DNA of 64,000 bases from an uncultured Caryophanales bacterium (GTDB taxonomy: Bacteria > Bacillota_I > Bacilli_A > RF39 > UBA660): positions 1 through 64,000 of the forward strand of contig CANOYR010000004.1 in NCBI GenBank assembly GCA_947571655.1. The letters are read 5' to 3'. The notes below the pieces were generated by a model. The model saw only the letters and a list, made by a program, of their open reading frames with translations, searched no databases and was not told the origin of the DNA. The first letter of the stretch is position 1. Every line of letters starts with the position of its first letter. Positions 1 through 64,000 of this stretch are shown piece after piece. The position numbers were made by a program, and so were the translations under genes.

Positions 1-2
1 GG

Positions 3-311
3 TTTAATGGCACTTGTAATAATGGTAATTTCTATGACACTACTGATAATTCTGAGGATGTATATTATTACTATGATTATAGTAATCAGGGAAATATTAC
101 TAATAATAATACGAATATTAACCATGAGAACAGTAGTAATAGTAGTGAAGAAAGTACCTCTGATCAAACTAGTAGTTTAATTACAGAAAAAACTAGAATA
201 AATTATCCAGTGGAAAGTAACGAAAAAAGCGAAGAAAATCCAATGATAAAATTGTGTATTAGTTTATTTCTTCTTATATTTGGTGCAGGTGTAATTATAA
301 TTATTTTATAA
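3..311 (+). CDS. C-terminal part of a membrane-anchored Asn/Ser-rich protein (partial)
   Basis: The reading frame is open from the window edge to a TAA at 309-311, so only the last 102 residues are visible. They begin with an Asn/Tyr/Asp-rich stretch, continue as an Asn/Ser/Glu-rich low-complexity linker, and end in a single hydrophobic segment (KLCISLFLLIFGAGVIIIIL) right at the C-terminus. This is the architecture of an extracellular domain on a stalk held by a C-terminal membrane anchor. I see no LPXTG motif. The functional domain lies upstream of the window and cannot be named. A clear terminator follows. Confidence 0.7.
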   Translation, partial: FNGTCNNGNFYDTTDNSEDVYYYYDYSNQGNITNNNTNINHENSSNSSEESTSDQTSSLITEKTRINYPVESNEKSEENPMIKLCISLFLLIFGAGVIIIIL

Positions 312-332
312 AATTTACATATAATATATTTT

Positions 333-368
333 AGTTTTCTTGGGATTTTTCCTGAGAAAACTTTTTTG
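333..368 (+). terminator. Rho-independent terminator
   Basis: The inverted repeat AGTTTTCT (333-340) / AGAAAACT (355-362) is followed by a T run. It ends the transcript of the partial surface-protein gene. Confidence 0.75.
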
Positions 369-373
369 TAAAT

Positions 374-400
374 TTGTTTCATAATAAAATATGATATAAT
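374..400 (+). promoter_or_regulatory. Putative sigma-A promoter
   Basis: TATAAT lies at 395-400 with a TTGTTT/TTTGTT-like -35 element 15-16 bp upstream. It sits just before the lipase-like gene and after the preceding terminator. Confidence 0.5.
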
Positions 401-426
401 AGAATAAAATATGGAAGTGAAATGTT

Positions 427-1509
427 ATGACAATTAAACAATATATAGAAAAAAAGGGAGATTTTACCTTTGATGAATTACCATTTAATGAAGTTGATGG
501 TTTAATTCTTTCTCTTTTAAGTTACATTGATTTTAATGGAATTGTTTCAGAAGATGATCGTCATAAAATTCCCTTATATGAGGTATGTGCTCTCTTTTTT
601 CAAAAATATAGTCCAAAAGAAATTAAAAAATTTGTTCCTAAATTTCTTCGTAAATTAGTTTTTACATTTCAAGCAATGGCGGATACTGTACGATATCGAA
701 ATATATTATTTTATAATTATATAAAAAAGGTAGAGAAGGATACTCAATTTGGTGCAGTTTGTATGTTACTAAGTGATGGAACTTTGTTTGTTTCTTTTGA
801 AGGAACCGATGATTCTATTTCTGGATGGAAAGAAGATTTTCAAATGGCCTATCAATTTCCTGTTTTGGCTCAAAAACGAGCAGGGGAATATTTAAAGAAA
901 TGTGTTTCTCTTTTTGGACCAATGGTACGTGTTGGAGGGCATTCTAAAGGTGGAAATCTTGCGATGGCAAGTTATTTATTATCAGATTTTGTTACTCGTA
1001 GTAAAATCTTATGTATTTATAATAATGATGGTCCAGGTTTTCGACGAAAGGAGTATTGTTCTAAGCGTTATCAAAAAATGATTAAAAAATTGCATATGAT
1101 TGTTCCTGAGGAAAGTTTAGCAGGAATGTGTTTGAGGCATCCTACGAATTATAAAGTTATTAAAAGTAGTTTCAAAGGTTTTTTTCAGCATGATGGAAAT
1201 AGTTGGTTAGTAGATGATGTTTCTTTTCAAAGAGGAGTGTTATCTAGTCGAAGTAAAAGGATTGAAAAACGAGTATTTCAGTGGATTTGTAGTTATGATG
1301 ATGATTCTCGTGAAAAAATCGTTACTTCTTTATTTTCTATATTAGAAAGAGCAAAGGTTCAAGGATTAAGTGAGCTTCGAATTACTAAGATTAATAAAAT
1401 CATTGCTTTAATTAAAGAAAATCAGAATATGGATAAAGAAACTAGAAGATTTTTATTAAAAGCTTTTAAGAAGCTTTTATTGCAAAAAGAGGAAAAAAAT
1501 CCTTCTTAA
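427..1509 (+). CDS. Mbeg1-like / DUF2974 alpha/beta hydrolase (lipase-like)
   Basis: The protein has 360 residues. The nucleophile elbow GHSKGGNLA is at about residues 171-179, in the form G-H-S-K-G-G typical of the Mbeg1/DUF2974 family of lipase-like alpha/beta hydrolases. Upstream, the segment LFVSFEGTDDSISGWKEDF matches the family's 'FRGTD..' strand and oxyanion region. No signal peptide or membrane segment is seen, so it is probably cytosolic. It is a single-gene unit with its own promoter and a terminator behind it. The substrate is unknown; esterase or lipase activity is inferred from the family. Confidence 0.8.
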   Translation: MTIKQYIEKKGDFTFDELPFNEVDGLILSLLSYIDFNGIVSEDDRHKIPLYEVCALFFQKYSPKEIKKFVPKFLRKLVFTFQAMADTVRYRNILFYNYIKKVEKDTQFGAVCMLLSDGTLFVSFEGTDDSISGWKEDFQMAYQFPVLAQKRAGEYLKKCVSLFGPMVRVGGHSKGGNLAMASYLLSDFVTRSKILCIYNNDGPGFRRKEYCSKRYQKMIKKLHMIVPEESLAGMCLRHPTNYKVIKSSFKGFFQHDGNSWLVDDVSFQRGVLSSRSKRIEKRVFQWICSYDDDSREKIVTSLFSILERAKVQGLSELRITKINKIIALIKENQNMDKETRRFLLKAFKKLLLQKEEKNPS

Positions 1510-1538
1510 TATTTTTTTATATCGTTGTTATGAATAGG

Positions 1539-1568
1539 ACTGGTTCGATTTATTTTGACCAGTTTTTA
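1539..1568 (+). terminator. Rho-independent terminator
   Basis: ACTGGT (1539-1544) and ACCAGT (1558-1563) form a stem followed by TTTTTATTTT. Confidence 0.75.
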
Positions 1569-1679
1569 TTTTATTTTTTGTGGATTTGTTAAAAAAAGTA
1601 GAATATTAGCTTGGAACCATAGAGAGAATTGCAAATATTATGATATACTATAATCGATAAGTAAAAAGTAGGTGTGTCT

Positions 1680-2285
1680 ATGTCGGCTAAAATTAAGAAA
1701 ACAATTCAAAGAACATTAATTATTACAGGAGTCGTATGTTTAATTTTAATTGTTACTGCTGTGATTGTGATGAGTAATGATAATCTTCGCTTTAAACTAG
1801 AGTATGAATCTTTAAATAGAATTCCTTATGAAAATGGACGAAAGATTTCAGTAAAGATTCCTTGGAATAATCAGATTCAATATATAGAGGGAGAAGAGGT
1901 ATTAAAGGTTTTAAAAACAGGTTCTGGGGTTGTTTATTTTGGATATAATAGTTGTCCATGGTGTAGAAATATTATCGGTTTATTGATTGATGTTTCTAAA
2001 AAGAATCATGTTGAAGTTATTTACTATGTAGATATTCATCATGCAATTGATGGCATTACTGATGATTTAAAAGAAATCCTTAGCGAATATCTTCGAGAAA
2101 ATGAGGAAACAAAGGAGAAGGTATTAGCTGTTCCTGATGTTTATTTTTTAAAAAATGGGAAAATTGTTGGACATCATATTAGTACTGTTGAGAGTTATAA
2201 AAATCCATATCAGGGAATGAATCAGGGACAAAGAGATGAGTTAGAAAAAATATATCAAGATTTAATTGAGGAGATGAAAAAATGA
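1680..2285 (+). CDS. Membrane-anchored thioredoxin-like protein
   Basis: The protein has 201 residues. An N-terminal membrane segment (about residues 8-32) is followed by an extracytoplasmic thioredoxin-like fold with the redox motif SCPWCRNI (CPWC) and a C-terminal 'PDVYFLKNGKIVGHH' strand. This resembles the bacteriocin-accessory or TlpA-like thioredoxin proteins of Bacilli. A GTG at 1674 is possible, but it would overlap the ribosome-binding site, so ATG 1680 is preferred. Its stop overlaps the fmt start (ATGA), showing translational coupling. The partner protein is unknown; disulfide exchange at the cell surface is inferred. Confidence 0.75.
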   Translation: MSAKIKKTIQRTLIITGVVCLILIVTAVIVMSNDNLRFKLEYESLNRIPYENGRKISVKIPWNNQIQYIEGEEVLKVLKTGSGVVYFGYNSCPWCRNIIGLLIDVSKKNHVEVIYYVDIHHAIDGITDDLKEILSEYLRENEETKEKVLAVPDVYFLKNGKIVGHHISTVESYKNPYQGMNQGQRDELEKIYQDLIEEMKK

Positions 2286-3232
2286 AAAAAAAGAGTTTAA
2301 GAATTGTATTTATGGGAACTCCAGTATTTAGTGTTCCAGTTCTCGAAGGGTTAATTGAAAATTATCAAGTGGTTGGAGTAGTAACACAACCTGATAAGGC
2401 AGTTGGAAGGAAACATGAAATTAAGTTTTCACCGGTTAAAGAAATTGCGATTCGACATCAGATTCCTGTATTTCAGCCAGAAAAAATTAAAAAAGAATAT
2501 CAAGAGATTATCAATTTGAAACCAGATTTAATTGTTACTTGTGCTTATGGGCAGATGATTCCAAATGAATTACTAAAGTATCCAAAATATCATTCTATTA
2601 ATGTACATGCTTCTTTACTTCCTAAATTAAGAGGAGGATCCCCTATTCATAAAGCTATCATTCATAATTATTTAAGAACTGGTATTACTATTATGTATAT
2701 GGTAGAAAAAATGGATGCAGGGGATATTTTGGCACAAAAGGAAACTGTGATTAAGCAGGAGGATACTGCAGGTACTTTACATGATCGCTTGAGCTTGATG
2801 GGAAAAGAACTTTTGCTTTCTACTATTCCAGATTTAGTTCAGGGGAAGATCACTCCAGTTCCTCAAAATGAAGAGGAAGTAACTTATGCTTGGAATATTC
2901 AAAGAGAAGAGGAAAAAATAGATTTTACAAAAAGAACTATCGATATTTATAATCAAATTCGGGGTCTTAATCCATTTCCTGGAGCTTATGCTACTTTAGA
3001 TAAAAAAATCGTAAAGATCTATTCTTCTAGAATTAGTGAGAGTTTTTTTACAACAAAAAAAGATGGGGAAATTGGCAAAATTTATGAAGATGGAATTGGA
3101 GTAAGTACTAAAGATGGAGAAATTATTATTACAGAATTACAATTTGAAGGAAAAAAGAGAATGAAAGTTCGAGAATTTTTTCATGGTTTTGATGGAGAAA
3201 AGTTATTAGGAAAAATTTTTAATGAGGAATGA
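2282..3232 (+). CDS. fmt: Methionyl-tRNA formyltransferase
   Basis: Formylates initiator Met-tRNA using 10-formyl-tetrahydrofolate. The 316-residue length is normal for the family. The N-terminal formyltransferase domain carries the motif NVHASLLPKLRGGSPIHKAI (about residues 107-126), which includes the catalytic Asn/His region. The C-terminal OB-like domain contains 'RGLNPFPGAYA'. The gene overlaps the upstream thioredoxin-like gene by 4 bp. In many Bacillota fmt precedes rsmB, rlmN, prpC and prkC. Here rsmB is absent and four unknown ORFs occupy the interval before rlmN. Confidence 0.97.
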   Translation: MKKKSLRIVFMGTPVFSVPVLEGLIENYQVVGVVTQPDKAVGRKHEIKFSPVKEIAIRHQIPVFQPEKIKKEYQEIINLKPDLIVTCAYGQMIPNELLKYPKYHSINVHASLLPKLRGGSPIHKAIIHNYLRTGITIMYMVEKMDAGDILAQKETVIKQEDTAGTLHDRLSLMGKELLLSTIPDLVQGKITPVPQNEEEVTYAWNIQREEEKIDFTKRTIDIYNQIRGLNPFPGAYATLDKKIVKIYSSRISESFFTTKKDGEIGKIYEDGIGVSTKDGEIIITELQFEGKKRMKVREFFHGFDGEKLLGKIFNEE

Positions 3233-3236
3233 TAAA

Positions 3237-3980
3237 ATGAAGGAAGTATTAAGAAAATGCTTTGGTAAAGAAAAAGAAGAGCGTTTTCATGCGATTGCGA
3301 TGTTAATTATTTCTTTTCTTTTTATTTCTATAGTTGTTATTGTTGTGAGAATAAATGATGAACAGTCTTTAGAGAAAGTACCAGAAAATTCTTTATCTCC
3401 TACTGCTTCTAATATTCCTAATATAATCGATGAATTGGAAGAGAATATAGATGATACTGTAGATTTAGAAGCGGAGATTAACTATAGTTACTTGTATACA
3501 TTTACTTTGGATCAAACACAAGAAGTGATTACTGGAAAGCGTTTTGATGAAAAGGAAATTTTTACAGTTGTTTCATCTAATGGAAATCAGGAGTATGTAA
3601 AATTTAATGGGAATTATTTGGAGAAGAAGGAAGGAAAATATCATCTTGTGGATGAATTAAGTCCTAATATTATGTATTCGAATTTGGATTTACTATTTGA
3701 AGTTTTAGAAGAAATGATACCTGATGTTTCAATTAATCAATATACTTATATGATTCCTACTTTGGAACTTTTAAAGGCTTATTATAAAGATTCTACTTTT
3801 ACTGCTCCTAATACATATAATTCGGTGGTTATTACTAGAAATAATCAGACAATTGAAAAGATTCAATTGGATTATTCTAATTTTTATTCTTTTCTTCAAG
3901 GAAGGTCTGTTTATTATGTGATTGAAATGGAGTTTAATAAAGTTGGAACTACAGAGGACTTTATGATTCATTTGGATTGA
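3237..3980 (+). CDS. Unknown single-pass membrane protein
   Basis: Not recognised. The protein has 247 residues if started at ATG 3237, which has an AGGA ribosome-binding site 8 bp upstream inside the end of fmt. An in-frame ATG at 3222 would overlap fmt further. A basic N-terminus is followed by one membrane segment (about residues 20-41), an acidic Ser/Pro linker and a soluble extracytoplasmic domain. The polarity suggests the domain is outside the cell. It forms an apparent operon with fmt and the next three small genes. Confidence 0.7.
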   Translation: MKEVLRKCFGKEKEERFHAIAMLIISFLFISIVVIVVRINDEQSLEKVPENSLSPTASNIPNIIDELEENIDDTVDLEAEINYSYLYTFTLDQTQEVITGKRFDEKEIFTVVSSNGNQEYVKFNGNYLEKKEGKYHLVDELSPNIMYSNLDLLFEVLEEMIPDVSINQYTYMIPTLELLKAYYKDSTFTAPNTYNSVVITRNNQTIEKIQLDYSNFYSFLQGRSVYYVIEMEFNKVGTTEDFMIHLD

Positions 3981-4027
3981 CAGTTTAAAAAAAAGATGAG
4001 ATAATGTTTACAATAGGAGTGAGGTCT

Positions 4028-4333
4028 ATGTTAGAAACTGAACTAGAGCTTTCCAATTATAATCAGGATGATAGTTTTATCAATACAGAATCGTTTTCGT
4101 TGTTAGAAGATACTCTTTATTTGGGAGAAGAGTCTCAAATGGATGGTTTTACTTTAGAATTGACGTCTTCTTTTTCTTTTTTTCCTAAGGAAAAAATAGA
4201 AGAACTCGATTACGATTGGAAGAAGGAGAAGAAGGTTTCTTATTCTACTCTTCAAATTTTTACGATTACTTGTTATATTAGTAGTTTTTTGATTGCAAGT
4301 ATCGGATTGATTTTTCTTTTTTTACAGAGATAG
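4028..4333 (+). CDS. Unknown small tail-anchored membrane protein
   Basis: Not recognised. The protein has 101 residues from ATG 4028, which has AGGAG 8 bp upstream; a start at 4004 lacks such a site. The N-terminal about 70 residues are acidic (Glu/Asp/Ser-rich), followed by Lys-rich residues and a C-terminal hydrophobic helix (FTITCYISSFLIASIGLIFLF). This is a tail-anchored topology with the acidic part probably cytoplasmic. It lies 47 bp after the preceding ORF in the same direction. Confidence 0.6.
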   Translation: MLETELELSNYNQDDSFINTESFSLLEDTLYLGEESQMDGFTLELTSSFSFFPKEKIEELDYDWKKEKKVSYSTLQIFTITCYISSFLIASIGLIFLFLQR

Positions 4334-4349
4334 GAAAAGGAGAAATTTT

Positions 4350-4781
4350 ATGGAATTTGATGAAGAAAAAAATGAAAAATTTCTAAAATTGGTACAAAAG
4401 CATCAACATCGTTTTGATGAAATGGGTTATGAATTTTATGACTTAGATACCCCGTCTTTTGATGGTAAAATTGAACGAGCTGTTTTTGTATTTGAAGTTT
4501 TGGAAATTTACCATTTGTTGGATGAGAATACGGTTATTTCTAATATCGAAGAATATCATCCTCAAATATTTAAAAGAGATGAAATTGATGGATTTACTTT
4601 TTTGAGAAATCAGGTTCCTTATTGTATTACTTTTACAAATATGGTTCCTAAGGATGGTCAGAAAGTAATTACGTTTGGTGTAACCAATGATTTTAATCTT
4701 GTAGAGAAAGAAAACCAGTTAATTGAAATTTTTGAGTTATTTCAAAAAGGAAATAGTATTAGAAAGCTTCATCGTTGGTGA
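4350..4781 (+). CDS. Unknown cytosolic protein
   Basis: Not recognised. The protein has 143 residues with no membrane segment. It is rich in Glu, Phe and Asp, with a start preceded by AGGAGA (spacing about 8). It is co-directional and tightly spaced between two small membrane proteins, suggesting one transcript fmt to the 4803 gene. Confidence 0.65.
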   Translation: MEFDEEKNEKFLKLVQKHQHRFDEMGYEFYDLDTPSFDGKIERAVFVFEVLEIYHLLDENTVISNIEEYHPQIFKRDEIDGFTFLRNQVPYCITFTNMVPKDGQKVITFGVTNDFNLVEKENQLIEIFELFQKGNSIRKLHRW

Positions 4782-4802
4782 AAATAAAGAGAGGGATGCA
4801 AT

Positions 4803-5144
4803 ATGGATAATGAGATTAAAGAAAAGGATTTCATAATGATTGATGGGGTTTCTTATGTGAAACCACATTTTGTTGTAAAGGCAGATCCTCAAGCTAGGAA
4901 TGATGTAACTTTAAATGAAATTCATTCTGAAAAAATACCTACAGAATCAGTGGAGAAGATGAACCAACCTATGGTTTTTCTTTCTGATGATATTGAATCT
5001 GTTTCTAAAAATCATCAGGAAAATTTAGAGGATGAGGAGCTAATAGAAATTATTCCGAATGCTTTTTCAGGAATGTATGTTTTTATATCAATTTTGATGG
5101 TTATGATGATTGCGATATCTATTCTTGGTATCATCTTGTCGTAA
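4803..5144 (+). CDS. Unknown small tail-anchored membrane protein
   Basis: Not recognised. The protein has 113 residues: a hydrophilic N-terminal part with 'MIDGVSYVKPHFVVKAD' and a single hydrophobic helix at the very C-terminus (about residues 90-112). A GAGGG ribosome-binding site precedes the ATG. It is the last gene before a terminator, so it closes the fmt transcript. Confidence 0.6.
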   Translation: MDNEIKEKDFIMIDGVSYVKPHFVVKADPQARNDVTLNEIHSEKIPTESVEKMNQPMVFLSDDIESVSKNHQENLEDEELIEIIPNAFSGMYVFISILMVMMIAISILGIILS

Positions 5145-5172
5145 ACTTTACACTTTATTTTTCAAAAAAGAG

Positions 5173-5199
5173 GATTATCTTAGTAGATAGTCTTTTTTT
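5173..5199 (+). terminator. Rho-independent terminator
   Basis: GATTATCT (5173-5180), loop TAGT, AGATAGTC (5185-5192), then seven T. It separates the fmt transcript from rlmN. Confidence 0.8.
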
Positions 5200-5204
5200 C
5201 GTAT

Positions 5205-5231
5205 TTGGAATGTAGTAGAACGTGCTATAAT
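5205..5231 (+). promoter_or_regulatory. Putative promoter for the rlmN-prpC-prkC operon
   Basis: TTGGAA (5205-5210) and TATAAT (5226-5231) with 15 bp between. The spacing is short, but the position directly after a terminator and before rlmN supports it. Confidence 0.5.
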
Positions 5232-5252
5232 AAAAGTGTGGAAGTGAAGCCT

Positions 5253-6296
5253 ATGCAAAATATTTATGACTTGACTTTGAGTAATCTTGAGGAATACTTT
5301 GTTCGTAAAGGTGATAAAAAATTTCGTGCTGTTCAGCTGTTTGAATGGCTTTATCGAAAAAAAGTGTCTTCCTTTACAGAAATGTCAAATTTAAAAAAAG
5401 AAGTAATTATTGATTTACAGAGTGATTTTACAATTTCAAGTGTTAAAATTGTAAAGGTAGAACGAGATATTGATGTTCATAAATATCTATTTTCTTTGAA
5501 TGATAAAGAAAAGGTAGAAGCGGTTTTAATGAATCATGATTATGGAAATAGTGTTTGTATTTCTACACAAGTCGGTTGTAATATGGGGTGTAAATTCTGT
5601 GAGAGTGGTCGATTAAAAAAAGTAAGAAATTTAGAAACTCATGAGATGGTAGAGCAGCTTTTGGCAATTGAAAGAGACTATGGAAAAAGAATTAGCCATG
5701 TTGTTGTTATGGGAATTGGGGAACCGTTCGATAATTATGATCATTTGGTTCACTTTATTGAAATTATTAACAATGATCATGGTCTTGCATTAGGAAGTAG
5801 ACATATTACAGTATCTACTTGTGGAATCGTTCCTAAGATTTTAGAATTTTCTACGTTACCCTATCAAGTTAATTTGGCAGTTAGTTTACATGCTTCTAAT
5901 AATGAGCTAAGAAACAAGATTATGCCAATTAATAAGGTATATCCATTAGAAGTATTAATCGATGCTTTAAAAAAATATGTGGAAAAGACAAATCGAAGAG
6001 TAACCTTTGAATATATTTTATTAAGTGGAGTAAATGATACCGTAGAAGACGCAAGATGTTTGGCTCATTTGGTTCGAGGACTTAATTGTTATATTAATTT
6101 AATTCCTTATAATGAAACAAATCATATAGAATTTAAGAGGAGTAAAAAGGAAACAATTTTGTTATTTTATGATATACTTAAGAAGAATAAAGTAAATGCT
6201 ACCATTCGTAGAGAATTTGGATCTAAGATAAGTGCTGCATGTGGACAGCTAAGAAGTAAGAAGGAGGAAGACGATGAAATCATTTTGTATGACTGA
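5253..6296 (+). CDS. rlmN: 23S rRNA (adenine2503-C2)-methyltransferase, radical SAM
   Basis: The protein has 347 residues from ATG 5253 (GGAAG ribosome-binding site). An upstream TTG start at 5205 would overlap the promoter and is rejected. The radical-SAM cluster motif CNMGCKFCESG (CX3CX2C) and the family segments 'ISTQVGCNMGCKFC', 'VVMGIGEPFDNYD' and the C-terminal catalytic Cys region 'REFGSKISAACGQL' are all present. Methylates A2503 of 23S rRNA and A37 of some tRNAs (family knowledge). Its end overlaps prpC by 23 bp, indicating coupling. Confidence 0.96.
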   Translation: MQNIYDLTLSNLEEYFVRKGDKKFRAVQLFEWLYRKKVSSFTEMSNLKKEVIIDLQSDFTISSVKIVKVERDIDVHKYLFSLNDKEKVEAVLMNHDYGNSVCISTQVGCNMGCKFCESGRLKKVRNLETHEMVEQLLAIERDYGKRISHVVVMGIGEPFDNYDHLVHFIEIINNDHGLALGSRHITVSTCGIVPKILEFSTLPYQVNLAVSLHASNNELRNKIMPINKVYPLEVLIDALKKYVEKTNRRVTFEYILLSGVNDTVEDARCLAHLVRGLNCYINLIPYNETNHIEFKRSKKETILLFYDILKKNKVNATIRREFGSKISAACGQLRSKKEEDDEIILYD

Positions 6297-7020
6297 CACA
6301 GGAAAAGTGAGAGATCATAATGAAGATAGTGTGATTGTTGTTAGAAATAAAGATAATGATTATTTACTAGCTGTTGCAGATGGAATGGGAGGACATTCCG
6401 CTGGAGAAGTAGCATCTTCTATCGCAATTAGTTATTTAGGAAAACATTTTCAGGAAACGTTTTTGAGTCTTAGTAAAGAAGAAGCAATCGATTGGCTTCG
6501 TCATTCAGTAACAGAAATTAATCATATGATTTATAGTTATGCAGATGATCATCCAGAAAGTAAAGGAATGGGTTCTACCTTGGTTGTAGCGATTCATACG
6601 AAGGATTATATTTTATTTGGCAATATTGGTGATTCTAGTGGATTTGTCATGAAAAATAATAAGCTGCATAAAGTAACCTATGATCATACGCTTGTCAATT
6701 TATTAGTAACTGCTGGTGAACTTACCAAGGAGGAAGCGAAAAATCACCCAAAAAAGAATGTATTAATGAAGGCTTTGGGTGCGACTAATCCGATTGACAT
6801 TGATGTGTTTGACTGTGATATGGGGGTTACCCAGTTATTCTTATGTAGTGATGGATTAACAAATATGTTAGAGGAGGATCAAATTCAAAAGGTATTGAAC
6901 AGTGATGAATTTGTTGAAGATAAGGTTAATCGATTAATTGCAAAAGCTAATAATCGAGGGGGTCTTGATAATATTTCAATCGCATATTTAATTATAGATA
7001 GAGAAGGTGAAGAAGAATGA
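6274..7020 (+). CDS. prpC: PP2C-type protein serine/threonine phosphatase
   Basis: The protein has 248 residues. The PPM/PP2C metal-binding motifs are visible: 'TDTGKVRDHNEDS' at the N-terminus, 'VADGMGGHSAGEVAS', 'GNIGDSSGFV', 'LCSDGLTNML' and 'GGLDNISIAYL'. The start lies within the end of rlmN after AGGAGG, and its stop overlaps the kinase start (ATGA). This is the classic stp/prpC-prkC pair: it removes phosphate from targets of the adjacent kinase. Confidence 0.95.
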   Translation: MKSFCMTDTGKVRDHNEDSVIVVRNKDNDYLLAVADGMGGHSAGEVASSIAISYLGKHFQETFLSLSKEEAIDWLRHSVTEINHMIYSYADDHPESKGMGSTLVVAIHTKDYILFGNIGDSSGFVMKNNKLHKVTYDHTLVNLLVTAGELTKEEAKNHPKKNVLMKALGATNPIDIDVFDCDMGVTQLFLCSDGLTNMLEEDQIQKVLNSDEFVEDKVNRLIAKANNRGGLDNISIAYLIIDREGEEE

Positions 7021-8903
7021 TAGAAAAGGGGCAAAAAATTAACGATCGTTATGAGATTATTAAAAGTATTGGTGAAGGTGGTATGGCCAATGTTTATTTA
7101 GCCTATGATACTATTTTGGATCGCCGGGTTGCAATTAAGGTGTTAAGAGGAGATTTATCTAATGATGAGAAATTTGTTCGTCGTTTTCAACGTGAAGCAT
7201 TGTCTGCTTCTAGTTTGTCTCACCCCAATATTGTAGAGATGTATGATGTAGGAGAAGACCATGGGATTTATTATATTGTTATGGAATATATTGAGGGGAA
7301 AACATTAAAACAGCTAATTAAGAAGAGAGGTAGTCTTACTTTGAGTGAGGCAATTGATATTATGCTTCAACTTACTGATGGAATTAGTCAGGCACATGAT
7401 AGTTATATTATTCATCGTGATTTAAAGCCTCAAAATATTTTAATTAAAGAAGATGGGTTGATTAAAATTACAGATTTTGGAATTGCGATGGCACTTAATA
7501 GTACTCAATTAACTCAGACCAATTCTGTGATGGGTTCCGTTCATTATCTACCTCCAGAGCAAGCAAGTGGAAAAGGTTCTACTATTCGTAGTGATATTTA
7601 TTCTATGGGGATTTTATTTTATGAATTATTGACAGGAACTCTTCCTTTTAAAGGGGATAATGCAGTAGAAATTGCTTTGAAGCAGATGCGTGATGATATT
7701 CCTAAAATTCGCAAAAAAAATCCTGCGATTCCGCAGAGTGTTGAGAATGTCGTTTTAAGAGCGACTGCTAAAAATCCAAAAAATCGTTATGCAGATGTAA
7801 AAGAGATGCATGCAGATTTGTTGACGGTTTTAAATGATGAACGAATCGATGAAAAGAGAATTGAATTTAAGTATCCAGAGCATGAGTTAGATGATAGTAC
7901 CAAAAATATTGCAGCAGTTAAGAAAAAAACAGAGGAAAAAATTAAAGATACAGAAAAGGAAATAGAAGAGAAAGAAGAAGAATCTTCAATTCCTGCAATT
8001 TCAGAAGAGCCTGAGAAAGAAGAGGCTGTTTTAGAAAAGGAAGAGGAGGAAGTTGAGGAAATAGAAGATGACAAGATTATTAAGCGCACTAATGTTGTTA
8101 TTTGGATTTTAACTGGTATTTTTACAGTCGCTGTTATCGCGGCAGTTAGTATTTTTGTGATACTTCCTGCAGTTACTAAAAATCCAGATATAGAAATTCC
8201 TAATGTTTCTAAACTTACTGTAATTGATGCTGAAAGGCAGCTAAAAGACGCTGGGTTTGAGGTTGCTTTAGAAACGATGAAAGAGGAAAGTGATACTATT
8301 GAGAAGGGTCTTGTTACTAGGACTTCTCCTGGTGCTGGAAGAACTGTAAAAAAAGGAACGATTATTACAATTTATGAATCTACTGGGCAGCAGACTTATG
8401 AGGTAGAGGATTTTACTGGAAAAAATTATATTGAAGTACAAACAGAACTGGAGAAGTTATATGGATTAAAAGTTGAAGTTGTGGAACGCGAGATCGATGA
8501 TTCAGATCAATATACTTCTCAACAGATTGTTGGTCAAAGTGTAGATCCAGGAACTACTTTGAAAAAGGGAGATTCAATTACTCTATATATTCCAGAAGCA
8601 GATGATGGATATCCTGATATGGTTGCGGATGGTTGGACACTAGATGATGTTCGAGCATTTTGTGATAAGTATGGAATTACTTTAACAATTGAGTACTTTC
8701 CAACGACAGATTCTCCTGAAGGTACGTTAATTTCTCAATCAAGAAGTCCAAAAACACCAATTGTTAAGGGAAGTGTGTTTAAAATTACGGTTGCTCAAGA
8801 ACCAGTTGCGACACCAACTCCAACCCCAACGAAATCTCCTGATTTAGGTATTTTTCCAACACCAACACCAACATCATCACCAAGTACAAATCCAGTTGAA
8901 TAA
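7017..8903 (+). CDS. prkC: PASTA-domain serine/threonine protein kinase
   Basis: The protein has 628 residues. The cytoplasmic Hanks-type kinase (about 1-275) has GEGGMANVY, the VAIK lysine, HRDLKPQN (about 134) and DFG (about 152). Next come an unusually Glu/Lys-rich juxtamembrane linker (about 280-352), one membrane helix (about 358-384), three PASTA repeats (about 393-590) and a Thr/Pro-rich tail (PTPTPTKSP). PASTA domains sense cell-wall muropeptides or lipid II in this family. The 4-bp overlap with prpC marks a kinase/phosphatase pair. The Thr/Pro tail is shared in style with two other surface proteins in the window. Confidence 0.96.
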   Translation: MIEKGQKINDRYEIIKSIGEGGMANVYLAYDTILDRRVAIKVLRGDLSNDEKFVRRFQREALSASSLSHPNIVEMYDVGEDHGIYYIVMEYIEGKTLKQLIKKRGSLTLSEAIDIMLQLTDGISQAHDSYIIHRDLKPQNILIKEDGLIKITDFGIAMALNSTQLTQTNSVMGSVHYLPPEQASGKGSTIRSDIYSMGILFYELLTGTLPFKGDNAVEIALKQMRDDIPKIRKKNPAIPQSVENVVLRATAKNPKNRYADVKEMHADLLTVLNDERIDEKRIEFKYPEHELDDSTKNIAAVKKKTEEKIKDTEKEIEEKEEESSIPAISEEPEKEEAVLEKEEEEVEEIEDDKIIKRTNVVIWILTGIFTVAVIAAVSIFVILPAVTKNPDIEIPNVSKLTVIDAERQLKDAGFEVALETMKEESDTIEKGLVTRTSPGAGRTVKKGTIITIYESTGQQTYEVEDFTGKNYIEVQTELEKLYGLKVEVVEREIDDSDQYTSQQIVGQSVDPGTTLKKGDSITLYIPEADDGYPDMVADGWTLDDVRAFCDKYGITLTIEYFPTTDSPEGTLISQSRSPKTPIVKGSVFKITVAQEPVATPTPTPTKSPDLGIFPTPTPTSSPSTNPVE

Positions 8904-8918
8904 AAAAGAGGGGGGTTT

Positions 8919-9749
8919 ATGGAAGGACAGATTATAAAAATTGTTAGTAATTTGTATACAGTTTCTAGTGGAGGAAATCGTTATTCTTGCTATTCTAGGG
9001 GAAAATTTCGTAAGGATAAAATTATTCCTCAAGTTGGGGATTATGTGAAATTTGATGAAAAAGAGTGTTATATTTTAGAAATTCTTCCAAGAAAGAATTC
9101 TTTGATACGTCCCTTTGTAAGTAATATAGATCAAGGACTTATTGTAACAAGTGTGAAACATCCAGATTTTTCTTCCAATTTGTTAGATAAGTTAATTGTC
9201 GTTTTAGAACAACATCAGATTGAACCTATTCTTTGTTTTTCTAAGTGGGATTTATTATCTGATTTGGAATCTTTTGAGATGGAGAAAATTTGTGTGTATT
9301 ATGAGGAAATCGGTTATGTGGTTTTAAAAAATACAGAACTAGATAGAATTAAAGAACTTTTGAAAGGAAAAACAACAGTTTTTACAGGTCAAACAGGTGC
9401 TGGTAAATCTAGTTTAATGAATCGTTTAGATTCTAGTCTTCAGTTAGAAACTGGAGAAATTTCGAAAGCTTTAGGACGTGGAAAACACACCACCAGACAT
9501 GTTGAATTAATGGAACTTTATGGTGGTAAGGTCTTAGATACTCCTGGATTTTCTTCTATTGACTTTTCAGAAATTTCTAAGGAAGAAATTCGAGATGCTT
9601 TTGTTGAATTTAGAAATTATCCGTGTCCATTTCGAGATTGTATGCATCAATTTGAAAAGGAATGTGAGGTTAAAAAAAATGTAGAGAATGGAAATATTCT
9701 CTCTTCTAGATATCAGAATTATATTAAATTTTTAAATCCAAAAAGGTAA
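8919..9749 (+). CDS. rsgA: Ribosome small-subunit maturation GTPase RsgA
   Basis: The protein has 276 residues. An N-terminal OB fold precedes a circularly permuted GTPase: the G4-like motif SKWD comes before G1 GQTGAGKSS and G3 DTPGF. A C-terminal zinc-binding region has Cys-Pro-Phe-Arg-Asp-Cys-Met-His...Cys. Acts in late 30S assembly (family knowledge). G4 reads SKWD rather than NKxD, a common relaxation. It lies 15 bp after prkC with a strong GAGGGGGG ribosome-binding site, as in B. subtilis. Confidence 0.96.
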   Translation: MEGQIIKIVSNLYTVSSGGNRYSCYSRGKFRKDKIIPQVGDYVKFDEKECYILEILPRKNSLIRPFVSNIDQGLIVTSVKHPDFSSNLLDKLIVVLEQHQIEPILCFSKWDLLSDLESFEMEKICVYYEEIGYVVLKNTELDRIKELLKGKTTVFTGQTGAGKSSLMNRLDSSLQLETGEISKALGRGKHTTRHVELMELYGGKVLDTPGFSSIDFSEISKEEIRDAFVEFRNYPCPFRDCMHQFEKECEVKKNVENGNILSSRYQNYIKFLNPKR

Positions 9750-9765
9750 AAGTGAGGTGAAAATT

Positions 9766-10404
9766 ATGAAGATAGCGGCATCTTTTTTATCTTGTAAGAA
9801 AATTGGTCCAGCAATTGAAAAATTAACTTTTACAGATGTTGATTTGATCCATGTTGATTTTATTGATAAGACTTTGATTGATGGAAGAAAAATTTCCTTT
9901 CGTAAGTTGAAAAAGGCATTAAAGAATACGAAAAAGAGATTAGATGTGCATTTGATGGTAAAAAATCCTAAGAAATATATTCAAAAATTTGCATCTTTAA
10001 ATGCGGAAACCATCGTATTTCAAGTAGAAGCAGAAAATGATATTGAAAAGAATTTGGAGTTGATTCGCAGTTTTGGGATTCAATGTGGACTTGCAATTTC
10101 TCCTACTTCTGAGCTTTCTAGATTACGTACTTATTTAGATAAGGTTGATGTGATTTTGGTTATGGGAGTAGAGCCTGGATATGGTGGACAACCTTTTTTA
10201 GAGAATACTATTTCAAGGATTGAAACATTAAAAAGAATGATTGATGAGAGACATTTAAATGTTTTAATTAGTGTCGATGGTGGTATTGATGAAGAGGTTG
10301 CGAAAAGGTTAAAGAATGTCGATATTGTTATTTCTGGTAGTTATATTACCAATCAAGAAAATTATCAGCAGCAAATTGATCGATTGCGAAATGCTATTAG
10401 GTAA
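9766..10404 (+). CDS. rpe: Ribulose-phosphate 3-epimerase family protein (divergent)
   Basis: The protein has 212 residues from ATG 9766 (GTGAGG, spacing about 8). The TIM-barrel metal ligands are conserved: HVDF (His and Asp), LDVHLMVKNP (His) and SVDGGI (Asp), together with the phosphate-binding VEPGYGGQPF. The usual 'MDGHFVPN' loop after HVD is replaced by 'IDKTLIDGRKISF', so substrate contacts near the active site differ from standard Rpe. It lies directly behind rsgA, the normal location of rpe in Bacilli. It most likely interconverts ribulose-5-P and xylulose-5-P, but another ketose-phosphate substrate is possible. Confidence 0.85.
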   Translation: MKIAASFLSCKKIGPAIEKLTFTDVDLIHVDFIDKTLIDGRKISFRKLKKALKNTKKRLDVHLMVKNPKKYIQKFASLNAETIVFQVEAENDIEKNLELIRSFGIQCGLAISPTSELSRLRTYLDKVDVILVMGVEPGYGGQPFLENTISRIETLKRMIDERHLNVLISVDGGIDEEVAKRLKNVDIVISGSYITNQENYQQQIDRLRNAIR

Positions 10405-10410
10405 ATTAAG

Positions 10411-10436
10411 AAAGTAGATAAAAACTACTTTTTTAT
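10411..10436 (+). terminator. Rho-independent terminator
   Basis: AAAGTAG (10411-10417) / CTACTTT (10425-10431) followed by T-rich sequence, directly after rpe. Confidence 0.75.
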
Positions 10437-10593
10437 TTGTTATTTTAAAACTAATTCATTTTCTTTTTATATCAAATTTCTTATTTATGAAGTAGTAAAT
10501 TGATGTTCAAATAACTTTAAAATTTTGGATAAATCTCTTTAGATAAAATATTTTTTAGAAGTGATTTTTTGTTCCAATAAAAAATAAGTGAAC

Positions 10594-10803
10594 TTATTCA
10601 CTTACTTTGGTGTTTTCTTCAACTTTTTCTACTTTTTCGTTTTTTCTAGAAGTTCTAATTTCTCTAGCACTTAGTCTTACCTTTGTACCATCTTCTAAAG
10701 TTACTACTTGAAGATTTACGCTTTGTTTTTTTCTAGTAGCATTTAGTGCATGGGAACGTTTATTTCCAAATAAGGGTTTTTTATTACTAACTTTAACTGC
10801 CAT
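10594..10803 (-). CDS. rpmB: 50S ribosomal protein L28
   Basis: The protein has 69 residues starting MAVKVSNKKPLFGNKRSHALN, the L28 signature region, with 'NATRKKQSVNLQ' and 'LSAREIRTSRK' following. An upstream in-frame ATG would add eight residues, but the GGAGG at 10811-10815 fits the start at 10803. The divergent position after rsgA-rpe matches the Bacilli gene order. The tail is Lys/Glu-rich. Confidence 0.95.
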   Translation of the reverse strand: MAVKVSNKKPLFGNKRSHALNATRKKQSVNLQVVTLEDGTKVRLSAREIRTSRKNEKVEKVEENTKVSE

Positions 10804-11034
10804 TTCTTTTTCCTCCTTTTGATACATAATGAACTTGCGCTTATAACTTTATCATAGTTTTCATAGATTGTCAAATGAAATAGGTTAATTTTATACGAAT
10901 CTTTATGATAATAGTGGGTTGTTTAAAAAAGGATAGAAAAAATAGTACTCATTTTCTTTTTTATGTTATTGTATAAATTGATATTATTATGTATGTTTTG
11001 TGGTAGAATATATTTAAGAAAGGAGGAGAATTCT

Positions 11035-14001
11035 ATGTATGCACCTCTTTATGTTAAGACGAATTATTCTTTGTTATCTAGCTTAATAAAAATTGATGAT
11101 TTATTAGATTTTTGCCTCCAAAAGAAAATTACTTCTCTTGCCATTACAGATTCTAATTTGTTTGGGATGATGGAGTTTTATAAAAAATGTAAGCAAAAAG
11201 AAATTCATCCAGTCATTGGACTTGAAGTATTGTTAGAGAATGATACAATTCTTTTGTATGCTAAAAACTATGTAGGGTATCAGTCCTTAATTAAACTTTC
11301 TACAATTCAGGATGAAAGGACTATTACGACTGAAGATATTCAAAAAAATAAGACTGGGGTTTTGGGTATTGTGCCGATTTCTTATTTATCTACTTTTCGC
11401 GAGATGAAAGCGATTTTAGAAGAAGTTTACTTAGGATATGGGGATAAACAAGAGGAAAGAGAGGCTCGCTTAGAAACAAAGCAGGTTGTTTTTTTAAGAA
11501 AATGTCAGTATTTGACAAAGATTCAAGGTTCCTATCTTAAATACTTATTGATGATTCGGGATGGGAAGACGATTGCCGATGAAAATCAGTATCATGTGGA
11601 TGGTTTGGAGTTGGATTTAGATTCTATTTATGATTATTCTAGTAATGAAGGATTGTTTCAAACATTAGAAATTGCTAAAAAATGTAATTTAGAATGGCCA
11701 AAAAGTGAGCTGTTATTACCGATTTATGAAACAAAGGAAGCGTGTTCTTCTCATGAGTATTTAATTTCTTTGGCACAAGCAGGTCTTGTTCGAAGATTAG
11801 GCAATCTTGTTCCTAGAAATTATCAAGAACGATTGACATATGAGTTGCAAGTGATTGAAAAAATGGGATTTTCTAATTATTTTTTGGTCGTTTATGATTT
11901 TATTAAATATGCGAAAAAGAATCATATTTTAGTAGGTCCAGGAAGGGGAAGTGGTGCGGGGTCTTTGGTATGTTATTCGATTGGCATTACAGATTTAGAT
12001 CCGATTCATTATGATTTACTGTTTGAAAGATTTTTAAATCCTGAAAGAATTAGTATGCCAGATATCGATACTGATTTTCCAGATATTTATCGAGATCAAG
12101 TCATTGATTATGTTAAGAATAAATATGGGGAAAAACATGTTTCAGGAATTGTTACTTTTGGAACACTCGCCGCGAAACAAGCCATTCGAGATGTTTCTAG
12201 AGTTCTTAATATTCCAACTTATCAAGTAGATCAAATTAGTAAAAAAATTCCTAGCTTTACAAAATTGAAATTAAAAGATTTTTATACTAACGATCAAGAA
12301 TTTCAGAGATTAATTGATGCAGATGAAAAATTAAAATTCATGTTAAAAATTGCGACTGTAATTGAGGGATTTCCAAGACATACTTCTTCTCATGCTGCAG
12401 GAATTGTGATGTGTAAAAAGGCTTTGGATGAAGTGGTTCCTTTGACCAAGAATGATGGAATTTACTTAACAGGGTTTCCTATGGAGTATTTGGAAGAATT
12501 AGGACTTTTAAAGATGGACTTTTTAGGACTCAAGACCTTAACTACAATTATGAATATTTTAGAAGATATAGAGTTAGGAGAGAATAAGAAAATAGATTTT
12601 AATATGATTCCTTTAGAGGATAAAAATGTATTAAACCTTTTTGCTCATGCAGATACGACTGGGATTTTTCAGTTTGAAAGTGATGGTATGAGAAACTTTT
12701 TAAGAAACTTGAAACCTTCTTCTTTTGAGGATATTTTTGCTGCGATTGCTTTGTTTCGACCAGGTCCAGCGGTGAATATTGATTCTTATATTCGAAGAAA
12801 AAATGGGGAAGAGAAAATTACTTATTTGGATGCTTGTTTAGAGCCTATTTTAAAAAGCACAAAAGGAATTATCATTTATCAGGAACAGATTATGCAGATT
12901 GCTTCTATTTTTGCAGGATATACGTTAGGAGAAGCAGATATTTTAAGACGTGCAATGAGTAAAAAGAAGATGGATGTATTAAAAAATGAAGAAAATCGTT
13001 TTATGGAAAGAAGCTTAAAATTAGGACATTCTATGGAGGTAGCAAAAGAAATTTTTAATTTAATATTAAATTTTGCTAATTATGGATTTAATCGTTCTCA
13101 TTCTGTTGCTTATTCTTTGATTGCTTATAAGATGGCTTATCTTAAATATTATTATCCAAAATATTTTTATAGTAATTTGCTTAGCTCTGTGATAGGAAGT
13201 GATAGGAAGACGAAGCAGTATATTAATGAAATTAAATCTCTTGGAATTCCTATTTTAAAACCTTGTATTAATCGTAGTAATAAAAACTATGTAGTAGAGG
13301 AAGAGGGTATTCGATATCCTTTATCTGCTATTAAGAACGTAGGAGTTGTTAGTGTTGATGCGATTTTAAAGAATAGGACTACTCCTTATTTAGATATTTT
13401 TGATTTTTTGGCGAGAACTTCTGGAAGCGGGATTACGAGTAAGGGATTGGAATCACTCATTGATGCTGGATGCTTTGATTCTTTTGGTTATAATCATCAT
13501 ACTATGCACCATAATTTGGATAGTATTGCTACTTATGCAGATTTAACGAAGGATTTAAATCCAGAATTTGTATTGAAACCAGAAATTGAAATCGTAGAAG
13601 AATATGATAGGGATTATCTTATTCAAAAAGAAAAGGAATTATTTGGACTTTATTTAAGTAATCATCCGGTTACGAAATATAAGGCGAGTTGTGAAATTGT
13701 TGTTTCGTTAAATCGGGTGAAGGATTTTTATAATCATAAAATTACTACGATTGTCATAGTGGATAAAGTACGTACTATTCGTACAAAGAATGGAATGGAT
13801 ATGATGTTTTTAGTAGGAAGTGATGAATATCAAGCATTAGATTTTACGTTGTTTCCAAAAATTTATAATCGGTATCGTGATTTTAATCTTCAAAATGGGA
13901 TGATTTTAGAAATTTTTGGGAGAGTAGAGAGAAGATATGATACTTATCAAATTGTTATTGATCGATTAAAGGTGTTAAATGGGGAAAAGGAAAAGTATTA
14001 A
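11035..14001 (+). CDS. dnaE: DNA polymerase III alpha subunit, DnaE type
   Basis: The protein has 988 residues from ATG 11035 (AGGAGG at 11021). The C-family polymerase catalytic motif PDIDTDFPD and the nucleotide-binding GRGSGAGSLVCY are present. The thumb/fingers region includes 'FRPGPAVNIDSYIRRK' and 'FNRSHSVAYSLIAYKMAY', and a C-terminal OB fold covers about residues 895-980. The N-terminal PHP-like domain starts LYVKTNYSLLSS, so the metal-binding HxH of active PHP domains is missing and the domain is probably structural. The length is shorter than typical DnaE (about 1,100). In Bacilli DnaE extends primers before handing over to PolC. Confidence 0.95.
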   Translation: MYAPLYVKTNYSLLSSLIKIDDLLDFCLQKKITSLAITDSNLFGMMEFYKKCKQKEIHPVIGLEVLLENDTILLYAKNYVGYQSLIKLSTIQDERTITTEDIQKNKTGVLGIVPISYLSTFREMKAILEEVYLGYGDKQEEREARLETKQVVFLRKCQYLTKIQGSYLKYLLMIRDGKTIADENQYHVDGLELDLDSIYDYSSNEGLFQTLEIAKKCNLEWPKSELLLPIYETKEACSSHEYLISLAQAGLVRRLGNLVPRNYQERLTYELQVIEKMGFSNYFLVVYDFIKYAKKNHILVGPGRGSGAGSLVCYSIGITDLDPIHYDLLFERFLNPERISMPDIDTDFPDIYRDQVIDYVKNKYGEKHVSGIVTFGTLAAKQAIRDVSRVLNIPTYQVDQISKKIPSFTKLKLKDFYTNDQEFQRLIDADEKLKFMLKIATVIEGFPRHTSSHAAGIVMCKKALDEVVPLTKNDGIYLTGFPMEYLEELGLLKMDFLGLKTLTTIMNILEDIELGENKKIDFNMIPLEDKNVLNLFAHADTTGIFQFESDGMRNFLRNLKPSSFEDIFAAIALFRPGPAVNIDSYIRRKNGEEKITYLDACLEPILKSTKGIIIYQEQIMQIASIFAGYTLGEADILRRAMSKKKMDVLKNEENRFMERSLKLGHSMEVAKEIFNLILNFANYGFNRSHSVAYSLIAYKMAYLKYYYPKYFYSNLLSSVIGSDRKTKQYINEIKSLGIPILKPCINRSNKNYVVEEEGIRYPLSAIKNVGVVSVDAILKNRTTPYLDIFDFLARTSGSGITSKGLESLIDAGCFDSFGYNHHTMHHNLDSIATYADLTKDLNPEFVLKPEIEIVEEYDRDYLIQKEKELFGLYLSNHPVTKYKASCEIVVSLNRVKDFYNHKITTIVIVDKVRTIRTKNGMDMMFLVGSDEYQALDFTLFPKIYNRYRDFNLQNGMILEIFGRVERRYDTYQIVIDRLKVLNGEKEKY

Positions 14002-14308
14002 GTTAGGAAAAAATAAAAAATTCGGGGGAATTTGGAAATCTTGTTTTGATAAATTTAACATGAAAGAAAGTAATCTTGTTCTTCTTATTATTCGACTAAG
14101 TAGAAGCAGGAGGATTTTTACTAAAGAAATTAGATGTTGAGTCAATCTATTAGAATTAAATTTTATCGAATTATCCAAAAGAAGAAATGCTAAATATTGT
14201 AGAGAAGTGAAAAAATTCTAAGAAAATAATATAACGATTATTTTCAAATAAAAATAAGTATGATATATTTATATATAGGCATAGATAGTAAATAAAGGAG
14301 GGGAATTT
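14002..14308. other. Intergenic region without recognised gene
   Basis: 307 bp of AT-rich DNA between dnaE and the next ORF. Short ORFs here lack ribosome-binding sites. A TATATT-rich patch near 14262-14276 may hold the promoter of the downstream gene. No clear terminator hairpin with a T run was found. Confidence 0.4.
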
Positions 14309-15151
14309 ATGAAGTTAATCTTTCAGGTTAATGATTATTTGCTTGCTTGGAATTTGTTATATGGAGCTTCGATTTCCCAAAGAGTGCATACATTTAAACA
14401 AAAATTGTGGACAACTTATAAGAAAAAATATAGTTTAAGTAGTAAAGATAAAGATGAAATGCTTTGTGATATTAAAAATTATCTTCCTAATGATGATACT
14501 CTTTATAATTTAGTTTTTGAAACAGAATTGTTTGAGATTATTAAAAGGGATGCAGAGAAACATCGATTATTACTTATGAAAATATGGGATAAATATAAAA
14601 AAGAAGTAGTGAAGAATATTGATGATATTTTAAGGTTTCCTTTGTTGAAAGAATATCATGTAATTGTTTTTCATCCTAAGATGGATTCTTATTTAACAAC
14701 GAATCAATGTAAAACTAATTTTGGGTGGGGGTTTAAAAAAGATTTGGATGATAAAATCATGACTATCACGAATCTTATGTATACGATTGTTAAAATGGAC
14801 ATGGTGGAATTTGAAAGGGAAAATAAGGAGTATAAAGAGATTATTCAGGCGATTTTGGAACTTGCGATTCATAATGAACTATATACAAGGCTTAGTAATC
14901 AATCTAATTATTTAGATGGAGATCCAGCACTTACCTTTTTAAAAAGACAAATTTATCCATATTGGTTAATGTATTTAGGATGTGATCGAGAAGATATGAC
15001 ACATTATATGATGCGTGATAAGGTTGTGTTTGATATTGATGATTATATTATTGAAAAGGGATTAAAGAAAGTAAATTTATATGATTTTATTAAATTTTGT
15101 ATTAAAAATCAGAAATATATTATTCGAATTCATAATTTAGAAATAATATAA
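14309..15151 (+). CDS. Unknown cytosolic protein between dnaE and polC
   Basis: Not recognised. The protein has 280 residues with a strong AGGAGGGG ribosome-binding site. It has no membrane segment. It contains many aromatic residues, a central 'FHPKMDSYLTTNQCKTNFGWGFKKDL' segment and 'DGDPALTFLKRQIYPYWLMYLG' near the C-terminus. No HExxH or nucleotide-binding motif is seen. The gene order dnaE - this gene - polC could hint at a replication-linked role, but nothing in the sequence shows it. Confidence 0.7.
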   Translation: MKLIFQVNDYLLAWNLLYGASISQRVHTFKQKLWTTYKKKYSLSSKDKDEMLCDIKNYLPNDDTLYNLVFETELFEIIKRDAEKHRLLLMKIWDKYKKEVVKNIDDILRFPLLKEYHVIVFHPKMDSYLTTNQCKTNFGWGFKKDLDDKIMTITNLMYTIVKMDMVEFERENKEYKEIIQAILELAIHNELYTRLSNQSNYLDGDPALTFLKRQIYPYWLMYLGCDREDMTHYMMRDKVVFDIDDYIIEKGLKKVNLYDFIKFCIKNQKYIIRIHNLEII

Positions 15152-15199
15152 GTAAAAGGTTTCGTAATGAAATCTTTTTCAGTAGTAGGGGGAGTTTTC

Positions 15200-18100
15200 A
15201 TGAATAAGGAAAAAATTCAGATTTTATTTGAGCAAATTGGTTTAGACGAAAAAGAAAAAGAGATGTTTCAAGATTTGTCTTTAGTTAAAGTGAAAGTGGA
15301 TGAAAAGAATTGTAGTTGGACTTTTGTATTAGAAAGTCCTTGTGTATTAAATTTAGAACAGTATCAACTTTTGGAAAAAAAGACAAAGGAAGCTTTTTTT
15401 AATATAAAGAAAGTTCAAATAGAAATTACTCCCAAATATAAAAATTATGATTTATTACAAGATTATTATGAGTATGCTTTAAATCAGGTAAGAGAGTTAT
15501 TGGTTTATGCATTAATTTTTAAGGATTGTTTATTATGGATGGATGGGAAATATGTTATCGAATCAACAAATATAGAAGAAGAGAAACAAGTAAAAGAAAT
15601 CTTGCCTAAATTAAATTATTTACTCGAGTTATACGGATTTGATATTGAAATAGGGACTTATTTAAATTTAGAAAAAGAATATGAATTTAGAGAAGGAATC
15701 ACTAATGAAATTAAGCAGGCATCTACACAAACTTCAAAAGTAGAAGTAAAAGAAGAAAAACAAACTACTGGATTTTATCAAAAATCTAATGATGGAAAAT
15801 CTCAATATCGACGACAAAAAAAAGAAGATAATCCCAATGTAATTTTGGGGCGTACGATTGCAGATAAATCAATTCAAATGCATTCGATTGTAGGTGAAAC
15901 AGATAATATTACAGTCGAGGGATACGTTTTTGGTGTTGATTACTTTGAGTCTAGTAAAACAGATTTTAAGATTATTACTTTAAAACTTACTGATTATAGT
16001 GATAGTATTTACTGTAAAGTATTTTCAAGGGGCGATGAAGACTACCAACGACTAAAGAAAGCCTTAAAATCTGGAAATTGGTACATGATTCGTGGGTATA
16101 CTAAGAATGATACTTTCTCAAAAGAACTGGTATTAAATGCAAGAGATATCTGTATCTTAGAAAAAGAAGCAAAGAAAGTAGAAGATTTAGCACCAGTAAA
16201 AAGAGTAGAGCTTCATGCTCATACGATGATGAGTCAGATGGATGGAATTACCAAACTAGATCTTGGAAAACATACATGTGAACTGGTAGAACGTGCAATT
16301 AAGATGGGTTATCGGGGAGTTGCGATTACCGATCATAATGGATGTCAAGCGTTTCCAATTTCTTTTGGAATTATTAAAGGACATAATAAGTCTATTCGAA
16401 AGAAAATCAAAGAAAAAATAGAATCCTTAGAAGCAGAAATAGAAACAGAAGAGGATGTAGCTAAGAGAGAAAGTCTGATGGCAGAATTAGAAAAAGTCAA
16501 GGAAGAAAAAAAGAATCCACCAAATTTTAAAGGACTCTATGGAGCAGAACTTACTTTAGTAGAAGATATGGTTAATATTGTAGTTCGTCCTAATGATGAT
16601 AATTTACTTCACAACACCTATGTAGTATTTGATACAGAAACGACAGGATTTAATGCTGGTGGTGCTGATCAGATGATTGAAATAGGGGCGGTTAAAATCA
16701 AGGATGGTCAAATCATTGATCGTTTTGATGAATTAATTGATCCGAAAAGACATATTCCTGATAAAATTACGGAATTAACTTGTATTACCGATGATATGGT
16801 TCGAGGTAGAAAATCTGAGGAGGAAGTAACCAAAATGTTTTTAGATTGGGCTGGAAATTTTCCTATGGTTGCTCATAATGCGAAGTTTGATATCTCATTT
16901 ATTGAAATGGCAATGAAAAAGTATCATCTTGGTGAATTTAAAAATACTGTGATTGATACATTAGAATTATCTCGTACCCTAGATCAAGGTTTTGCGAGGC
17001 ATTCTTTGTCGGCTCTTGTTAAAAGATACGACGTTCCTTGGGAAGAAGATGCTCATCACAGGGCCGATTATGACGCCGAAGGAACAGCTTATGTATTTAG
17101 TAAAATGCTTAAGAAATTGGAAATGCAAAAGTATGAAAAAATTAGTGATTTAGATACACTTATTTCTAAAGATGAAATTCATAAATTTGGTCGAACGTAT
17201 CACTTTAATGCCATTGCATTAAATCAGACAGGATTAAAGAATCTATTTGAGATTATCTCCCTTGCCAATACGGTTTATTTATATAAAACACCAAGAATTT
17301 TAAGAAGTAAACTAAATGAATTAAGAGAAGGAATCTTAATTGGAAGTGGATGTTATGAGTCGGAAGTATTTAACGAAGCAAGAAGTAAGGATGGGGAAGA
17401 ACTTACGAACATCATTAATTTCTATGACTATGTAGAAGTTCAACCACCAGAAGTATATGATCATCTATTACAATTAGGAGATTTTAAAGAAGAAGAGGAA
17501 TTAAAACAACAAATTAAGAAAGTTGTAACGGCCGTAAAAGAAGCTGGGAAAATAATAGTTGCAACGGGAGATGTTCATCATTTTGAAAGAGAAGATAAAA
17601 TTTACCGTGAAATTATTGTCAATCAAAAAGTACCAGGAGGGGGAAGACATCCACTAGCGAAAAAAGATATTACGTCGATTCCTTCCCAACACTTTCGAAC
17701 GACCGAAGAAATGTTACAGGACTTTTCTTTCTTAGGTGAGGAATTAGCCTATGAAATTGTAGTAGAAAATACAAATAAAGTATTGGATATGGTAGAAGAA
17801 ATTGAAGTTATTCCAGATACGGGAGGAACCCCATTTTCTCCACGGGTAAAAAGTGATGATGAACAGAGTTATTTGGATTGCCCAAGCGTAGTAACGGAAC
17901 TTGTTTATACAAAAGCGGAAAACTGGTATGGAAATCCACTTCCTTATTCGATAGAAGAAAGACTTGGAACAGAACTTTATGGTGATATTGTATTAACATC
18001 CATTAAGTATGATTTATCAAACTTAGAAGGGGAAGAACTAATTACAGAATCATTTAAAAAGTTGCATGAAATTATTCTAAAGGGACGAGATAGTGTCTTT

Positions 18101-19984
18101 GATCAAGTAAGAAATTATTTGAAGAAAACAAGTGAAGAAGAATTTGAGGAAGACGCATTAGAAAAAAAATTAAGAGGATCCTTGGGTGGCGTTATTGGTG
18201 CTGGATTTGATCCAATTTACTTAATCGCTCAAAGACTAGTAAAACACTCCAATGATGAGGGATATCTAGTTGGTTCTCGTGGATCTGTTGGTTCTAGCTT
18301 TGTCGCAACAATGATGGGAATTACGGAAGTAAATCCACTCCCAGCGCATTATCGTTGCAGTGAATGTAAAATGAGTATTTTTGATGATGAAGAAGGAAAT
18401 CCATTAGGAGCTACTTACTCTTGCGGATTTGATTTACCAGATAAAGAGTGTCCTAACTGTCATATTCCAATGATTAAAGATGGTCAGGATATGCCATTTG
18501 CGACTTTCTTAGGATTTAATGCTGATAAAGTACCAGATATTGATCTTAATTTCTCAGATTTAAATCAAGCGAGTACTCATGCCTATACCAAAGTATTATT
18601 TGGTAGTGATAATGTATTTCGGGCAGGAACGATAGGAACTGTTGCCGATAAAACAGCTTTTGGTTTTGTAAAAGGGTACTTAGAAGATCATGGAATTTTA
18701 GATATGCGTACTGCGGAAGTAGAACGTTTGGCGATGGGATGTACAGGTGTCAAACGAACGACAGGACAACATCCAGGTGGAATTGTTGTTATTCCAGATT
18801 ATATGGAATGTTTTAACTTTACACCTTACCAGTTTCCAGCCGAAGATCCTACTTCCCCTTGGAGAACGACTCACTTTGATTACCATTCTATCGAAGAGTG
18901 TGTATTAAAACTTGACATTTTAGGTCATTCAGATCCAACGCAATTAAGATTGATTCAACTTCAATCTGGAACCGATATTATGAAAGTACCTATGGATGAT
19001 AAAGAAACAATGAGTATCTTTACGTCAACCAAAGCTTTGGGTATTACTACCGATGATATTATGTGTAAAACAGGAACTCTTGGAATCCCTGAGTTTGGTA
19101 CTCCTTTTACAATTAAATTAGTAGAGGATACCAAGCCAACTACTTTTGGCGAACTTGTCAAAATTTCAGGTTTGTCTCACGGAACAGACGTATGGAACGG
19201 GAATGCCAGTGATTTAATTGCACAAAATATTTGTCCATTTAAAGAAGTTATAGGATGTCGTGATGATATTATGGTAAACCTAATGAACTGGGGAATGAAA
19301 CCAATCCGTGCTTTTAAAATTATGGAATTTGTTCGTAAAGGAAAGGCAAGCAAAGATCCAGAAACTTGGGCAGGAATGACAGAGGAAATGAGAGCTATTA
19401 AGATACCAGAATGGTATATCGAGTCATGTAGAAAAATTAAATACATGTTCCCAAAGGCACATGCTGCTGCTTATGTAATTAGTGCTTTTCGAATTGCATG
19501 GTACAAAGTACATATGCCAGTTTACTTTTACGCTTCGTGGTATTCTTCCAAAGCAACTGATGTTGATGTGGAAGCAATGATTGCGGGATATACTCCAATT
19601 AAGAATCGTATTATCGATATTCAAAATAAAGGATATGAAGCCACCAATAAAGAAAATGGACAACTTGAAAGTTTAAAGATTGCGTTAGAAGCAACAGCAC
19701 GTGGTATGAAGTTTTTAAATATAGATTTATATAAGAGTGATGCTACTGTTTGGAAAGCAGTGAATGATACAGAGATATATCCTCCATTTAATGCTATTGA
19801 TGGTCTTGGGGATACGGTTGCACAAAATATAGTTGCAGAGCGTGGAAATAAAGAATTTTTAAGTATTGAAGATTTACAAAAAAGGGCGAAAATATCACAA
19901 ACACTAATTGATAAGATGCGAATAATGGGAATTTTAAAAGATTTACCAGAGTCTAGTCAAATGACTTTATTTGAATTTAATTAA
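15200..19984 (+). CDS. polC: DNA polymerase III PolC-type
   Basis: The protein has 1,594 residues from ATG 15200 (GGGGGAG), longer than the usual about 1,440. The order is an N-terminal domain, OB fold (about 215-330), a PHP domain beginning RVELHAHTMMSQMDG (HxH retained), and a DEDDh proofreading exonuclease inserted in PHP (VVFDTETTG at about 477, 'AHNAKFDISF', 'HHRADYDAE'). A Cys-rich zinc motif follows (CSEC...CPNC, about 1053-1096), then the polymerase active site PDIDLNFSD (about 1112). An extra highly charged, coiled-coil-like stretch (about 392-442) interrupts the PHP domain. It is the replicative polymerase of low-GC Gram-positives. Confidence 0.97.
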   Translation: MNKEKIQILFEQIGLDEKEKEMFQDLSLVKVKVDEKNCSWTFVLESPCVLNLEQYQLLEKKTKEAFFNIKKVQIEITPKYKNYDLLQDYYEYALNQVRELLVYALIFKDCLLWMDGKYVIESTNIEEEKQVKEILPKLNYLLELYGFDIEIGTYLNLEKEYEFREGITNEIKQASTQTSKVEVKEEKQTTGFYQKSNDGKSQYRRQKKEDNPNVILGRTIADKSIQMHSIVGETDNITVEGYVFGVDYFESSKTDFKIITLKLTDYSDSIYCKVFSRGDEDYQRLKKALKSGNWYMIRGYTKNDTFSKELVLNARDICILEKEAKKVEDLAPVKRVELHAHTMMSQMDGITKLDLGKHTCELVERAIKMGYRGVAITDHNGCQAFPISFGIIKGHNKSIRKKIKEKIESLEAEIETEEDVAKRESLMAELEKVKEEKKNPPNFKGLYGAELTLVEDMVNIVVRPNDDNLLHNTYVVFDTETTGFNAGGADQMIEIGAVKIKDGQIIDRFDELIDPKRHIPDKITELTCITDDMVRGRKSEEEVTKMFLDWAGNFPMVAHNAKFDISFIEMAMKKYHLGEFKNTVIDTLELSRTLDQGFARHSLSALVKRYDVPWEEDAHHRADYDAEGTAYVFSKMLKKLEMQKYEKISDLDTLISKDEIHKFGRTYHFNAIALNQTGLKNLFEIISLANTVYLYKTPRILRSKLNELREGILIGSGCYESEVFNEARSKDGEELTNIINFYDYVEVQPPEVYDHLLQLGDFKEEEELKQQIKKVVTAVKEAGKIIVATGDVHHFEREDKIYREIIVNQKVPGGGRHPLAKKDITSIPSQHFRTTEEMLQDFSFLGEELAYEIVVENTNKVLDMVEEIEVIPDTGGTPFSPRVKSDDEQSYLDCPSVVTELVYTKAENWYGNPLPYSIEERLGTELYGDIVLTSIKYDLSNLEGEELITESFKKLHEIILKGRDSVFDQVRNYLKKTSEEEFEEDALEKKLRGSLGGVIGAGFDPIYLIAQRLVKHSNDEGYLVGSRGSVGSSFVATMMGITEVNPLPAHYRCSECKMSIFDDEEGNPLGATYSCGFDLPDKECPNCHIPMIKDGQDMPFATFLGFNADKVPDIDLNFSDLNQASTHAYTKVLFGSDNVFRAGTIGTVADKTAFGFVKGYLEDHGILDMRTAEVERLAMGCTGVKRTTGQHPGGIVVIPDYMECFNFTPYQFPAEDPTSPWRTTHFDYHSIEECVLKLDILGHSDPTQLRLIQLQSGTDIMKVPMDDKETMSIFTSTKALGITTDDIMCKTGTLGIPEFGTPFTIKLVEDTKPTTFGELVKISGLSHGTDVWNGNASDLIAQNICPFKEVIGCRDDIMVNLMNWGMKPIRAFKIMEFVRKGKASKDPETWAGMTEEMRAIKIPEWYIESCRKIKYMFPKAHAAAYVISAFRIAWYKVHMPVYFYASWYSSKATDVDVEAMIAGYTPIKNRIIDIQNKGYEATNKENGQLESLKIALEATARGMKFLNIDLYKSDATVWKAVNDTEIYPPFNAIDGLGDTVAQNIVAERGNKEFLSIEDLQKRAKISQTLIDKMRIMGILKDLPESSQMTLFEFN

Positions 19985-20010
19985 GAATGATTAAAAAATC
20001 GTTCTTTTTT
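19984..20010 (+). terminator. Rho-independent terminator
   Basis: AGAATGAT (19984-19991) / ATCGTTCT (19998-20005) followed by T run, overlapping the polC stop codon. Confidence 0.85.
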
Positions 20011-20114
20011 CTATTTAAAAAGGGTTTACTTAAAAAAATTTTGAAGTTTTTCAAATATTCTTTAAAAAAATTGGTTTCATAGAAAAAATATGATAGGTTG
20101 AAATTGGTGATATT

Positions 20115-20642
20115 ATGACAGAAACATTTTTAATGGTACAGGAAAAATTTAAAAGAGGTGTTTATCGAGAATTAGAATTGTTGACAGAGGAGGAATTGCA
20201 TCAGGAAATTTTTGAAATTGAATTATGGCAGGAGAGAGATTTATGGAGGGAATGTCAAAAATATATGGATGTTTCTTTGAAAAAAGAGTTTCGAAATTAT
20301 CGAAAATTATATCCATCGATGGCACAGGGACTTTTTTATTTACATCATCATTTTTTAGATGGGAACGCAATTTTTACTTATTCTCTTCATCAATGTAGTA
20401 AACGATGGGCGATTCAATATCTAAAAGAAAAGGGGGATTCTTTTGACATTCCAATTGATCTTGAGATAAAATTTTTGTCTTTTTTATGTGAACTCTCAGA
20501 TGATTGTCATGAACATTTGATTCCTATTTATAAACTTGAATATTATTTTACCATTTTAGAAATGACTAAAAAAATTAGAAGGCAGGGTAGTAAAGTTTAC
20601 TTGACAAAAAAGGGATATTTGGAGGGGCAACGATTTTTGTAA
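20115..20642 (+). CDS. Unknown protein
   Basis: Not recognised. The protein has 175 residues, predicted soluble, rich in Glu, Leu and aromatic residues, with a Cys/His-containing middle (FYLHHHFLDG, SLHQCSKRW, ELSDDCHEHL). A weak GGTGA ribosome-binding site precedes the ATG. It stands alone between the polC terminator and the hydrolase operon. Confidence 0.6.
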   Translation: MTETFLMVQEKFKRGVYRELELLTEEELHQEIFEIELWQERDLWRECQKYMDVSLKKEFRNYRKLYPSMAQGLFYLHHHFLDGNAIFTYSLHQCSKRWAIQYLKEKGDSFDIPIDLEIKFLSFLCELSDDCHEHLIPIYKLEYYFTILEMTKKIRRQGSKVYLTKKGYLEGQRFL

Positions 20643-20714
20643 TGTTTACAGTTGAAAATAACAAATTCATTGTTTCCATAAAGTAACTGGTGTTATAATA
20701 AATATGGTGATAGG

Positions 20715-21431
20715 ATGAAACTACAAGTTAAAAATCAAAATATTCATTATCTTCAATATGGTAGTGGAAAGGACGTTGTTCTTCTCCATGGTTGGGGGCA
20801 AAATATTCAAATGATGAAACCTCTTGGAGATGAACTTTCTGAATGTCGAATTACCATTCTCGATTTTCCTGGTTTTGGAGAGTCTGAAGAGCCAAAGGAG
20901 ATATGGACAATTGGTGATTATAGCGAGATGTTAGAGCTTTTTCTTGAAAAATTAAATATAAAAAAACCTATTATTATTGCCCATTCTTTTGGAGGAAGAG
21001 TAGCGATTTATTATGCTTCTTCTAATCTAGTTGAGAAGCTTGTTCTTTTTGGAAGTCCTTGTGTTCGTCATCAAAAAAAGTCATGGAAAGAATCTTTTTA
21101 TAAATCTATGAAGAGATTACCAGGAATGTATCAGTTTTCTGAATATGTTAAAAAGTATGTTGGTTCTACGGATTATAAGAATGCTTCTTCTATGATGAGA
21201 AATATTTTGGTAGAAGTGGTAAATCAAGATTTAACGAAATATGCACAAAGAATTCAATGTCCTACCTTATTAATATGGGGGACTTTAGATGAAGCTGCTC
21301 CAATTGAGGATGCACGGGAATTAGAGTCAATTCTTCAGGATGGGGCTTTGATTGAGCTTCCAGGATGTACCCATTATGCTTATTTGGAGGTACTTCCCCA
21401 AGTTTCTAGAATTTTAAAAAAATTTATATAG
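20715..21431 (+). CDS. Alpha/beta hydrolase
   Basis: The protein has 238 residues. It has a classic alpha/beta hydrolase fold: oxyanion strand VVLLHGWGQN, nucleophile elbow AHSFGGR, catalytic Asp in 'IWGTLDEAAP' and His in 'GCTHYAY'. No signal peptide is seen. It is 12 bp upstream of the Mur-ligase gene and shares its promoter (TATAAT near 20694), so a link to cell-wall precursor metabolism is possible. The substrate is unknown. Confidence 0.85.
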   Translation: MKLQVKNQNIHYLQYGSGKDVVLLHGWGQNIQMMKPLGDELSECRITILDFPGFGESEEPKEIWTIGDYSEMLELFLEKLNIKKPIIIAHSFGGRVAIYYASSNLVEKLVLFGSPCVRHQKKSWKESFYKSMKRLPGMYQFSEYVKKYVGSTDYKNASSMMRNILVEVVNQDLTKYAQRIQCPTLLIWGTLDEAAPIEDARELESILQDGALIELPGCTHYAYLEVLPQVSRILKKFI

Positions 21432-21443
21432 AAGGAGGTTTTC

Positions 21444-23030
21444 ATGAATTATATAGCAATTTCTTTTTTGATTTTATTGCTTTTTGATGTGATTAAAGGT
21501 GAATATGCCTTGAGTTGTTTTCAGCGAAATTTATATAATGAAAATCGTAAATACTTTCAGTGGATTTTTAGAAATAAAAAAATTGTTTTTTTATCATTGG
21601 ATTTATTTGCTCTTCTATGTTTATTTTTAGCAGCATTTTTAAACAATAATTATTCTGTGATTATTATTATTCTAGCTTGGTTATTTTATATTTTGGAGAT
21701 TTGTAGAATATTGAGTTTAAAGAAGATGAGGTTTTCTAAGAAGTCTCTTGTATTATCAAAACGATTGAAGCGATTGATTGTAACATTTTCTTTATTCTAT
21801 CTTTTTCCATTAATTTTGTATTTGTTTAATTATGAGTATGCTTATCTTTCTTTACTTTTAGAAGGAATTTTTGCCTACTTTATTTATTTTATTTTGTGGA
21901 TTGCTAAGGTTATAAATATTCCGTTAGAGGTTATGATTGGTCATTATCATTTTCAAATGGCAGTTCAAAAGATAGATCAAATGAAACAGTTGGAAGTAGT
22001 CGGAATTACAGGTACTTATGGGAAGACAAGTACTAGTCAAATTGTTAATGTTGTTTTAAGTGAGGTTGCTTTTTGTCAATCAACTCCTAAAAATTTAAAT
22101 ACACTTCATGGATTAATTACAACGATTAATAATTATTTAAGTAAAAAGGAGCAATTTTTTATTGTAGAAATTGGTTCTTATCGATTGGGAGAAGTTTCTT
22201 CTATTTGTCAATTGGCAAGACCAAAGTATGCGATGATTACGAATATTGAAACGATTGATTTAGGTTCTTTTGGTTCTATGGAAAATGCAATTCAAGCAAA
22301 ATTTGAATTGGTGGAGTCTTTAGATCAAGAGGGGATTGCCATCTTAAATCGTGATGATCATCGACAAGTCGAATATAGAATTCAAAGTAATTGTAAGAAG
22401 ATTTGGATATCTTTAGAAACAGATGCAGATTATATGGCTAAGGATATTAAATACTCTAAAGATGGAACTCGTTTTACGATTTATGCAAAAAGGCAAAAAA
22501 TTCATGATTCTATTGAAACTAGACTTTTAGGAAAGCATAATGTATATCATATTTTGTCGGTGATTGCCCTTGCTATGGAGATTGGGATGAATCTAGAATT
22601 GATTAAGCGGGCTATTTTAAAATTGAGGCCATTAGAAAATCATTTGGAACTGCGAAATTATGGATATATGAATCAGATTAATAATACTCATCGTTCCAAT
22701 CCACAAGGAGCGAAAAATGCACTTGATGTTCTTTCTTTAATGCCTGGTGAAAAAGTAGTTGTAACAACTGGAATGCAAACTCTAGGGGAAAAGGGAAATG
22801 AATTTAATCATATTTTTGGAAGTCAGGTGGCAAAAGTTGCAGATTATGTTATACTAATAGGTGAAAAGAGTACAAAATCAGTATTTAAGGGGTTAATAGA
22901 AAGCGGATTTTCTCAAAGAAAAGTATATATTGTAAATCACGTAAAAGATGCATATACTTTATTACAGGAAATAAAAACAAAAAAGGAAATCTATGCACTT
23001 TTTGAAAGTGATGAGGATTTAGAATGTTAG
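21444..23030 (+). CDS. Membrane-anchored Mur ligase family protein (MurF-like)
   Basis: The protein has 528 residues. The first about 170 residues contain several hydrophobic helices, with a Mur-ligase module behind them: ATP-binding GITGTYGKTSTSQ (about 188-200), the central-domain 'LNTLHGLITTINN', 'EIGSYRLGE' and 'TNIETIDLGSFGS', and C-terminal domain segments 'NTHRSNPQGAKNALDVL' and 'TTGMQTLGEKGNEFN'. The tail is short. It is followed 10 bp later by ddl, the usual neighbour of murF. UDP-MurNAc-tripeptide:D-Ala-D-Ala ligase is the best guess. The membrane domain is atypical for MurF. Confidence 0.8.
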   Translation: MNYIAISFLILLLFDVIKGEYALSCFQRNLYNENRKYFQWIFRNKKIVFLSLDLFALLCLFLAAFLNNNYSVIIIILAWLFYILEICRILSLKKMRFSKKSLVLSKRLKRLIVTFSLFYLFPLILYLFNYEYAYLSLLLEGIFAYFIYFILWIAKVINIPLEVMIGHYHFQMAVQKIDQMKQLEVVGITGTYGKTSTSQIVNVVLSEVAFCQSTPKNLNTLHGLITTINNYLSKKEQFFIVEIGSYRLGEVSSICQLARPKYAMITNIETIDLGSFGSMENAIQAKFELVESLDQEGIAILNRDDHRQVEYRIQSNCKKIWISLETDADYMAKDIKYSKDGTRFTIYAKRQKIHDSIETRLLGKHNVYHILSVIALAMEIGMNLELIKRAILKLRPLENHLELRNYGYMNQINNTHRSNPQGAKNALDVLSLMPGEKVVVTTGMQTLGEKGNEFNHIFGSQVAKVADYVILIGEKSTKSVFKGLIESGFSQRKVYIVNHVKDAYTLLQEIKTKKEIYALFESDEDLEC

Positions 23031-23040
23031 GAGTGGAAAA

Positions 23041-24261
23041 ATGAAAATAAGAATTGGTGTTATTTTTGGTGGGGAAAGTGTCGAACATGAGGTAAGTATT
23101 ATTTCAGCAATTCAGGCAATGAATAAAATGGATGGTGAAAAATATGAAGTCGTTCCTATTTATATTACAAAGGATAGACAGTGGTATACAGGAGAAGCAT
23201 TAAGAGATATTGAAACTTTTCAAGATATTGATTTAATTAAAAGATATTGTAAAAATATAGTTTTATATGAGAAGAATGGACATTTTTTATTACAAAATAA
23301 AAAAGGTGTATTAAAAAGTATTGTAGCTGAAATAGATATGGTTTTTCCGATTGTTCATGGAACGAATGTGGAAGATGGAGTTTTACAGGGGTATTTGCAA
23401 TCTATTGGAATTCCATTTGTTGGAGTAGATGTTTATGCAGCTGTGGTTGGGCAAGATAAAATTTTTATGAAACAGATTTTTGAACAGGAAAAGATCCCGA
23501 TTGCTCCTTATGTTTGGTTTTATGATGTAGAGTATCAGGAAAGTCAGTCAGAAGTAATTGAAAAAATTGAAAAATTAAAATATCCTGTTATTGTAAAACC
23601 TTGTACTTTGGGGAGTAGTGTTGGAATTGCTGTTGCACATCATCGGGAGGAATTAATAGATGCTTTAGATTCAGCAGTTACTTATGATAATCGAATTGTT
23701 GTTGAAAAAGTGATCGATAATTTAATGGAAGTTAATATTAGTGTACTTGGAAATTATGAAAATCAACAAGTAAGTGCAATTGAGGAAGTTACTCCTAAAA
23801 ATGATTTTTTAACTTATGCTGATAAATATATTGGTGGTAGTAAAACAAAAGGGAAAGCAGCTACAAAATATAAAAGTAATAATAAAGGAATGGTAAATAC
23901 TAGTAGAATTATACCAGCTGCTTTGAGCGATAAGTTAAAATCTGAAGTAGAAGATATTTCTGTTCGTGCATTTAAAGCTTTGAAGTCCTCTGGTGTTGTT
24001 CGAATTGACTTTTTAATTAATAAAAAGACGAATAAGGTTTATATTAATGAAGTTAATAATATTCCAGGATCTTTGTCATTTTATTTATGGTCTCCACTTG
24101 GAAAAGATTATTCTGAGTTATTAGATCAAATGATTAATATTGGGATTAAGGATTATAAAAAAAGAAATGCTAAAATTCATTCTTTTGATACGAATATTTT
24201 AAAAGGATTTTCTGAAATGGGAGGAAGTAAAGGGTTAAAAGGAACGAAAAAATTTCATTAA
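23041..24261 (+). CDS. ddl: D-alanine--D-alanine ligase
   Basis: The protein has 406 residues. It has ATP-grasp Ddl motifs: GGESVEHEVSIISA at the N-terminus, 'FPIVHGTNVEDGVLQGYLQ', 'PFVGVDVYAAVVGQDK', 'VIVKPCTLGSSVGI' and the catalytic 'VRIDFLINKK...YINEVNNIPGSLSFYLW'. It is longer than standard Ddl (about 310-370) because of a central linker and a C-terminal extension of about 40 residues ending in Gly/Lys-rich sequence. It supplies D-Ala-D-Ala to the upstream MurF-like ligase. Confidence 0.95.
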   Translation: MKIRIGVIFGGESVEHEVSIISAIQAMNKMDGEKYEVVPIYITKDRQWYTGEALRDIETFQDIDLIKRYCKNIVLYEKNGHFLLQNKKGVLKSIVAEIDMVFPIVHGTNVEDGVLQGYLQSIGIPFVGVDVYAAVVGQDKIFMKQIFEQEKIPIAPYVWFYDVEYQESQSEVIEKIEKLKYPVIVKPCTLGSSVGIAVAHHREELIDALDSAVTYDNRIVVEKVIDNLMEVNISVLGNYENQQVSAIEEVTPKNDFLTYADKYIGGSKTKGKAATKYKSNNKGMVNTSRIIPAALSDKLKSEVEDISVRAFKALKSSGVVRIDFLINKKTNKVYINEVNNIPGSLSFYLWSPLGKDYSELLDQMINIGIKDYKKRNAKIHSFDTNILKGFSEMGGSKGLKGTKKFH

Positions 24262-24284
24262 TTTTTCCATTCTTTTTTGGTAAA

Positions 24285-24313
24285 AAAAGACACTGTCAAA
24301 AAGTGTCTTTTTC
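24285..24313 (+). terminator. Rho-independent terminator
   Basis: AGACACT (24288-24294) / AGTGTCT (24302-24308) flanked by A and T runs; ends the ddl operon. Confidence 0.85.
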
Positions 24314-24365
24314 TTGTTTCTATTTTGTGCTTATGTTAGTATAGAAAACAAGGATGTGATAATGG

Positions 24366-24893
24366 ATGAAAAAATTAATTGGAGTTTATGACAATACAGG
24401 TATGGCTCTTCGAAAACGACCAATTAGTGTTTTTCCCGTTTATACAGATGGAAAAAATTATTTTCTAAAATGTATGTCAGAGAATTTAAGTAATTTATTA
24501 AGTGTTTTAAAAAAACTAGATGATAGAGAAATAGAAGAGGAAATTGAAGCATACATTAACAAGGAAAATAGTTTATATTCTACTAAACTTATTAGGTATA
24601 ATGATGATTCTAATTATTGCTATTATTTGTGCTCTTCTTCTATTGAATCGATGCCTGGATTTTATTCTATTGAAATGTTTTCAAATATTCAATCGGAAAG
24701 CTCTAGAGAAAATTATCATATGAATACTTATGCAGTTATTGACTATGGAGAAAGGTTAATTGTGGGTAGCTTGGGTTATGTTAATCGATATGTTTCATAT
24801 GTTGAAAATCTTAATATACCTCAACTATTGAAACAGGAGAGGTTAATTAAGAAAATTAATTCTTTATTGGAAATTCATCGTTTTTTTGTATAG
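24366..24893 (+). CDS. Unknown protein
   Basis: Not recognised. The protein has 175 residues, soluble, with a basic N-terminus (MKKLIGVYDNTGMALRKRP) and a Tyr/Ser-rich middle. The start is preceded by AGGATG. No motif for catalysis or binding can be pointed out. Confidence 0.6.
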   Translation: MKKLIGVYDNTGMALRKRPISVFPVYTDGKNYFLKCMSENLSNLLSVLKKLDDREIEEEIEAYINKENSLYSTKLIRYNDDSNYCYYLCSSSIESMPGFYSIEMFSNIQSESSRENYHMNTYAVIDYGERLIVGSLGYVNRYVSYVENLNIPQLLKQERLIKKINSLLEIHRFFV

Positions 24894-24981
24894 CGTATAG
24901 TTTTTTTTGAAAATAGGAGGATTTTTTCATTTCTTTCGATGATTCATGGTATAATATTATTAGAATAGGGGAGAGTGAAAA

Positions 24982-25107
24982 TTGATTTTTATTGGTTTAG
25001 GATTATTGTTTTTCTGTTTTGTTTATTCTTTTTGTGTTGTTTCTGGGAAGTGCTCTCAAATAGAAGATATGGAAGAAATAGAAAGAAGAATGAAAGATAA
25101 GATATGA
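24982..25107 (+). CDS. Small single-pass membrane protein (TTG start)
   Basis: A 41-residue ORF starting at TTG 24982 behind GGGGAGAG with good spacing, and with TATAAT about 35 bp upstream of the ribosome-binding site. A hydrophobic helix covers residues 2-21 (IFIGLGLLFFCFVYSFCVV) and is followed by a charged amphipathic tail (EDMEEIERRMKDKI). Function unknown. Confidence 0.5.
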   Translation: MIFIGLGLLFFCFVYSFCVVSGKCSQIEDMEEIERRMKDKI

Positions 25108-25184
25108 TAATGTGTAATTCTGTAAATTTAGGTATTTATTTTTGAATTATTTTATGTTATACTAAGTGAGTAATTCAAATTTAT

Positions 25185-25519
25185 GGGCTGTTAGCTCAGT
25201 TGGTAGAGCAACTGACTCTTGGTAATACACTGGGAGCTTGTTATAGTAATATAACAATGAAAATCGAGCAAAAACGGTAAACGCTGAAATGCCAATACCG
25301 TGCTAACTTAATAGATTGCGAAAGGCTATTAAGTAGTGTAACGCATAGAAGTTGAATAAATATAATACTTCCACGAGTGTTCGACAACCAATTATTTGGT
25401 TGATAATGTATGCTGAACTACATAGAATTCGTAATATGTAGAAATATTAGATAAAAAGCTAATATGATAACATTGTTGTAATCAGTGGGTCTAGGGTTCG
25501 AATCCCTAACAGCCCACCA
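25185..25519 (+). tRNA. tRNA-Lys(CUU) interrupted by a group I intron, CCA encoded
   Basis: The exons are 25185-25219 and 25479-25519. Joined, they give a complete cloverleaf: acceptor GGGCTGT/ACAGCCC, D arm GCTC..GAGC, anticodon stem ACTGA/TCAGT with loop CTCTTAA (anticodon CTT), a 5-nt variable loop, T arm TAGGG/CCCTA with TTCGAAT, discriminator A and encoded CCA. The 259 nt between U35 and U36 of the anticodon is a group I intron (separate entry), so the tRNA needs splicing to be functional. Confidence 0.9.
25220..25478 (+). other. Group I self-splicing intron (IA-like) in tRNA-Lys anticodon
   Basis: All core helices can be paired in the canonical order. P1: exon CTCT with IGS GGAG 25233-25236, giving the U-G pair at the 5' splice site. 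P2: 25238-25244/25251-25257. P3: TCGAGCA 25264-25270 / TGTTCGA 25378-25384. P4-P5: ACGGTA 25274 / TACCGT 25296. P6: ACTTAATAG 25306 / CTATTAAGT 25326. P7: GCATA 25343 / TATGC 25409. P7.1: GAAGT/ACTTC. P8: CAACC 25385 / GGTTG 25398. Two P9 hairpins follow. The intron ends in G (omega-G, 25478). The hairpin between P7 and P3' suggests subgroup IA. It has no ORF. Confidence 0.88.
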
Positions 25520-25870
25520 TTTATTTGAAAACTGGTTCCGAAATTTTTAACCTTATCTGTGCAAAAAGTTCGGTGGATGATCTTTTGGTGTAAAAAGGTC
25601 TATATACTATTATATTTATTTATGTAGCAGGTAAATGTAAATAAGTATAAATAATATGATGTTCCTGATTATTTGGTATTTATATATAATAATTAGTTTC
25701 TATTAGATACTATTAAAATATATAAAAAAAGACTCTTAATCAGTGAATTTAGTGTTTGAATCCCTATTTTAGGGATTTTTTATATTTTTAAAGCTAATAG
25801 CCAATTGTATTTTTATTTGTTTTGGTTATTTTTTGTGCAAAATTGGTGCATTTTTTTCGAAAAATACTTT
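25520..25870. other. Gene-free scar between tRNA-Lys and the next ORF
   Basis: About 350 bp with no credible ORF. It contains a tRNA-Lys 3' fragment at 25731-25769 (separate entry), its own hairpin CCCTATTTTAGGG plus T run (25762-25780), and a repeat GTGCAAAATTGGTGCA around 25839-25854. That repeat resembles the paired GGTAC repeats beside the tRNA-Glu element. It is best read as the remains of an integrated element that has been deleted. Confidence 0.5.
25731..25769 (+). repeat. Ghost fragment of tRNA-Lys without the intron (putative att remnant)
   Basis: GACTCTTAATCAGTG (25731-25745) is identical to the spliced anticodon arm of the tRNA-Lys(CUU). The following bases match the variable loop and T arm with four substitutions, ending in GAATCCCTA. 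The junction CTCT/TAATC is uninterrupted here, so this copy lacks the intron. Such 3' tRNA duplications are normally left by site-specific integration. Confidence 0.7.
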
Positions 25871-26287
25871 TTAACAAATTGACTTATATTTTTTGTAATT
25901 CTTTTGGAAATCTCCATAAGTTGTTTGAATAACTCTTCTATGCATAGGTTGAATCTTTTGTGGCCAATTTATTATCTTTTTTACGTCATCTTCTGTTTGA
26001 ACAGAAAGTGCACCATTTTCTTCTAAATAATTTAAAATTTTTGCTTCATAAGGTACAAAACTTCGAGGAAATATGACCTTATTTTCAACATCAAATTCTT
26101 CATTACCTGTATAAAATTTTTTGGTAGCTCTATCAAATACTATTAACATATTATTTTCTTTGACTGCATCCATCAATTCTTTTTCTTTAGTTTTTATCCA
26201 AATAGTATTTTGATCATCATTTTCATTTATACAATAATCGGTTGAATTTAAGCTAGGAACACTAAAACAAAAGTAGTCAATCTTCAT
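25871..26287 (-). CDS. Unknown accessory protein (possibly ATP-grasp N-terminal fragment)
   Basis: The protein has 138 residues with an AGGAGA ribosome-binding site. It contains 'IFPRSFVPYEAKILNYLEEN' and 'INWPQKIQPMHRRVIQTTYGDF', which recall the pre-ATP-grasp part of RimK-like ligases, but the catalytic ATP-grasp domain is absent. It could be a truncated gene or a stand-alone accessory protein. It lies alone on the minus strand inside the patch between tRNA-Lys and tRNA-Thr. Confidence 0.45.
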   Translation of the reverse strand: MKIDYFCFSVPSLNSTDYCINENDDQNTIWIKTKEKELMDAVKENNMLIVFDRATKKFYTGNEEFDVENKVIFPRSFVPYEAKILNYLEENGALSVQTEDDVKKIINWPQKIQPMHRRVIQTTYGDFQKNYKKYKSIC

Positions 26288-26384
26288 AAATATTTCTCCT
26301 ATATTATTCCCTGAAACAAATATGTATATTGATAGTCAATATACAAATGTGTTTACTAAATTGTCATAATTTAGTTTATATTTA

Positions 26385-26413
26385 TTGTTATATAAATATT
26401 AATTTTTTATAAT
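26385..26413 (+). promoter_or_regulatory. Promoter of toxin-like peptide module 1
   Basis: TTGTTA (26385-26390) - 17 bp - TATAAT (26408-26413), an excellent sigma-A match placed just before the 5' hairpin of the toxin-like mRNA. Confidence 0.7.
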
Positions 26414-26476
26414 TGAAGTAGGGAAACTTAATTGTTGAGTGCTTGCCAACTTTCTTACGAAAGGAGGCTTGATATT

Positions 26477-26566
26477 ATGAAGAAAAAAGATTTATTAATC
26501 TCATTTCTAATATTAATAATCATTTTATTAATAGTCTCTTTAATGATTCTATCTATAAAAAAATAG
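26477..26566 (+). CDS. 29-residue hydrophobic peptide, candidate type I toxin
   Basis: Starts MKKKDLL, has one continuous hydrophobic helix (about residues 6-26) and ends SIKK. AAAGGAGG lies 9 bp upstream. The size and the K-helix-K layout match type I toxins of Bacillota such as Fst, TxpA and Bsr peptides, though I cannot assign a family. The leader folds ACTTAA/TTGAGT (26426-26440). Past the stop, sequence partly complementary to the leader and a minus-strand terminator suggest a convergent antisense RNA. It is homologous in layout to the module at 45.5-45.9 kb. Confidence 0.6.
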   Translation: MKKKDLLISFLILIIILLIVSLMILSIKK

Positions 26567-26645
26567 CACTCAATCTAGCATAGATTAAGTGCTTAACTAT
26601 TTACAGGTAAGTACTCAACTCGCCAAAGTTAAGTATTCCCTCTTT
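26555..26645 (-). ncRNA. Candidate antisense RNA of module 1
   Basis: Read on the minus strand, the segment folds ACTTAAC - TTTGGCGA - GTTGAGT (26634-26613). The G-U wobble pairs only in this direction. It then forms a terminator GCACT...AGTGC (26592-26566) followed by TATTTTTTT, and ends at the last codons of the toxin-like ORF. The -10-like TAAAAT just right of 26647 is weak, so the 5' end is uncertain. Confidence 0.45.
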
Positions 26646-26682
26646 TTATTTTATGCAAGTTTCCTTGACATATTCATAATAA

Positions 26683-26710
26683 CATAAAAACGGCTTTTTG
26701 ACAAGTCGTT
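26683..26710 (-). terminator. Terminator of tRNA-Thr (minus strand)
   Basis: AACGGCTT (26689-26696) / AAGTCGTT (26703-26710). On the minus strand the stem is followed by TTTTTATG, downstream of the leftward tRNA-Thr. Confidence 0.7.
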
Positions 26711-26748
26711 TTCTATTTTTACCCGAAGGTTCGAGTTTCCTATCAATC

Positions 26749-26825
26749 TGGTGCCGACTGCCGGATTTGAACCAGCGACCTACGCGTTACGAGTGCGTTG
26801 CACTACCAACTGTGCTAAGTCGGCA
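26749..26825 (-). tRNA. tRNA-Thr(CGU), CCA encoded
   Basis: The minus-strand cloverleaf has acceptor TGCCGAC/GTCGGCA, D arm GCAC..GTGC, anticodon loop CTCGTAA (anticodon CGT), T arm GCTGG/CCGGC with TTCAAAT, and CCA. The anticodon stem ACGCA/CGCGT has an A31-C39 mismatch next to the loop. Confidence 0.92.
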
Positions 26826-26939
26826 TAACTTTTTCTTAATTTATAATAACATACTTTGTTCTTTTTGGCTATCCTTTTTAAATTATCTTGTACCGAAAAT
26901 TGGATTTTGATAAAATGGTTTAAAAAGTGATGTGATTCT

Positions 26940-28571
26940 ATGAATATAAAAAATTTGAGTCTTTCTTTTGGTTTGGAAACAATTTTTGATGATATTACGA
27001 TTTGTTTGCCGGAAGGGAGGAAAATAGGAGTTATTGGTGTTAATGGTGTGGGTAAAACCACGTTTTTTCGATTATTATTAGGACAGATAGAACCTGATTA
27101 TGGATCTATTACATTCTTTAAAAAATTGAGAATTTCTTGGCTTCCTCAAGTAATTACTGATGAAATTTTAGGAATGGATATTTCAGTTTTTGACTATTTG
27201 TTGACAGGTAGACCGATTCAGAAATTAGAGAATGAGATTACAGCACTTTATGAAAAGATGTCAACGATTTCTAATGAAAAAGAAGTGAATCAATTATTAA
27301 GAAGAGTGGCAAAATTACAAAATGAATTAGATTGCTATGACCCATATCATGCTGAGGAGGAACTATTAAAATTACTTTCAGGAATGAAAATTGATGATAC
27401 ATTACTTGATTTTCCTTTATCTAAGCTTTCTGGTGGGCAGAAATCGAAAATTGCTTTTCTTCGTCTTCTTTATTCAAATCCTGAGATACTTTTATTAGAT
27501 GAACCAACGAATCATTTAGATGAATCTTCAAGGAAATTTGTAGTTCAATATTTAAAGAATTATTCTGGGACAGTTTTTGTAGTTTCACATGATTCCTCTT
27601 TTTTAAATGAACTAGTTACAGATATTCTTTATTTAGATAAAAGAACTCATAAAATGGAGTTGTTCTCTGGAAATTTTAGACAATTTGAACAAATTCAAAG
27701 AGAACAGGCTGCTTGTTTGGAGAAGAAAGCAAATATGCAACAAAAGGAAAGAGAACATTTACAGAGGATTATTGATAAGTATATTCATGGAAATGAAAAA
27801 AAGGCAAGAATTGCGAAAGATCGAAAGAAAAAGCTTGCTCGATTAGAAAAAGATTCTGTTATTTTGAAAGAAAAACAGAAAACGATAAGTCTTTCTCTTC
27901 ATCAGGGAAGAGAGAGTACTCTTTTTCCTTTAAAAATTGAGAATCTTTGTTTTAAATATGAAAAATCAGCAAAAAGGTATTTGCTTTATAAAATTAATGT
28001 GGAGATTCCAAGGGGAGAAAAATTTTTGATTGTTGGAGAAAATGGAGTAGGAAAAAGTACTTTATTAAAACTGATTGTTGGAGATTTGACTCCAGATTTA
28101 GGTTCTGTTTTGTTAGGACCAAAAACAGATATTGGATATTATGCTCAGGAACATGAGTTATTGAATTTTCATAAAAATATTATTGAGAATTTGCAGGAAT
28201 TTAATTTGACAGAAAGAGAGATTAGGGAAGTACTAGGAAAATTTTTATTTCATGATGATGATCTTTATAAGAAGATTTCTATTTTATCTCCTGGGGAAAG
28301 AGCTAGATTGGCACTTGCGAAATTAACATTAAAAAAGGCAAATTTATTAGTTTTAGATGAACCTACCAATCATTTAGATCCAGAAACTCAGAAAGTGATT
28401 GCTACTAATCTGAGAGATTTTCCAGGAACGATTATTTTGGTTTCTCATCAACCAGAATTTGTAGATTTTTTAGGGGTTGAGCGAACGTTGATTCTCCCAG
28501 AGGGAAGATTGAGTTATTATCAAAAGGAAATGATTCAAATCTATCAAGAATTAAATGAAAAAAATTCATAA
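26940..28571 (+). CDS. ABC-F family ATP-binding protein
   Basis: The protein has 543 residues with no membrane segments. Two ABC ATPase domains carry Walker A GVNGVGKTT (about 36) and GENGVGKST (about 365), signatures LSGGQKSK and LSPGERAR, and Walker B 'LLLDEPTNHLD' and 'LVLDEPTNHLD'. They are joined by a charged helical linker (about 245-310, 'EREHLQRIIDKYIHGNEKKARIAKDRKKK') of the type that reaches into the ribosomal E site. ABC-F proteins act on ribosomes (rescue or antibiotic protection). Which subtype this is cannot be decided here. Confidence 0.93.
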   Translation: MNIKNLSLSFGLETIFDDITICLPEGRKIGVIGVNGVGKTTFFRLLLGQIEPDYGSITFFKKLRISWLPQVITDEILGMDISVFDYLLTGRPIQKLENEITALYEKMSTISNEKEVNQLLRRVAKLQNELDCYDPYHAEEELLKLLSGMKIDDTLLDFPLSKLSGGQKSKIAFLRLLYSNPEILLLDEPTNHLDESSRKFVVQYLKNYSGTVFVVSHDSSFLNELVTDILYLDKRTHKMELFSGNFRQFEQIQREQAACLEKKANMQQKEREHLQRIIDKYIHGNEKKARIAKDRKKKLARLEKDSVILKEKQKTISLSLHQGRESTLFPLKIENLCFKYEKSAKRYLLYKINVEIPRGEKFLIVGENGVGKSTLLKLIVGDLTPDLGSVLLGPKTDIGYYAQEHELLNFHKNIIENLQEFNLTEREIREVLGKFLFHDDDLYKKISILSPGERARLALAKLTLKKANLLVLDEPTNHLDPETQKVIATNLRDFPGTIILVSHQPEFVDFLGVERTLILPEGRLSYYQKEMIQIYQELNEKNS

Positions 28572-28618
28572 TTTTTCTGTTTTTTTTTAGACAATATATA
28601 ATATATGGAGATGTTTTT

Positions 28619-29713
28619 ATGAATGTTACTCGTATTTTATTTTTGACAATTTTTTTTGTTCCTCTTATTGTTTATTATATATATTATCGTATTGGTCAGT
28701 TTTTGAAGTATTATCAAAGATATTCAAAAAAAAGAACTTTTCTTTTTTCAATTGTTTTTATTCTTACGATGATTAGTTTAACAACGATAGTTTCTATTAT
28801 TTTTTTGTTTTTGCTTCTTAGCTCTTTGATTTTGGATTTTCTTTTCTTTTTTTCTTGTTTCTTTTTTAAGAAATCATTTGGTCAAATTTTTAATAAGTGT
28901 TATCAGAGTGGAATTATCGTTGTTATTTTGACTTTATTTATGATTGGATATGGCTATTGGAATGCTCATTTTATTAGACAAACGGTTTATCAAGTTGAAA
29001 CAAATAAAAAACTTTCTAAAGATGAGATGACTGTTGTTCAAATTAGTGATCTTCATTTTGGAGTAACACTTAATGTTGAAAAGTTAGAAAAAGAAATCCA
29101 GAAGATTAATCAGCAACATCCAGACTTGGTTGTATTAACTGGAGATATTTTTGATGAAAATACAACGAAATTGGAAATGAAGCAAGCATCTAAGTGCTTG
29201 GGAAGTTTAGAATCTACTTATGGAATTTATTATATTTTGGGAAATCATGATTCTAATCATTATGCCAGAGATAAGAAGTATACGGAAAAAGAACTTCTTA
29301 TAGAATTAAAGAATAACCATATAGAAGCTTTGATTGATGAAGTTGTGAACATTCATGATGACTTTTATCTAATTGGAAGAAAAGATTTTTCTTTAGGACA
29401 AAGGAAGAGTATTGAGAATTTGACGAAAGGAATTGATTTGACGAAGTATGTGATTTTACTTGATCATCAACCAGTGGAGTTTTCTGATGCCCAAAATTTT
29501 GGAATTGATTTACAATTCAGTGGTCATACTCATGCAGGACAGATTTTTCCTCTGGGTCTTTTTATGGATTTGGCAAAGATTTATTTGATTAACTATGGTA
29601 AATATCAATCACAGAATTATACATTAATTGTGTCTTCGGGTATGGGTGGATGGAATTATCCACTTCGTACTTCTAAGTATGCAGAATATGTTGTAGTCAA
29701 GATAAAAGGATAG
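28619..29713 (+). CDS. Membrane-anchored metallophosphoesterase (YkuE/YaeI-like)
   Basis: The protein has 364 residues. The N-terminal half holds about four hydrophobic helices. The calcineurin-like phosphoesterase core follows: QISDLHFG (about 142), VLTGDIFDEN, YILGNHDSNH and FSGHTHAGQIFP, i.e. all metal-ligand motifs (DxH, GDxxD, GNHD, GHTH). The family includes UDP-diacylglucosamine hydrolase-like and phosphodiesterase enzymes at the membrane. The exact substrate is unknown. Confidence 0.9.
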   Translation: MNVTRILFLTIFFVPLIVYYIYYRIGQFLKYYQRYSKKRTFLFSIVFILTMISLTTIVSIIFLFLLLSSLILDFLFFFSCFFFKKSFGQIFNKCYQSGIIVVILTLFMIGYGYWNAHFIRQTVYQVETNKKLSKDEMTVVQISDLHFGVTLNVEKLEKEIQKINQQHPDLVVLTGDIFDENTTKLEMKQASKCLGSLESTYGIYYILGNHDSNHYARDKKYTEKELLIELKNNHIEALIDEVVNIHDDFYLIGRKDFSLGQRKSIENLTKGIDLTKYVILLDHQPVEFSDAQNFGIDLQFSGHTHAGQIFPLGLFMDLAKIYLINYGKYQSQNYTLIVSSGMGGWNYPLRTSKYAEYVVVKIKG

Positions 29714-29885
29714 ATATCATTTTTCAAACTGTAGAGGGCTAAAAATGTATATAAATTTTATAGATGTTATAGATATTTATCAAAATTTTCTTTTTTAAAT
29801 TATTAATATCTTTTTTATAATTTTAGACTATGGTATACTTGAAAAGTATAAAATAGAATAAGGAGAATTATGGGAGTAAGGTAGT

Positions 29886-31121
29886 ATGAAGTTTAAGTGT
29901 ATCTTAGGAAATTGGATTGGGATTGTATTGCTTTTGATTATGTTGATGAAGTTTCATATATTACGTGGGACTTTCCAGACTTTATTTTTTTTAATTTCTG
30001 CTTCTTTTTTACTAACTTTAATTGTTACTATTTTGGAAAATGTTACTCAAAAACATATTCAACAAGGAGAGGTTCATTATGAAAATTTAGATGGAGTTCG
30101 TTATTTTTGCTCTATCTTGGTAATTGTTTTGCATCTTCGTCCTTTTTTAGGTACTTTTGATTTTCTTGATTTGATTATTAACTATATTTTAGGTAGAGTT
30201 TGTGTTCCTATTTTCTTTTTTACTACTAGTTATTTTATTGCTAAGAAAGAAAAAACGGATCCTCAATATATCAAAAAGTATATTCGTTCTTTATTACCAG
30301 TTTATTTTATATGGAGTCTTTTGTATCTTCCTATTTTAATTTCTTTTTTAATGCCATATATTCCTCAAGTAGTGGGGTATTTAAATTTGATTCCTTCTGT
30401 TTTAAGAATTCCAATTGTTTTATTGTCTATTCCTGTTGGATTGATGATTGCCTTATTGTATTCGGGAGTTTATTATCATTTATGGTATTTTCCAGCACTG
30501 ATATTGTCTTTACTTGTTTTAAATTGGTGGAAAAGACGGCATCGACTTGTTTCTTTATTGTTCATTTCTTTCTTTTTGATTTTATTTGGTGCCATGGAAA
30601 CTTATTATGGAGTACTTCCAGATGTTATTAAGCCAATTGTTTCTTCTTATTTTAAAGTTTTTGTAACAACTAGAAATTTTTTGTTTTTTGGTTTATTTTA
30701 TATTACTTTTGGCTATGTAGTTGGAAAGAGGAAATTTCATTCTCCTAACTGGGTTGTATTAAAAGTAGTTGGTTGGGGTTTTGTTTTAGTAATGGAATCT
30801 TTGTTTATTCAGGGAATCGATCGTTTTAATAGTAATATTTTATTATCCTGTATTCCGTTTGTTTATTATTTGTTTTGTCTGTTAATTTATAATAAACCGC
30901 TTTATCATAAAAAGAGAGTATTTCCTTTGCGAAATTTATATAAATATTATTATTTAATTCATCCACTTGTTATTTATTTATTTCAGAGATTGATATTCCC
31001 TTGGAGTGAATCCATTTTTCATAATTGTTTTTTGGAAGTTTTTCTAGTTTTGTTTATTACTCATATTGGGTCATTATTTTTGTTATGGATTAAGTCAAAA
31101 TTTCCTAGATTAATTTTATAG
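29886..31121 (+). CDS. Membrane acyltransferase, acyltransferase-3 family
   Basis: The protein has 411 residues with about ten hydrophobic helices. After the first two helices comes 'YENLDGVRYFCSILVIVLHLRPF', which corresponds to the 'LDGLRGIAALLVVLHH' start of the acyltransferase-3 (OafA/WecH) core. The C-terminal 'YKYYYLIHPLVIYLFQRLI' matches the last helices. Such enzymes O-acetylate or acylate cell-wall or surface polysaccharides. The substrate is not visible. Confidence 0.85.
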   Translation: MKFKCILGNWIGIVLLLIMLMKFHILRGTFQTLFFLISASFLLTLIVTILENVTQKHIQQGEVHYENLDGVRYFCSILVIVLHLRPFLGTFDFLDLIINYILGRVCVPIFFFTTSYFIAKKEKTDPQYIKKYIRSLLPVYFIWSLLYLPILISFLMPYIPQVVGYLNLIPSVLRIPIVLLSIPVGLMIALLYSGVYYHLWYFPALILSLLVLNWWKRRHRLVSLLFISFFLILFGAMETYYGVLPDVIKPIVSSYFKVFVTTRNFLFFGLFYITFGYVVGKRKFHSPNWVVLKVVGWGFVLVMESLFIQGIDRFNSNILLSCIPFVYYLFCLLIYNKPLYHKKRVFPLRNLYKYYYLIHPLVIYLFQRLIFPWSESIFHNCFLEVFLVLFITHIGSLFLLWIKSKFPRLIL

Positions 31122-31232
31122 AATCATTTTGAAATTGAGTTATTTTGTTTATAAAATTTAAAACTTAGAAAATATTTTATATCGTGATAGTAGAACTTAT
31201 GTTATAATTGTATTAGAATAAGAGGTGGCGGA

Positions 31233-32081
31233 GTGATACATTTTTTTCGTGATATTTTAGATGGTCCTATTTATATAGTACTTGTTGTGATATCTATTAT
31301 ATTAATTATGGGTATTTTGGGTTTTATTATGGAACGGTATCAAAAGAAAAAAGAAGGGCAGTTAGCTGTAAAAGTAGTTAATGCTTCTAATCTTAGAAAA
31401 GGAGATAAATTAATTATCAACTCTAATCAATCTAGTCAAGAACAAGCTTCCTCTAAAAAGTTAAAGAATTCCAAAGATTTAGAGAAGACGGAAGTTTTAG
31501 ATCTTGCTTCTATTTCAGGAAAAGCATCTTCTAAAGATTTGGAGAAAACAGAGGTGTTAAATGTTGTTTCTATTCCAGAGAAACCACCTTCTAAAGATTT
31601 AGAAAAAACAGAAGTTTTAAACGTTGTTTCTATTCCAGAAAAAGCACCTTCTAAAGATTTGGAGAAAACAGAGGTGTTAAATGTTGTTTCTATTCCAGAA
31701 AAAGCACCTTCTAAAGATTTAGAGAAAACAGAAATGTTAAATGTTGTTTCTATTCCAGAAAAAGCACTTTCTAAAGATTTAGAGAAAACAGAAGTGTTAA
31801 ATGTTGTTTCTATTCCAGAGAAACCACCTTCTAAAGATTTAGAGAAAACAGAAGTTTTAGAACTTAATTTTAATAAGATTATGAATGAGCCAACTAAAAT
31901 TTTTCAGTCAGAAAATGAAAGTCGTTCTGTTAAGCCAGCGGTTTTATCTATTAATAGTGAAGATATTCATGTAAAAGGGGATTCTAATATGGATGATACT
32001 ACTTCTTTGCCACAGAAAGTGAAAAAAACTACAGTTATTGACTTTGGATCTACAAGTAATGTAAAGGCTCACAGAGAATAG
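31233..32081 (+). CDS. Membrane protein with tandem 20-residue Thr-motif repeats
   Basis: The protein has 282 residues with a GTG start behind AGAGGTGG. One N-terminal membrane helix (about 10-32) is followed by a cytoplasmic tail dominated by a 20-residue tandem repeat, SKDLEKTEVLNVVSIPEKAP. There are seven SKDLEKTE units, then two further Thr motifs, PTKIF and KTTVIDF. Every unit puts a Thr in the context K-T-x-V/M/I-hydrophobic, which resembles PASTA-kinase phosphosites and FHA ligands (inference). It lies just upstream of cdaA-cdaR. Function unknown. Confidence 0.8.
   Translation: MIHFFRDILDGPIYIVLVVISIILIMGILGFIMERYQKKKEGQLAVKVVNASNLRKGDKLIINSNQSSQEQASSKKLKNSKDLEKTEVLDLASISGKASSKDLEKTEVLNVVSIPEKPPSKDLEKTEVLNVVSIPEKAPSKDLEKTEVLNVVSIPEKAPSKDLEKTEMLNVVSIPEKALSKDLEKTEVLNVVSIPEKPPSKDLEKTEVLELNFNKIMNEPTKIFQSENESRSVKPAVLSINSEDIHVKGDSNMDDTTSLPQKVKKTTVIDFGSTSNVKAHRE
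31470..31862 (+). repeat. 60-bp tandem repeat inside the Thr-motif protein gene
   Basis: About 6.5 near-identical 60-bp units coding the 20-residue repeat. The central copies differ by only a few bases, so the array is probably variable in copy number by slippage or recombination. Confidence 0.9.
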
Positions 32082-32150
32082 TTTAGATATGGACTTTACT
32101 ATTTGTGTTCTTTTTTGTTATAATAAGGAAGTTAGACGGAGGTAAAACAA

Positions 32151-32975
32151 ATGACTTTAGATGATATACTAGTAATAGTTAGAAAAATTGTTGATATTTC
32201 TTTAGTTTGGTTAATTATTTATTATATATTAAAAAATATTCGAAATAATGTAAAGTTAACGTTATTGTTTAAGGGTGTTGCACTTATTTTGATTTTGAAG
32301 GTCGCTAGTGATTTTTTTGGTTTAACGACAATTGGATTGTTGTTAGAGTATATTATGATGTGGGGACCACTTGCTTTGATTATTATTTTCCAACCAGAAA
32401 TTAGGAATGTTTTAGAACAATTAGGAAGAACACAACTTTTAGGGCGTCATAAAGTATTAACTGTTGATGAGAGAGAAAGACTTGTTTATGAAATTGTTCA
32501 GGCAGTGGATTATCTTAGAAAAGCAAGAATTGGAGCATTGATTGTATTAGAGAGAGATACTAGTTTATCTACCTATATTGATAAAGCAAAACATATTTAT
32601 GCAGATTTATCTAGTGATTTATTAATTTCTATTTTCTTTCCTAATAATCCGCTTCATGATGGTGGTGTTGTCATTCAGGGGGATCGAATTAGTTGTGCAG
32701 GTGCTGTATTTCCAACGAGTAGTAGTTCCAAAGTAAATAAGAAATTTGGAACAAGGCATCGTGCTGCACTTGGAATTGTTGAAGAAAGTGATGCAATTAG
32801 TGTTGTTGTTAGTGAGGAGACAGGAAGAGTATCCATTGCAGTCAAGGGAGAATTGTTTTACAATTTATCTTTAGATGATGTAAGAATGATGTTAATTGAT
32901 GAACTAAGACCAAGGCAAGAGGATGAAATGTTAGATGAATTAGATGAGGAAGAGATTTATGAAGAAAATAACTAG
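32151..32975 (+). CDS. cdaA: Diadenylate cyclase CdaA
   Basis: The protein has 274 residues. Three N-terminal membrane helices (about 10-85) precede a DAC (DisA_N) domain with the catalytic motifs DGGVVIQ (about 177) and GTRHRAALG (about 205). Makes c-di-AMP from two ATP. The start is at ATG 32151 with GGAGG upstream. It overlaps cdaR by 17 bp. The cdaA-cdaR order is standard; glmM is not next to it here. Confidence 0.96.
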   Translation: MTLDDILVIVRKIVDISLVWLIIYYILKNIRNNVKLTLLFKGVALILILKVASDFFGLTTIGLLLEYIMMWGPLALIIIFQPEIRNVLEQLGRTQLLGRHKVLTVDERERLVYEIVQAVDYLRKARIGALIVLERDTSLSTYIDKAKHIYADLSSDLLISIFFPNNPLHDGGVVIQGDRISCAGAVFPTSSSSKVNKKFGTRHRAALGIVEESDAISVVVSEETGRVSIAVKGELFYNLSLDDVRMMLIDELRPRQEDEMLDELDEEEIYEENN

Positions 32976-34302
32976 TATAATAAGAAAGATTCTATTATTC
33001 TTCGATAAATGGCTAATTACACCAATTACTAAGGGAATTTTGTCATTTACAGATTTTACTAAAAATAATGGAAAAGAATTAGAAAAATTTCTAAATAAAA
33101 AACAGACATTAATTATTTTATCTTTACTTTTTGCTTTTATTATTTTCTTTGTTGTTGATCAGAATACGAATACAATTATTAATAAACAGGCAGAGGTTTT
33201 GTATAATCAACCAGTTACTGCAGAATATAATGCAGAGGCTTATGTAATTGAGGGACTTCCTCAAACAGCAGATATTACGTTAATTGGTTCTAAATCTCAA
33301 TTATATATTGCTAGGCAATATCCTAATAACGGAGTTTCTATTGATTTAACTGGTTTAAAGCCAGGAAGTCATAAAGTTAGTCTTAAATATAATCAGAGTC
33401 TACCTTCAATTAATTATAAAATTGATCCTTCTACGGCTACAATTATTATTTATGAAAAAGTACCAGAAACTAGAGAATTAAATTATGATATTCTTCATCA
33501 GGATCACTTAGATAAAAAATTATCGATTGATGGAGTTGATTTAAGTAGAAACGATGTAATTATTAAGGGAGCAGAGTATAAATTAAAAGAAGTTGCTACT
33601 GTAAAGGCTTTAATTGATATTGATAATATTAGTAATATTCGTGCTGGAAATATTACTTTATCAGATATTTCTTTAATTGCTTATGATACGAAGGGTCAAC
33701 CTATTGATGTTGAAATTGTTCCAGAAACAGTGGAAGCAACTCTTAAGATTGCCTCTCCAAGTAAAGAGGTAGAACTAGAAATTATTCCAATTGGAGAACT
33801 AGCTTTTGGAAAATCGATTAAAGAAATTACTTCTTCTATTCCAAAAGTTACTTTATACGGAGATCAGAAAATTTTGGATACGATTACCAAGCTTCCAGTA
33901 GAAATTGATATTAATGAATTAACGGAGAGTAAGGATTATAATATTAACTTGAAGAAACCTTCTGGAATTCGAGATATTAGTTCGAAGACTGTAAATATTA
34001 AGGTTATACTAGATGACGTTGATACTAAGGAGATTGAAGGAGTTCGAATTACTCCAGTCAATTTATCTTCTACTTTGAAAGCTCAAGGTGTATCTGAGGC
34101 AGATATTCAGGCAACGGTTGTAGTAAAAGGAAGTTCAGAGGTTATTGAAAATTTAGATATATCTACGATTACAGCTACTGTAGATTTAAAAAATTATACT
34201 GAAGGTGAATACGATGTGGATGTTATTGTTACAGGACCAGATGTTCGAGTAAACTATGAATCTAAGACAAAACGTGTACGTATTCGAATTCTTCCAAAAT
34301 AA
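32959..34302 (+). CDS. cdaR: CdaA regulator, YbbR-domain protein
   Basis: The protein has 447 residues from ATG 32959 (GAGGAAG upstream). One membrane helix (about 48-66) is followed by four YbbR-like beta domains outside the membrane ('VTAEYNAEAYVIEGLPQTADITLIGS' is typical). In Bacilli CdaR binds and modulates CdaA. It overlaps the end of cdaA and ends at a terminator. Confidence 0.93.
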   Translation: MKKITSIIRKILLFFDKWLITPITKGILSFTDFTKNNGKELEKFLNKKQTLIILSLLFAFIIFFVVDQNTNTIINKQAEVLYNQPVTAEYNAEAYVIEGLPQTADITLIGSKSQLYIARQYPNNGVSIDLTGLKPGSHKVSLKYNQSLPSINYKIDPSTATIIIYEKVPETRELNYDILHQDHLDKKLSIDGVDLSRNDVIIKGAEYKLKEVATVKALIDIDNISNIRAGNITLSDISLIAYDTKGQPIDVEIVPETVEATLKIASPSKEVELEIIPIGELAFGKSIKEITSSIPKVTLYGDQKILDTITKLPVEIDINELTESKDYNINLKKPSGIRDISSKTVNIKVILDDVDTKEIEGVRITPVNLSSTLKAQGVSEADIQATVVVKGSSEVIENLDISTITATVDLKNYTEGEYDVDVIVTGPDVRVNYESKTKRVRIRILPK

Positions 34303-34325
34303 AATAATAAAATAATAAAATAAAA

Positions 34326-34352
34326 AAGTCACTTTTTATAAGTGGCTTTTAT
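34326..34352 (+). terminator. Rho-independent terminator
   Basis: AAGTCACTT (34326-34334) / AAGTGGCTT (34340-34348) with T run; ends cdaA-cdaR. Confidence 0.8.
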
Positions 34353-34371
34353 ATTTAAAAAGAAGGGTATA

Positions 34372-34569
34372 TTAGTCATCCCAGTCTTCAAATAATAAAC
34401 TAATATTGATAATACCAGCAATTCCAACTAGTACATAAACGATTCTGGTAATTACATTATCTGTTCCAAACATCGTTTCTACTAGATTGAAATCAAAAAG
34501 CCCAATTAAGCCCCAATTAACTGCACCAATAATTGTAAATACTAGACATACTTTTTGTAATGTTTTCAT
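34372..34569 (-). CDS. DUF378 small membrane protein
   Basis: The protein has 65 residues with a GGAGG ribosome-binding site. It has two hydrophobic helices and the DUF378 signature 'IIGAVNWGLIGLFDFNLV' followed by 'RIVYVLVGIAGI'. The family is common in Bacillota (YuzA-like). Function unknown. Confidence 0.9.
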   Translation of the reverse strand: MKTLQKVCLVFTIIGAVNWGLIGLFDFNLVETMFGTDNVITRIVYVLVGIAGIINISLLFEDWDD

Positions 34570-34683
34570 TTTTTCCTCCTTTATTAATTTCTAGTATTAG
34601 AATAGGCAAAACAAAAAAAATTATTCATGAATATCGACTTTTTTAATTCATATAATGAAATGAAAGATAATTGAGGTGATAAA

Positions 34684-35772
34684 GTGAAAAAGAAAATCTT
34701 GATATTACTTATTGGAATTTGCTTTTTCGTAACAGGATGTTTTGGAAATAGCAAAAAGAACATTTTGAAAGATTTTCAAAAAAAATATGATAATCTAAAA
34801 GCTTATCAATTGGAAGGAAACTTAGAAATTTTGAATAATGAAGATGTTTATCAATATGATGTGAAAGTATCTTATCAGAAAAAAGATAAATTTAATGTAA
34901 GTTTGAAGAATAAAGCGAATAATCATGAGCAAATTATTTTAAAGAATGAGAATGAGGTATATGTGTTAACACCATCGTTAAATAAAAGTTTTAAGTTTCA
35001 AAGCGAATGGCCATATAATAATTCGCAAGTATATTTAATTCAGTCAATTTTAGAAGATATTTTGGATGATGATAAGCGTACGATTACAGAGAATAAAGAT
35101 AAATATGTTATTGAATCTACAGTGAATTATCCGAATAACAGGAGATTAGTAAATCAAGTTGTAACTTTGGATCAAGATTTAAATTTAAAAGAGGTTAAGG
35201 TAGTAGATGAACAAGGAATTGAGCAAATGAAAATTACGTTTACGAAAATTGATTTAAATCCAAATATTGATAGTAGTACTTTTGATATTAATAAAATTAT
35301 GACACAAAGTGTACCAACGCCAACACCAAGTCCAAGTGTTTCACCAACTCCTTCTAGTGGAACAAGTACAACATCTCCATCTCCAACACCAAGTCCAAGT
35401 GTAACACCAACTCCGACTGCACCAGCTGGTAGTATTGAAGATACTATTTATCCACTTTACATTCCAACAGGAACTGTTTTAACGAATGAGGAGAAGATTG
35501 CAAAAACAGATGGTGAGAGAATAATTATGACTTTTGATGGAGAAAAACCGTTCTTGTTGGTTGAAGAAACATCTAGTATTGAAGAAGAATTTTCGATTAT
35601 TCCTACTTATGGAGAACCTTATTTATTAGTAGATACAGTAGGTGCATTGACTGATAGTTCTATTTCTTGGAGTAGTAATGGAATTGATTATTATATTGTT
35701 TCTGATGTGATGAGTCAAGATGAGTTAGTGGATATTGCTAGAAGTGTTATGGTAGTTCCAAATTCAAAATAA
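34684..35772 (+). CDS. Lipoprotein with Thr/Pro/Ser linker
   Basis: The protein has 362 residues. The N-terminal lipoprotein signal ends in the lipobox VTGC (Cys about 19). A LolA-like beta domain (about 30-205, 'YQLEGNLEILNNEDVYQYDVKVSYQKKDKFNVSLKNK' style) is followed by a Thr/Ser/Pro-rich linker (about 210-258) and a second compact domain that resembles DUF4367-type C-terminal domains. Sits on the outer face of the membrane. Role unknown, possibly lipid or cell-wall related. Confidence 0.75.
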   Translation: MKKKILILLIGICFFVTGCFGNSKKNILKDFQKKYDNLKAYQLEGNLEILNNEDVYQYDVKVSYQKKDKFNVSLKNKANNHEQIILKNENEVYVLTPSLNKSFKFQSEWPYNNSQVYLIQSILEDILDDDKRTITENKDKYVIESTVNYPNNRRLVNQVVTLDQDLNLKEVKVVDEQGIEQMKITFTKIDLNPNIDSSTFDINKIMTQSVPTPTPSPSVSPTPSSGTSTTSPSPTPSPSVTPTPTAPAGSIEDTIYPLYIPTGTVLTNEEKIAKTDGERIIMTFDGEKPFLLVEETSSIEEEFSIIPTYGEPYLLVDTVGALTDSSISWSSNGIDYYIVSDVMSQDELVDIARSVMVVPNSK

Positions 35773-35776
35773 TAAA

Positions 35777-35812
35777 AAAACAATGTGTTTGTTTTGATAC
35801 ACATTGTTTTTT
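35777..35812. terminator. Bidirectional terminator
   Basis: AAAACAATGTGT (35777-35788) / ACACATTGTTTT (35799-35810) with A and T runs on the outer sides, between two convergent genes. Confidence 0.85.
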
Positions 35813-37661
35813 ATTTGATTTTTAAATATTTTTTTAATAAAATGAATACAATTATACCTAATAAGATGTCGCTAATTAATGCAACTAAAGTAAAGTAATT
35901 GATTTCTTTTGGAGATTGTGTAGATTCCTGTTTTTCTCTTTTTGTATAATAAATTTTTATGATGTTTTTTTCTTCATTATCACTAATTGTTAAAGGATAA
36001 TTTACAGTTTCTGTTAAGACATAATTTTCTTTTTCTTTGTCAATATAAGAGCGAATTATTGAATTTTTTTCTGCTTTGGATATAATAGTATCTTTTTTAC
36101 TGAGTATATTATCATAATAGTATTCAATTTTATATTGTTTGAGATCATCAATTATATTTGAGTTTGTTGCTGTTGGTGTTGGTGTTGCTGTTGATGTTGG
36201 TGTTGGTGTTGCTGTTGATGTTGGTTCTTCTTTTTCTTCAATGATATTGATGGTACCAACATAATTGGCTCCCAGATTATTATTATAGATTTCTTTATTA
36301 GCAAATTTAATACAATGATAATTATGGTCATTTTTTAAATTGGCATATTCAGAAAGTCGGATATAAACCTTATACTCTCCTTCTTTTATTTCGTTTGGCA
36401 ATGTAATAGAAAAATTTTCTTCTGTAGTTTTTGTTGATTCCCAATCTGTAGCATTTAGAGATGTTTGAATTTCATAAATTTCATTTTCATTTTCTAAGAC
36501 AATGGAAACTAGTTTTTCTTTAATTAGATTGCTAAATCCTACATTCTCAATTCTTAGTTTTAATTTTAATGGGTCTGTTTTTTTTATTTTGGTTGTTAGA
36601 TAAGAACTTTTTAAAACAAACCGATATCCTAAATGATTTTCTATATACTTATAGGCTGTTTCATTTTTATAAAAGGGGTTTTCTCCCATATAAGGAACAT
36701 TTTTAAAACTATCAATTACTAGATTATTCCAGCTGATATTCAAATAGGTAGTGTGAGTTTGAAATGCTTCTGTTGATAGATATTCTATGGTATTTAGTGG
36801 GGTACCTGAAGCATAGTTAGCAGAAATTTCTCCACCATAAAAGGTATGTTTTGCGTGGTTAGATAGCCATGCAACTTCAATGTTTCTATTTGAAAATGTT
36901 CCTAAGTCGCTTTCAGATCCTAGATAACCATCATTATAGATTCCAACTTGGTAATCCATTGTTCCTTTTGTTGAAATATCTAAATTTAAAGCTCCTCGAT
37001 CTATTTTTTTCCATGCTGCATAATGTCCAGGTGTTCTTAAGGAAATTTTAATTTTTTGATTTGTTTCATTTAATAGTTTGGTAGTTATTAGAGAAATATT
37101 TTCATAATTACTAATAGTACTTCCATGTAATTCTCCCCACAATCCTAAAAATCCCATTTCAATAGTAGAAATTACATCTTCATATTCTATAAGAATTTTT
37201 CCAAGTTGTTCTAAATGTTTTAGAATCATCTCTATTGCAGGTTCTTTATTTGGTTGTCCATAAAAATTATCATAGGAGAATCTTATAATAACGGAGGAAT
37301 TATTGTTTCTGATATTTTCAAATGTTTTTTTAATTGCATTTAGTGCATCTTCTGTGATTTCTATGTCTTCTTGGTTATTGTGTTTTCTTGAAAATGTAGC
37401 AATTCCTATTCTTAAATGAATTAGATTTCCTTTTGGATTTATCGCTTGGTTTCCTTCTTGCTTTAAATTATAACCAACAGGATTATAAAATCCTCTTTCT
37501 GGGTTTGTTAGTGTATCCAAGCTTTCGGAGTAATCAATTGAATCTATATATTGAAAAGAAGCTTCTTTCTCTGTAATAGAGAGACTACTTTGAAGTATGA
37601 AACATATAATAAAAAGAGTAAGAATGAATAGTAAAGCTCCTTTATATTTTTTTGTTATCAT
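35811..37661 (-). CDS. DUF4874/DUF4832-type surface protein
   Basis: The protein has 616 residues from the minus-strand ATG at 37661 (AGGTAGG upstream). Upstream in-frame codons run into the promoter and are rejected. A signal or anchor helix (about 6-26) precedes a TIM-barrel-like DUF4874 region ('LTNPERGFYNPVGY', 'LIHLRIGIATFS', 'VIIRFSYD', 'EMGFLGLWGELHGS') and a DUF4832 region. A beta domain follows, then a Thr/Pro stalk ('PTSTATPTPTSTATPTPT') and a C-terminal membrane helix with a Lys-rich end. Such proteins look like glycoside-hydrolase relatives of unknown substrate. Both ends may be membrane-tethered. Confidence 0.8.
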   Translation of the reverse strand: MITKKYKGALLFILTLFIICFILQSSLSITEKEASFQYIDSIDYSESLDTLTNPERGFYNPVGYNLKQEGNQAINPKGNLIHLRIGIATFSRKHNNQEDIEITEDALNAIKKTFENIRNNNSSVIIRFSYDNFYGQPNKEPAIEMILKHLEQLGKILIEYEDVISTIEMGFLGLWGELHGSTISNYENISLITTKLLNETNQKIKISLRTPGHYAAWKKIDRGALNLDISTKGTMDYQVGIYNDGYLGSESDLGTFSNRNIEVAWLSNHAKHTFYGGEISANYASGTPLNTIEYLSTEAFQTHTTYLNISWNNLVIDSFKNVPYMGENPFYKNETAYKYIENHLGYRFVLKSSYLTTKIKKTDPLKLKLRIENVGFSNLIKEKLVSIVLENENEIYEIQTSLNATDWESTKTTEENFSITLPNEIKEGEYKVYIRLSEYANLKNDHNYHCIKFANKEIYNNNLGANYVGTINIIEEKEEPTSTATPTPTSTATPTPTATNSNIIDDLKQYKIEYYYDNILSKKDTIISKAEKNSIIRSYIDKEKENYVLTETVNYPLTISDNEEKNIIKIYYTKREKQESTQSPKEINYFTLVALISDILLGIIVFILLKKYLKIK

Positions 37662-37838
37662 GTTACAACCTACCTTATAATGGTATTTTACTATAAATAC
37701 TAAAAAAACCAAATAATAATCGATTAATTTATGTAAAAAAATTTTAATAAGAATTCGTTGCTTTAAAAAATTAGTTCCAATATTTTTTGTTTATTTTTTA
37801 TGAGAATTATGTTATAATTTTGGTTATAGGTGATAGTA

Positions 37839-38387
37839 ATGCAGAAAAAAAAGAAACAAAAATTAAATTATGAAAAAAGTTTTAATTCCAATAATGATGA
37901 AATTTTAAGAATTATTAAAATATTAGTAGGAGTTATTTTATTTTTAGTTTTATTTTATTTTTTGGCAATGTTAATGACAGGTGAAATAAAATTTGGAAAT
38001 AAAAATCAGAATCAACAGGAAGATATCGTTATTCAATATGATGAGATTTTAGCAGGAGAAACTTTTAAAAAGAGTGATCTTGAATATTATGTTTTGTATT
38101 TTAACTTTTCAGAGGATATTTCTTCTACCTATTTAGCTTATAGGAGTAGTTATTTGGAAAAAAGTGAAAAATTTCCGATGTATATGGTAGATTTAGAAAA
38201 GGGATTTAATGCTAGCTATGTTCAGGGAATAGGAGAGGAAGATGAGCAATATCCAGAAACAATTGATGATTTGAAGGTTTCTAATCCAACAATCTTAAAG
38301 ATTAAAGATAAAAAAGTTGTGGAAAGAATTGAAGGGAAAGACTCAGTTAAGGAATTTTTGAAAGCAATTTCTAGCGAAGAAAATTAA
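37839..38387 (+). CDS. Unknown single-pass membrane protein
   Basis: Not recognised. The protein has 182 residues from ATG 37839 (TAGGTGA upstream; a GTG at 37830 overlaps that site). The Lys-rich N-terminus is cytoplasmic, with a membrane helix at about 31-51 and an extracytoplasmic domain with 'YYVLYFNFSEDISSTYLAY' and 'NPTILKIKDKKVVERIEGKDSVKEFLK'. The last part recalls the thioredoxin-like 'PTLIKIKDGKV' C-terminus, but no CxxC is present. Confidence 0.6.
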   Translation: MQKKKKQKLNYEKSFNSNNDEILRIIKILVGVILFLVLFYFLAMLMTGEIKFGNKNQNQQEDIVIQYDEILAGETFKKSDLEYYVLYFNFSEDISSTYLAYRSSYLEKSEKFPMYMVDLEKGFNASYVQGIGEEDEQYPETIDDLKVSNPTILKIKDKKVVERIEGKDSVKEFLKAISSEEN

Positions 38388-38406
38388 AATATTTCTTAGA
38401 ATGATG

Positions 38407-38435
38407 TTGACTATTTTAAATGTCTATTATATAAT
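38407..38435 (+). promoter_or_regulatory. Promoter of tRNA-Ile
   Basis: TTGACT (38407-38412) - 17 bp - TATAAT (38430-38435), near-consensus. Confidence 0.8.
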
Positions 38436-38511
38436 TAAAACGTTCCTGTTGAAATTTATTTGTTTTTCTTAGAAAAATAGTTTAAAATTTAGACAGTGAA
38501 ACGTTCTAAAT

Positions 38512-38588
<77 letters not shown>

Positions 38589-38599
38589 TTTAGAGTATA

Positions 38600-38626
38600 A
38601 AGATATCCTAGTGGTATCTTTTTTTG
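38600..38626 (+). terminator. Terminator of tRNA-Ile
   Basis: AAAGATATC / GGTATCTTT stem followed by T run. Confidence 0.65.
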
Positions 38627-38712
38627 TTCTGATAAAACGTTTTTTTATATTTATATTTGTTAGATTATGTGATATTATATATGGAAAATCAAATTTAGGG
38701 GGAGAAAACCAA

Positions 38713-39423
38713 ATGTTTCAATACGCAATACGCAAAAGATTTTTTTAAAGCAAAAATAAATCAAAAAAAAGAGTGAAAAAGAAAAAAGAACAAGAGAAAA
38801 ATGACATCGAAAGAAAATTAAATACAATCACAGAGTATGATCATTTAAAAAAAGAAATCCATGATACCAAAATAGGAATTTCTTCCATCAGTTCTGAAAT
38901 ATTTCTGATTGTATGTTTATTCTTATCATGTGGTATCCAGGAAGTGATAATCCTAACAGCGATGTTTAGTCTTGGAGCAACAGTTATTTTTTGTCAAAAA
39001 GATTTCTTGAGTTAAAAAATGTAAAAAAGAATTAAAAAACTTTTCTCAAGAAGAAGTTGATGAATTCAGAGAAAATGAAGAAAGCATGAAAGAACTTTAT
39101 AAAAAGTTAGAAAAAGAAATTACTAGTAGCCAAAGGTCTATTGATCAATATGAAAAAGAATTAGGAGAAATTTCAATCGTAGAAAAATTTAAGAATACAA
39201 ACTCTATGAATTAACCATTTTATCAAGCCGATACAGAAAAAGAGTACAATCAGTTGATGAATGTCCAAGTAAAATCTGAGATGTCTTTGACAGAATTCCT
39301 GAATGAAAAAGAAAAATATGAAACATTTTTTGATAAATTCTTAAATGAAAAAGCAAACTATGGAAATGTACATTTGGAATCAGAAGTAGATACTAACACA
39401 AGACAATTTATAAAGAAATACTA
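38713..39423 (+). pseudogene. Decayed gene for a coiled-coil membrane protein
   Basis: ATG 38713 behind GGGGGAG opens a frame that hits TAA after 11 codons but then stays open in the same frame to 39015. That part contains Lys/Glu-rich coiled coil (ERKLNTITEYDHLKKEIHDTK) and a hydrophobic segment (IFLIVCLFLSCG). Shifted frames continue the coiled coil (FSQEEVDEFRENEESMKELYKKLEKE...) and end in 'EVDTNTRQFIKKY' at 39423. At least two stops and one frameshift show decay. The parent family is not recognised. Confidence 0.6.
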
Positions 39424-39451
39424 ATAAAATTATCAGTATAGAAAAAAATAA

Positions 39452-39481
39452 TTGACAAGTAATTAAAAAAACGCATATAAT
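39452..39481 (+). promoter_or_regulatory. Promoter of the T-box/asnS transcript
   Basis: TTGACA (39452-39457) - 18 bp - TATAAT (39476-39481). Confidence 0.75.
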
Positions 39482-39487
39482 AATAAC

Positions 39488-39787
39488 AACGACTTAGAAA
39501 AAGAAAAGTAGGACTTGAAAAGTTTTATCTAGCGAGTTAGGTATGGTGGAAGCTAACATAAAAGTCAGTCTGAAGAACACTTTGGAGTTGCTTATTCGAA
39601 CCTCTTATGGGAAGTAGGGTAAGTCGGTAAGTAAACCGTTATCGTATTACTAGATTTTGTTAGAAATCGAAAGTGATCATAAATAAAAAAACAGAAATGT
39701 TTATGATAAAATGGGTGGCACCGCGGAAGACTAGTTTCGTCCCATACATGTATCTTCATGTATATGGGATATGACTAGTCTTTTTAT
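39488..39787 (+). promoter_or_regulatory. T-box riboswitch, Asn specifier (AAC)
   Basis: The leader carries the conserved T-box GGGTGGCACCGCGG (39713-39726) and a terminator stem AAGACTAGT / ACTAGTCTT plus T run (near 39730-39786). Stem I has the AGTA bulge (near 39508). The specifier-loop sequence GAAGAACACTTT aligns with the ileS leader's GGATCACTTT, giving AAC (Asn). It should read uncharged tRNA-Asn and control the ProX-like gene and asnS. Confidence 0.88.
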
Positions 39788-39818
39788 ATTAAAAAATAAA
39801 GGAAAGAAGGAAAAAAAT

Positions 39819-40470
39819 ATGAGTAAAGTGATGTTACCCAATCGAAGAAGGGGATTATGAAAAAATATTAAAGAGTTATTTACAAAAAGAGGGATTACGT
39901 GCCCAAGTTAAATGGGAAAAATTAAAAGAAGCTAGTCATTTTTGTTCTTACTTAGAACAAGAAGAAATTGACTATCATTATTGCATTAAACATCCAGAAG
40001 TATTAGGATGTCAGGAGTCAAAGATTTATTATCAAAGGTTTCAAGACTATATTGGAAGTAGTTATGGTATTTGTAAGCATTTGGTACTAAGGGAGAGAAA
40101 AGGGGAAAAAAGATATTTTCTAATTGTAACAGAGGAAGGAAAGTCAGTTGACTTAAAGCAATTAAAAGAACACCTTAGTTGTGGGAAACTAGAATTTGCA
40201 TCTTCTGAAGATTTAGAAGTACTTCTAAGAACATACCCAGGAAACGTATCTATTTTTCATTTACTATATGATGAAGAAAAAAAGATAAACCTAGTATTAG
40301 ATCAAGAATTACTAGATTACCCGTTACTAGCATTCCATCCTTTATATAATGGAATGAGTTTATTCTTAGAACCAAAAGAGGTCTTAAAGTTTTTGGAAAG
40401 AATTGAACATGAAGTAGAAATTAGAGAAATTCCTAAGACTTTAGAAAAATGTTTAGTAAAAGAAGCATAA
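39819..40470 (+). pseudogene. ProX/YbaK-type aminoacyl-tRNA deacylase with +1 frameshift near the start
   Basis: A good ribosome-binding site (AGAAGG) and ATG 39819 start a frame that ends at TGA 39858. The +1 frame is open from 39841 to TAA at 40470. It encodes about 210 residues of a ProX/PrdX-like editing domain ('GICKHLVLRERKGEKRYFLIV', 'VDLKQLKEHLSCGKLEFAS', 'YPGNVSIFHLLYD', 'LLAFHPLYN'). The frames meet around TTA CCC A ATC (39834-39843), so either one extra base broke the gene or CCC-A mediates +1 frameshifting. It is preceded by the Asn T-box and followed by asnS. Confidence 0.7.
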
Positions 40471-40543
40471 AATAATTGTTTTAAATGATTGAAAATACAT
40501 AAAATAAGATATAATAAAAATAGGAAATGATGGAGGTATACGT

Positions 40544-41917
40544 ATGACATTAAAAGAACTATATGAAAAAATAGAAGAATATTTAAATCAAACAATTGAA
40601 ATCAAAGGATGGATTAGAAGACATAGAAAGCAAAAAGAATTTGGCTTTATTGATTTCTCAGATGGAACTTGTTTTAAGCACATTCAAATCGTCTATGACA
40701 AAGAAACAAAGGATTTTGATAAGATAGATGCTTTAAAACATGGAAGTGCTATTCGTGTATTAGGAACGTTAGTAAAATCTGAAGGAAAAGGGCAAGACTA
40801 CGAAATTAAAGCAACAGAAGTGACACTAGAAGGAGATTGTAGTGACGATTATCCATTACAACCAAAGCAACATTCTCGTGAATTTTTAAGAGAAATTGGA
40901 TATTTAAGACCAAGAGCAAATCTTTTTCAAGCAGTATTTCGAATTCGGAGTGTTGCTGCTATGGCAATTCACACGTATTTTCAAGAAAGAGGTTATGTTT
41001 ATTTGCATGCTCCTTTAATTACTGCGAGTGATTGTGAGGGTGCTGGAGAGATGTTTCAAGTAACAACACTTGACTTGAATCGGGTTGCTAGTGAAAAAAA
41101 AGTGGATTATGGAAAAGATTTTTTTGGAAAACAAGCAGCTTTAACGGTTTCTGGGCAACTACAAGGGGAAACATTTGCAATGGCCTTCCGAAATATTTAC
41201 ACATTTGGACCAACTTTTCGTGCTGAAAATTCAAATACGAAAACGCATGCCAGTGAATTTTGGATGATTGAACCTGAAATGGCATTCTGTGATTTAGAAG
41301 GTTTAATGGATGTTGAAGAGGATATGCTGAAATTTATTGTGAGATATGTATTAGAGCATGCGAAAGATGAAATGGAGTTCTGTAATCAATTTGTAGAGAA
41401 AGGTCTTATTGAAAAATTAGAAAAGCTAGTAAATAGTCATTTTACGAGAATTACTCACGAAGAAGTAATTAAGATTTTAAAAGAAGCAAAAGTGGATTGG
41501 GAATTCACTCCAGAATATGGAGAAGATATTGCGAAAGAACATGAAAAATATATTACAGAATACTTTCATGGACCAGTATTTATTACAGATTGGCCAAAAG
41601 ATATTAAAGCTTTCTATATGAAACAGAATCCAGATGGGAAAACAGTTGCGGCTGTTGACTTAGAAGTTCCAGGTGCTGGAGAATTAATGGGAGGTTCCCA
41701 AAGAGAAGAGGATTATGAAAAACTCTTAAGTCGAATGAATGAAATGAAGATTCCTGTTGAAGGTATGGAATGGTACTTAAATCTAAGACGTTTTGGGGGA
41801 TGCGTGCATAGTGGCTTTGGAATGGGATTTGAAAGATTGCTAATTTATTTGACAGGAGTAGAAAATATTAGGGATGTAATTCCGTATCCTAGAACTCCAG
41901 GAAATTGTGAATTTTAA
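40544..41917 (+). CDS. asnS: Asparaginyl-tRNA synthetase
   Basis: The protein has 457 residues with a GGAGG ribosome-binding site. The N-terminal OB anticodon-binding domain (about 15-105) precedes a class II catalytic core. Motif 2 is FRAENSNTKTHASEFWMIEPE and motif 3 is GFGMGFERLLIYLTG, followed by the AsnRS-typical ending 'RDVIPYPRTPGNCEF'. It is under the Asn-specifier T-box upstream and next to two tRNA-Asn genes. Confidence 0.97.
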   Translation: MTLKELYEKIEEYLNQTIEIKGWIRRHRKQKEFGFIDFSDGTCFKHIQIVYDKETKDFDKIDALKHGSAIRVLGTLVKSEGKGQDYEIKATEVTLEGDCSDDYPLQPKQHSREFLREIGYLRPRANLFQAVFRIRSVAAMAIHTYFQERGYVYLHAPLITASDCEGAGEMFQVTTLDLNRVASEKKVDYGKDFFGKQAALTVSGQLQGETFAMAFRNIYTFGPTFRAENSNTKTHASEFWMIEPEMAFCDLEGLMDVEEDMLKFIVRYVLEHAKDEMEFCNQFVEKGLIEKLEKLVNSHFTRITHEEVIKILKEAKVDWEFTPEYGEDIAKEHEKYITEYFHGPVFITDWPKDIKAFYMKQNPDGKTVAAVDLEVPGAGELMGGSQREEDYEKLLSRMNEMKIPVEGMEWYLNLRRFGGCVHSGFGMGFERLLIYLTGVENIRDVIPYPRTPGNCEF

Positions 41918-41935
41918 AATTAAAATGGGAATTTG

Positions 41936-41960
41936 CAGCTGATTTTTTTTAAATCAGCTG
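41936..41960. repeat. Perfect inverted repeat after asnS
   Basis: CAGCTGATTT (41936-41945) / AAATCAGCTG (41951-41960), a strong hairpin. The run after it is only TGGATATTTT, so termination at this site is plausible but not classic. Confidence 0.55.
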
Positions 41961-42058
41961 TGGATATTTTCTATTATTTTAGGAAAAATTTTTTTATAAA
42001 AGGTATTGCCAAACAAAAAAATGTATTATATAATAAAATAGCTTTATTTAATTATGTT

Positions 42059-42134
42059 GCCTGATTAGCTCAGTTGGTAGAGCACTCGGCTGTTAACCGA
42101 TAGGTCGTAGGTCCGAGTCCTACATCAGGCGCCA
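42059..42134 (+). tRNA. tRNA-Asn(GUU), copy 1
   Basis: Cloverleaf with acceptor GCCTGAT/ATCAGGC, anticodon loop CTGTTAA (GTT), T arm GTAGG/CCTAC and encoded CCA. Identical to copy 2 except for one D-loop base. Confidence 0.95.
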
Positions 42135-42144
42135 TTTATTTTGT

Positions 42145-42220
42145 GCCTGATTAGCTCAGCTGGTAGAGCACTCGGCTGTTAACCGATAGGTCGTAGGTCC
42201 GAGTCCTACATCAGGCGCCA
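42145..42220 (+). tRNA. tRNA-Asn(GUU), copy 2
   Basis: Tandem copy 10 bp after copy 1; the D loop reads CAGCTGG instead of CAGTTGG. Anticodon GTT, CCA encoded. Confidence 0.95.
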
Positions 42221-42223
42221 TTT

Positions 42224-42300
42224 GGCCAGTTGGTGAAGTGGCTTAACACACCGCCCTTTCACGGCGGCATTCACGGGTCCGAATCCCGTACTGGTCACCA
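42224..42300 (+). tRNA. tRNA-Glu(UUC), integration target
   Basis: Cloverleaf with acceptor GGCCAGT/ACTGGTC, anticodon stem CCGCC/GGCGG, loop CTTTCAC (TTC), T arm CGGGT/ATCCCG and encoded CCA. Its 3' end TACTGGTCACCA is repeated at 46538-46549, marking it as the attachment site of the following element. Confidence 0.95.
42289..42300 (+). repeat. attL (3' end of tRNA-Glu)
   Basis: TACTGGTCACCA, directly repeated at 46538-46549 with further similarity (TCCCrTACTGG) to the left. Confidence 0.75.
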
Positions 42301-42311
42301 GATAGTAAATT

Positions 42312-42340
42312 ACCCTTATTTAATAAGGGTTTTTATTTTT
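42312..42340 (+). terminator. Terminator after the tRNA cluster
   Basis: ACCCTTATT (42312-42320) / AATAAGGGT (42322-42330) followed by TTTTATTTTT. Confidence 0.8.
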
Positions 42341-42374
42341 TAGGTACAAATTAGGTACAAATTTTTACTCCTTT

Positions 42375-43520
42375 CTATAGATTATCCAATAAATTAATAA
42401 TAGGTTTTTGCATTGATGGGAATAAATGTAAATAAACTTTTGTCATTGTATCAGTAGTATCTCCAATTCTGTTTGCAACCATTATAAAAAAATATGCAGT
42501 ATCTATTTCTTGATGGGTTTTAGAACAGTTCTCTATATATTGATTTATTAATAATGATACATGGCTATGTCTAAACTCGTGAACGGTGATAGGGGTTAAG
42601 TTTGCTAATTTAAAATAATAATTTTTATATCGATCAATAGTTGTTTGTGGTAGAAATCTGGTATACCTAAATACAAACTAGCTTTCTTTAAAATCTGTAT
42701 ATTTCATCATTTCATTTTTATATAGCATTAATTGTTCTCTTAATTTTTTACTCATTGCTACTTTTCTATTTTTGTAATTCTTCGTTGGTGTTATTTTATA
42801 TCCATTTTCATTTTTCGTTTTTATGGATAAAATTTTATTAACAATAATATTATTATTTTTAAAACCAATATCATTCCAATTTAGAGCTTGAATCTCTCTC
42901 TTTCTCATTCTGGTAAAATAGAATACCATAAATAACGTTTTATGAACTTGATTTAACTGATATAAACTGCTGAAATTGATTATAATTAATATATCTTAGT
43001 TTCTCTTCATCCTTAATTATTTCATCTTGCTTTTTTCAAAGCGACCTGATAATTGGGTGGGATTTGACTGTAAACCATAATTTTTAATAGCATAATCGAA
43101 GATTCCTTTTAGAATATTATAAAATCCATTCAAATATTTCAACGATCGGTCATTTATATCGATTCTAAGCTTCCATTCGTTAATAGTTTGGACAATTTTG
43201 CTATCTATGTATAAATTCGCAAAATAGGGCTTAATATGATGCTTATAATCATCTTCATAAGAATATCCTGTTGATTCTTTCCTAATTTTGTATTTTTCTT
43301 CTAAATAAAGTTGTGCCACAATATCAAATTTTATTTTAATTTTTCCTTTATGTTTTGTTATAAATAGTGCTTCTGCGGTTTTTACTTCTAGTTTAGTAAG
43401 ATATTTCCGTGATTTATAACTTTTTATTTTTTGTTCTAATTGATTAAGATATTGTAATTTAAAAAAGTATTTTCTACCATCTTTGGTCTATTCTGATTTT
43501 GGAGCTATATAAACTGGCAT
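42375..43520 (-). pseudogene. Tyrosine recombinase (phage/ICE integrase), broken
   Basis: The minus strand encodes, in pieces, an integrase of about 380 residues. The start at 43520 reads MPVYIAPKSE then a TAG. The SAM-like N-terminal core (AQLYLEEKYKIRKESTGYSYEDDYKHHIKPYF) lies at 43017-43319, the catalytic 'RKREIQALNWNDI' (first Arg region) at 42678-42929, and the last piece has HEFRHSHVSLLIN (H-x-x-R) and 'TKVYLHLFPSMQ' (catalytic Tyr) ending at 42375. At least one nonsense codon and two frame breaks make it inactive. It abuts attL, as expected for int. Confidence 0.85.
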
Positions 43521-43538
43521 AAAATTTCACTCTCCTTA

Positions 43539-43567
43539 TTGCTTTGATTTTTTAATTTTGCTATAAT
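43539..43567 (+). promoter_or_regulatory. Promoter of a small RNA divergent from int
   Basis: TTGCTT (43539-43544) - 17 bp - TATAAT (43562-43567). Confidence 0.6.
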
Positions 43568-43573
43568 GAGAGT

Positions 43574-43656
43574 GCACAAAAAAGATTGTCTGCCTGACAT
43601 TTAATTTTGTGTACCCTTTATGGGTTTGATCCGTGCTCCAACACGGGTCTTTTTTT
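43574..43656 (+). ncRNA. Candidate about 80-nt small RNA of the element
   Basis: Between a good promoter and a strong terminator lies an 80-nt transcript unit without an ORF. It can form TGTC/GACA, CCC-TTTA-GGG and the terminator GATCCGTG (43628-43635) / CACGGGTC (43642-43649) plus eight T. It is oriented opposite to the int gene and the zinc-ribbon gene around it. Confidence 0.55.
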
Positions 43657-43666
43657 AGTATTAATA

Positions 43667-44248
43667 TTAATCTAGTTTAAATTGTAGAGTATATTTATCA
43701 TCAAATAAGGCATTATTATAATATCTTAATCTTAGGCTGTTATCTCCAATTTTTTGTTCCCAAACAAGTACTCCTTCAACTTTTCCACCAGCATCTAAGT
43801 CTCCACTAGACAAAGTGTTATCATTATCTGCTGTGTATGTCCCCCAAGCATCTTCTTGCCCATCGGCATTTACCATCTGCCAATCTAATGGATTATAAGA
43901 AATTTTTTTATCAGAATTATTTTCTATTTTTAATGTGACCTTAACATATTCATAACCTTCTTTTGGTTTAAAATACTCATTGTTTCCTTGTGTTTTTTCT
44001 ACTTTAATAATAGAATACTTTACATTTTTATATGTTGCCACCTCGTTTTGTGAAAAATCTTTTTTTCTTTTCTTTTCTTCTTTTTCTGTCTCACCTTGTC
44101 CTGCAACTGCAGCTATGATAATAATTGCTAGTACACCTAGCGCAATCCATTTAACAATTCCTGATTGTTTTTTTTGACAATGAGGACAAACTTTTGCTTT
44201 GTTATTAATTTCCTCCTTGCAATGTTTACATATTTTTGTTTTCTCCAT
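43667..44248 (-). CDS. Zinc-ribbon, DUF4352-like membrane protein
   Basis: The protein has 193 residues. An N-terminal zinc ribbon (CKHCKEEINNKAKVCPHC) is followed by one membrane helix (about 33-50), a Lys/Glu linker and a DUF4352-type beta domain (about 65-190: 'YEYVKVTLKIENNSDKKISYNPLDWQMVNADG'). The Ig-like domain is extracellular. Common as a cargo or accessory gene of phages and ICEs in Bacillota. Function unknown. Confidence 0.8.
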   Translation of the reverse strand: MEKTKICKHCKEEINNKAKVCPHCQKKQSGIVKWIALGVLAIIIIAAVAGQGETEKEEKKRKKDFSQNEVATYKNVKYSIIKVEKTQGNNEYFKPKEGYEYVKVTLKIENNSDKKISYNPLDWQMVNADGQEDAWGTYTADNDNTLSSGDLDAGGKVEGVLVWEQKIGDNSLRLRYYNNALFDDKYTLQFKLD

Positions 44249-44319
44249 TTTAACACTCCTTTACTACAAAAAATATTTTTATATTAAAAGCACCTGTACT
44301 AGCATACTTTTAATCATAA

Positions 44320-44631
44320 TTAATCATTTTTATTTTCCAATAAAAACTTTATATACTTGTCTGCTTCATCTTCCATATTTTCAATAGAGAAAGCAAACAT
44401 TTTACTGTCTTGATCCAAATGATGCAATTCTAGGTGTGCTAGTTCGTGTAGGATCGTTTTTTGTTTTTTCTCTTTAGATATATTCCAATTAATAGTAATT
44501 CTATTAATTGGAATATATCTGTGTATAAAACCATAGATTTTTCTTGGTAATTTTTTATATATGATCTTTACATTATTTACAATCAAATATTCTTTTTCTT
44601 CAATGTCATTATTTAACAGATTAATTAACAC
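44320..44631 (-). CDS. ImmA/IrrE-family metallopeptidase
   Basis: The protein has 103 residues. The zinc protease motif HELAHLELHH (HExxH) lies at about 66-75 and a downstream Glu-rich helix 'ENMEDEADKYIKFLL' supplies the third ligand. It lies directly behind an XRE regulator in the same direction, the arrangement of ImmR-ImmA in ICEBs1-like elements, where ImmA cleaves the repressor after DNA damage (family knowledge). It probably acts on the 44691 gene product. Confidence 0.85.
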   Translation of the reverse strand: MLINLLNNDIEEKEYLIVNNVKIIYKKLPRKIYGFIHRYIPINRITINWNISKEKKQKTILHELAHLELHHLDQDSKMFAFSIENMEDEADKYIKFLLENKND

Positions 44632-44690
44632 AATATCACTCCTTACAACTATTTTTTTGTAAAGTACGATACTGCTGTACTTTGCACATA

Positions 44691-45074
44691 TTAATTATCT
44701 AGTTCTTTGTCTATATCTTTATGTATTGCGTTCATAACCTTCAATATAGCTTGTTTTTCTTCATCGTTTAATTCTTTTGCTTTTGAAAAGAGAAGATTAT
44801 CTAGTTCATTATCTTGTTTTATTTTAGGCGAAATAAAAGTATCTACTAGGTACCCATTAAAATCAGTAACATCATCATATGCTAAATAGTCCATAGAGCA
44901 CCCCATAAAATTTGATAATTTCCTTATTGTTGATAATCTTGAGTTATCAGCACTTTTTTTTTCATAGAAATCTCGCAAGGTTGTATATGGTATCTCACTG
45001 GCTTCTGCTAGTTGCTTTAAATTGTTATAATTTTTATTTTTCATATATAAATCGATTTTATCATTGAAAGTCAT
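44691..45074 (-). CDS. XRE-family repressor (ImmR-like)
   Basis: The protein has 127 residues from the minus-strand ATG 45074 (AAGGAG upstream). A longer in-frame start reads through the operator region and is rejected. The N-terminal helix-turn-helix includes 'NLKQLAEASEIPYTTLRDFYEKKSADNSRLSTIRKL'. The C-terminal region is acidic. It is divergent from the truncated Cro-like gene at 45236 across palindromic operators and upstream of the ImmA-like protease. Predicted to keep the element silent. Confidence 0.88.
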   Translation of the reverse strand: MTFNDKIDLYMKNKNYNNLKQLAEASEIPYTTLRDFYEKKSADNSRLSTIRKLSNFMGCSMDYLAYDDVTDFNGYLVDTFISPKIKQDNELDNLLFSKAKELNDEEKQAILKVMNAIHKDIDKELDN

Positions 45075-45132
45075 ATTTTTCTCCTTTCTGTTTTGATTAT
45101 ATATGTTTATTTTAAAAAAGTAAAGTAAAAAA

Positions 45133-45144
45133 ACGGAATTCCGT
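45133..45144. promoter_or_regulatory. Operator palindrome O1
   Basis: ACGGAATTCCGT, a perfect palindrome just upstream of the repressor gene. It shares CGGA..TCCG half-sites with O2. Confidence 0.6.
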
Positions 45145-45202
45145 ATTTTTTGCAAAAAAGCATCAATAAAATATGAAATACCGTAATATAAGCGTCTTGT
45201 CA

Positions 45203-45218
45203 ATACGGAAATCCGTAT
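45203..45218. promoter_or_regulatory. Operator palindrome O2
   Basis: ATACGGAAATCCGTAT (7-bp arms around AA), overlapping the rightward promoter region of the Cro-like gene (TTGTCA at 45198). A related half-site TACCGTA lies at 45179-45185. Likely binding sites of the adjacent XRE repressor. Confidence 0.6.
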
Positions 45219-45235
45219 TTGGAAAGGAGGAAAAT

Positions 45236-45385
45236 ATGTATCCTAATTTAAATGCAGAATTAACTAGAAACAATAAAAAACAATCGGATATTGTTGAATG
45301 CTTGAATTTAAACAGTTCAATGGTTAGTGACAAGAGGTTAGATTGGAAATACAAATATCGAAAAAAAACCGTTGCTTTTTATTAA
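45236..45385 (+). pseudogene. Truncated Cro/XRE-like regulator
   Basis: ATG 45236 behind AAAGGAGG encodes 49 residues. The first about 33 resemble the start of a Cro-like helix-turn-helix (MYPNLNAELTRNNKKQSDIVECLNLNSSMVS); the rest is unrelated and basic. The second half of the HTH domain is missing, so the gene is probably broken. It is divergent from the repressor over the operators. Confidence 0.6.
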
Positions 45386-45486
45386 ACCTGTGGTACAATG
45401 ATATTGAGGAAGATAGAAGAGTGATGAACTAGTATTGCTATAATGTTTTATTGCCTTTTTTCTTCTTTAGATTTCTAAATTCATTG

Positions 45487-45515
45487 TTGACTTTTTATTA
45501 AGAAACGTTTATACT
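45487..45515 (+). promoter_or_regulatory. Promoter of antisense RNA, module 2
   Basis: TTGACT (45487-45492) - 17 bp - TATACT (45510-45515), strong. Confidence 0.7.
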
Positions 45516-45521
45516 ATTAAG

Positions 45522-45674
45522 CATTTCTTACAGAAAGGAAGTATTTTATTCATTTATTTGAATAAAATAAAAAAAAGAGATATACTTAATTTTGCCGTTA
45601 AGTGCTATCTCTGTTCAATATTTACATATTGTTTCAGAAAAAAGACACCAATCGTGATGAAAGGTGCCTTTTTT
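45522..45674 (+). ncRNA. Candidate antisense RNA of module 2
   Basis: The transcript from the 45487 promoter contains a long hairpin AGAGATA-t-ACTTAA-ttttgccg-TTAAGT-gc-TATCTCT (45576-45612) and ends in the bidirectional terminator 45638-45674, which abuts the stop codon of the opposing toxin-like ORF. The hairpin core ACTTAA..TTAAGT with a G/C-centred loop also occurs in the minus-strand RNA of module 1. Confidence 0.55.
45638..45674. terminator. Bidirectional terminator between toxin-like mRNA and antisense RNA
   Basis: AAAAAAGACACC (45638-45649) / GGTGCCTTTTTT (45663-45674). Confidence 0.8.
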
Positions 45675-45743
45675 CTAGTTCTTTGATTTCAATTCTATAA
45701 CCGTATATAGTACTATCATAGCAAAAGCTATTAATAATTCCAT
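45675..45743 (-). CDS. 22-residue hydrophobic peptide, candidate type I toxin
   Basis: Minus-strand ORF starting MELLIAFAMIV and ending ELKSKN, i.e. a single hydrophobic helix with a basic tail. AAGGA lies 10 nt upstream. A stronger GGAGGTGA about 30 nt upstream serves another frame (MRKGNTKDG...), which may mean a frameshifted or overlapping leader. It is transcribed from a consensus minus-strand promoter (45869-45897), and the mRNA leader carries a repeat of the antisense-RNA hairpin. Layout as in type I toxin-antitoxin loci. Confidence 0.5.
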   Translation of the reverse strand: MELLIAFAMIVLYTVIELKSKN

Positions 45744-45868
45744 CTTTCGTATTTCCTTTTCTCATTGAACATCACCTCCATTCTTTTTAATATTTCAGTC
45801 ATTTATTATTCCTTCTTTACTAAATTGAACAGAGGAAGCACCTAACAATAAGTATATCTCTATTTGTC

Positions 45869-45897
45869 ATTATAATATAAAAAGATTTTTTTCACAA
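45869..45897 (-). promoter_or_regulatory. Promoter of toxin-like mRNA, module 2
   Basis: On the minus strand TTGTGA (45897-45892) - 17 bp - TATAAT (45874-45869). Confidence 0.7.
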
Positions 45898-45898
45898 C

Positions 45899-46414
45899 CT
45901 AATCGAGATAACTTTTTCCGAATATTTCCAGAAAGTCTAGATCAGAATAAGTTTCTTGGAAGAGTGCTTGTCCTTTTTTATTCCACTCATCACGTAGTGT
46001 CTTGTCAAAATGTATTCCTTTACATTCTACTTGATTGTGATGTTCACAAGTACAAAGAGGTATCACTAGTTTATATTTGATAGAATTTAATCTATTTCTA
46101 CCTCCAAATATTTCATGCTTATTTATTGGAGAACGTCCACAAATAATACAGTGTTCCAAATCATCAGTGAAGAGTAGTTCTCTTTCTTGTTCCATTTTTG
46201 CTAGTTTATTTGATTTTTTTCTAAGTTTAACGGTATTTAATGGCTTTTTACGGTTATCTATTATAATTTTCTTTATTTGATTGTTATTTGATTTATATTC
46301 TTTATAAGGACAGTTTTTACAATCATTTAACGTTATTTTCTTTTTAGTTCTTTTACATATTATTTTTTTAAATCCTTGCTTTCTACATTCTAAATTGTTC
46401 ATTTTTCTCTTCAA
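45899..46414 (-). CDS. HNH-like zinc-binding protein of the element
   Basis: The protein has 171 residues. The N-terminus has Cys pairs (CRKQG..C, CKNCPYKEY). The C-terminal half has 'CIICGRSPINKHEIFGGRNRLNSIKY...PLCTCEHHNQ', an HNH-type beta-beta-alpha metal layout seen in phage NinG/HNH proteins. Possibly a nuclease or recombination accessory. It is the last gene before attR. Confidence 0.65.
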   Translation of the reverse strand: MKRKMNNLECRKQGFKKIICKRTKKKITLNDCKNCPYKEYKSNNNQIKKIIIDNRKKPLNTVKLRKKSNKLAKMEQERELLFTDDLEHCIICGRSPINKHEIFGGRNRLNSIKYKLVIPLCTCEHHNQVECKGIHFDKTLRDEWNKKGQALFQETYSDLDFLEIFGKSYLD

Positions 46415-46416
46415 AA

Positions 46417-46434
46417 TAGGTACAAATTAGGTAC
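46417..46434 (+). repeat. 18-bp repeat near the right end of the element
   Basis: TAGGTACAAATTAGGTAC, identical to 42341-42358 at the left end and in the same orientation. Candidate arm-type integrase sites. Confidence 0.55.
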
Positions 46435-46532
46435 TTAAAAATAAAATTTATAATAATTCTAGGTTAAGTAAGATTCCTTTTAACTATATAAAATAAAGTT
46501 TTTGTTATTTAAATGTTGTTATTCGTAAAGTC

Positions 46533-46549
46533 CCATACTGGTCACCAAT
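46533..46549 (+). repeat. attR (duplicate of tRNA-Glu 3' end)
   Basis: TCCCATACTGGTCACCA matches the tRNA-Glu 3' end with one substitution. A hairpin CCCTTAAA/TTTAAGGG plus T run follows, probably the original tRNA terminator. Confidence 0.75.
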
Positions 46550-46695
46550 AAGTTAAAATCCCTTAAATTTAAGGGTTTTTATTTTTTTATTTCTAATTGT
46601 TGTGATGTTCACAATTAATTATATAAACTTGGTGATAAAACTAAGTTTTTTTTGTGATAGAAGAGAAAATCTAACTAATTAATATTTATACTAAA

Positions 46696-46974
46696 TTGTT
46701 TTGTCAATTTTGTAATAGAGAATGTGATAAATTCATTATAGTAAGAAAATATTTACACATACTATTGTTGGTGATATCAGTGTCAGTAATTGATGAATAT
46801 TTACAAATGATTTGTATGATTGAGTGTGCAAAAAAGAATTTATATGAAAATAAAAAAATAGATTTAGAGTTTAAGAAAAGTTATTTACAAAAATATGAGG
46901 ATTTATTGAAGAGGCAATATCAGTTATTATGGGATTTTACCATAGAAATTATGGGAGGAGAAAAATGTAAATAG
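46696..46974 (+). CDS. Doubtful small ORF outside attR
   Basis: 92 residues if started at TTG 46696, with no good ribosome-binding site. It contains Cys residues at the start (CQFCNREC), a hydrophobic stretch and a Lys/Glu-rich helix. It may be a fragment of a larger lost gene. Listed because it fills an otherwise empty gap. Confidence 0.3.
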   Translation: MFCQFCNRECDKFIIVRKYLHILLLVISVSVIDEYLQMICMIECAKKNLYENKKIDLEFKKSYLQKYEDLLKRQYQLLWDFTIEIMGGEKCK

Positions 46975-47055
46975 AGTTTTATTTTTTATAAAAATAGCCT
47001 ATTTTTTCTAGAAAATTTATGATACCATAAATAGTAGAGAATAGGAGGGATTATA

Positions 47056-48216
47056 TTGTATATACTGGACACTATTTATAATGATTATGATATTACCTAT
47101 AAGACAAATATTAATGAAAATGTAATTCCTATATTGATTATGATTGGGCTTTTATGTGCATTAATTCTCTTTTTCTTTATTACTTTGATGCGAGTTTATA
47201 AAAAGGCAAATCGTTCTGGAATTTCGGCGATTATTCCTTTTTATAATTGTATTGTATTAATGGAAATTATCAATGAACCGAAATGGAAATTTCTTTTGTT
47301 AATTATTCCAGGAATCAATATTATTTATTTTTGTATTTTTATGTATCAGTTAGCTAAGTGTTTTCGGAAGAATCAGTTTTATTGTATTTTAACTGCTCTT
47401 TTTCCTCTGATTATGATTCCTATTTTAAGTTTTGGAAATAGTGAATATATTGGGATTAATGAGGAGGCAATGTTAGGGGTATCGATTGCTAAGGAACTTC
47501 CTGTAGACACGGGGAAGAAGCCAACACTTTCTAATCCAGATCAACCAATTAAAGAACGTACCAAGGTAAATATGTCAATTGGTGGAGGAGTTTATCAAAA
47601 GGAATATCGAGATTCTTTATTAGAAGCAAAGAGTATTAAGAAACCAGTAGAGGATGGGATTGCAGATTTTAGAGTTGATCGTAGTGAATTGCCTTTAGAG
47701 GATTCTTCACAAAATGGAATTGATTTACTTCAAAATGTGGCGTTTGTAGAAACAGATACTAATTCTTCATCTTCTCCTGTTGATTCACTATTACAGGTAC
47801 AGTCTGTTGGTTCAGTGATGACTCCTACAGAAGCTTCTATGGAAGAAAGTTCTTCTTCTAGCTCTCAAGAAGGAGGAACTCCTTCTAGTAATTCTTCCGT
47901 TGAGTTTTCTGTAAATCATATGATGGAACCGCCAGTTTCGTTACCAGAGGTGGCAGTTTCTTCAAATTCATCAAAAGATTTTTTGATTTCTCCTGTTGTT
48001 TCTAGTAATGATTCTAACCCAAGTATTTTATCGGTACCTGTAATTTCTTCGGAGGTAGAAAAACCAGATTTATTAGTATCTTCCTCTTCTTCTGTCCAGA
48101 ATATAGAATCTTCTTCTATATCATCTCCAGAACCAGAATTTATTCAGTGTCCTTATTGTGGGGCAAAGGTAAGAAATAATGCAAAAAAATGTTTTATGTG
48201 TGGAAAAGAATTATAG
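47056..48216 (+). CDS. DUF5684-like membrane protein with C-terminal zinc ribbon
   Basis: The protein has 386 residues with a TTG start behind AGGAGGG. The N-terminal membrane domain (about 20-140) has the pattern 'YKKANRSGISAIIPFYNCIVLMEI...PGINIIYFCIFMYQLAKCF' typical of DUF5684-type proteins. A long Ser-rich disordered linker (about 225-365) leads to the zinc ribbon CPYCGAKVRNNAKKCFMCGKEL. It resembles signal-peptidase-associated or secretion-accessory membrane proteins, but the function is unknown. Confidence 0.75.
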   Translation: MYILDTIYNDYDITYKTNINENVIPILIMIGLLCALILFFFITLMRVYKKANRSGISAIIPFYNCIVLMEIINEPKWKFLLLIIPGINIIYFCIFMYQLAKCFRKNQFYCILTALFPLIMIPILSFGNSEYIGINEEAMLGVSIAKELPVDTGKKPTLSNPDQPIKERTKVNMSIGGGVYQKEYRDSLLEAKSIKKPVEDGIADFRVDRSELPLEDSSQNGIDLLQNVAFVETDTNSSSSPVDSLLQVQSVGSVMTPTEASMEESSSSSSQEGGTPSSNSSVEFSVNHMMEPPVSLPEVAVSSNSSKDFLISPVVSSNDSNPSILSVPVISSEVEKPDLLVSSSSSVQNIESSSISSPEPEFIQCPYCGAKVRNNAKKCFMCGKEL

Positions 48217-48298
48217 AAACAATCAGGAATTAGTTGACAATAAAAAAAGAATACGGTATGATTATTAATACGGATGCAATAGGTACTGTATTCTATTT

Positions 48299-48389
48299 GG
48301 AGACATACTCAAGAGGCTGAAGAGGCGCCCCTGCTAAGGGTGTAGAGTGGGTAACTGCTGCGAGGGTTCAAATCCCTCTGTCTCCGCCA
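48299..48389 (+). tRNA. tRNA-Ser(GCU), CCA encoded
   Basis: Class II tRNA: acceptor GGAGACA/TGTCTCC, anticodon stem CGCCC/GGGTG with loop CTGCTAA (GCT), a long variable arm, T arm GAGGG/CCCTC and encoded CCA after discriminator G. Confidence 0.95.
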
Positions 48390-48398
48390 TCGATTATT

Positions 48399-48424
48399 AC
48401 TCTTACAATGTAAGAGTTTTTTTA
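48399..48424 (+). terminator. Terminator of tRNA-Ser
   Basis: ACTCTTACA (48399-48407) / TGTAAGAGT (48409-48417) plus seven T. Confidence 0.85.
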
Positions 48425-48559
48425 TGTTTTTTTTGTAAAACGATTCTAATTATTTGACAAAAATCATGAAACTTTTTCATTTTTTCTGTTTTTTCGTTTG
48501 AAACTCTTGTCTTTTTCTAATAATAATTATATACTTTATAATAATAGGAGGCTTATATT

Positions 48560-49207
48560 ATGACTAGGAAAAGACAAATGATAATCTCAATTTTGGCATT
48601 GTTATCTTTAGTTTTAGTAACAACAGGAGTTAGTTATTCTTTATTAGATTATGATGAAAATAGTGCTTTGAATCGATCACAACTTACTTATAATTATTCT
48701 AATATTCAAGAGAAACCTGAACTTTCCATTACTAGTTATGTCCCTTTAATGGATGAAGATGGGAAGAAGATATCTACAGATGGGGAATTTTTTCATTTTT
48801 CATTAGATGGAACGGTTCCAAAAGGTAGTGAGGTTCCCTATGAAATTACAGTAGCAAGAGATCCTAGTTCTACGTTATCAGGGGATTTAGTAAAGGTTTA
48901 TCTTACAGAGGTAGTTCATGATAAGGAGTATCCAATCGAATCTACTGTAAGTCAGGATGGTGTTGTGAAACGATATACGGAACTTGGGAAAAGTGATTTA
49001 TCAGATACTTGGGAGAATCGTACTTTATATCAAGGTGTTTTAGATTATGGTCGTGATGGTAATTTTCATAAAGAGTATAATCTTAGAATTTGGATTGATG
49101 GAACAACGGGACTTCAGCCAACAGTTTTAGAGGATGGAACGATTGCTTATCCATATCAAGGAAAAACTTTTATTTTAAAAGTAGGTGTATCTCAAAAGGA
49201 TAGTTAA
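48560..49207 (+). CDS. Secreted or membrane-anchored surface protein (camelysin/TasA-like layout)
   Basis: The protein has 215 residues with AGGAGG upstream. The N-terminal hydrophobic segment (about 7-27) ends in 'TTGVSYSLLDYDENSALNRS', reminiscent of the SipW-processed TasA/camelysin-type signal region, followed by a beta-rich domain. No catalytic motif is seen and no sipW gene is nearby, so the assignment is weak. Confidence 0.6.
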   Translation: MTRKRQMIISILALLSLVLVTTGVSYSLLDYDENSALNRSQLTYNYSNIQEKPELSITSYVPLMDEDGKKISTDGEFFHFSLDGTVPKGSEVPYEITVARDPSSTLSGDLVKVYLTEVVHDKEYPIESTVSQDGVVKRYTELGKSDLSDTWENRTLYQGVLDYGRDGNFHKEYNLRIWIDGTTGLQPTVLEDGTIAYPYQGKTFILKVGVSQKDS

Positions 49208-49232
49208 AAAGAACAATTCAGTTCTTTTTTTT
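49208..49232 (+). terminator. Rho-independent terminator
   Basis: AAAGAAC (49208-49214) / GTTCTTT (49221-49227) with T run. Confidence 0.85.
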
Positions 49233-49319
49233 GTATACTTTTGTATAAATGATTGACAATTACTCTTTTTCTTTGCCACAATTAAATTGTCGAAAATTAG
49301 CGTAGATTGGGGGGATAAA

Positions 49320-50663
49320 ATGAACGCGAACGACAAGAAGAGTTTATGGATTGTAGCTTTTCTATTAATACTTTTAGTTTTATTTCTAGTCATGATTCGA
49401 GGTTGTGATCAAAAGCAATTGCGTGATGATCAAGAAAATCATTTGAATGAACCAGAAATTAAGGATTCAGAAGTTGTTGATCAACAAATAGAGGATGAGA
49501 AGAAATCTGAAGAATCTCAATCTATATCTTCTATTTCTGCATTTTTTGTTAAAAATGCTACCAATAATCAGATACAAGAAGAAACAAATTCTATGGAGAA
49601 ATTGAAAGAATGCTTTACTGAAGTGATGCCTTTTTATCAAGTAGAGGTCGGAGATTCTTCATTTTCACTTCCTACCATACATACAGAGGCAGGGATGTAT
49701 TTAAAAATTGAATACTTTCTAAAAGGATTGTATGAAAATGAGTATCAAGAAGTTTCTGATTTTGATATCAATCAACTAGGTATTTATAAAATTATTTATC
49801 ATCTTTCTTTTAAAACAAAAACATTTACAAAGGAAGTGATTGTAGAACTTCAAGATACACAAGCACCAATCATTGAAGGAATTGTAGAAAGATATAATCC
49901 GAATACAGGGATTAGTAGTTATGAGCCTGTTTCTTCTGGAAGTAGCATTAATCAGATGGTTCAGATTTCATTTCGAGATAATCATGAAGTTAGTTATGTA
50001 GAGTATTACAAAGCGAAGTATGAAATGATTGGAAATGTTAATACGATTGAACAAGAAGCAATGCAAGAAGTTATTTCAGTAGATTTTAATCAGGACTTTT
50101 TCCTTTATGAAGATGGAGAATACCATATTAGAGCCTATGATTTTTCTGGAAATGTAAGAGAGTATATTGTTACTATCGATCGTACACATCCAGTTTTGGT
50201 TAGAACTTATTCTAGAATTGATAAAAATTATACTTATGTTATGATTGAGTCTCAAGAAAAGTTACAACCTCTTTCTGGTTGGGAAGTTTGTAATGATGGA
50301 TATGCTTTAAGAAAAATTTATTCTAATGGTCAAAGTGAAACAGTTACGGTTTTTGATCTCGCTGGAAATGCTTCAAGTATTTTTGTGGAAACAGAGATTA
50401 TCCAAATATCTATTGATGTTTATCAAAATAGTCAAAAGACATCTAGTATTAATTTAAATACTAATGATGGAATTATTTTTGTTAGACTTCAACATCATTT
50501 GGAACATTTAGAACTTTGGTATTCTGATGGAAGTAGTGGCTTTCAACTTTATCAAGATGAAAATTTGATAAAAGCAGGACATTATACTTTCCAAGCAGTT
50601 CTTGATGGTATCGTTATGGATACTTTAGAATTTGATATTTCTGAAATGCAAGTAGGAGATTAA
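49320..50663 (+). CDS. Surface protein with Ig-like domains
   Basis: The protein has 447 residues from ATG 49320 (GGGGGG upstream). The N-terminal membrane anchor (about 9-26) and acidic linker precede beta-sandwich modules: 'DFDINQLGIYKIIYHLSFKTKTFTKEVIVELQDTQAP' is a typical bacterial Ig-like (HYR/Big-like) strand pattern, repeated by 'YHIRAYDFSGNVREYIVTIDRTHP' and 'VFDLAGNASS'. The protein is extracellular and probably adhesive or structural. Confidence 0.7.
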   Translation: MNANDKKSLWIVAFLLILLVLFLVMIRGCDQKQLRDDQENHLNEPEIKDSEVVDQQIEDEKKSEESQSISSISAFFVKNATNNQIQEETNSMEKLKECFTEVMPFYQVEVGDSSFSLPTIHTEAGMYLKIEYFLKGLYENEYQEVSDFDINQLGIYKIIYHLSFKTKTFTKEVIVELQDTQAPIIEGIVERYNPNTGISSYEPVSSGSSINQMVQISFRDNHEVSYVEYYKAKYEMIGNVNTIEQEAMQEVISVDFNQDFFLYEDGEYHIRAYDFSGNVREYIVTIDRTHPVLVRTYSRIDKNYTYVMIESQEKLQPLSGWEVCNDGYALRKIYSNGQSETVTVFDLAGNASSIFVETEIIQISIDVYQNSQKTSSINLNTNDGIIFVRLQHHLEHLELWYSDGSSGFQLYQDENLIKAGHYTFQAVLDGIVMDTLEFDISEMQVGD

Positions 50664-50700
50664 TTAGTGATAAGAAAAGCAAGTAGTCAAAGTACTTGTT

Positions 50701-50732
50701 GAAACAATTGTCAAAGAATTGTTTCTTTTTTT
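50701..50732 (+). terminator. Rho-independent terminator
   Basis: GAAACAATT / AATTGTTTC stem with T run. Confidence 0.8.
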
Positions 50733-50811
50733 AGATAGATGATTTGTTTAAAATCATCTTTTTCTTTTTTTTACAGTATGATATAATCTTTTTAAGATAG
50801 AGGGTGTTAGG

Positions 50812-52575
50812 ATGCTAGGAAAAATTCTTTCCATTGAAGGAAGCTATGTTCAGGTAGAATTAGGAATTGATATTACTTCTCAGGCTAGTTTAATTCATAT
50901 TCATGTGATATTTGAAGATGATAAGAGCAAAATCGTTGGAGAAATTCAAGATGTTAATCGGGATACGATGAGAGTTGCTATTGTCGGGGAGATTATTGAA
51001 GATTCTTTTTATTCTGGATGTTTAAAAAAGCCATCTTTTCGATCAACACTTCGAATTATTCGAATGGATGAATTGTCTTTAATTTTAGGAAATCAACAGA
51101 TTCGAGATAATCGTCAGGTTTATTTTGGACTTTCTACTGTCTATCCTAATTATCGTGTAAATGTCGATATTAACCGTTTTTTTAATCATCATTTTGCGAT
51201 TCTTGGGAACACAGGTGCTGGAAAGAGTTTTACTGTTTCTAGGTTAATTCAAAACTTATTTGCAGGAAGTAGTTATGTTCCTATTAATTCTAATATTTTT
51301 ATCTTTGATGCTTATGGAGAGTATACTAGTGCTTTTACTTCTTTAGAAAAGAAGAATCCGATGATTCGTTATAAGGTAATTACTACAGATATAGAAAATG
51401 GAACAGGTGAGTTGTTAAAAATTCCTTTATGGTTGTTGGATGCAGATGATTTTGCGCAATTACTGAAGGTTGATCATCCTAATCAATTACCGATTATTGA
51501 AAAGGCATTGACTTTGGTTAAAGTGTTAAATAGTAATCATCCTGATATTTATAAACATAAAAATGATATTTTAGCTCGAGCAATTTTAGATATTTTATTA
51601 AGTGGGAGTGATTCTGGAAAAATTAGGGATCAAATTACTGCCATTTTAACAAATTTTCATACAGAAGAATTAAATTTGGAAACAAAGATTTCTCAGCCTG
51701 GATATGTTCGGACTTTGAAACAATGTTTATATACAGATCAAACTGGAAAAATGCAGGAGATGGAAGCTGTTGTTGATTTAGTTAGTCGATTTGTAGTGGA
51801 TGGATTAGATTTGTCTAAATATCAAAATCAAAATACTGTTTTTTCTTTACAGGATTTGGAAAATGCGATGGATTTTGCACTGATTAGTGAAGGAGTCTTG
51901 AAAAGTAACCGAGTTTTTGATTATGCAAATATTTTAGGAATTCGTCTTCATAGTTTGGCAAATAGTGAGGCTTCCAAATATTTTGATTGTAGTGAAATGA
52001 TGTCTAGAGAAACTTATATTCGAAAGTTAATTACAGCAAGTGATGGGCATAAGGCACAAATTGTAAATTTTAATATTAGTCATGTTGATGATCGTATGGC
52101 AAAGGCAATTACAAAGATTATTTCTCGTATTTTGTTTACTTTTTCTTCAGAACAGAAAGAGCGTGCGAAGATTCCTTTTCATATTATTATAGAAGAGGCT
52201 CATCGTTATGTACAAAATGACTTAGATACAGAAATTTTAGGTTATAATATTTTTGATCGTATTACAAAGGAAGGAAGGAAGTATGGGATTATTTTAGGAC
52301 TTATTACACAAAGACCATCAGAATTATCGGAAACTTCTATTTCTCAATGTAGTAACTTTTTAATTTTAAGAACTTTACATCCAAAGGATTTATCATTTAT
52401 TAAAAATATGATTCCTAATATTAGTGGAGAAATTGTAGAACAATTAAAATTATTACAGTCTGGAAGTTGTATTGCTTTTGGAACAGCATTTAAGGTTCCT
52501 GTTTCTATTAAATTTGAAAAACCAAATCCAGAGCCTTTAAGTAATAATGCTGATATTCAGTCTGCATGGTATTAG
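50812..52575 (+). CDS. HerA-like ATPase (DUF87)
   Basis: The protein has 587 residues. The N-terminal HAS-barrel-like domain (about 1-105) precedes the FtsK/HerA ATPase core with Walker A GNTGAGKSFT (about 137-146), Walker B-like 'FHIIIEEAHRYV' and the arginine-finger region 'LGLITQRPSELSETSISQCSNFLILRT'. HerA pairs with NurA nuclease in archaea and some bacteria for DNA end resection, or works in defence. No nurA or sir2 partner is in this window. Confidence 0.88.
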   Translation: MLGKILSIEGSYVQVELGIDITSQASLIHIHVIFEDDKSKIVGEIQDVNRDTMRVAIVGEIIEDSFYSGCLKKPSFRSTLRIIRMDELSLILGNQQIRDNRQVYFGLSTVYPNYRVNVDINRFFNHHFAILGNTGAGKSFTVSRLIQNLFAGSSYVPINSNIFIFDAYGEYTSAFTSLEKKNPMIRYKVITTDIENGTGELLKIPLWLLDADDFAQLLKVDHPNQLPIIEKALTLVKVLNSNHPDIYKHKNDILARAILDILLSGSDSGKIRDQITAILTNFHTEELNLETKISQPGYVRTLKQCLYTDQTGKMQEMEAVVDLVSRFVVDGLDLSKYQNQNTVFSLQDLENAMDFALISEGVLKSNRVFDYANILGIRLHSLANSEASKYFDCSEMMSRETYIRKLITASDGHKAQIVNFNISHVDDRMAKAITKIISRILFTFSSEQKERAKIPFHIIIEEAHRYVQNDLDTEILGYNIFDRITKEGRKYGIILGLITQRPSELSETSISQCSNFLILRTLHPKDLSFIKNMIPNISGEIVEQLKLLQSGSCIAFGTAFKVPVSIKFEKPNPEPLSNNADIQSAWY

Positions 52576-52704
52576 AGTTATAAAAATTTACTTTATGTCG
52601 TAAAAGGAAGAAGAAAATAGTAAAGAAATTGTGATAATCTCTTTTTCTTTCTATTGGATTGTGTTACAATAACAGTTAGATAAGATAAAAATGGAGGAAT
52701 AAAT

Positions 52705-53145
52705 ATGGCACTTGATAAAATAAAAAACTTTTTTGGAGTAACGGAGTCAGAAGATGTAGCAGTTACAGAAACAGGGGCAGAAGACATGTATTATAAAGTA
52801 TCAAAGGCAGAAGTACAGGAAGAAGCTCCTAGTTCGAATAAGATGATTCTATTTGAGCCAAGGGCCTATTCAGAAAGTTCGCAAATTGTTGATTATTTAA
52901 AATCAAGAAATACTGTTGTTGTAAACTTAAAAAGAGTAACGCCTGATCAGGCAAAAAGAATTATTGACTTTTTGACAGGAAGTTTATATGCAATGAATGG
53001 AAATTTACAAAAATTAGGTGGTGGAATTTTCTTGTGTGCACCTAATAATATTAATATCGAGGGAAAGATTTCAGAAGATACGAAGCCGGTAGCGGCAAAC
53101 AAGGGGAAGGCCAAAGAAGCGAAAGAGGATGAATTTAACTGGTGA
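52705..53145 (+). CDS. sepF: Cell-division protein SepF
   Basis: The protein has 146 residues. The N-terminal amphipathic start (ALDKIKNFFGV) binds membrane; the core 'ILFEPRAYSESSQIVDYLKSRNTVVVNLKRVTPDQAKRIIDFLTGSLYAMNGNLQKLGGGIFLCAP' is the SepF FtsZ-binding domain. It is directly followed by divIVA, the conserved division-gene pairing. The other ylm genes (ylmD, E, G, H) are absent. Confidence 0.95.
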   Translation: MALDKIKNFFGVTESEDVAVTETGAEDMYYKVSKAEVQEEAPSSNKMILFEPRAYSESSQIVDYLKSRNTVVVNLKRVTPDQAKRIIDFLTGSLYAMNGNLQKLGGGIFLCAPNNINIEGKISEDTKPVAANKGKAKEAKEDEFNW

Positions 53146-53169
53146 TAGATAGCTTTAGAGGTGGGGGTT

Positions 53170-53604
53170 ATGGAAAAATTTCAGAAAGAGTTTTTAGGCT
53201 ACAGAAAAAAGGATGTCAATCAATTTATTCAGGAAACAATTGAGAAAACTGAGAATTTCTTAGAAAAGTTGAAAGCTCAAGAGCGGCAAATTGAAACTTT
53301 AGAAAAGCAGATTATCCATTATCAAAAATCAGAGGCTGATTTGAAATCATTCTTAGAAAATTCAGCAGGAGATCCTGTTCGGATAAGAAATTATTCTTAT
53401 CAAAAGGCAAGTCGAATGATTGAGGATGCTCAAAGGAATGCAGATCGAATTATATCCGCTGCCATTGAAAGATCAGAGGAATTAGAACAGAAAGTCATCG
53501 TAGCAGAAAAAAAGTTACAAAGATTTAAGAATCAGTTGAGAACGATTATTGAACAACAGACGGATATTGTGGAACAGATTAAGGATTTGGAAATGGAAAG
53601 ATAA
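53170..53604 (+). CDS. divIVA: DivIVA-family cell-division/polarity protein
   Basis: The protein has 144 residues from ATG 53170 (GGTGGGGG upstream). The N-terminal lipid-binding motif 'FQKEFLGYRKKDVNQFIQE' is typical, followed by coiled coil almost to the end. It is 24 bp after sepF, and a terminator overlaps its stop. Confidence 0.9.
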   Translation: MEKFQKEFLGYRKKDVNQFIQETIEKTENFLEKLKAQERQIETLEKQIIHYQKSEADLKSFLENSAGDPVRIRNYSYQKASRMIEDAQRNADRIISAAIERSEELEQKVIVAEKKLQRFKNQLRTIIEQQTDIVEQIKDLEMER

Positions 53605-53622
53605 CGTTTCCTTATCTTTTTT
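53599..53622 (+). terminator. Rho-independent terminator
   Basis: AGATAA (53599-53604) / TTATCT (53612-53617) plus T run at the end of divIVA. Confidence 0.7.
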
Positions 53623-53645
53623 ATTTTAAAAGAATGGAGGTTCCT

Positions 53646-55472
53646 ATGAATTGTAGTAGAGATTTTAAGAGTAAATTAAAGGGATTTACTTTAATTGAAT
53701 TATTAGCAACAATGGTAATTTTATCCATCATATTAGGTCTTGCGATTCCTGCCTATGGAGCCTATGTTCGTTCTGCTAGAAATAAGGCTTATAAAACTGC
53801 AGAGGAATCTTTTCAAGTAGCGGCAAGTAATGCACTGACTCATTGTATGACTGCTCCAAGCGATGAAATGATTAATTTTTGTAATATTCATCAAGCTCCT
53901 AAAAATCAATATGAGTATAATGTTGTTACGGGATCTGAGCTTATTAAATATAATTATATTGATCCAATTGTAGATCCTGAAGATACTGATCGAACATGCG
54001 ATATGAATCAATCTTATGTTTATATTTCTAATAAAGCTAATTCTGAAGAAGAAAATAATAATGAGTTTGTATATAAAATTTGTTTAATTTGTGGTGATAG
54101 AAGAAGTAGTGATTGTAGAGATGATATTTTATCGGAAATTGCTAGTGAATGGAAAAGTAGTTGTGTCGTTTCTTATGATGAAGCTGGTATGATGAGTTAT
54201 GATGGGAAATGGACAGATGAGGATTTGTTTTTAAGTTTATCTTCAACAGGAAACTATAAGTATGGGATCAATCAGTATCGGTATCAAATTGGTGAAGAGG
54301 CATGGAATGCGATTCGTGCAAGAGAGGATGTTGCTAAAGTAACATTAAATCGTACGATTGGTGATAAACAAATTCATGTTGAATCTTATGATGGTGTCAA
54401 TCAAATCAGAAAAACGATTTGTACTAGTAGTGGTGGGAGTTTAATTAAGCTTGATAAAACTGTGATTGGTGGAGTAGGAATTGATGGAAAACAGACTGAT
54501 GGAACTCATGTTTCTAGTAATGAATGGGCTGGAACGGATGTTATTTTAACTGCTGTTGTAAATCCTAGTAAGTCTGTGAGTGGATATCAATATATTTGGT
54601 ATAAAGATGGGGAAGTTATTTCAGATGCTACGGAGGTTACTTATACGGCAAAGACCAACGGAACTTATACTGTTGAAGTAACGAATGGTGTTGGTAAACA
54701 ACATGTTACTTCTCATCCTTTTGTTGTAAAAATTGACTTTAAAGCTCCAACCTGTGAACTTTCTGCAAGTGGGGAGATGTCAGGGGAATGGTATGTTGGT
54801 GATGTTCATATTGCATTTAAAAATATTAGTGATTTAGAGGAAGATGGAACTTTGGGAAGTGGGGTAAAAAGTCAACAGTTGAGTCATACTGTAGTGGATA
54901 AAGATAGTGCGCTTTTAAAGGTTACAGGAACGGTGATTGATCAGGTTGGAAAAAAGGGAACTTGTAGTATTGTGATTAAGAGAGATACTGCTACTCCAAG
55001 TGCAAAACCAAAAAAAGATCCTCTAGCAATTGGAAAAAAGAATTATAATTTTACTGATAATTTGCAGATTCAATGGGGACCTTCGAAGGGAACTGTTGTT
55101 TGTGATCCTAAAACTAGTATTGATGCTGAGAGATATACGGTAAATTGTACATTAACTTCTACTGCTAATCATAAACAATCCACAGTGAATTTTTCTGTTG
55201 GACGTACGTATCCTGCTACTCATGTTGAAAAAATTTGTACAAGAGAGGTTAATTGTCGAGAAGAGAGTTATTGTGTGAGTCATGAAGCTTGTAGTCCTTG
55301 GGAATGTACCTGTGGTTCTTGGCCAGATGGTTGTTGTACCCAATATCCGAATACAGTTTGTTGTGTGGGGGATGAAATTAAGAAAACCGTATGTGATATT
55401 GAGTCTTATAATTGTTCTTATTATAGTTGTCCAGACGGTGGAACTTTGAATGGGAAAACTTGTGAGTTTTAG
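53646..55472 (+). CDS. Large pseudopilin-like protein with Cys-rich C-terminus
   Basis: The protein has 608 residues from ATG 53646 (GGAGG). The type IV prepilin motif KGFTLIELLATMVILSIILG (cleavage after Gly, Glu+5 present) is at about 14-33. A pilin-like helix is followed by a globular part with scattered Cys, Ig-like modules (about 270-360, 360-445) and a tail of about 75 residues with about 20 Cys. Far larger than common pilins (about 150). No prepilin peptidase, assembly ATPase or other pilin gene is in the window. The tail is probably disulfide-bonded outside the cell. Confidence 0.8.
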   Translation: MNCSRDFKSKLKGFTLIELLATMVILSIILGLAIPAYGAYVRSARNKAYKTAEESFQVAASNALTHCMTAPSDEMINFCNIHQAPKNQYEYNVVTGSELIKYNYIDPIVDPEDTDRTCDMNQSYVYISNKANSEEENNNEFVYKICLICGDRRSSDCRDDILSEIASEWKSSCVVSYDEAGMMSYDGKWTDEDLFLSLSSTGNYKYGINQYRYQIGEEAWNAIRAREDVAKVTLNRTIGDKQIHVESYDGVNQIRKTICTSSGGSLIKLDKTVIGGVGIDGKQTDGTHVSSNEWAGTDVILTAVVNPSKSVSGYQYIWYKDGEVISDATEVTYTAKTNGTYTVEVTNGVGKQHVTSHPFVVKIDFKAPTCELSASGEMSGEWYVGDVHIAFKNISDLEEDGTLGSGVKSQQLSHTVVDKDSALLKVTGTVIDQVGKKGTCSIVIKRDTATPSAKPKKDPLAIGKKNYNFTDNLQIQWGPSKGTVVCDPKTSIDAERYTVNCTLTSTANHKQSTVNFSVGRTYPATHVEKICTREVNCREESYCVSHEACSPWECTCGSWPDGCCTQYPNTVCCVGDEIKKTVCDIESYNCSYYSCPDGGTLNGKTCEF

Positions 55473-55483
55473 GAGGATAAGAT

Positions 55484-55972
55484 ATGAGAAATAGAATATG
55501 GCTTGTATTCTTAATTTTGGGGATACTATTTGTTTTTTCAGGTTTTCTATTTTCTTTTTTTGAAGATTCTTTGAAGAAGAATCCAATCGATAATTCTGAT
55601 TCTATTGTTACTGTTGAGGCTAGTTATTCTTGTTCTCAAAAGACTGAGAAATTTAATGGTCAAATAAATGGAAGTTTCATGGAATTTGAGTTTCATCGTT
55701 ATTATCATTTTAGTTATCAAGATAATGAAATTTTGTATGCGACACGAGGAGTACATTATCAATTTCCAAGTTTAGATATTTATAAAAAATTTGAATGGTC
55801 AAAGGAAAGTAGCAATACTTTACCAGATCATGTAGAAGAGGATTTAGAGAATTTAGTAAAAAATTATAGTTGGTCTACGACAATTTTGAAGGAAAATGAT
55901 TCTGATGGATTGAATGAGTATTTAGATTATTTAAGTAAGTTAGGTTATACATGTAAAAAAATAGGAGAGTAA
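55484..55972 (+). CDS. Unknown membrane-anchored protein
   Basis: Not recognised. The protein has 162 residues with AGGAGG upstream. The N-terminal helix (about 5-27) precedes a soluble, outward-facing domain with two Cys (YSC, YTC). It is 11 bp after the pseudopilin gene, so likely co-transcribed and perhaps functionally linked. Confidence 0.65.
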   Translation: MRNRIWLVFLILGILFVFSGFLFSFFEDSLKKNPIDNSDSIVTVEASYSCSQKTEKFNGQINGSFMEFEFHRYYHFSYQDNEILYATRGVHYQFPSLDIYKKFEWSKESSNTLPDHVEEDLENLVKNYSWSTTILKENDSDGLNEYLDYLSKLGYTCKKIGE

Positions 55973-56055
55973 TTTCTATGAAATTTATAGTATGGTAATA
56001 AGAAATGACAATATTTATTTTAAATAGAAAAATCAGAAAAAATTGTGTAAAGTGA

Positions 56056-56084
56056 TTGAAAGCATTTTTCTTTTATGATATATT
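56056..56084 (+). promoter_or_regulatory. Promoter of the T-box/ileS transcript
   Basis: TTGAAA (56056-56061) - 17 bp - TATATT (56079-56084). Confidence 0.65.
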
Positions 56085-56091
56085 AATAACG

Positions 56092-56316
56092 TTAAAGCAA
56101 GTGCGAAAGACGGAGTCTTTAGAAGTAATTAGAGAGTTCCTTGATTGGTGAAATAGGAATTTATGGAAAAAGATTTGGATCACTTTCAAGATTGCACTTT
56201 ATGGATAAGATAGAGTCGGGTCGTTTCCGTTAAAGACAAGAAGAAGATAAGTTTTACTTATAAATTAAGGTGGTACCGCGATTTCCTCGTCCTTATGATG
56301 AGGAAATTTTTTTGTT
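56092..56316 (+). promoter_or_regulatory. T-box riboswitch, Ile specifier (ATC)
   Basis: Contains the T-box AAGGTGGTACCGCG (56267-56280) followed by the terminator ATTTCCTC / GAGGAAAT plus T run. The specifier-loop GGATCACTTT gives ATC (Ile), matching the downstream ileS. Confidence 0.9.
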
Positions 56317-56367
56317 TATTGTAATTCTTATTTTCTTAGGAATATTATAGAAAAAGGGTGATTTTAT

Positions 56368-59300
56368 ATGTTTAAGGAATTATCAAAGGAAAAAGTTAAT
56401 GAAGTAGAAGAAAAACAAATGGAATATTTTTTGAAAAATAATATCTTGCAGAAATCTATTGAGCAAAGAAAGGATTATTTTGTATTTTATGATGGTCCAG
56501 CTACTGCGAATGGGATGCCAGGCATTCATCATATGCTTGCGAAATTATTAAAAGATTCTGTTTGTAAATATAAAACAATGAAGGGATATAAGGTTATTCG
56601 TAAGGTTGGTTGGGATACTCATGGATTGCCTGTTGAGGTTCAGGTTGAAAAAGAGCTTGGATTTCATGGAAAGACGGATATTGAAAAATATGGAATTCAA
56701 CAGTTTAATGAAAAGTGTCGAGAGTCAGTTTGGAAAAATGAAGCTTCTTTTCGTGATTTTACAAGTAAAATGGGACAATTTATTGATTTAGAAAATCCAT
56801 ATATTACATATGATAATAATTATATTGAAACGGAATGGTGGATTTTAAAAAAATTCTTTGATGAAGGATTGATTTATGATGGATTAAAAATTCTCCCTTA
56901 TTGTCCTAGATGTGGAACTGGACTTGCTTCTCATGAAGTTGCACAGGGATACAAGGAAATTAGTGTTAATACGGTAACAGTTCCTTTTAAAATGAAGGAT
57001 GAAGAAAATACGTATTTATTGATTTGGACAACGACTCCTTGGACTTTGATGTCCAATGTTGCGGCTTGTGTAAATCCAAATGAAAAATATGTCAAGTGTT
57101 TGTCTAGAGGTCATTACTTTATTGTTGCAGAAAAGCTTTCTCATAAGGTATTAGGGGATGATTTTGAAGTTGTTTGTGAATATATGGGAAAGGATTTAGA
57201 ATATCGTGAATATGAACAATTTTTACCTTTTCTTAAAGTTCATAAAAAGGCTTTCTTTGTAACAACTGCAGATTATGTAACGATGGAAGATGGAACTGGA
57301 ATTGTTCATATTGCCCCAGCATTTGGTCAGGATGACTATGAGGTAGGATTAAGGTATGATTTACCGGTTTTAAATCCAGTGGATGAGAATGGATGTTATA
57401 CAGAGGGACCATGGAAAGGGAGTCTTGTCGTAGATTCAGAACTTGAAATTGAGATTATTAAATATCTTTCTAAAGAGGATAAATTGTTTAAAAAACAGAA
57501 AATGGAACATAATTATCCACATTGTTGGAGATGTAAAACACCTTTGGTTTATTATTCTAAACCAAGTCTTTATATTAAAACAACGGCTTTTAAAGATGAG
57601 ATTATAAAGGCCAATCATTCCGTTCATTGGTATCCAGAGTATGTTGGTGAAAAGAGATTTGGAAATTGGCTTGAGAATATGAATGATTGGGCGATTTCTA
57701 GAAATCGTTATTGGGGAACTCCGATTCCATTATGGAGATGTTCTTGTGGTCATGATGAAATGATTGGTTCTAGGGCTGAATTAATAGAGAAGGCAGTTGA
57801 AAAGATTGATGATTCTATTGAACTTCATCGTCCTTATGTCGATGATATTCATATCAAATGCCCAGAATGTGGAAAAATGATGACACAAGTTAAAGAAGTT
57901 ATCGATTGTTGGTTTGATAGTGGTGCGATGCCATTTGCTCAATATCACTATCCATTTGAAAATGAAAAGTTATTTGAAACTCAATTCCCAGCGGATTTTA
58001 TTTGCGAAGGAATCGATCAAACTCGTGGTTGGTTTTATTCTTTACTTGTGATTTCTACTTTTGTAAAAGGATGTAGTCCATATAAGAATGTTTTGGTTAA
58101 TGATTTATTATTAGATAAGTTTGGTCAAAAGATGCATAAATCAAAGGGAAATGCGGTAGAACCATTTTCTATTATTCAAAAGTATGGTGCAGATGCTACT
58201 AGGTGGTATATGCTTTTGGCATCTCCTGTTTGGACTCCTTTGAAGTTTGATGAAGAGGGAATCAAAGAGGTTCAATCAAAGTTTTTTAATACATTAAAAA
58301 ATGCGTATACTTTTTTTGTACTTTATGCGAATACTGATCAGGTAGATATTCCTAATTGTAAAGTCAGTTATAATGATTTAGAGGAAATTGATTGGTGGTT
58401 GTTATCAAAATATAATAAACTGATAAAGTATACGACTGCGGCGATGGATGAATATGATTTGAATCGAGCTGCTCGTCTAATTAATAACTTCGTTAATGAA
58501 GAATTATCTAATTGGTATATTCGTAGAAATCGAAGAAGATTTTGGAAAGGGGAACTAGATACTTCTAAGAAAGCTGTTTATCAAACGACTTATGAGGTGT
58601 TGGTAGGAATTTGTAAATTAGTTGCTCCTCTTGCTCCTTTTGTTGTTGATGAAATTTATCAGAATTTAACAGGAGAACAGAGTGTTCATTTATCAGATTA
58701 TCCTATTTGTAATGAGGCATATATTGTAGAGGAAATTGAGCACCGTATGGATTTGGTTAGAGATTTGATTTCTCTTGGAAGAAATGCTAGAGAGGAAGCA
58801 AAGATTAAGGTTCGTCAGCCAATTGGTGAAATTATCTTAGATGGAAAAATAGAGGATACGATTTCTGATATGGTGGATTTGATTCGAGAAGAGTTGAATG
58901 TGAAAGAAGTACTTTTTGTAAAGGATTTATCTAATTATATGAATTATGAAGTAAAGCCAAATTTTAAAATTTGTGGAAAACTATTTGGATCTAATATTAA
59001 GGAGTTTGGAGAAAAATTATCTAATTTAGAATTAGAAAAAATTACTTGTTTAGATCATGGAGAATCTATTCAAATGGAAGTGAATTTAGAAGAGATAGAA
59101 GTTACTCCAGAAATGGTAGAGATTCGTGTTTCTTCTAAAGAAGGATTTAATGCTTCTCATGAAGGAAGTAATTTTATTGTACTTAACACTTCTTTAAATG
59201 AAGAATTAATTCATGAGGGAATTGTAAGAGAGTTTATTAGTAAAATTCAAAATTTAAGAAAAAGCAAAGGTTTTGATATTACAGATCGTATTCATATTTA

Positions 59301-59457
59301 TTATGAGGAAAATAAAGAATTTATATCTGCAATTGAGAATTTTTTAGAATTAATTCAAGAGGAAACGTTGGCTGTTGATCTTCAAATGATGAAAAATTCT
59401 GGAAAAACTTATGATTTAAATGGACTTCATGTTACCTTTGATGTAGAAAAAATATAG
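56368..59457 (+). CDS. ileS: Isoleucyl-tRNA synthetase
   Basis: The protein has 1,029 residues. Class I synthetase: the HIGH-equivalent is GMPGIHHML (about 50-58), the KMSKS-equivalent is KMHKSKGN (about 591-598), and the CP1 editing domain includes 'TTTPWTLMSNVAACV'. Zinc-like Cys pairs occur (CPRCG, CWRC, CPECG). The anticodon-binding C-terminus ends in a beta domain. The 'GxPGIHH' form is typical of one bacterial IleRS subgroup that includes clostridial enzymes. Controlled by the Ile T-box. Confidence 0.97.
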   Translation: MFKELSKEKVNEVEEKQMEYFLKNNILQKSIEQRKDYFVFYDGPATANGMPGIHHMLAKLLKDSVCKYKTMKGYKVIRKVGWDTHGLPVEVQVEKELGFHGKTDIEKYGIQQFNEKCRESVWKNEASFRDFTSKMGQFIDLENPYITYDNNYIETEWWILKKFFDEGLIYDGLKILPYCPRCGTGLASHEVAQGYKEISVNTVTVPFKMKDEENTYLLIWTTTPWTLMSNVAACVNPNEKYVKCLSRGHYFIVAEKLSHKVLGDDFEVVCEYMGKDLEYREYEQFLPFLKVHKKAFFVTTADYVTMEDGTGIVHIAPAFGQDDYEVGLRYDLPVLNPVDENGCYTEGPWKGSLVVDSELEIEIIKYLSKEDKLFKKQKMEHNYPHCWRCKTPLVYYSKPSLYIKTTAFKDEIIKANHSVHWYPEYVGEKRFGNWLENMNDWAISRNRYWGTPIPLWRCSCGHDEMIGSRAELIEKAVEKIDDSIELHRPYVDDIHIKCPECGKMMTQVKEVIDCWFDSGAMPFAQYHYPFENEKLFETQFPADFICEGIDQTRGWFYSLLVISTFVKGCSPYKNVLVNDLLLDKFGQKMHKSKGNAVEPFSIIQKYGADATRWYMLLASPVWTPLKFDEEGIKEVQSKFFNTLKNAYTFFVLYANTDQVDIPNCKVSYNDLEEIDWWLLSKYNKLIKYTTAAMDEYDLNRAARLINNFVNEELSNWYIRRNRRRFWKGELDTSKKAVYQTTYEVLVGICKLVAPLAPFVVDEIYQNLTGEQSVHLSDYPICNEAYIVEEIEHRMDLVRDLISLGRNAREEAKIKVRQPIGEIILDGKIEDTISDMVDLIREELNVKEVLFVKDLSNYMNYEVKPNFKICGKLFGSNIKEFGEKLSNLELEKITCLDHGESIQMEVNLEEIEVTPEMVEIRVSSKEGFNASHEGSNFIVLNTSLNEELIHEGIVREFISKIQNLRKSKGFDITDRIHIYYEENKEFISAIENFLELIQEETLAVDLQMMKNSGKTYDLNGLHVTFDVEKI

Positions 59458-59474
59458 CGAAAAGATAATTGATA

Positions 59475-59517
59475 AAAATCTCGTTTCAATGTTTAAGAAA
59501 CGAGATTTTATTTTTTT
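59475..59517 (+). terminator. Rho-independent terminator
   Basis: AAATCTCGTTTC (59476-59487) / GAAACGAGATTT (59497-59508) plus T run; a very stable stem ending ileS. Confidence 0.9.
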
Positions 59518-59549
59518 ATAAATGTTGATGATTTCATTTATAGAGTTGA

Positions 59550-60077
59550 TTAGGGATTGATTTTTTCTTGTTTTTCATTTTTGAAATTTGTTTCTAAGAG
59601 TGTTTTAAAGATATGAAGATGTAGTTTTTCATCCTCAATAATTCTTTCTAATAGTTCTGTTATTTCGGGATTATTTATTAATGTTTTGCTTGTTTCATAA
59701 TTTTTAATTGTATTTTTTTCTGCGTTGATATTAATCTCTAGAATTTCTTTGAGATTTGTATCAGTATTTACTTCTTTTCCACTCCAGTAATCAATTTTAT
59801 TTTCTTTAATTGTTCCATAAATTGGGGCCATTCCGAGTAATAGGATGGTTTCTCCTAATAGAAATAAATGTGTCATTTCTGTGATTGCAATGGACTTTAG
59901 TATTTTAGATATTTCTGGATGAGAATTTTTTAGAATAAGAGATTGATATATGTATTGATGAATCACCGTATTTTCACTAATATCTCCAGAGTATTCTTGA
60001 AGAAGTATTTTAGCATCTTCTAAATTTTTAGTGATTCTTGTTGGAATTTTGTAGGGTTTATTTATTTTTGTATTCAT
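59550..60077 (-). CDS. Ferritin-like diiron protein
   Basis: The protein has 175 residues with AGGAGG upstream. A four-helix layout has paired metal ligands: Glu-x-x-His in 'ITEMTHLFLLGE' and 'IEDEKLHLHIF', plus further Glu on the other helices. This resembles the ferritin-like/CotJC-manganese-catalase group. A redox or peroxide role is inferred. Single gene, divergent from the next ORF. Confidence 0.75.
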   Translation of the reverse strand: MNTKINKPYKIPTRITKNLEDAKILLQEYSGDISENTVIHQYIYQSLILKNSHPEISKILKSIAITEMTHLFLLGETILLLGMAPIYGTIKENKIDYWSGKEVNTDTNLKEILEININAEKNTIKNYETSKTLINNPEITELLERIIEDEKLHLHIFKTLLETNFKNEKQEKINP

Positions 60078-60237
60078 AGTTCCTCCTATTGTTACTTATT
60101 CTAAAAAAATTTAATTATACCAAGGATTCTTTTTATAAAAATATTTCCTATTAAGAAATATGTTTCTATTAGTTTCATGAATTGTGATTGAAAGATTCAT
60201 TGAATTTTTATATAATATTTAAAACGAGGAGGTATTT

Positions 60238-60795
60238 ATGACAACAATGGAAGTTGAACATTTATTAGAGAGGTATTTGTTAAAACGAGATGGGGTTTAT
60301 TCTTTTCATGATTTTCAAATTCAATCTGCAACGGAAGTATATGTAATGAAAGAAGGAGCTTTAGGGGATGATGATTTTATTATTATTCGAGGAAATTTTA
60401 CTTTTTCTATGATAAAAAAAATTATGGAAAATCATCCCAATAGAGAGATGAGGGATATTAGAAATTATTTGTTTACTCATCCAGAATTAGATTCTATTTT
60501 ATATAAAATTTTAAGGAGAGAAAGATTTCAGAAAAAGTCTCAAGAAGAAATTTCAGAAAAATGTAAATTGGCAAAGGAAGAGTTTTTGAAAAAGATGATA
60601 GAGGAATCTAGAGATGAAGAAATTTCTGTTCGTTATTATTTTGTTTTTTCGGAAGCAGAACTTTTTCATATTCTTCAAATTATTCAAAAGGAAGATTTTG
60701 TCAATCAGGAAGTTTCTACTCAAGATCATAACTCTAATTTTGATATTTCGTGTTATGCAAAGATTAAAAAATTCAATAATTTTAGTGATGGATAA
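60238..60795 (+). CDS. Unknown protein
   Basis: Not recognised. The protein has 185 residues with GAGGAGG upstream. It is soluble, with an N-terminal globular part ('GDDDFIIIRGNFTFSMIKKIMENHPNREMRDIRNYLFTHPELDSILYKIL'), a central charged helix and a C-terminal beta segment. No motif identified. A start four codons downstream (MEVEHLL) is also possible. Confidence 0.6.
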   Translation: MTTMEVEHLLERYLLKRDGVYSFHDFQIQSATEVYVMKEGALGDDDFIIIRGNFTFSMIKKIMENHPNREMRDIRNYLFTHPELDSILYKILRRERFQKKSQEEISEKCKLAKEEFLKKMIEESRDEEISVRYYFVFSEAELFHILQIIQKEDFVNQEVSTQDHNSNFDISCYAKIKKFNNFSDG

Positions 60796-60803
60796 AATAT
60801 TTC

Positions 60804-60832
60804 TTGCACTTTTTAGAGTTTTTTAGTATATT
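60804..60832 (+). promoter_or_regulatory. Promoter of rpsO
   Basis: TTGCAC (60804-60809) - 17 bp - TATATT (60827-60832). Confidence 0.6.
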
Positions 60833-60847
60833 ATAAATGTACCTTTT

Positions 60848-60884
60848 CTAGGAATTGGAGATGAATTCCGACCAATTCTTGGTG
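60848..60884 (+). promoter_or_regulatory. rpsO leader hairpin (possible S15 autoregulation)
   Basis: AGGAATTGG / CCAATTCTT stem with an inner GAATTC-containing loop, between promoter and ribosome-binding site. S15 leaders regulate rpsO by binding folded 5' RNA in several bacteria. The stem here is clear; S15 binding is inference. Confidence 0.45.
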
Positions 60885-60914
60885 AAGGCAAATATGAAAA
60901 TAGGAGGAATTACA

Positions 60915-61184
60915 ATGGCTTTAACAAAAGAGAAAAAAGAAGAAATTGTTAAAAAGTATGCAAGAGGAGAAAAAGATACTGGATCTGCTGAAGTACAAAT
61001 TGCGATTTTAACTGAAGAAATTAAGGAGTTAACAGAGCATTTAAAGGTACATATACATGATCATCATTCTCGTCGTGGACTTCTTAAAAAAGTTGGACAA
61101 AGAAGAAGTATGTTAAATTATTTAGCAAAGAAAGATGTTCAAAGATATAGAGAAGTTGTTAAGAGTTTAGGATTAAGAAAATAG
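60915..61184 (+). CDS. rpsO: 30S ribosomal protein S15
   Basis: The protein has 89 residues from ATG 60915 (AGGAGG), normal length. Typical S15 segments: '[22 protein letters not shown]', '[29 protein letters not shown]'. An upstream in-frame ATG (60855) lies in the leader hairpin and is rejected. Followed by pnp, the classic rpsO-pnp order. Confidence 0.97.
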
Positions 61185-61207
61185 GCACTTATTTTAAGTG
61201 TCTTTTA
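61183..61207 (+). terminator. Terminator/attenuator between rpsO and pnp
   Basis: AGGCACTT (61183-61190) / AAGTGTCT (61196-61203) plus T-rich tail. Confidence 0.7.
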
Positions 61208-61260
61208 TTTTTGAAGAATTTTTTAAATAAAAATGGATTGGTAAAGAGAGGGAGGATTTT

Positions 61261-63438
61261 ATGAAGAAAGTATTCGAATTAGATTTTAGAGGAAAAAAAT
61301 TAATTGTTGAGCATGGAGAAGTTGCTAAGCAAGCGGATGGTGCAGTATTAGTAAGATATGGAGATACTGTAATTCTATCTACCGTAGTTGTTAGTAAAAC
61401 AGCAAATGTTCTTTCCGACTTTTTTCCATTAATGGTTTTATATAATGAAAAATTATATGCGGTAGGAAAAATTCCAGGAGGATTTATCAAAAGAGAAGGT
61501 CGTCCTACTGAAAAAGGAACTTTGGCAGCTAGGATGATTGACCGTCCAATGAGACCAATGTTTCCAGAAAATTTCAAAAATGAGGTACAAGTTGTAAATA
61601 CTGTATTATCTGTAGATCCAGATTATTCACCAGAATTAACTGCAATGTTTGGGTCAAGTTTATCAACTTGTATTAGTAAGATTCCTTTTGATGGACCAAT
61701 TGCTGGAGTAAAAGTGGGGCATGTGAATGGAGAATTTGTTATTAATCCAACTCCAGAAGAGTTAGAAAACTCCGATTTAGATTTGACAGTTGCTGGTACT
61801 AAACATGCAATTAATATGGTAGAAGCGGGAGCAAAACAAGTCAGTGAAGAATTAATGTTAGATGCTCTAATGTTTGGTCATGATGCAATCAAAGAGTTAG
61901 TTGCCTTCCAGGAACAAATTATTTCAGAAATTGGCGAAGAGAAAATGGAATATGAAATTTTAGAAATAACAGATACTTTAAGAAACGAAGTAAAGGCTTT
62001 AGCGGAGGATAAACTAAATCAAGCATTAAGAATTAAAGAGAAATTAGAAAAGTATGCAGCAATTGATACTATCAAAGAAGAAATCGTAGATAAATATACA
62101 AAAGAAAATGAAAATAGCCTAAAAGAAAAAGAATTGGTGGAATTAATTACCAAAGTAAAACTAGTATTAGAAGAAATAGAATATGAGATTTTTAGGCAAA
62201 TTGTAGTAAAAGAAAAAATTCGCGCAGATGGTAGAAAAATGGATGAGATTCGTCCACTTTCAACAGCCATTGATTTACTTCCAAGAACTCATGGTTCAGC
62301 TTTATTTACAAGAGGTGAAACACAAGCTCTTGCGATTACAACATTAGGGGCTTTAGGAGAACATCAAATATTAGATGGATTAGATATGGAAACAGAAAAA
62401 AGGTTCATGCTTCATTACAACTTTCCGGCATTTTCTGTTGGAGAAACTGGTAGATATGGTGCTCCAGGAAGGCGTGAGATTGGGCATGGTGCTTTAGGAG
62501 AACGGGCTCTTTTACAAGTAATGCCAACTGAGGAAGAGTTTCCGTATACTATTCGGATTGTATCTGAAATTCTAGAAAGTAATGGCTCTAGTAGTCAGGC
62601 AACGATTTGTGCTGGTTGTATGAGTCTTATGGCAGCAGGAGTTCCAATTAAGGCACCTGTTGCAGGGATTGCGATGGGATTAATTACGAAAGATGAAGAT
62701 TATACTATTTTAACAGATATTCAAGGAATGGAAGATCATTTAGGGGACATGGACTTTAAGGTTGCTGGGACTAGAGATGGAATTACCGCTTTACAAATGG
62801 ATATTAAGATTAAAGGAATTACGAAGGAAATTTTGAAAGAGGCATTAGAGCAAGCCAAAAAAGCTCGATTTGAGATTTTAGATACTATTCACAAACAGAT
62901 TTCAGAGCCTAGAAAAGAAGTTAGTAAGTATGCGCCAAAGACTTTGATGTTTATGGTAAAACCAGAAAAGATTAAAGATGTGATTGGTCGTGGTGGTGAA
63001 ATGATTACTAAAATCATTTGTGAGGCTTCTAATGTTACTGCAGTTACAGATATGAATGCTGTGAAGGTAGACTTGGGGGATGATGGAAAAGTTGTTATTT
63101 ATCATTCTGATCAAGAAGTAATTAATAAAACAAGAGATATGATTTTAGATGTTGTTCGTGAAGTTGAAGAAGGTGAAATTTACCCTGCAAAGGTCGTAAA
63201 AATAGAGGATTTTGGTTGTTTCGTTCAAATCTGGCCAGGGTGTGAAGGACTTGTTCATGTATCAGAACTTTCTTATGAAAGAGTAAAAGAAGTAAAAGAT
63301 GTTGTTTCTTTAGGTGATGAGATTGTTGTAAAATGTTTAGGGTTCGATAAAAAGGGAAGATTAAATTTTTCTAGAAAACAAGCAATGCCAATTCCTAAAT
63401 CTAAAGAGAAGACAGATAAAAAAGAAAATTTAAAATAG
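61261..63438 (+). CDS. pnp: Polyribonucleotide nucleotidyltransferase
   Basis: The protein has 725 residues with GGAGG upstream. Two RNase PH domains (about 1-215 and 320-540; active-site region '[23 protein letters not shown]'), a KH domain (about 555-615, '[12 protein letters not shown]') and an S1 domain (about 622-690, '[34 protein letters not shown]'). Phosphorolytic 3'-5' exoribonuclease. Full length for the family. Confidence 0.97.
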
Positions 63439-63476
63439 AAAAAGGATGCAAGATTTTAAAAATAGGTAAGTGTTTT

Positions 63477-64000
63477 ATGAAAAATATAGAAACTCAAAGA
63501 TTAATTCTTCGAAAGATTAATAGAAATGATTTGGATCAAATATATGAAAATTGGGCTTCTGATAAAATTACAAATGAATATTTGACATTTAAGTATCATG
63601 AAACTAAGGAACAAACTAAAAAAATGATTGATTTTTGGTTAAATAGATATGACAAAGGTGGTTATGAATGGTGTGTTGAGTTAAAAGAAACACATCAAGT
63701 TATAGGAATCATTAGTGGTGATACCTCTTACAAATATAAATGTGTAGAAATAAGTTATAGTATTGGTTCAAAATATTTTAATAAGGGATATACTACAGAA
63801 GCAATAAGAGGGGTCATTGATTATTTTTTTGGTGAATGTGATTTTAATGTTATTGAAGCAGTTATTCCTAGTAAAAATATAGCGAGTGTTAAATTGGCTG
63901 AAAATTGTAATATGAAAAAAGAGGCTGTGTTAAAAAACAGATATAAAAATAAAGTTACTAATGAAATCAATGATTTATATATTTATTCAATATTTAAGGA
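63477..64000 (+). CDS. GNAT N-acetyltransferase, RimJ/RimL type (partial)
   Basis: The frame runs from ATG 63477 (TAGGTAAG upstream) to the window edge. 174 residues are visible, starting MKNIETQRLILRKINRNDLDQIYENW, the standard 'TxRLxLRxxxxxD' opening of RimJ/RimL-like acetyltransferases. It continues with 'VIGIISGDTSYKYKCVEISYSIGSKYFNKGYTTEAI' (acetyl-CoA-binding Q/RxxGxG-like region, here YFNKGYTTEA) and 'NIASVKLAENCNMKKEAVLKN'. It is nearly complete; the stop lies just outside. Substrate unknown. Confidence 0.85.
   Translation, partial: MKNIETQRLILRKINRNDLDQIYENWASDKITNEYLTFKYHETKEQTKKMIDFWLNRYDKGGYEWCVELKETHQVIGIISGDTSYKYKCVEISYSIGSKYFNKGYTTEAIRGVIDYFFGECDFNVIEAVIPSKNIASVKLAENCNMKKEAVLKNRYKNKVTNEINDLYIYSIFK

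Follow-up and report, generated by a model that had tools for sequence, protein, structure and literature searches.

A tRNA-Lys(CUU) gene on the forward strand of the window (the whole 64,000-nt stretch of contig CANOYR010000004.1 analysed here, from an uncultured Caryophanales bacterium of the gut) spans positions 25185-25519 and has an intron of 259 nt inserted between its U35 and U36 (Table 1). The joined exons form a 76-nt tRNA with the anticodon CUU and an encoded CCA, all 76 nt of which are identical to an uninterrupted tRNA-Lys(CUU) that numerous genomes of this genus and this family possess and that is called as tRNA-Lys CTT by ARAGORN in congeners (loci L035 and L038). In the congeners that were checked, the intact gene lies a few kb from ddl on the same contig, as it does in the window, and the upstream region of the intact gene is related to that of the window (up to 83% over 52 aligned bases). 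Because congeners hold the identical uninterrupted tRNA, a known empty site, the 259 nt can be recognised as an insertion, and the split is fixed as U35|U36 by the rules of group I introns (the U-G wobble in P1 and the terminal G) together with the empty sites. The initial annotation had held that the two exons make a tRNA-Lys once 259 nt are removed and that the insertion falls between U35 and U36 of a Lys(CUU) host; the sequence and coordinates check out, and the placement is backed by the congener empty sites. The longest stop-free sense stretch in the 259-nt intron is 30 codons, and it contains no endonuclease ORF.

The 3' half of another tRNA-Lys(CUU), degenerate and without an intron, lies ~210 nt downstream of the split gene (25731-25766, forward strand; 86% identity over 36 nt, tRNA positions 30-65). 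It overlaps a terminator-like hairpin at 25758-25778 and may have been left by an integrated element or by an ancestral gene copy that had no intron. Elsewhere in the window, a T-box leader (RF00230, 121.6 bits) occupies 39486-39747 within a tRNA-rich stretch.

Table 1. Parts of the split tRNA-Lys(CUU) gene and its intron in window coordinates, and further family matches in two phages
Feature	Position	Strand	Evidence
5' exon of tRNA-Lys(CUU), positions 1-35, ending ACUGACUCU	25185..25219	+	100% identity to intact congener tRNAs
Group IA intron, 259 nt; first bases UGG, last UUG	25220..25478	+	missing at the congeners' site
3' exon of tRNA-Lys(CUU), U36 through encoded CCA	25479..25519	+	100% identity to intact congener tRNAs
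P1: exon CUCU 25216-25219 with GGAG 25233-25236	25216..25236	+	identical in 5/5 Lys copies
P2 hairpin, GUAA tetraloop	25238..25257	+	two-sided changes in 4/8 pairs, five Lys copies
P3: 25264-25269 with 25379-25384, pseudoknot with P7	25264..25384	+	hand-drawn fold, 24-sequence alignment
P4 25274-25279/25296-25301, P5 25283-25284/25291-25292	25274..25301	+	P4 100% paired, mostly invariant (24 sequences)
P6/P6a hairpin, GAAA loop	25306..25334	+	two-sided changes in 8/9 pairs (24 sequences)
P7: 25341,25343-25347 with 25409-25414; C25342 bulged	25341..25414	+	100% paired (24 sequences)
P7.1 hairpin, IA hallmark	25348..25371	+	two-sided changes in 5/5 pairs, 100% paired (24 sequences)
P8 hairpin	25385..25402	+	two-sided changes in 5/5 pairs (24 sequences)
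P9.0 25416-25417/25476-25477, P9 25418-25424/25435-25441, P9.1 25444-25450/25459-25465	25416..25477	+	five Lys copies
Terminal guanosine (omega-G), 3' splice site	25478	+	UUG|UAAUCAG kept in 5/5 Lys copies
Second, weaker family matches in phage cr128_1 and fecal phage MT835539	L089 2491-2626 and 1364-1558; L086 1-123		

The fold was drawn by hand on the window copy from the rules of group I introns and tested on two alignments, a core alignment of 24 sequences (two tRNA-Lys copies and 22 sequences from phages and viral contigs) and an alignment of five tRNA-Lys copies covering the full structure, including P1, P2, P9, P9.0, and P9.1. P1, P2, P3, P4, P5, P6, P7, P7.1, P8, P9, P9.0, and P9.1 pair in group I order. 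Across the 24 sequences, 96.4% of the 951 cells in core helices are paired, compared to 71.7% with shuffled partners and 30-41% when the helices are slid, and two-sided changes occur in 27 of the 40 core pairs, including the crossing helices P3 (5/6 pairs; 97.2% of cells paired) and P7. Among the five Lys copies, 99.2% of cells are paired and 18 of 71 pairs have two-sided changes (two in P9, four in P9.1, and none in P9.0); P1, P5, and P9.0 are invariant in this set and covariation says nothing about these helices. The slid and shuffled controls are both weakened by the fact that one of the tested sequences served for drawing the structure, but the many two-sided changes are not a product of this. 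The single-strand fold of the intron is also more stable than shuffled sequences (z -3.28).

Several details of the fold fall on the predicted catalytic and splice-site elements. The wobble at the 5' splice site is formed by U35 and G25233, with P1 extended by three intron pairs, and both this U-G pair and the terminal G are invariant in all five Lys copies. Group I introns bind guanosine beside the bulge in P7, and the predicted guanosine-binding pair, G25343-C25413, is invariant across the 24 sequences; A-U/G-C covariation occurs at two positions in P7, one of which adjoins the bulge on the other side from G25343-C25413, and the remainder of the helix is invariant. A P10 of 4-5 bp is possible between CACUG in the P1 loop and CAGUG in the 3' exon, but it leaves a gap, starting four bases into the exon. 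Collectively, these comparisons support the prediction of a canonical group I ribozyme, assigned to subgroup IA due to the presence of P7.1, a place at which some of the phage relatives carry a longer insert. An IC3 core would lack P7.1, which is present and covarying in this intron family, and the kinship with phage introns expected of IA is seen in BLASTN matches, tree placement, and a weak core match at the T4 td intron (see below). The helices P1, P3, P4-P6, P7, P8, and P9 in group I order, the final G, and the IA-like P7.1 hairpin had all been proposed in the initial annotation, and the comparative pairing agrees, with each of the P7.1 pairs covarying.

The split gene escapes standard annotation. 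Neither ARAGORN nor Rfam, at default settings, called the split tRNA-Lys gene. The intron mode of ARAGORN recovers the gene at exactly 25185-25519, but with the split shifted by 2 nt and the tRNA called as Thr(TGT); the copy in genome G159 (identical exons, intron 96% identical) is called by the same mode as Lys(CTT) with an intron between 35 and 36. A search with the Rfam group I model RF00028, proposed as a check in the initial annotation, failed to find a match at the cutoff, at E values up to 10 for the locus, or genome-wide. As a control, RF00028 was applied to a region of phage T4 (L271, T4 134000-146000) with the td and nrdB introns and with endonucleases annotated in group 1A introns, where td had no match at E 0.1 and nrdB scored 35.7 bits against a cutoff of 50. 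The silence of RF00028 is therefore no refutation, because the model also misses the established td intron and scores nrdB below the cutoff. RF00028 was likewise silent on every scanned intron of this family in phages or other bacterial genomes, its sole match (L091 1999-2312) being a different intron of that phage. RF00028 is blind to the family of the window intron, and counts of group I introns based on it probably underestimate IA introns.

A covariance model of the intron family built here (R1), with the window copy in its training set, scored 170.6 bits on the window (E 1e-40), with the next window match at 12.5 bits, and assigned 108-144 bits to phage copies outside the training set (L085, L089, and L090). 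At the T4 td intron, which is itself IA, R1 reached only 17.6 bits (E 0.003), aligning the P4-P5 core and the GUGCUAA stretch (P4-P5-GCUAA in the window intron); td differs in having a long endonuclease gene in a loop and a phage mRNA as its host.

Twenty-five phage records match the window intron by BLASTN; the best matches are to the terminase region of the crAss-like phage cr7_1 (79.3% identity, with 81% of the intron aligned) and to Staphylococcus phage SA2 (84.9%, with 49% aligned). In SA2 and vB-SscS-F1 the related intron sits between two annotated terminase pieces, and other annotated phage relatives occur beside capsid genes or between helicase pieces. The crAss-like phages have been described as rich in group I introns (PMC7886860). 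The introns of the crAss-like and Staphylococcus phages, in terminase, capsid, and helicase genes, belong to the same family as the window intron, with 72-85% sequence identity and a shared P7.1, UGAAUAAAUAUAAU loop, CACGAGUG before P3', and GAUAACA near the 3' end. They split phage protein genes, and several adjoin or contain endonuclease genes, whereas the window intron has no ORF and lies in a bacterial tRNA anticodon. Scans of viral contigs for a tRNA-hosted copy returned only chance matches among the matches listed. Phage cr128_1 and the fecal phage MT835539 each have an apparent second, weaker family match close by (Table 1).

Amongst bacteria, R1 matched 15 of 386 sampled genomes of the family, five of which, from five genera, carry the intron in tRNA-Lys(CUU) (the genome of the window, G000, and G044, G159, G178, and G266). 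The four other carriers, all from other genera, have the intron at the same site with 84.8-96.1% identity to that of the window. In four further genomes (G407, G415, G202, and G128), and at a second locus in that of the window, the host is a tRNA-Trp (see below), and in the remaining matching genomes of the family the intron occurs mostly in phage- or prophage-like genes, with one that reads as nrdD (ORFs judged by eye). Outside of the family, two genomes matched R1 among 395 class and 392 phylum genomes (the two sets largely overlap), and no tRNA was called around the intron in either. When 84,980 genomes, one for each species, were scanned by pattern, the only true copies were those of the same four other carriers, filed as uncultured Bacilli, Tenericutes, Firmicutes, and Mycoplasma metagenome-assembled genomes (MAGs). 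Among the other matches of that scan, the sequence of a goat MAG was read and held no tRNA, and matches in Halopseudomonas, Nitrosospira, and Geomonas were taken as chance, with R1 finding no intron there. Since the filters were strict and the patterns had to match exactly, the carrier counts are lower bounds.

The same genome has a related intron of the IA family that splits tRNA-Trp(CCA) between positions 31 and 32 (G000:C2:7604-7941, minus strand; locus L107), with a P1 of GUCGGU/GCCGAC and a terminal G. This arrangement is common to G407, G415, and G202, from other genera. A gene for a SleB-like hydrolase lies near the split tRNA-Trp in both the genome of the window and G407. In G128 (contig C96; L108 1400-1960), an intron-bearing tRNA-Trp has its 3' exon broken off soon after the splice site, and an intact, different tRNA-Trp(CCA) follows ~160 nt past the broken copy, which looks like a replacement beside it.

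In the tree, the Lys copies group together, all five in a single clade (97/99) nested among numerous introns, most of them from phages, whose branching is poorly resolved. The five Trp copies make up a clade of their own (99/96), which joins introns of the (pro)phage type from the same bacterial family. Forcing the Lys and Trp introns into a single clade gave a p-AU of 0.067, so that one invasion for both is disfavoured but not rejected, and phage-type introns have probably invaded tRNA genes twice. Between the genome of the window and G159, the intron is 96.1% identical and the DNA of ddl 71.6% identical, with no alignment of the downstream flanks; the intron is missing from congeners whose ddl is 74-75% identical. 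Two types of acceptor stem carry the Lys intron. The high identity of the intron could in part be due to constraint. The pattern suggests to us that the intron spread horizontally, with a conserved anticodon arm as its target and phages as the simplest source, a direction that we infer. For group I introns without an endonuclease of their own, the usual routes are reverse splicing followed by recombination or a homing endonuclease supplied in trans.

It is also conceivable, if unlikely, that the intron descended vertically within the family, having been present in an ancestor and then lost from most of its lineages, which would fit with all Lys copies being at one site, in one family, and in one clade. 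Vertical descent does not sit easily with carriers making up only 5 of the 386 sampled family genomes, scattered over five genera, with the absence of the intron from congeners, with an intron identity (96%) far above that of ddl (72%) between G000 and G159, or with the intron being borne by two types of acceptor stem. Under the preferred reading of horizontal spread, an intron from a family living mainly in phage genes would have passed into tRNA genes in this bacterial family, with tRNA-Lys and tRNA-Trp probably colonised independently.

The predicted course of splicing begins with the transcript being made and the intron folding, upon which an exogenous guanosine would dock at the G-C pair in P7 and attack 3' of U35, which P1 holds in place; the 5' exon released by this step would then attack after the terminal G and the exons would join as an ordinary tRNA-Lys(CUU). 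The tRNA inventory of the genome was compiled from matches to RF00005 and from ARAGORN on the loci; it lists a single Lys(CUU) gene for the assembly, which is 93.7% complete. A tRNA-Lys(UUU) gene is present at C4:95385, and AAG accounts for 73 of the 220 lysine codons in seven nearby genes. A working tRNA is the simplest account, given unchanged exons, an intron core under structural constraint from one genus to the next, and the lack of another Lys(CUU) gene in the inventory, though the loss of Lys(CUU) might be tolerated given tRNA-Lys(UUU).

It is considerably less probable than vertical descent that the gene is dead, the former group I intron no longer splicing and tRNA-Lys(UUU) reading AAG by wobble. 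The existence of tRNA-Lys(UUU), which may make Lys(CUU) dispensable, and the decayed tRNA-Lys piece downstream would be in keeping with such a loss, but neither exon differs from the intact tRNAs at any base (100% identity), the ribozyme core is undamaged and shows compensatory changes from genus to genus, and about a third of the lysine codons in the seven nearby genes are AAG. The case for a functional product is arguably stronger for tRNA-Trp than for Lys(CUU). Contig C3 has a prophage with the only other tRNA-Trp seen in the assembly, placed between the terminase/portal genes and those for the capsid, and, per the inventory of an incomplete assembly, the host's own tRNA-Trp would also depend on splicing. 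The prophage tRNA-Trp, which could act as a stand-in for the split host copy, is part of a Trp-Gly-Asp-Leu cluster of tRNAs between the portal and capsid genes (G000:C3:82900-88400; L111).

The remaining alternatives can be set aside with near certainty. A different kind of element (a fragment of a group II intron, an archaeal-type intron spliced by proteins, or a random insertion) has nothing in its favour except the silence of RF00028, and the P3/P7 pseudoknot, P7 bulge, P7.1, U-G wobble, and terminal G are those of group I, the helices covary, and homologous insertions interrupt protein genes of phages, a setting in which action by a tRNA-splicing endonuclease would be unexpected. An artefact of metagenome assembly or binning might be suspected from the four named carriers being MAGs with contigs of 4.7-16 kb, but five separate assemblies have the same split gene with diverged, compensated sequences, and the gene and ddl are on one contig in the genome of the window, G159, and G044, as in several congeners without the intron. 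Alongside the observed gene structure, empty site, conserved ribozyme fold, and phage kinship, we are thus left highly confident that a phage-type group IA intron, predicted to self-splice and presumably acquired by transfer from phages, interrupts the anticodon of a chromosomal tRNA-Lys(CUU).

The classic group I introns of bacterial tRNAs belong to subgroup IC3. Bacterial tRNA group I introns have been reported in Leu, fMet, Ile, and Arg (PMC3984707, PMC8450103), and also in earlier work as cited by PMC5733544, and a reference listed by PMC3984707 assigns those of Azoarcus and Synechococcus pre-tRNAs to IC3. The introns of Leu(UAA), Arg(CCU), Ile(CAU), and fMet are likewise group I introns in the anticodon loop of a bacterial tRNA, but they occupy other isoacceptors and are IC3, whereas the window intron has P7.1 and phage IA kin. 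The nearest precedent in the Bacillota is provided by the group I introns of tmRNA, which are predominantly from this phylum and mostly without an endonuclease gene (PMC11915505); their host is a tRNA-like bacterial gene, as here, but they sit in the T-loop of tmRNA and the window intron in a tRNA anticodon. A 'tRNA-Lys group I intron' of 49 nt has been claimed in cyanobacteria (PMC5733544), and would not appear to be a comparable precedent, as 22-49 nt should be far too short for a group I ribozyme. The searchable literature, in which subscription journals are thinly covered, held no credible group I precedent in a bacterial tRNA-Lys or tRNA-Trp, provisionally in line with the view in the initial annotation that a Lys(CUU) host is unusual beside Leu, Ile, Arg, and fMet. 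The intron would thus provisionally represent a known class of ribozyme in a new combination of subgroup and host gene.

Taken together, we lean towards a broader reading in which phage-type group IA introns have moved at least twice into the anticodon arms of chromosomal tRNA genes (Lys at 35/36 and Trp at 31/32) in one family of Bacilli and still pass from genus to genus though they encode no endonuclease, such that, in the one genome with both, the decoding of AAG and UGG would depend in part on ribozymes of phage origin. Such a genome would be recorded by standard tools for tRNAs and RNA families as being without tRNA-Lys(CUU), a blind spot of those tools. In textbooks, the introns of bacterial tRNAs are ancient group I introns, mostly IC3, found in a few tRNAs. 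The present ones come from another subgroup, carried by phages, and add two tRNA genes to the list; with both empty sites and several levels of divergence to compare, how tRNA introns spread becomes a testable question.
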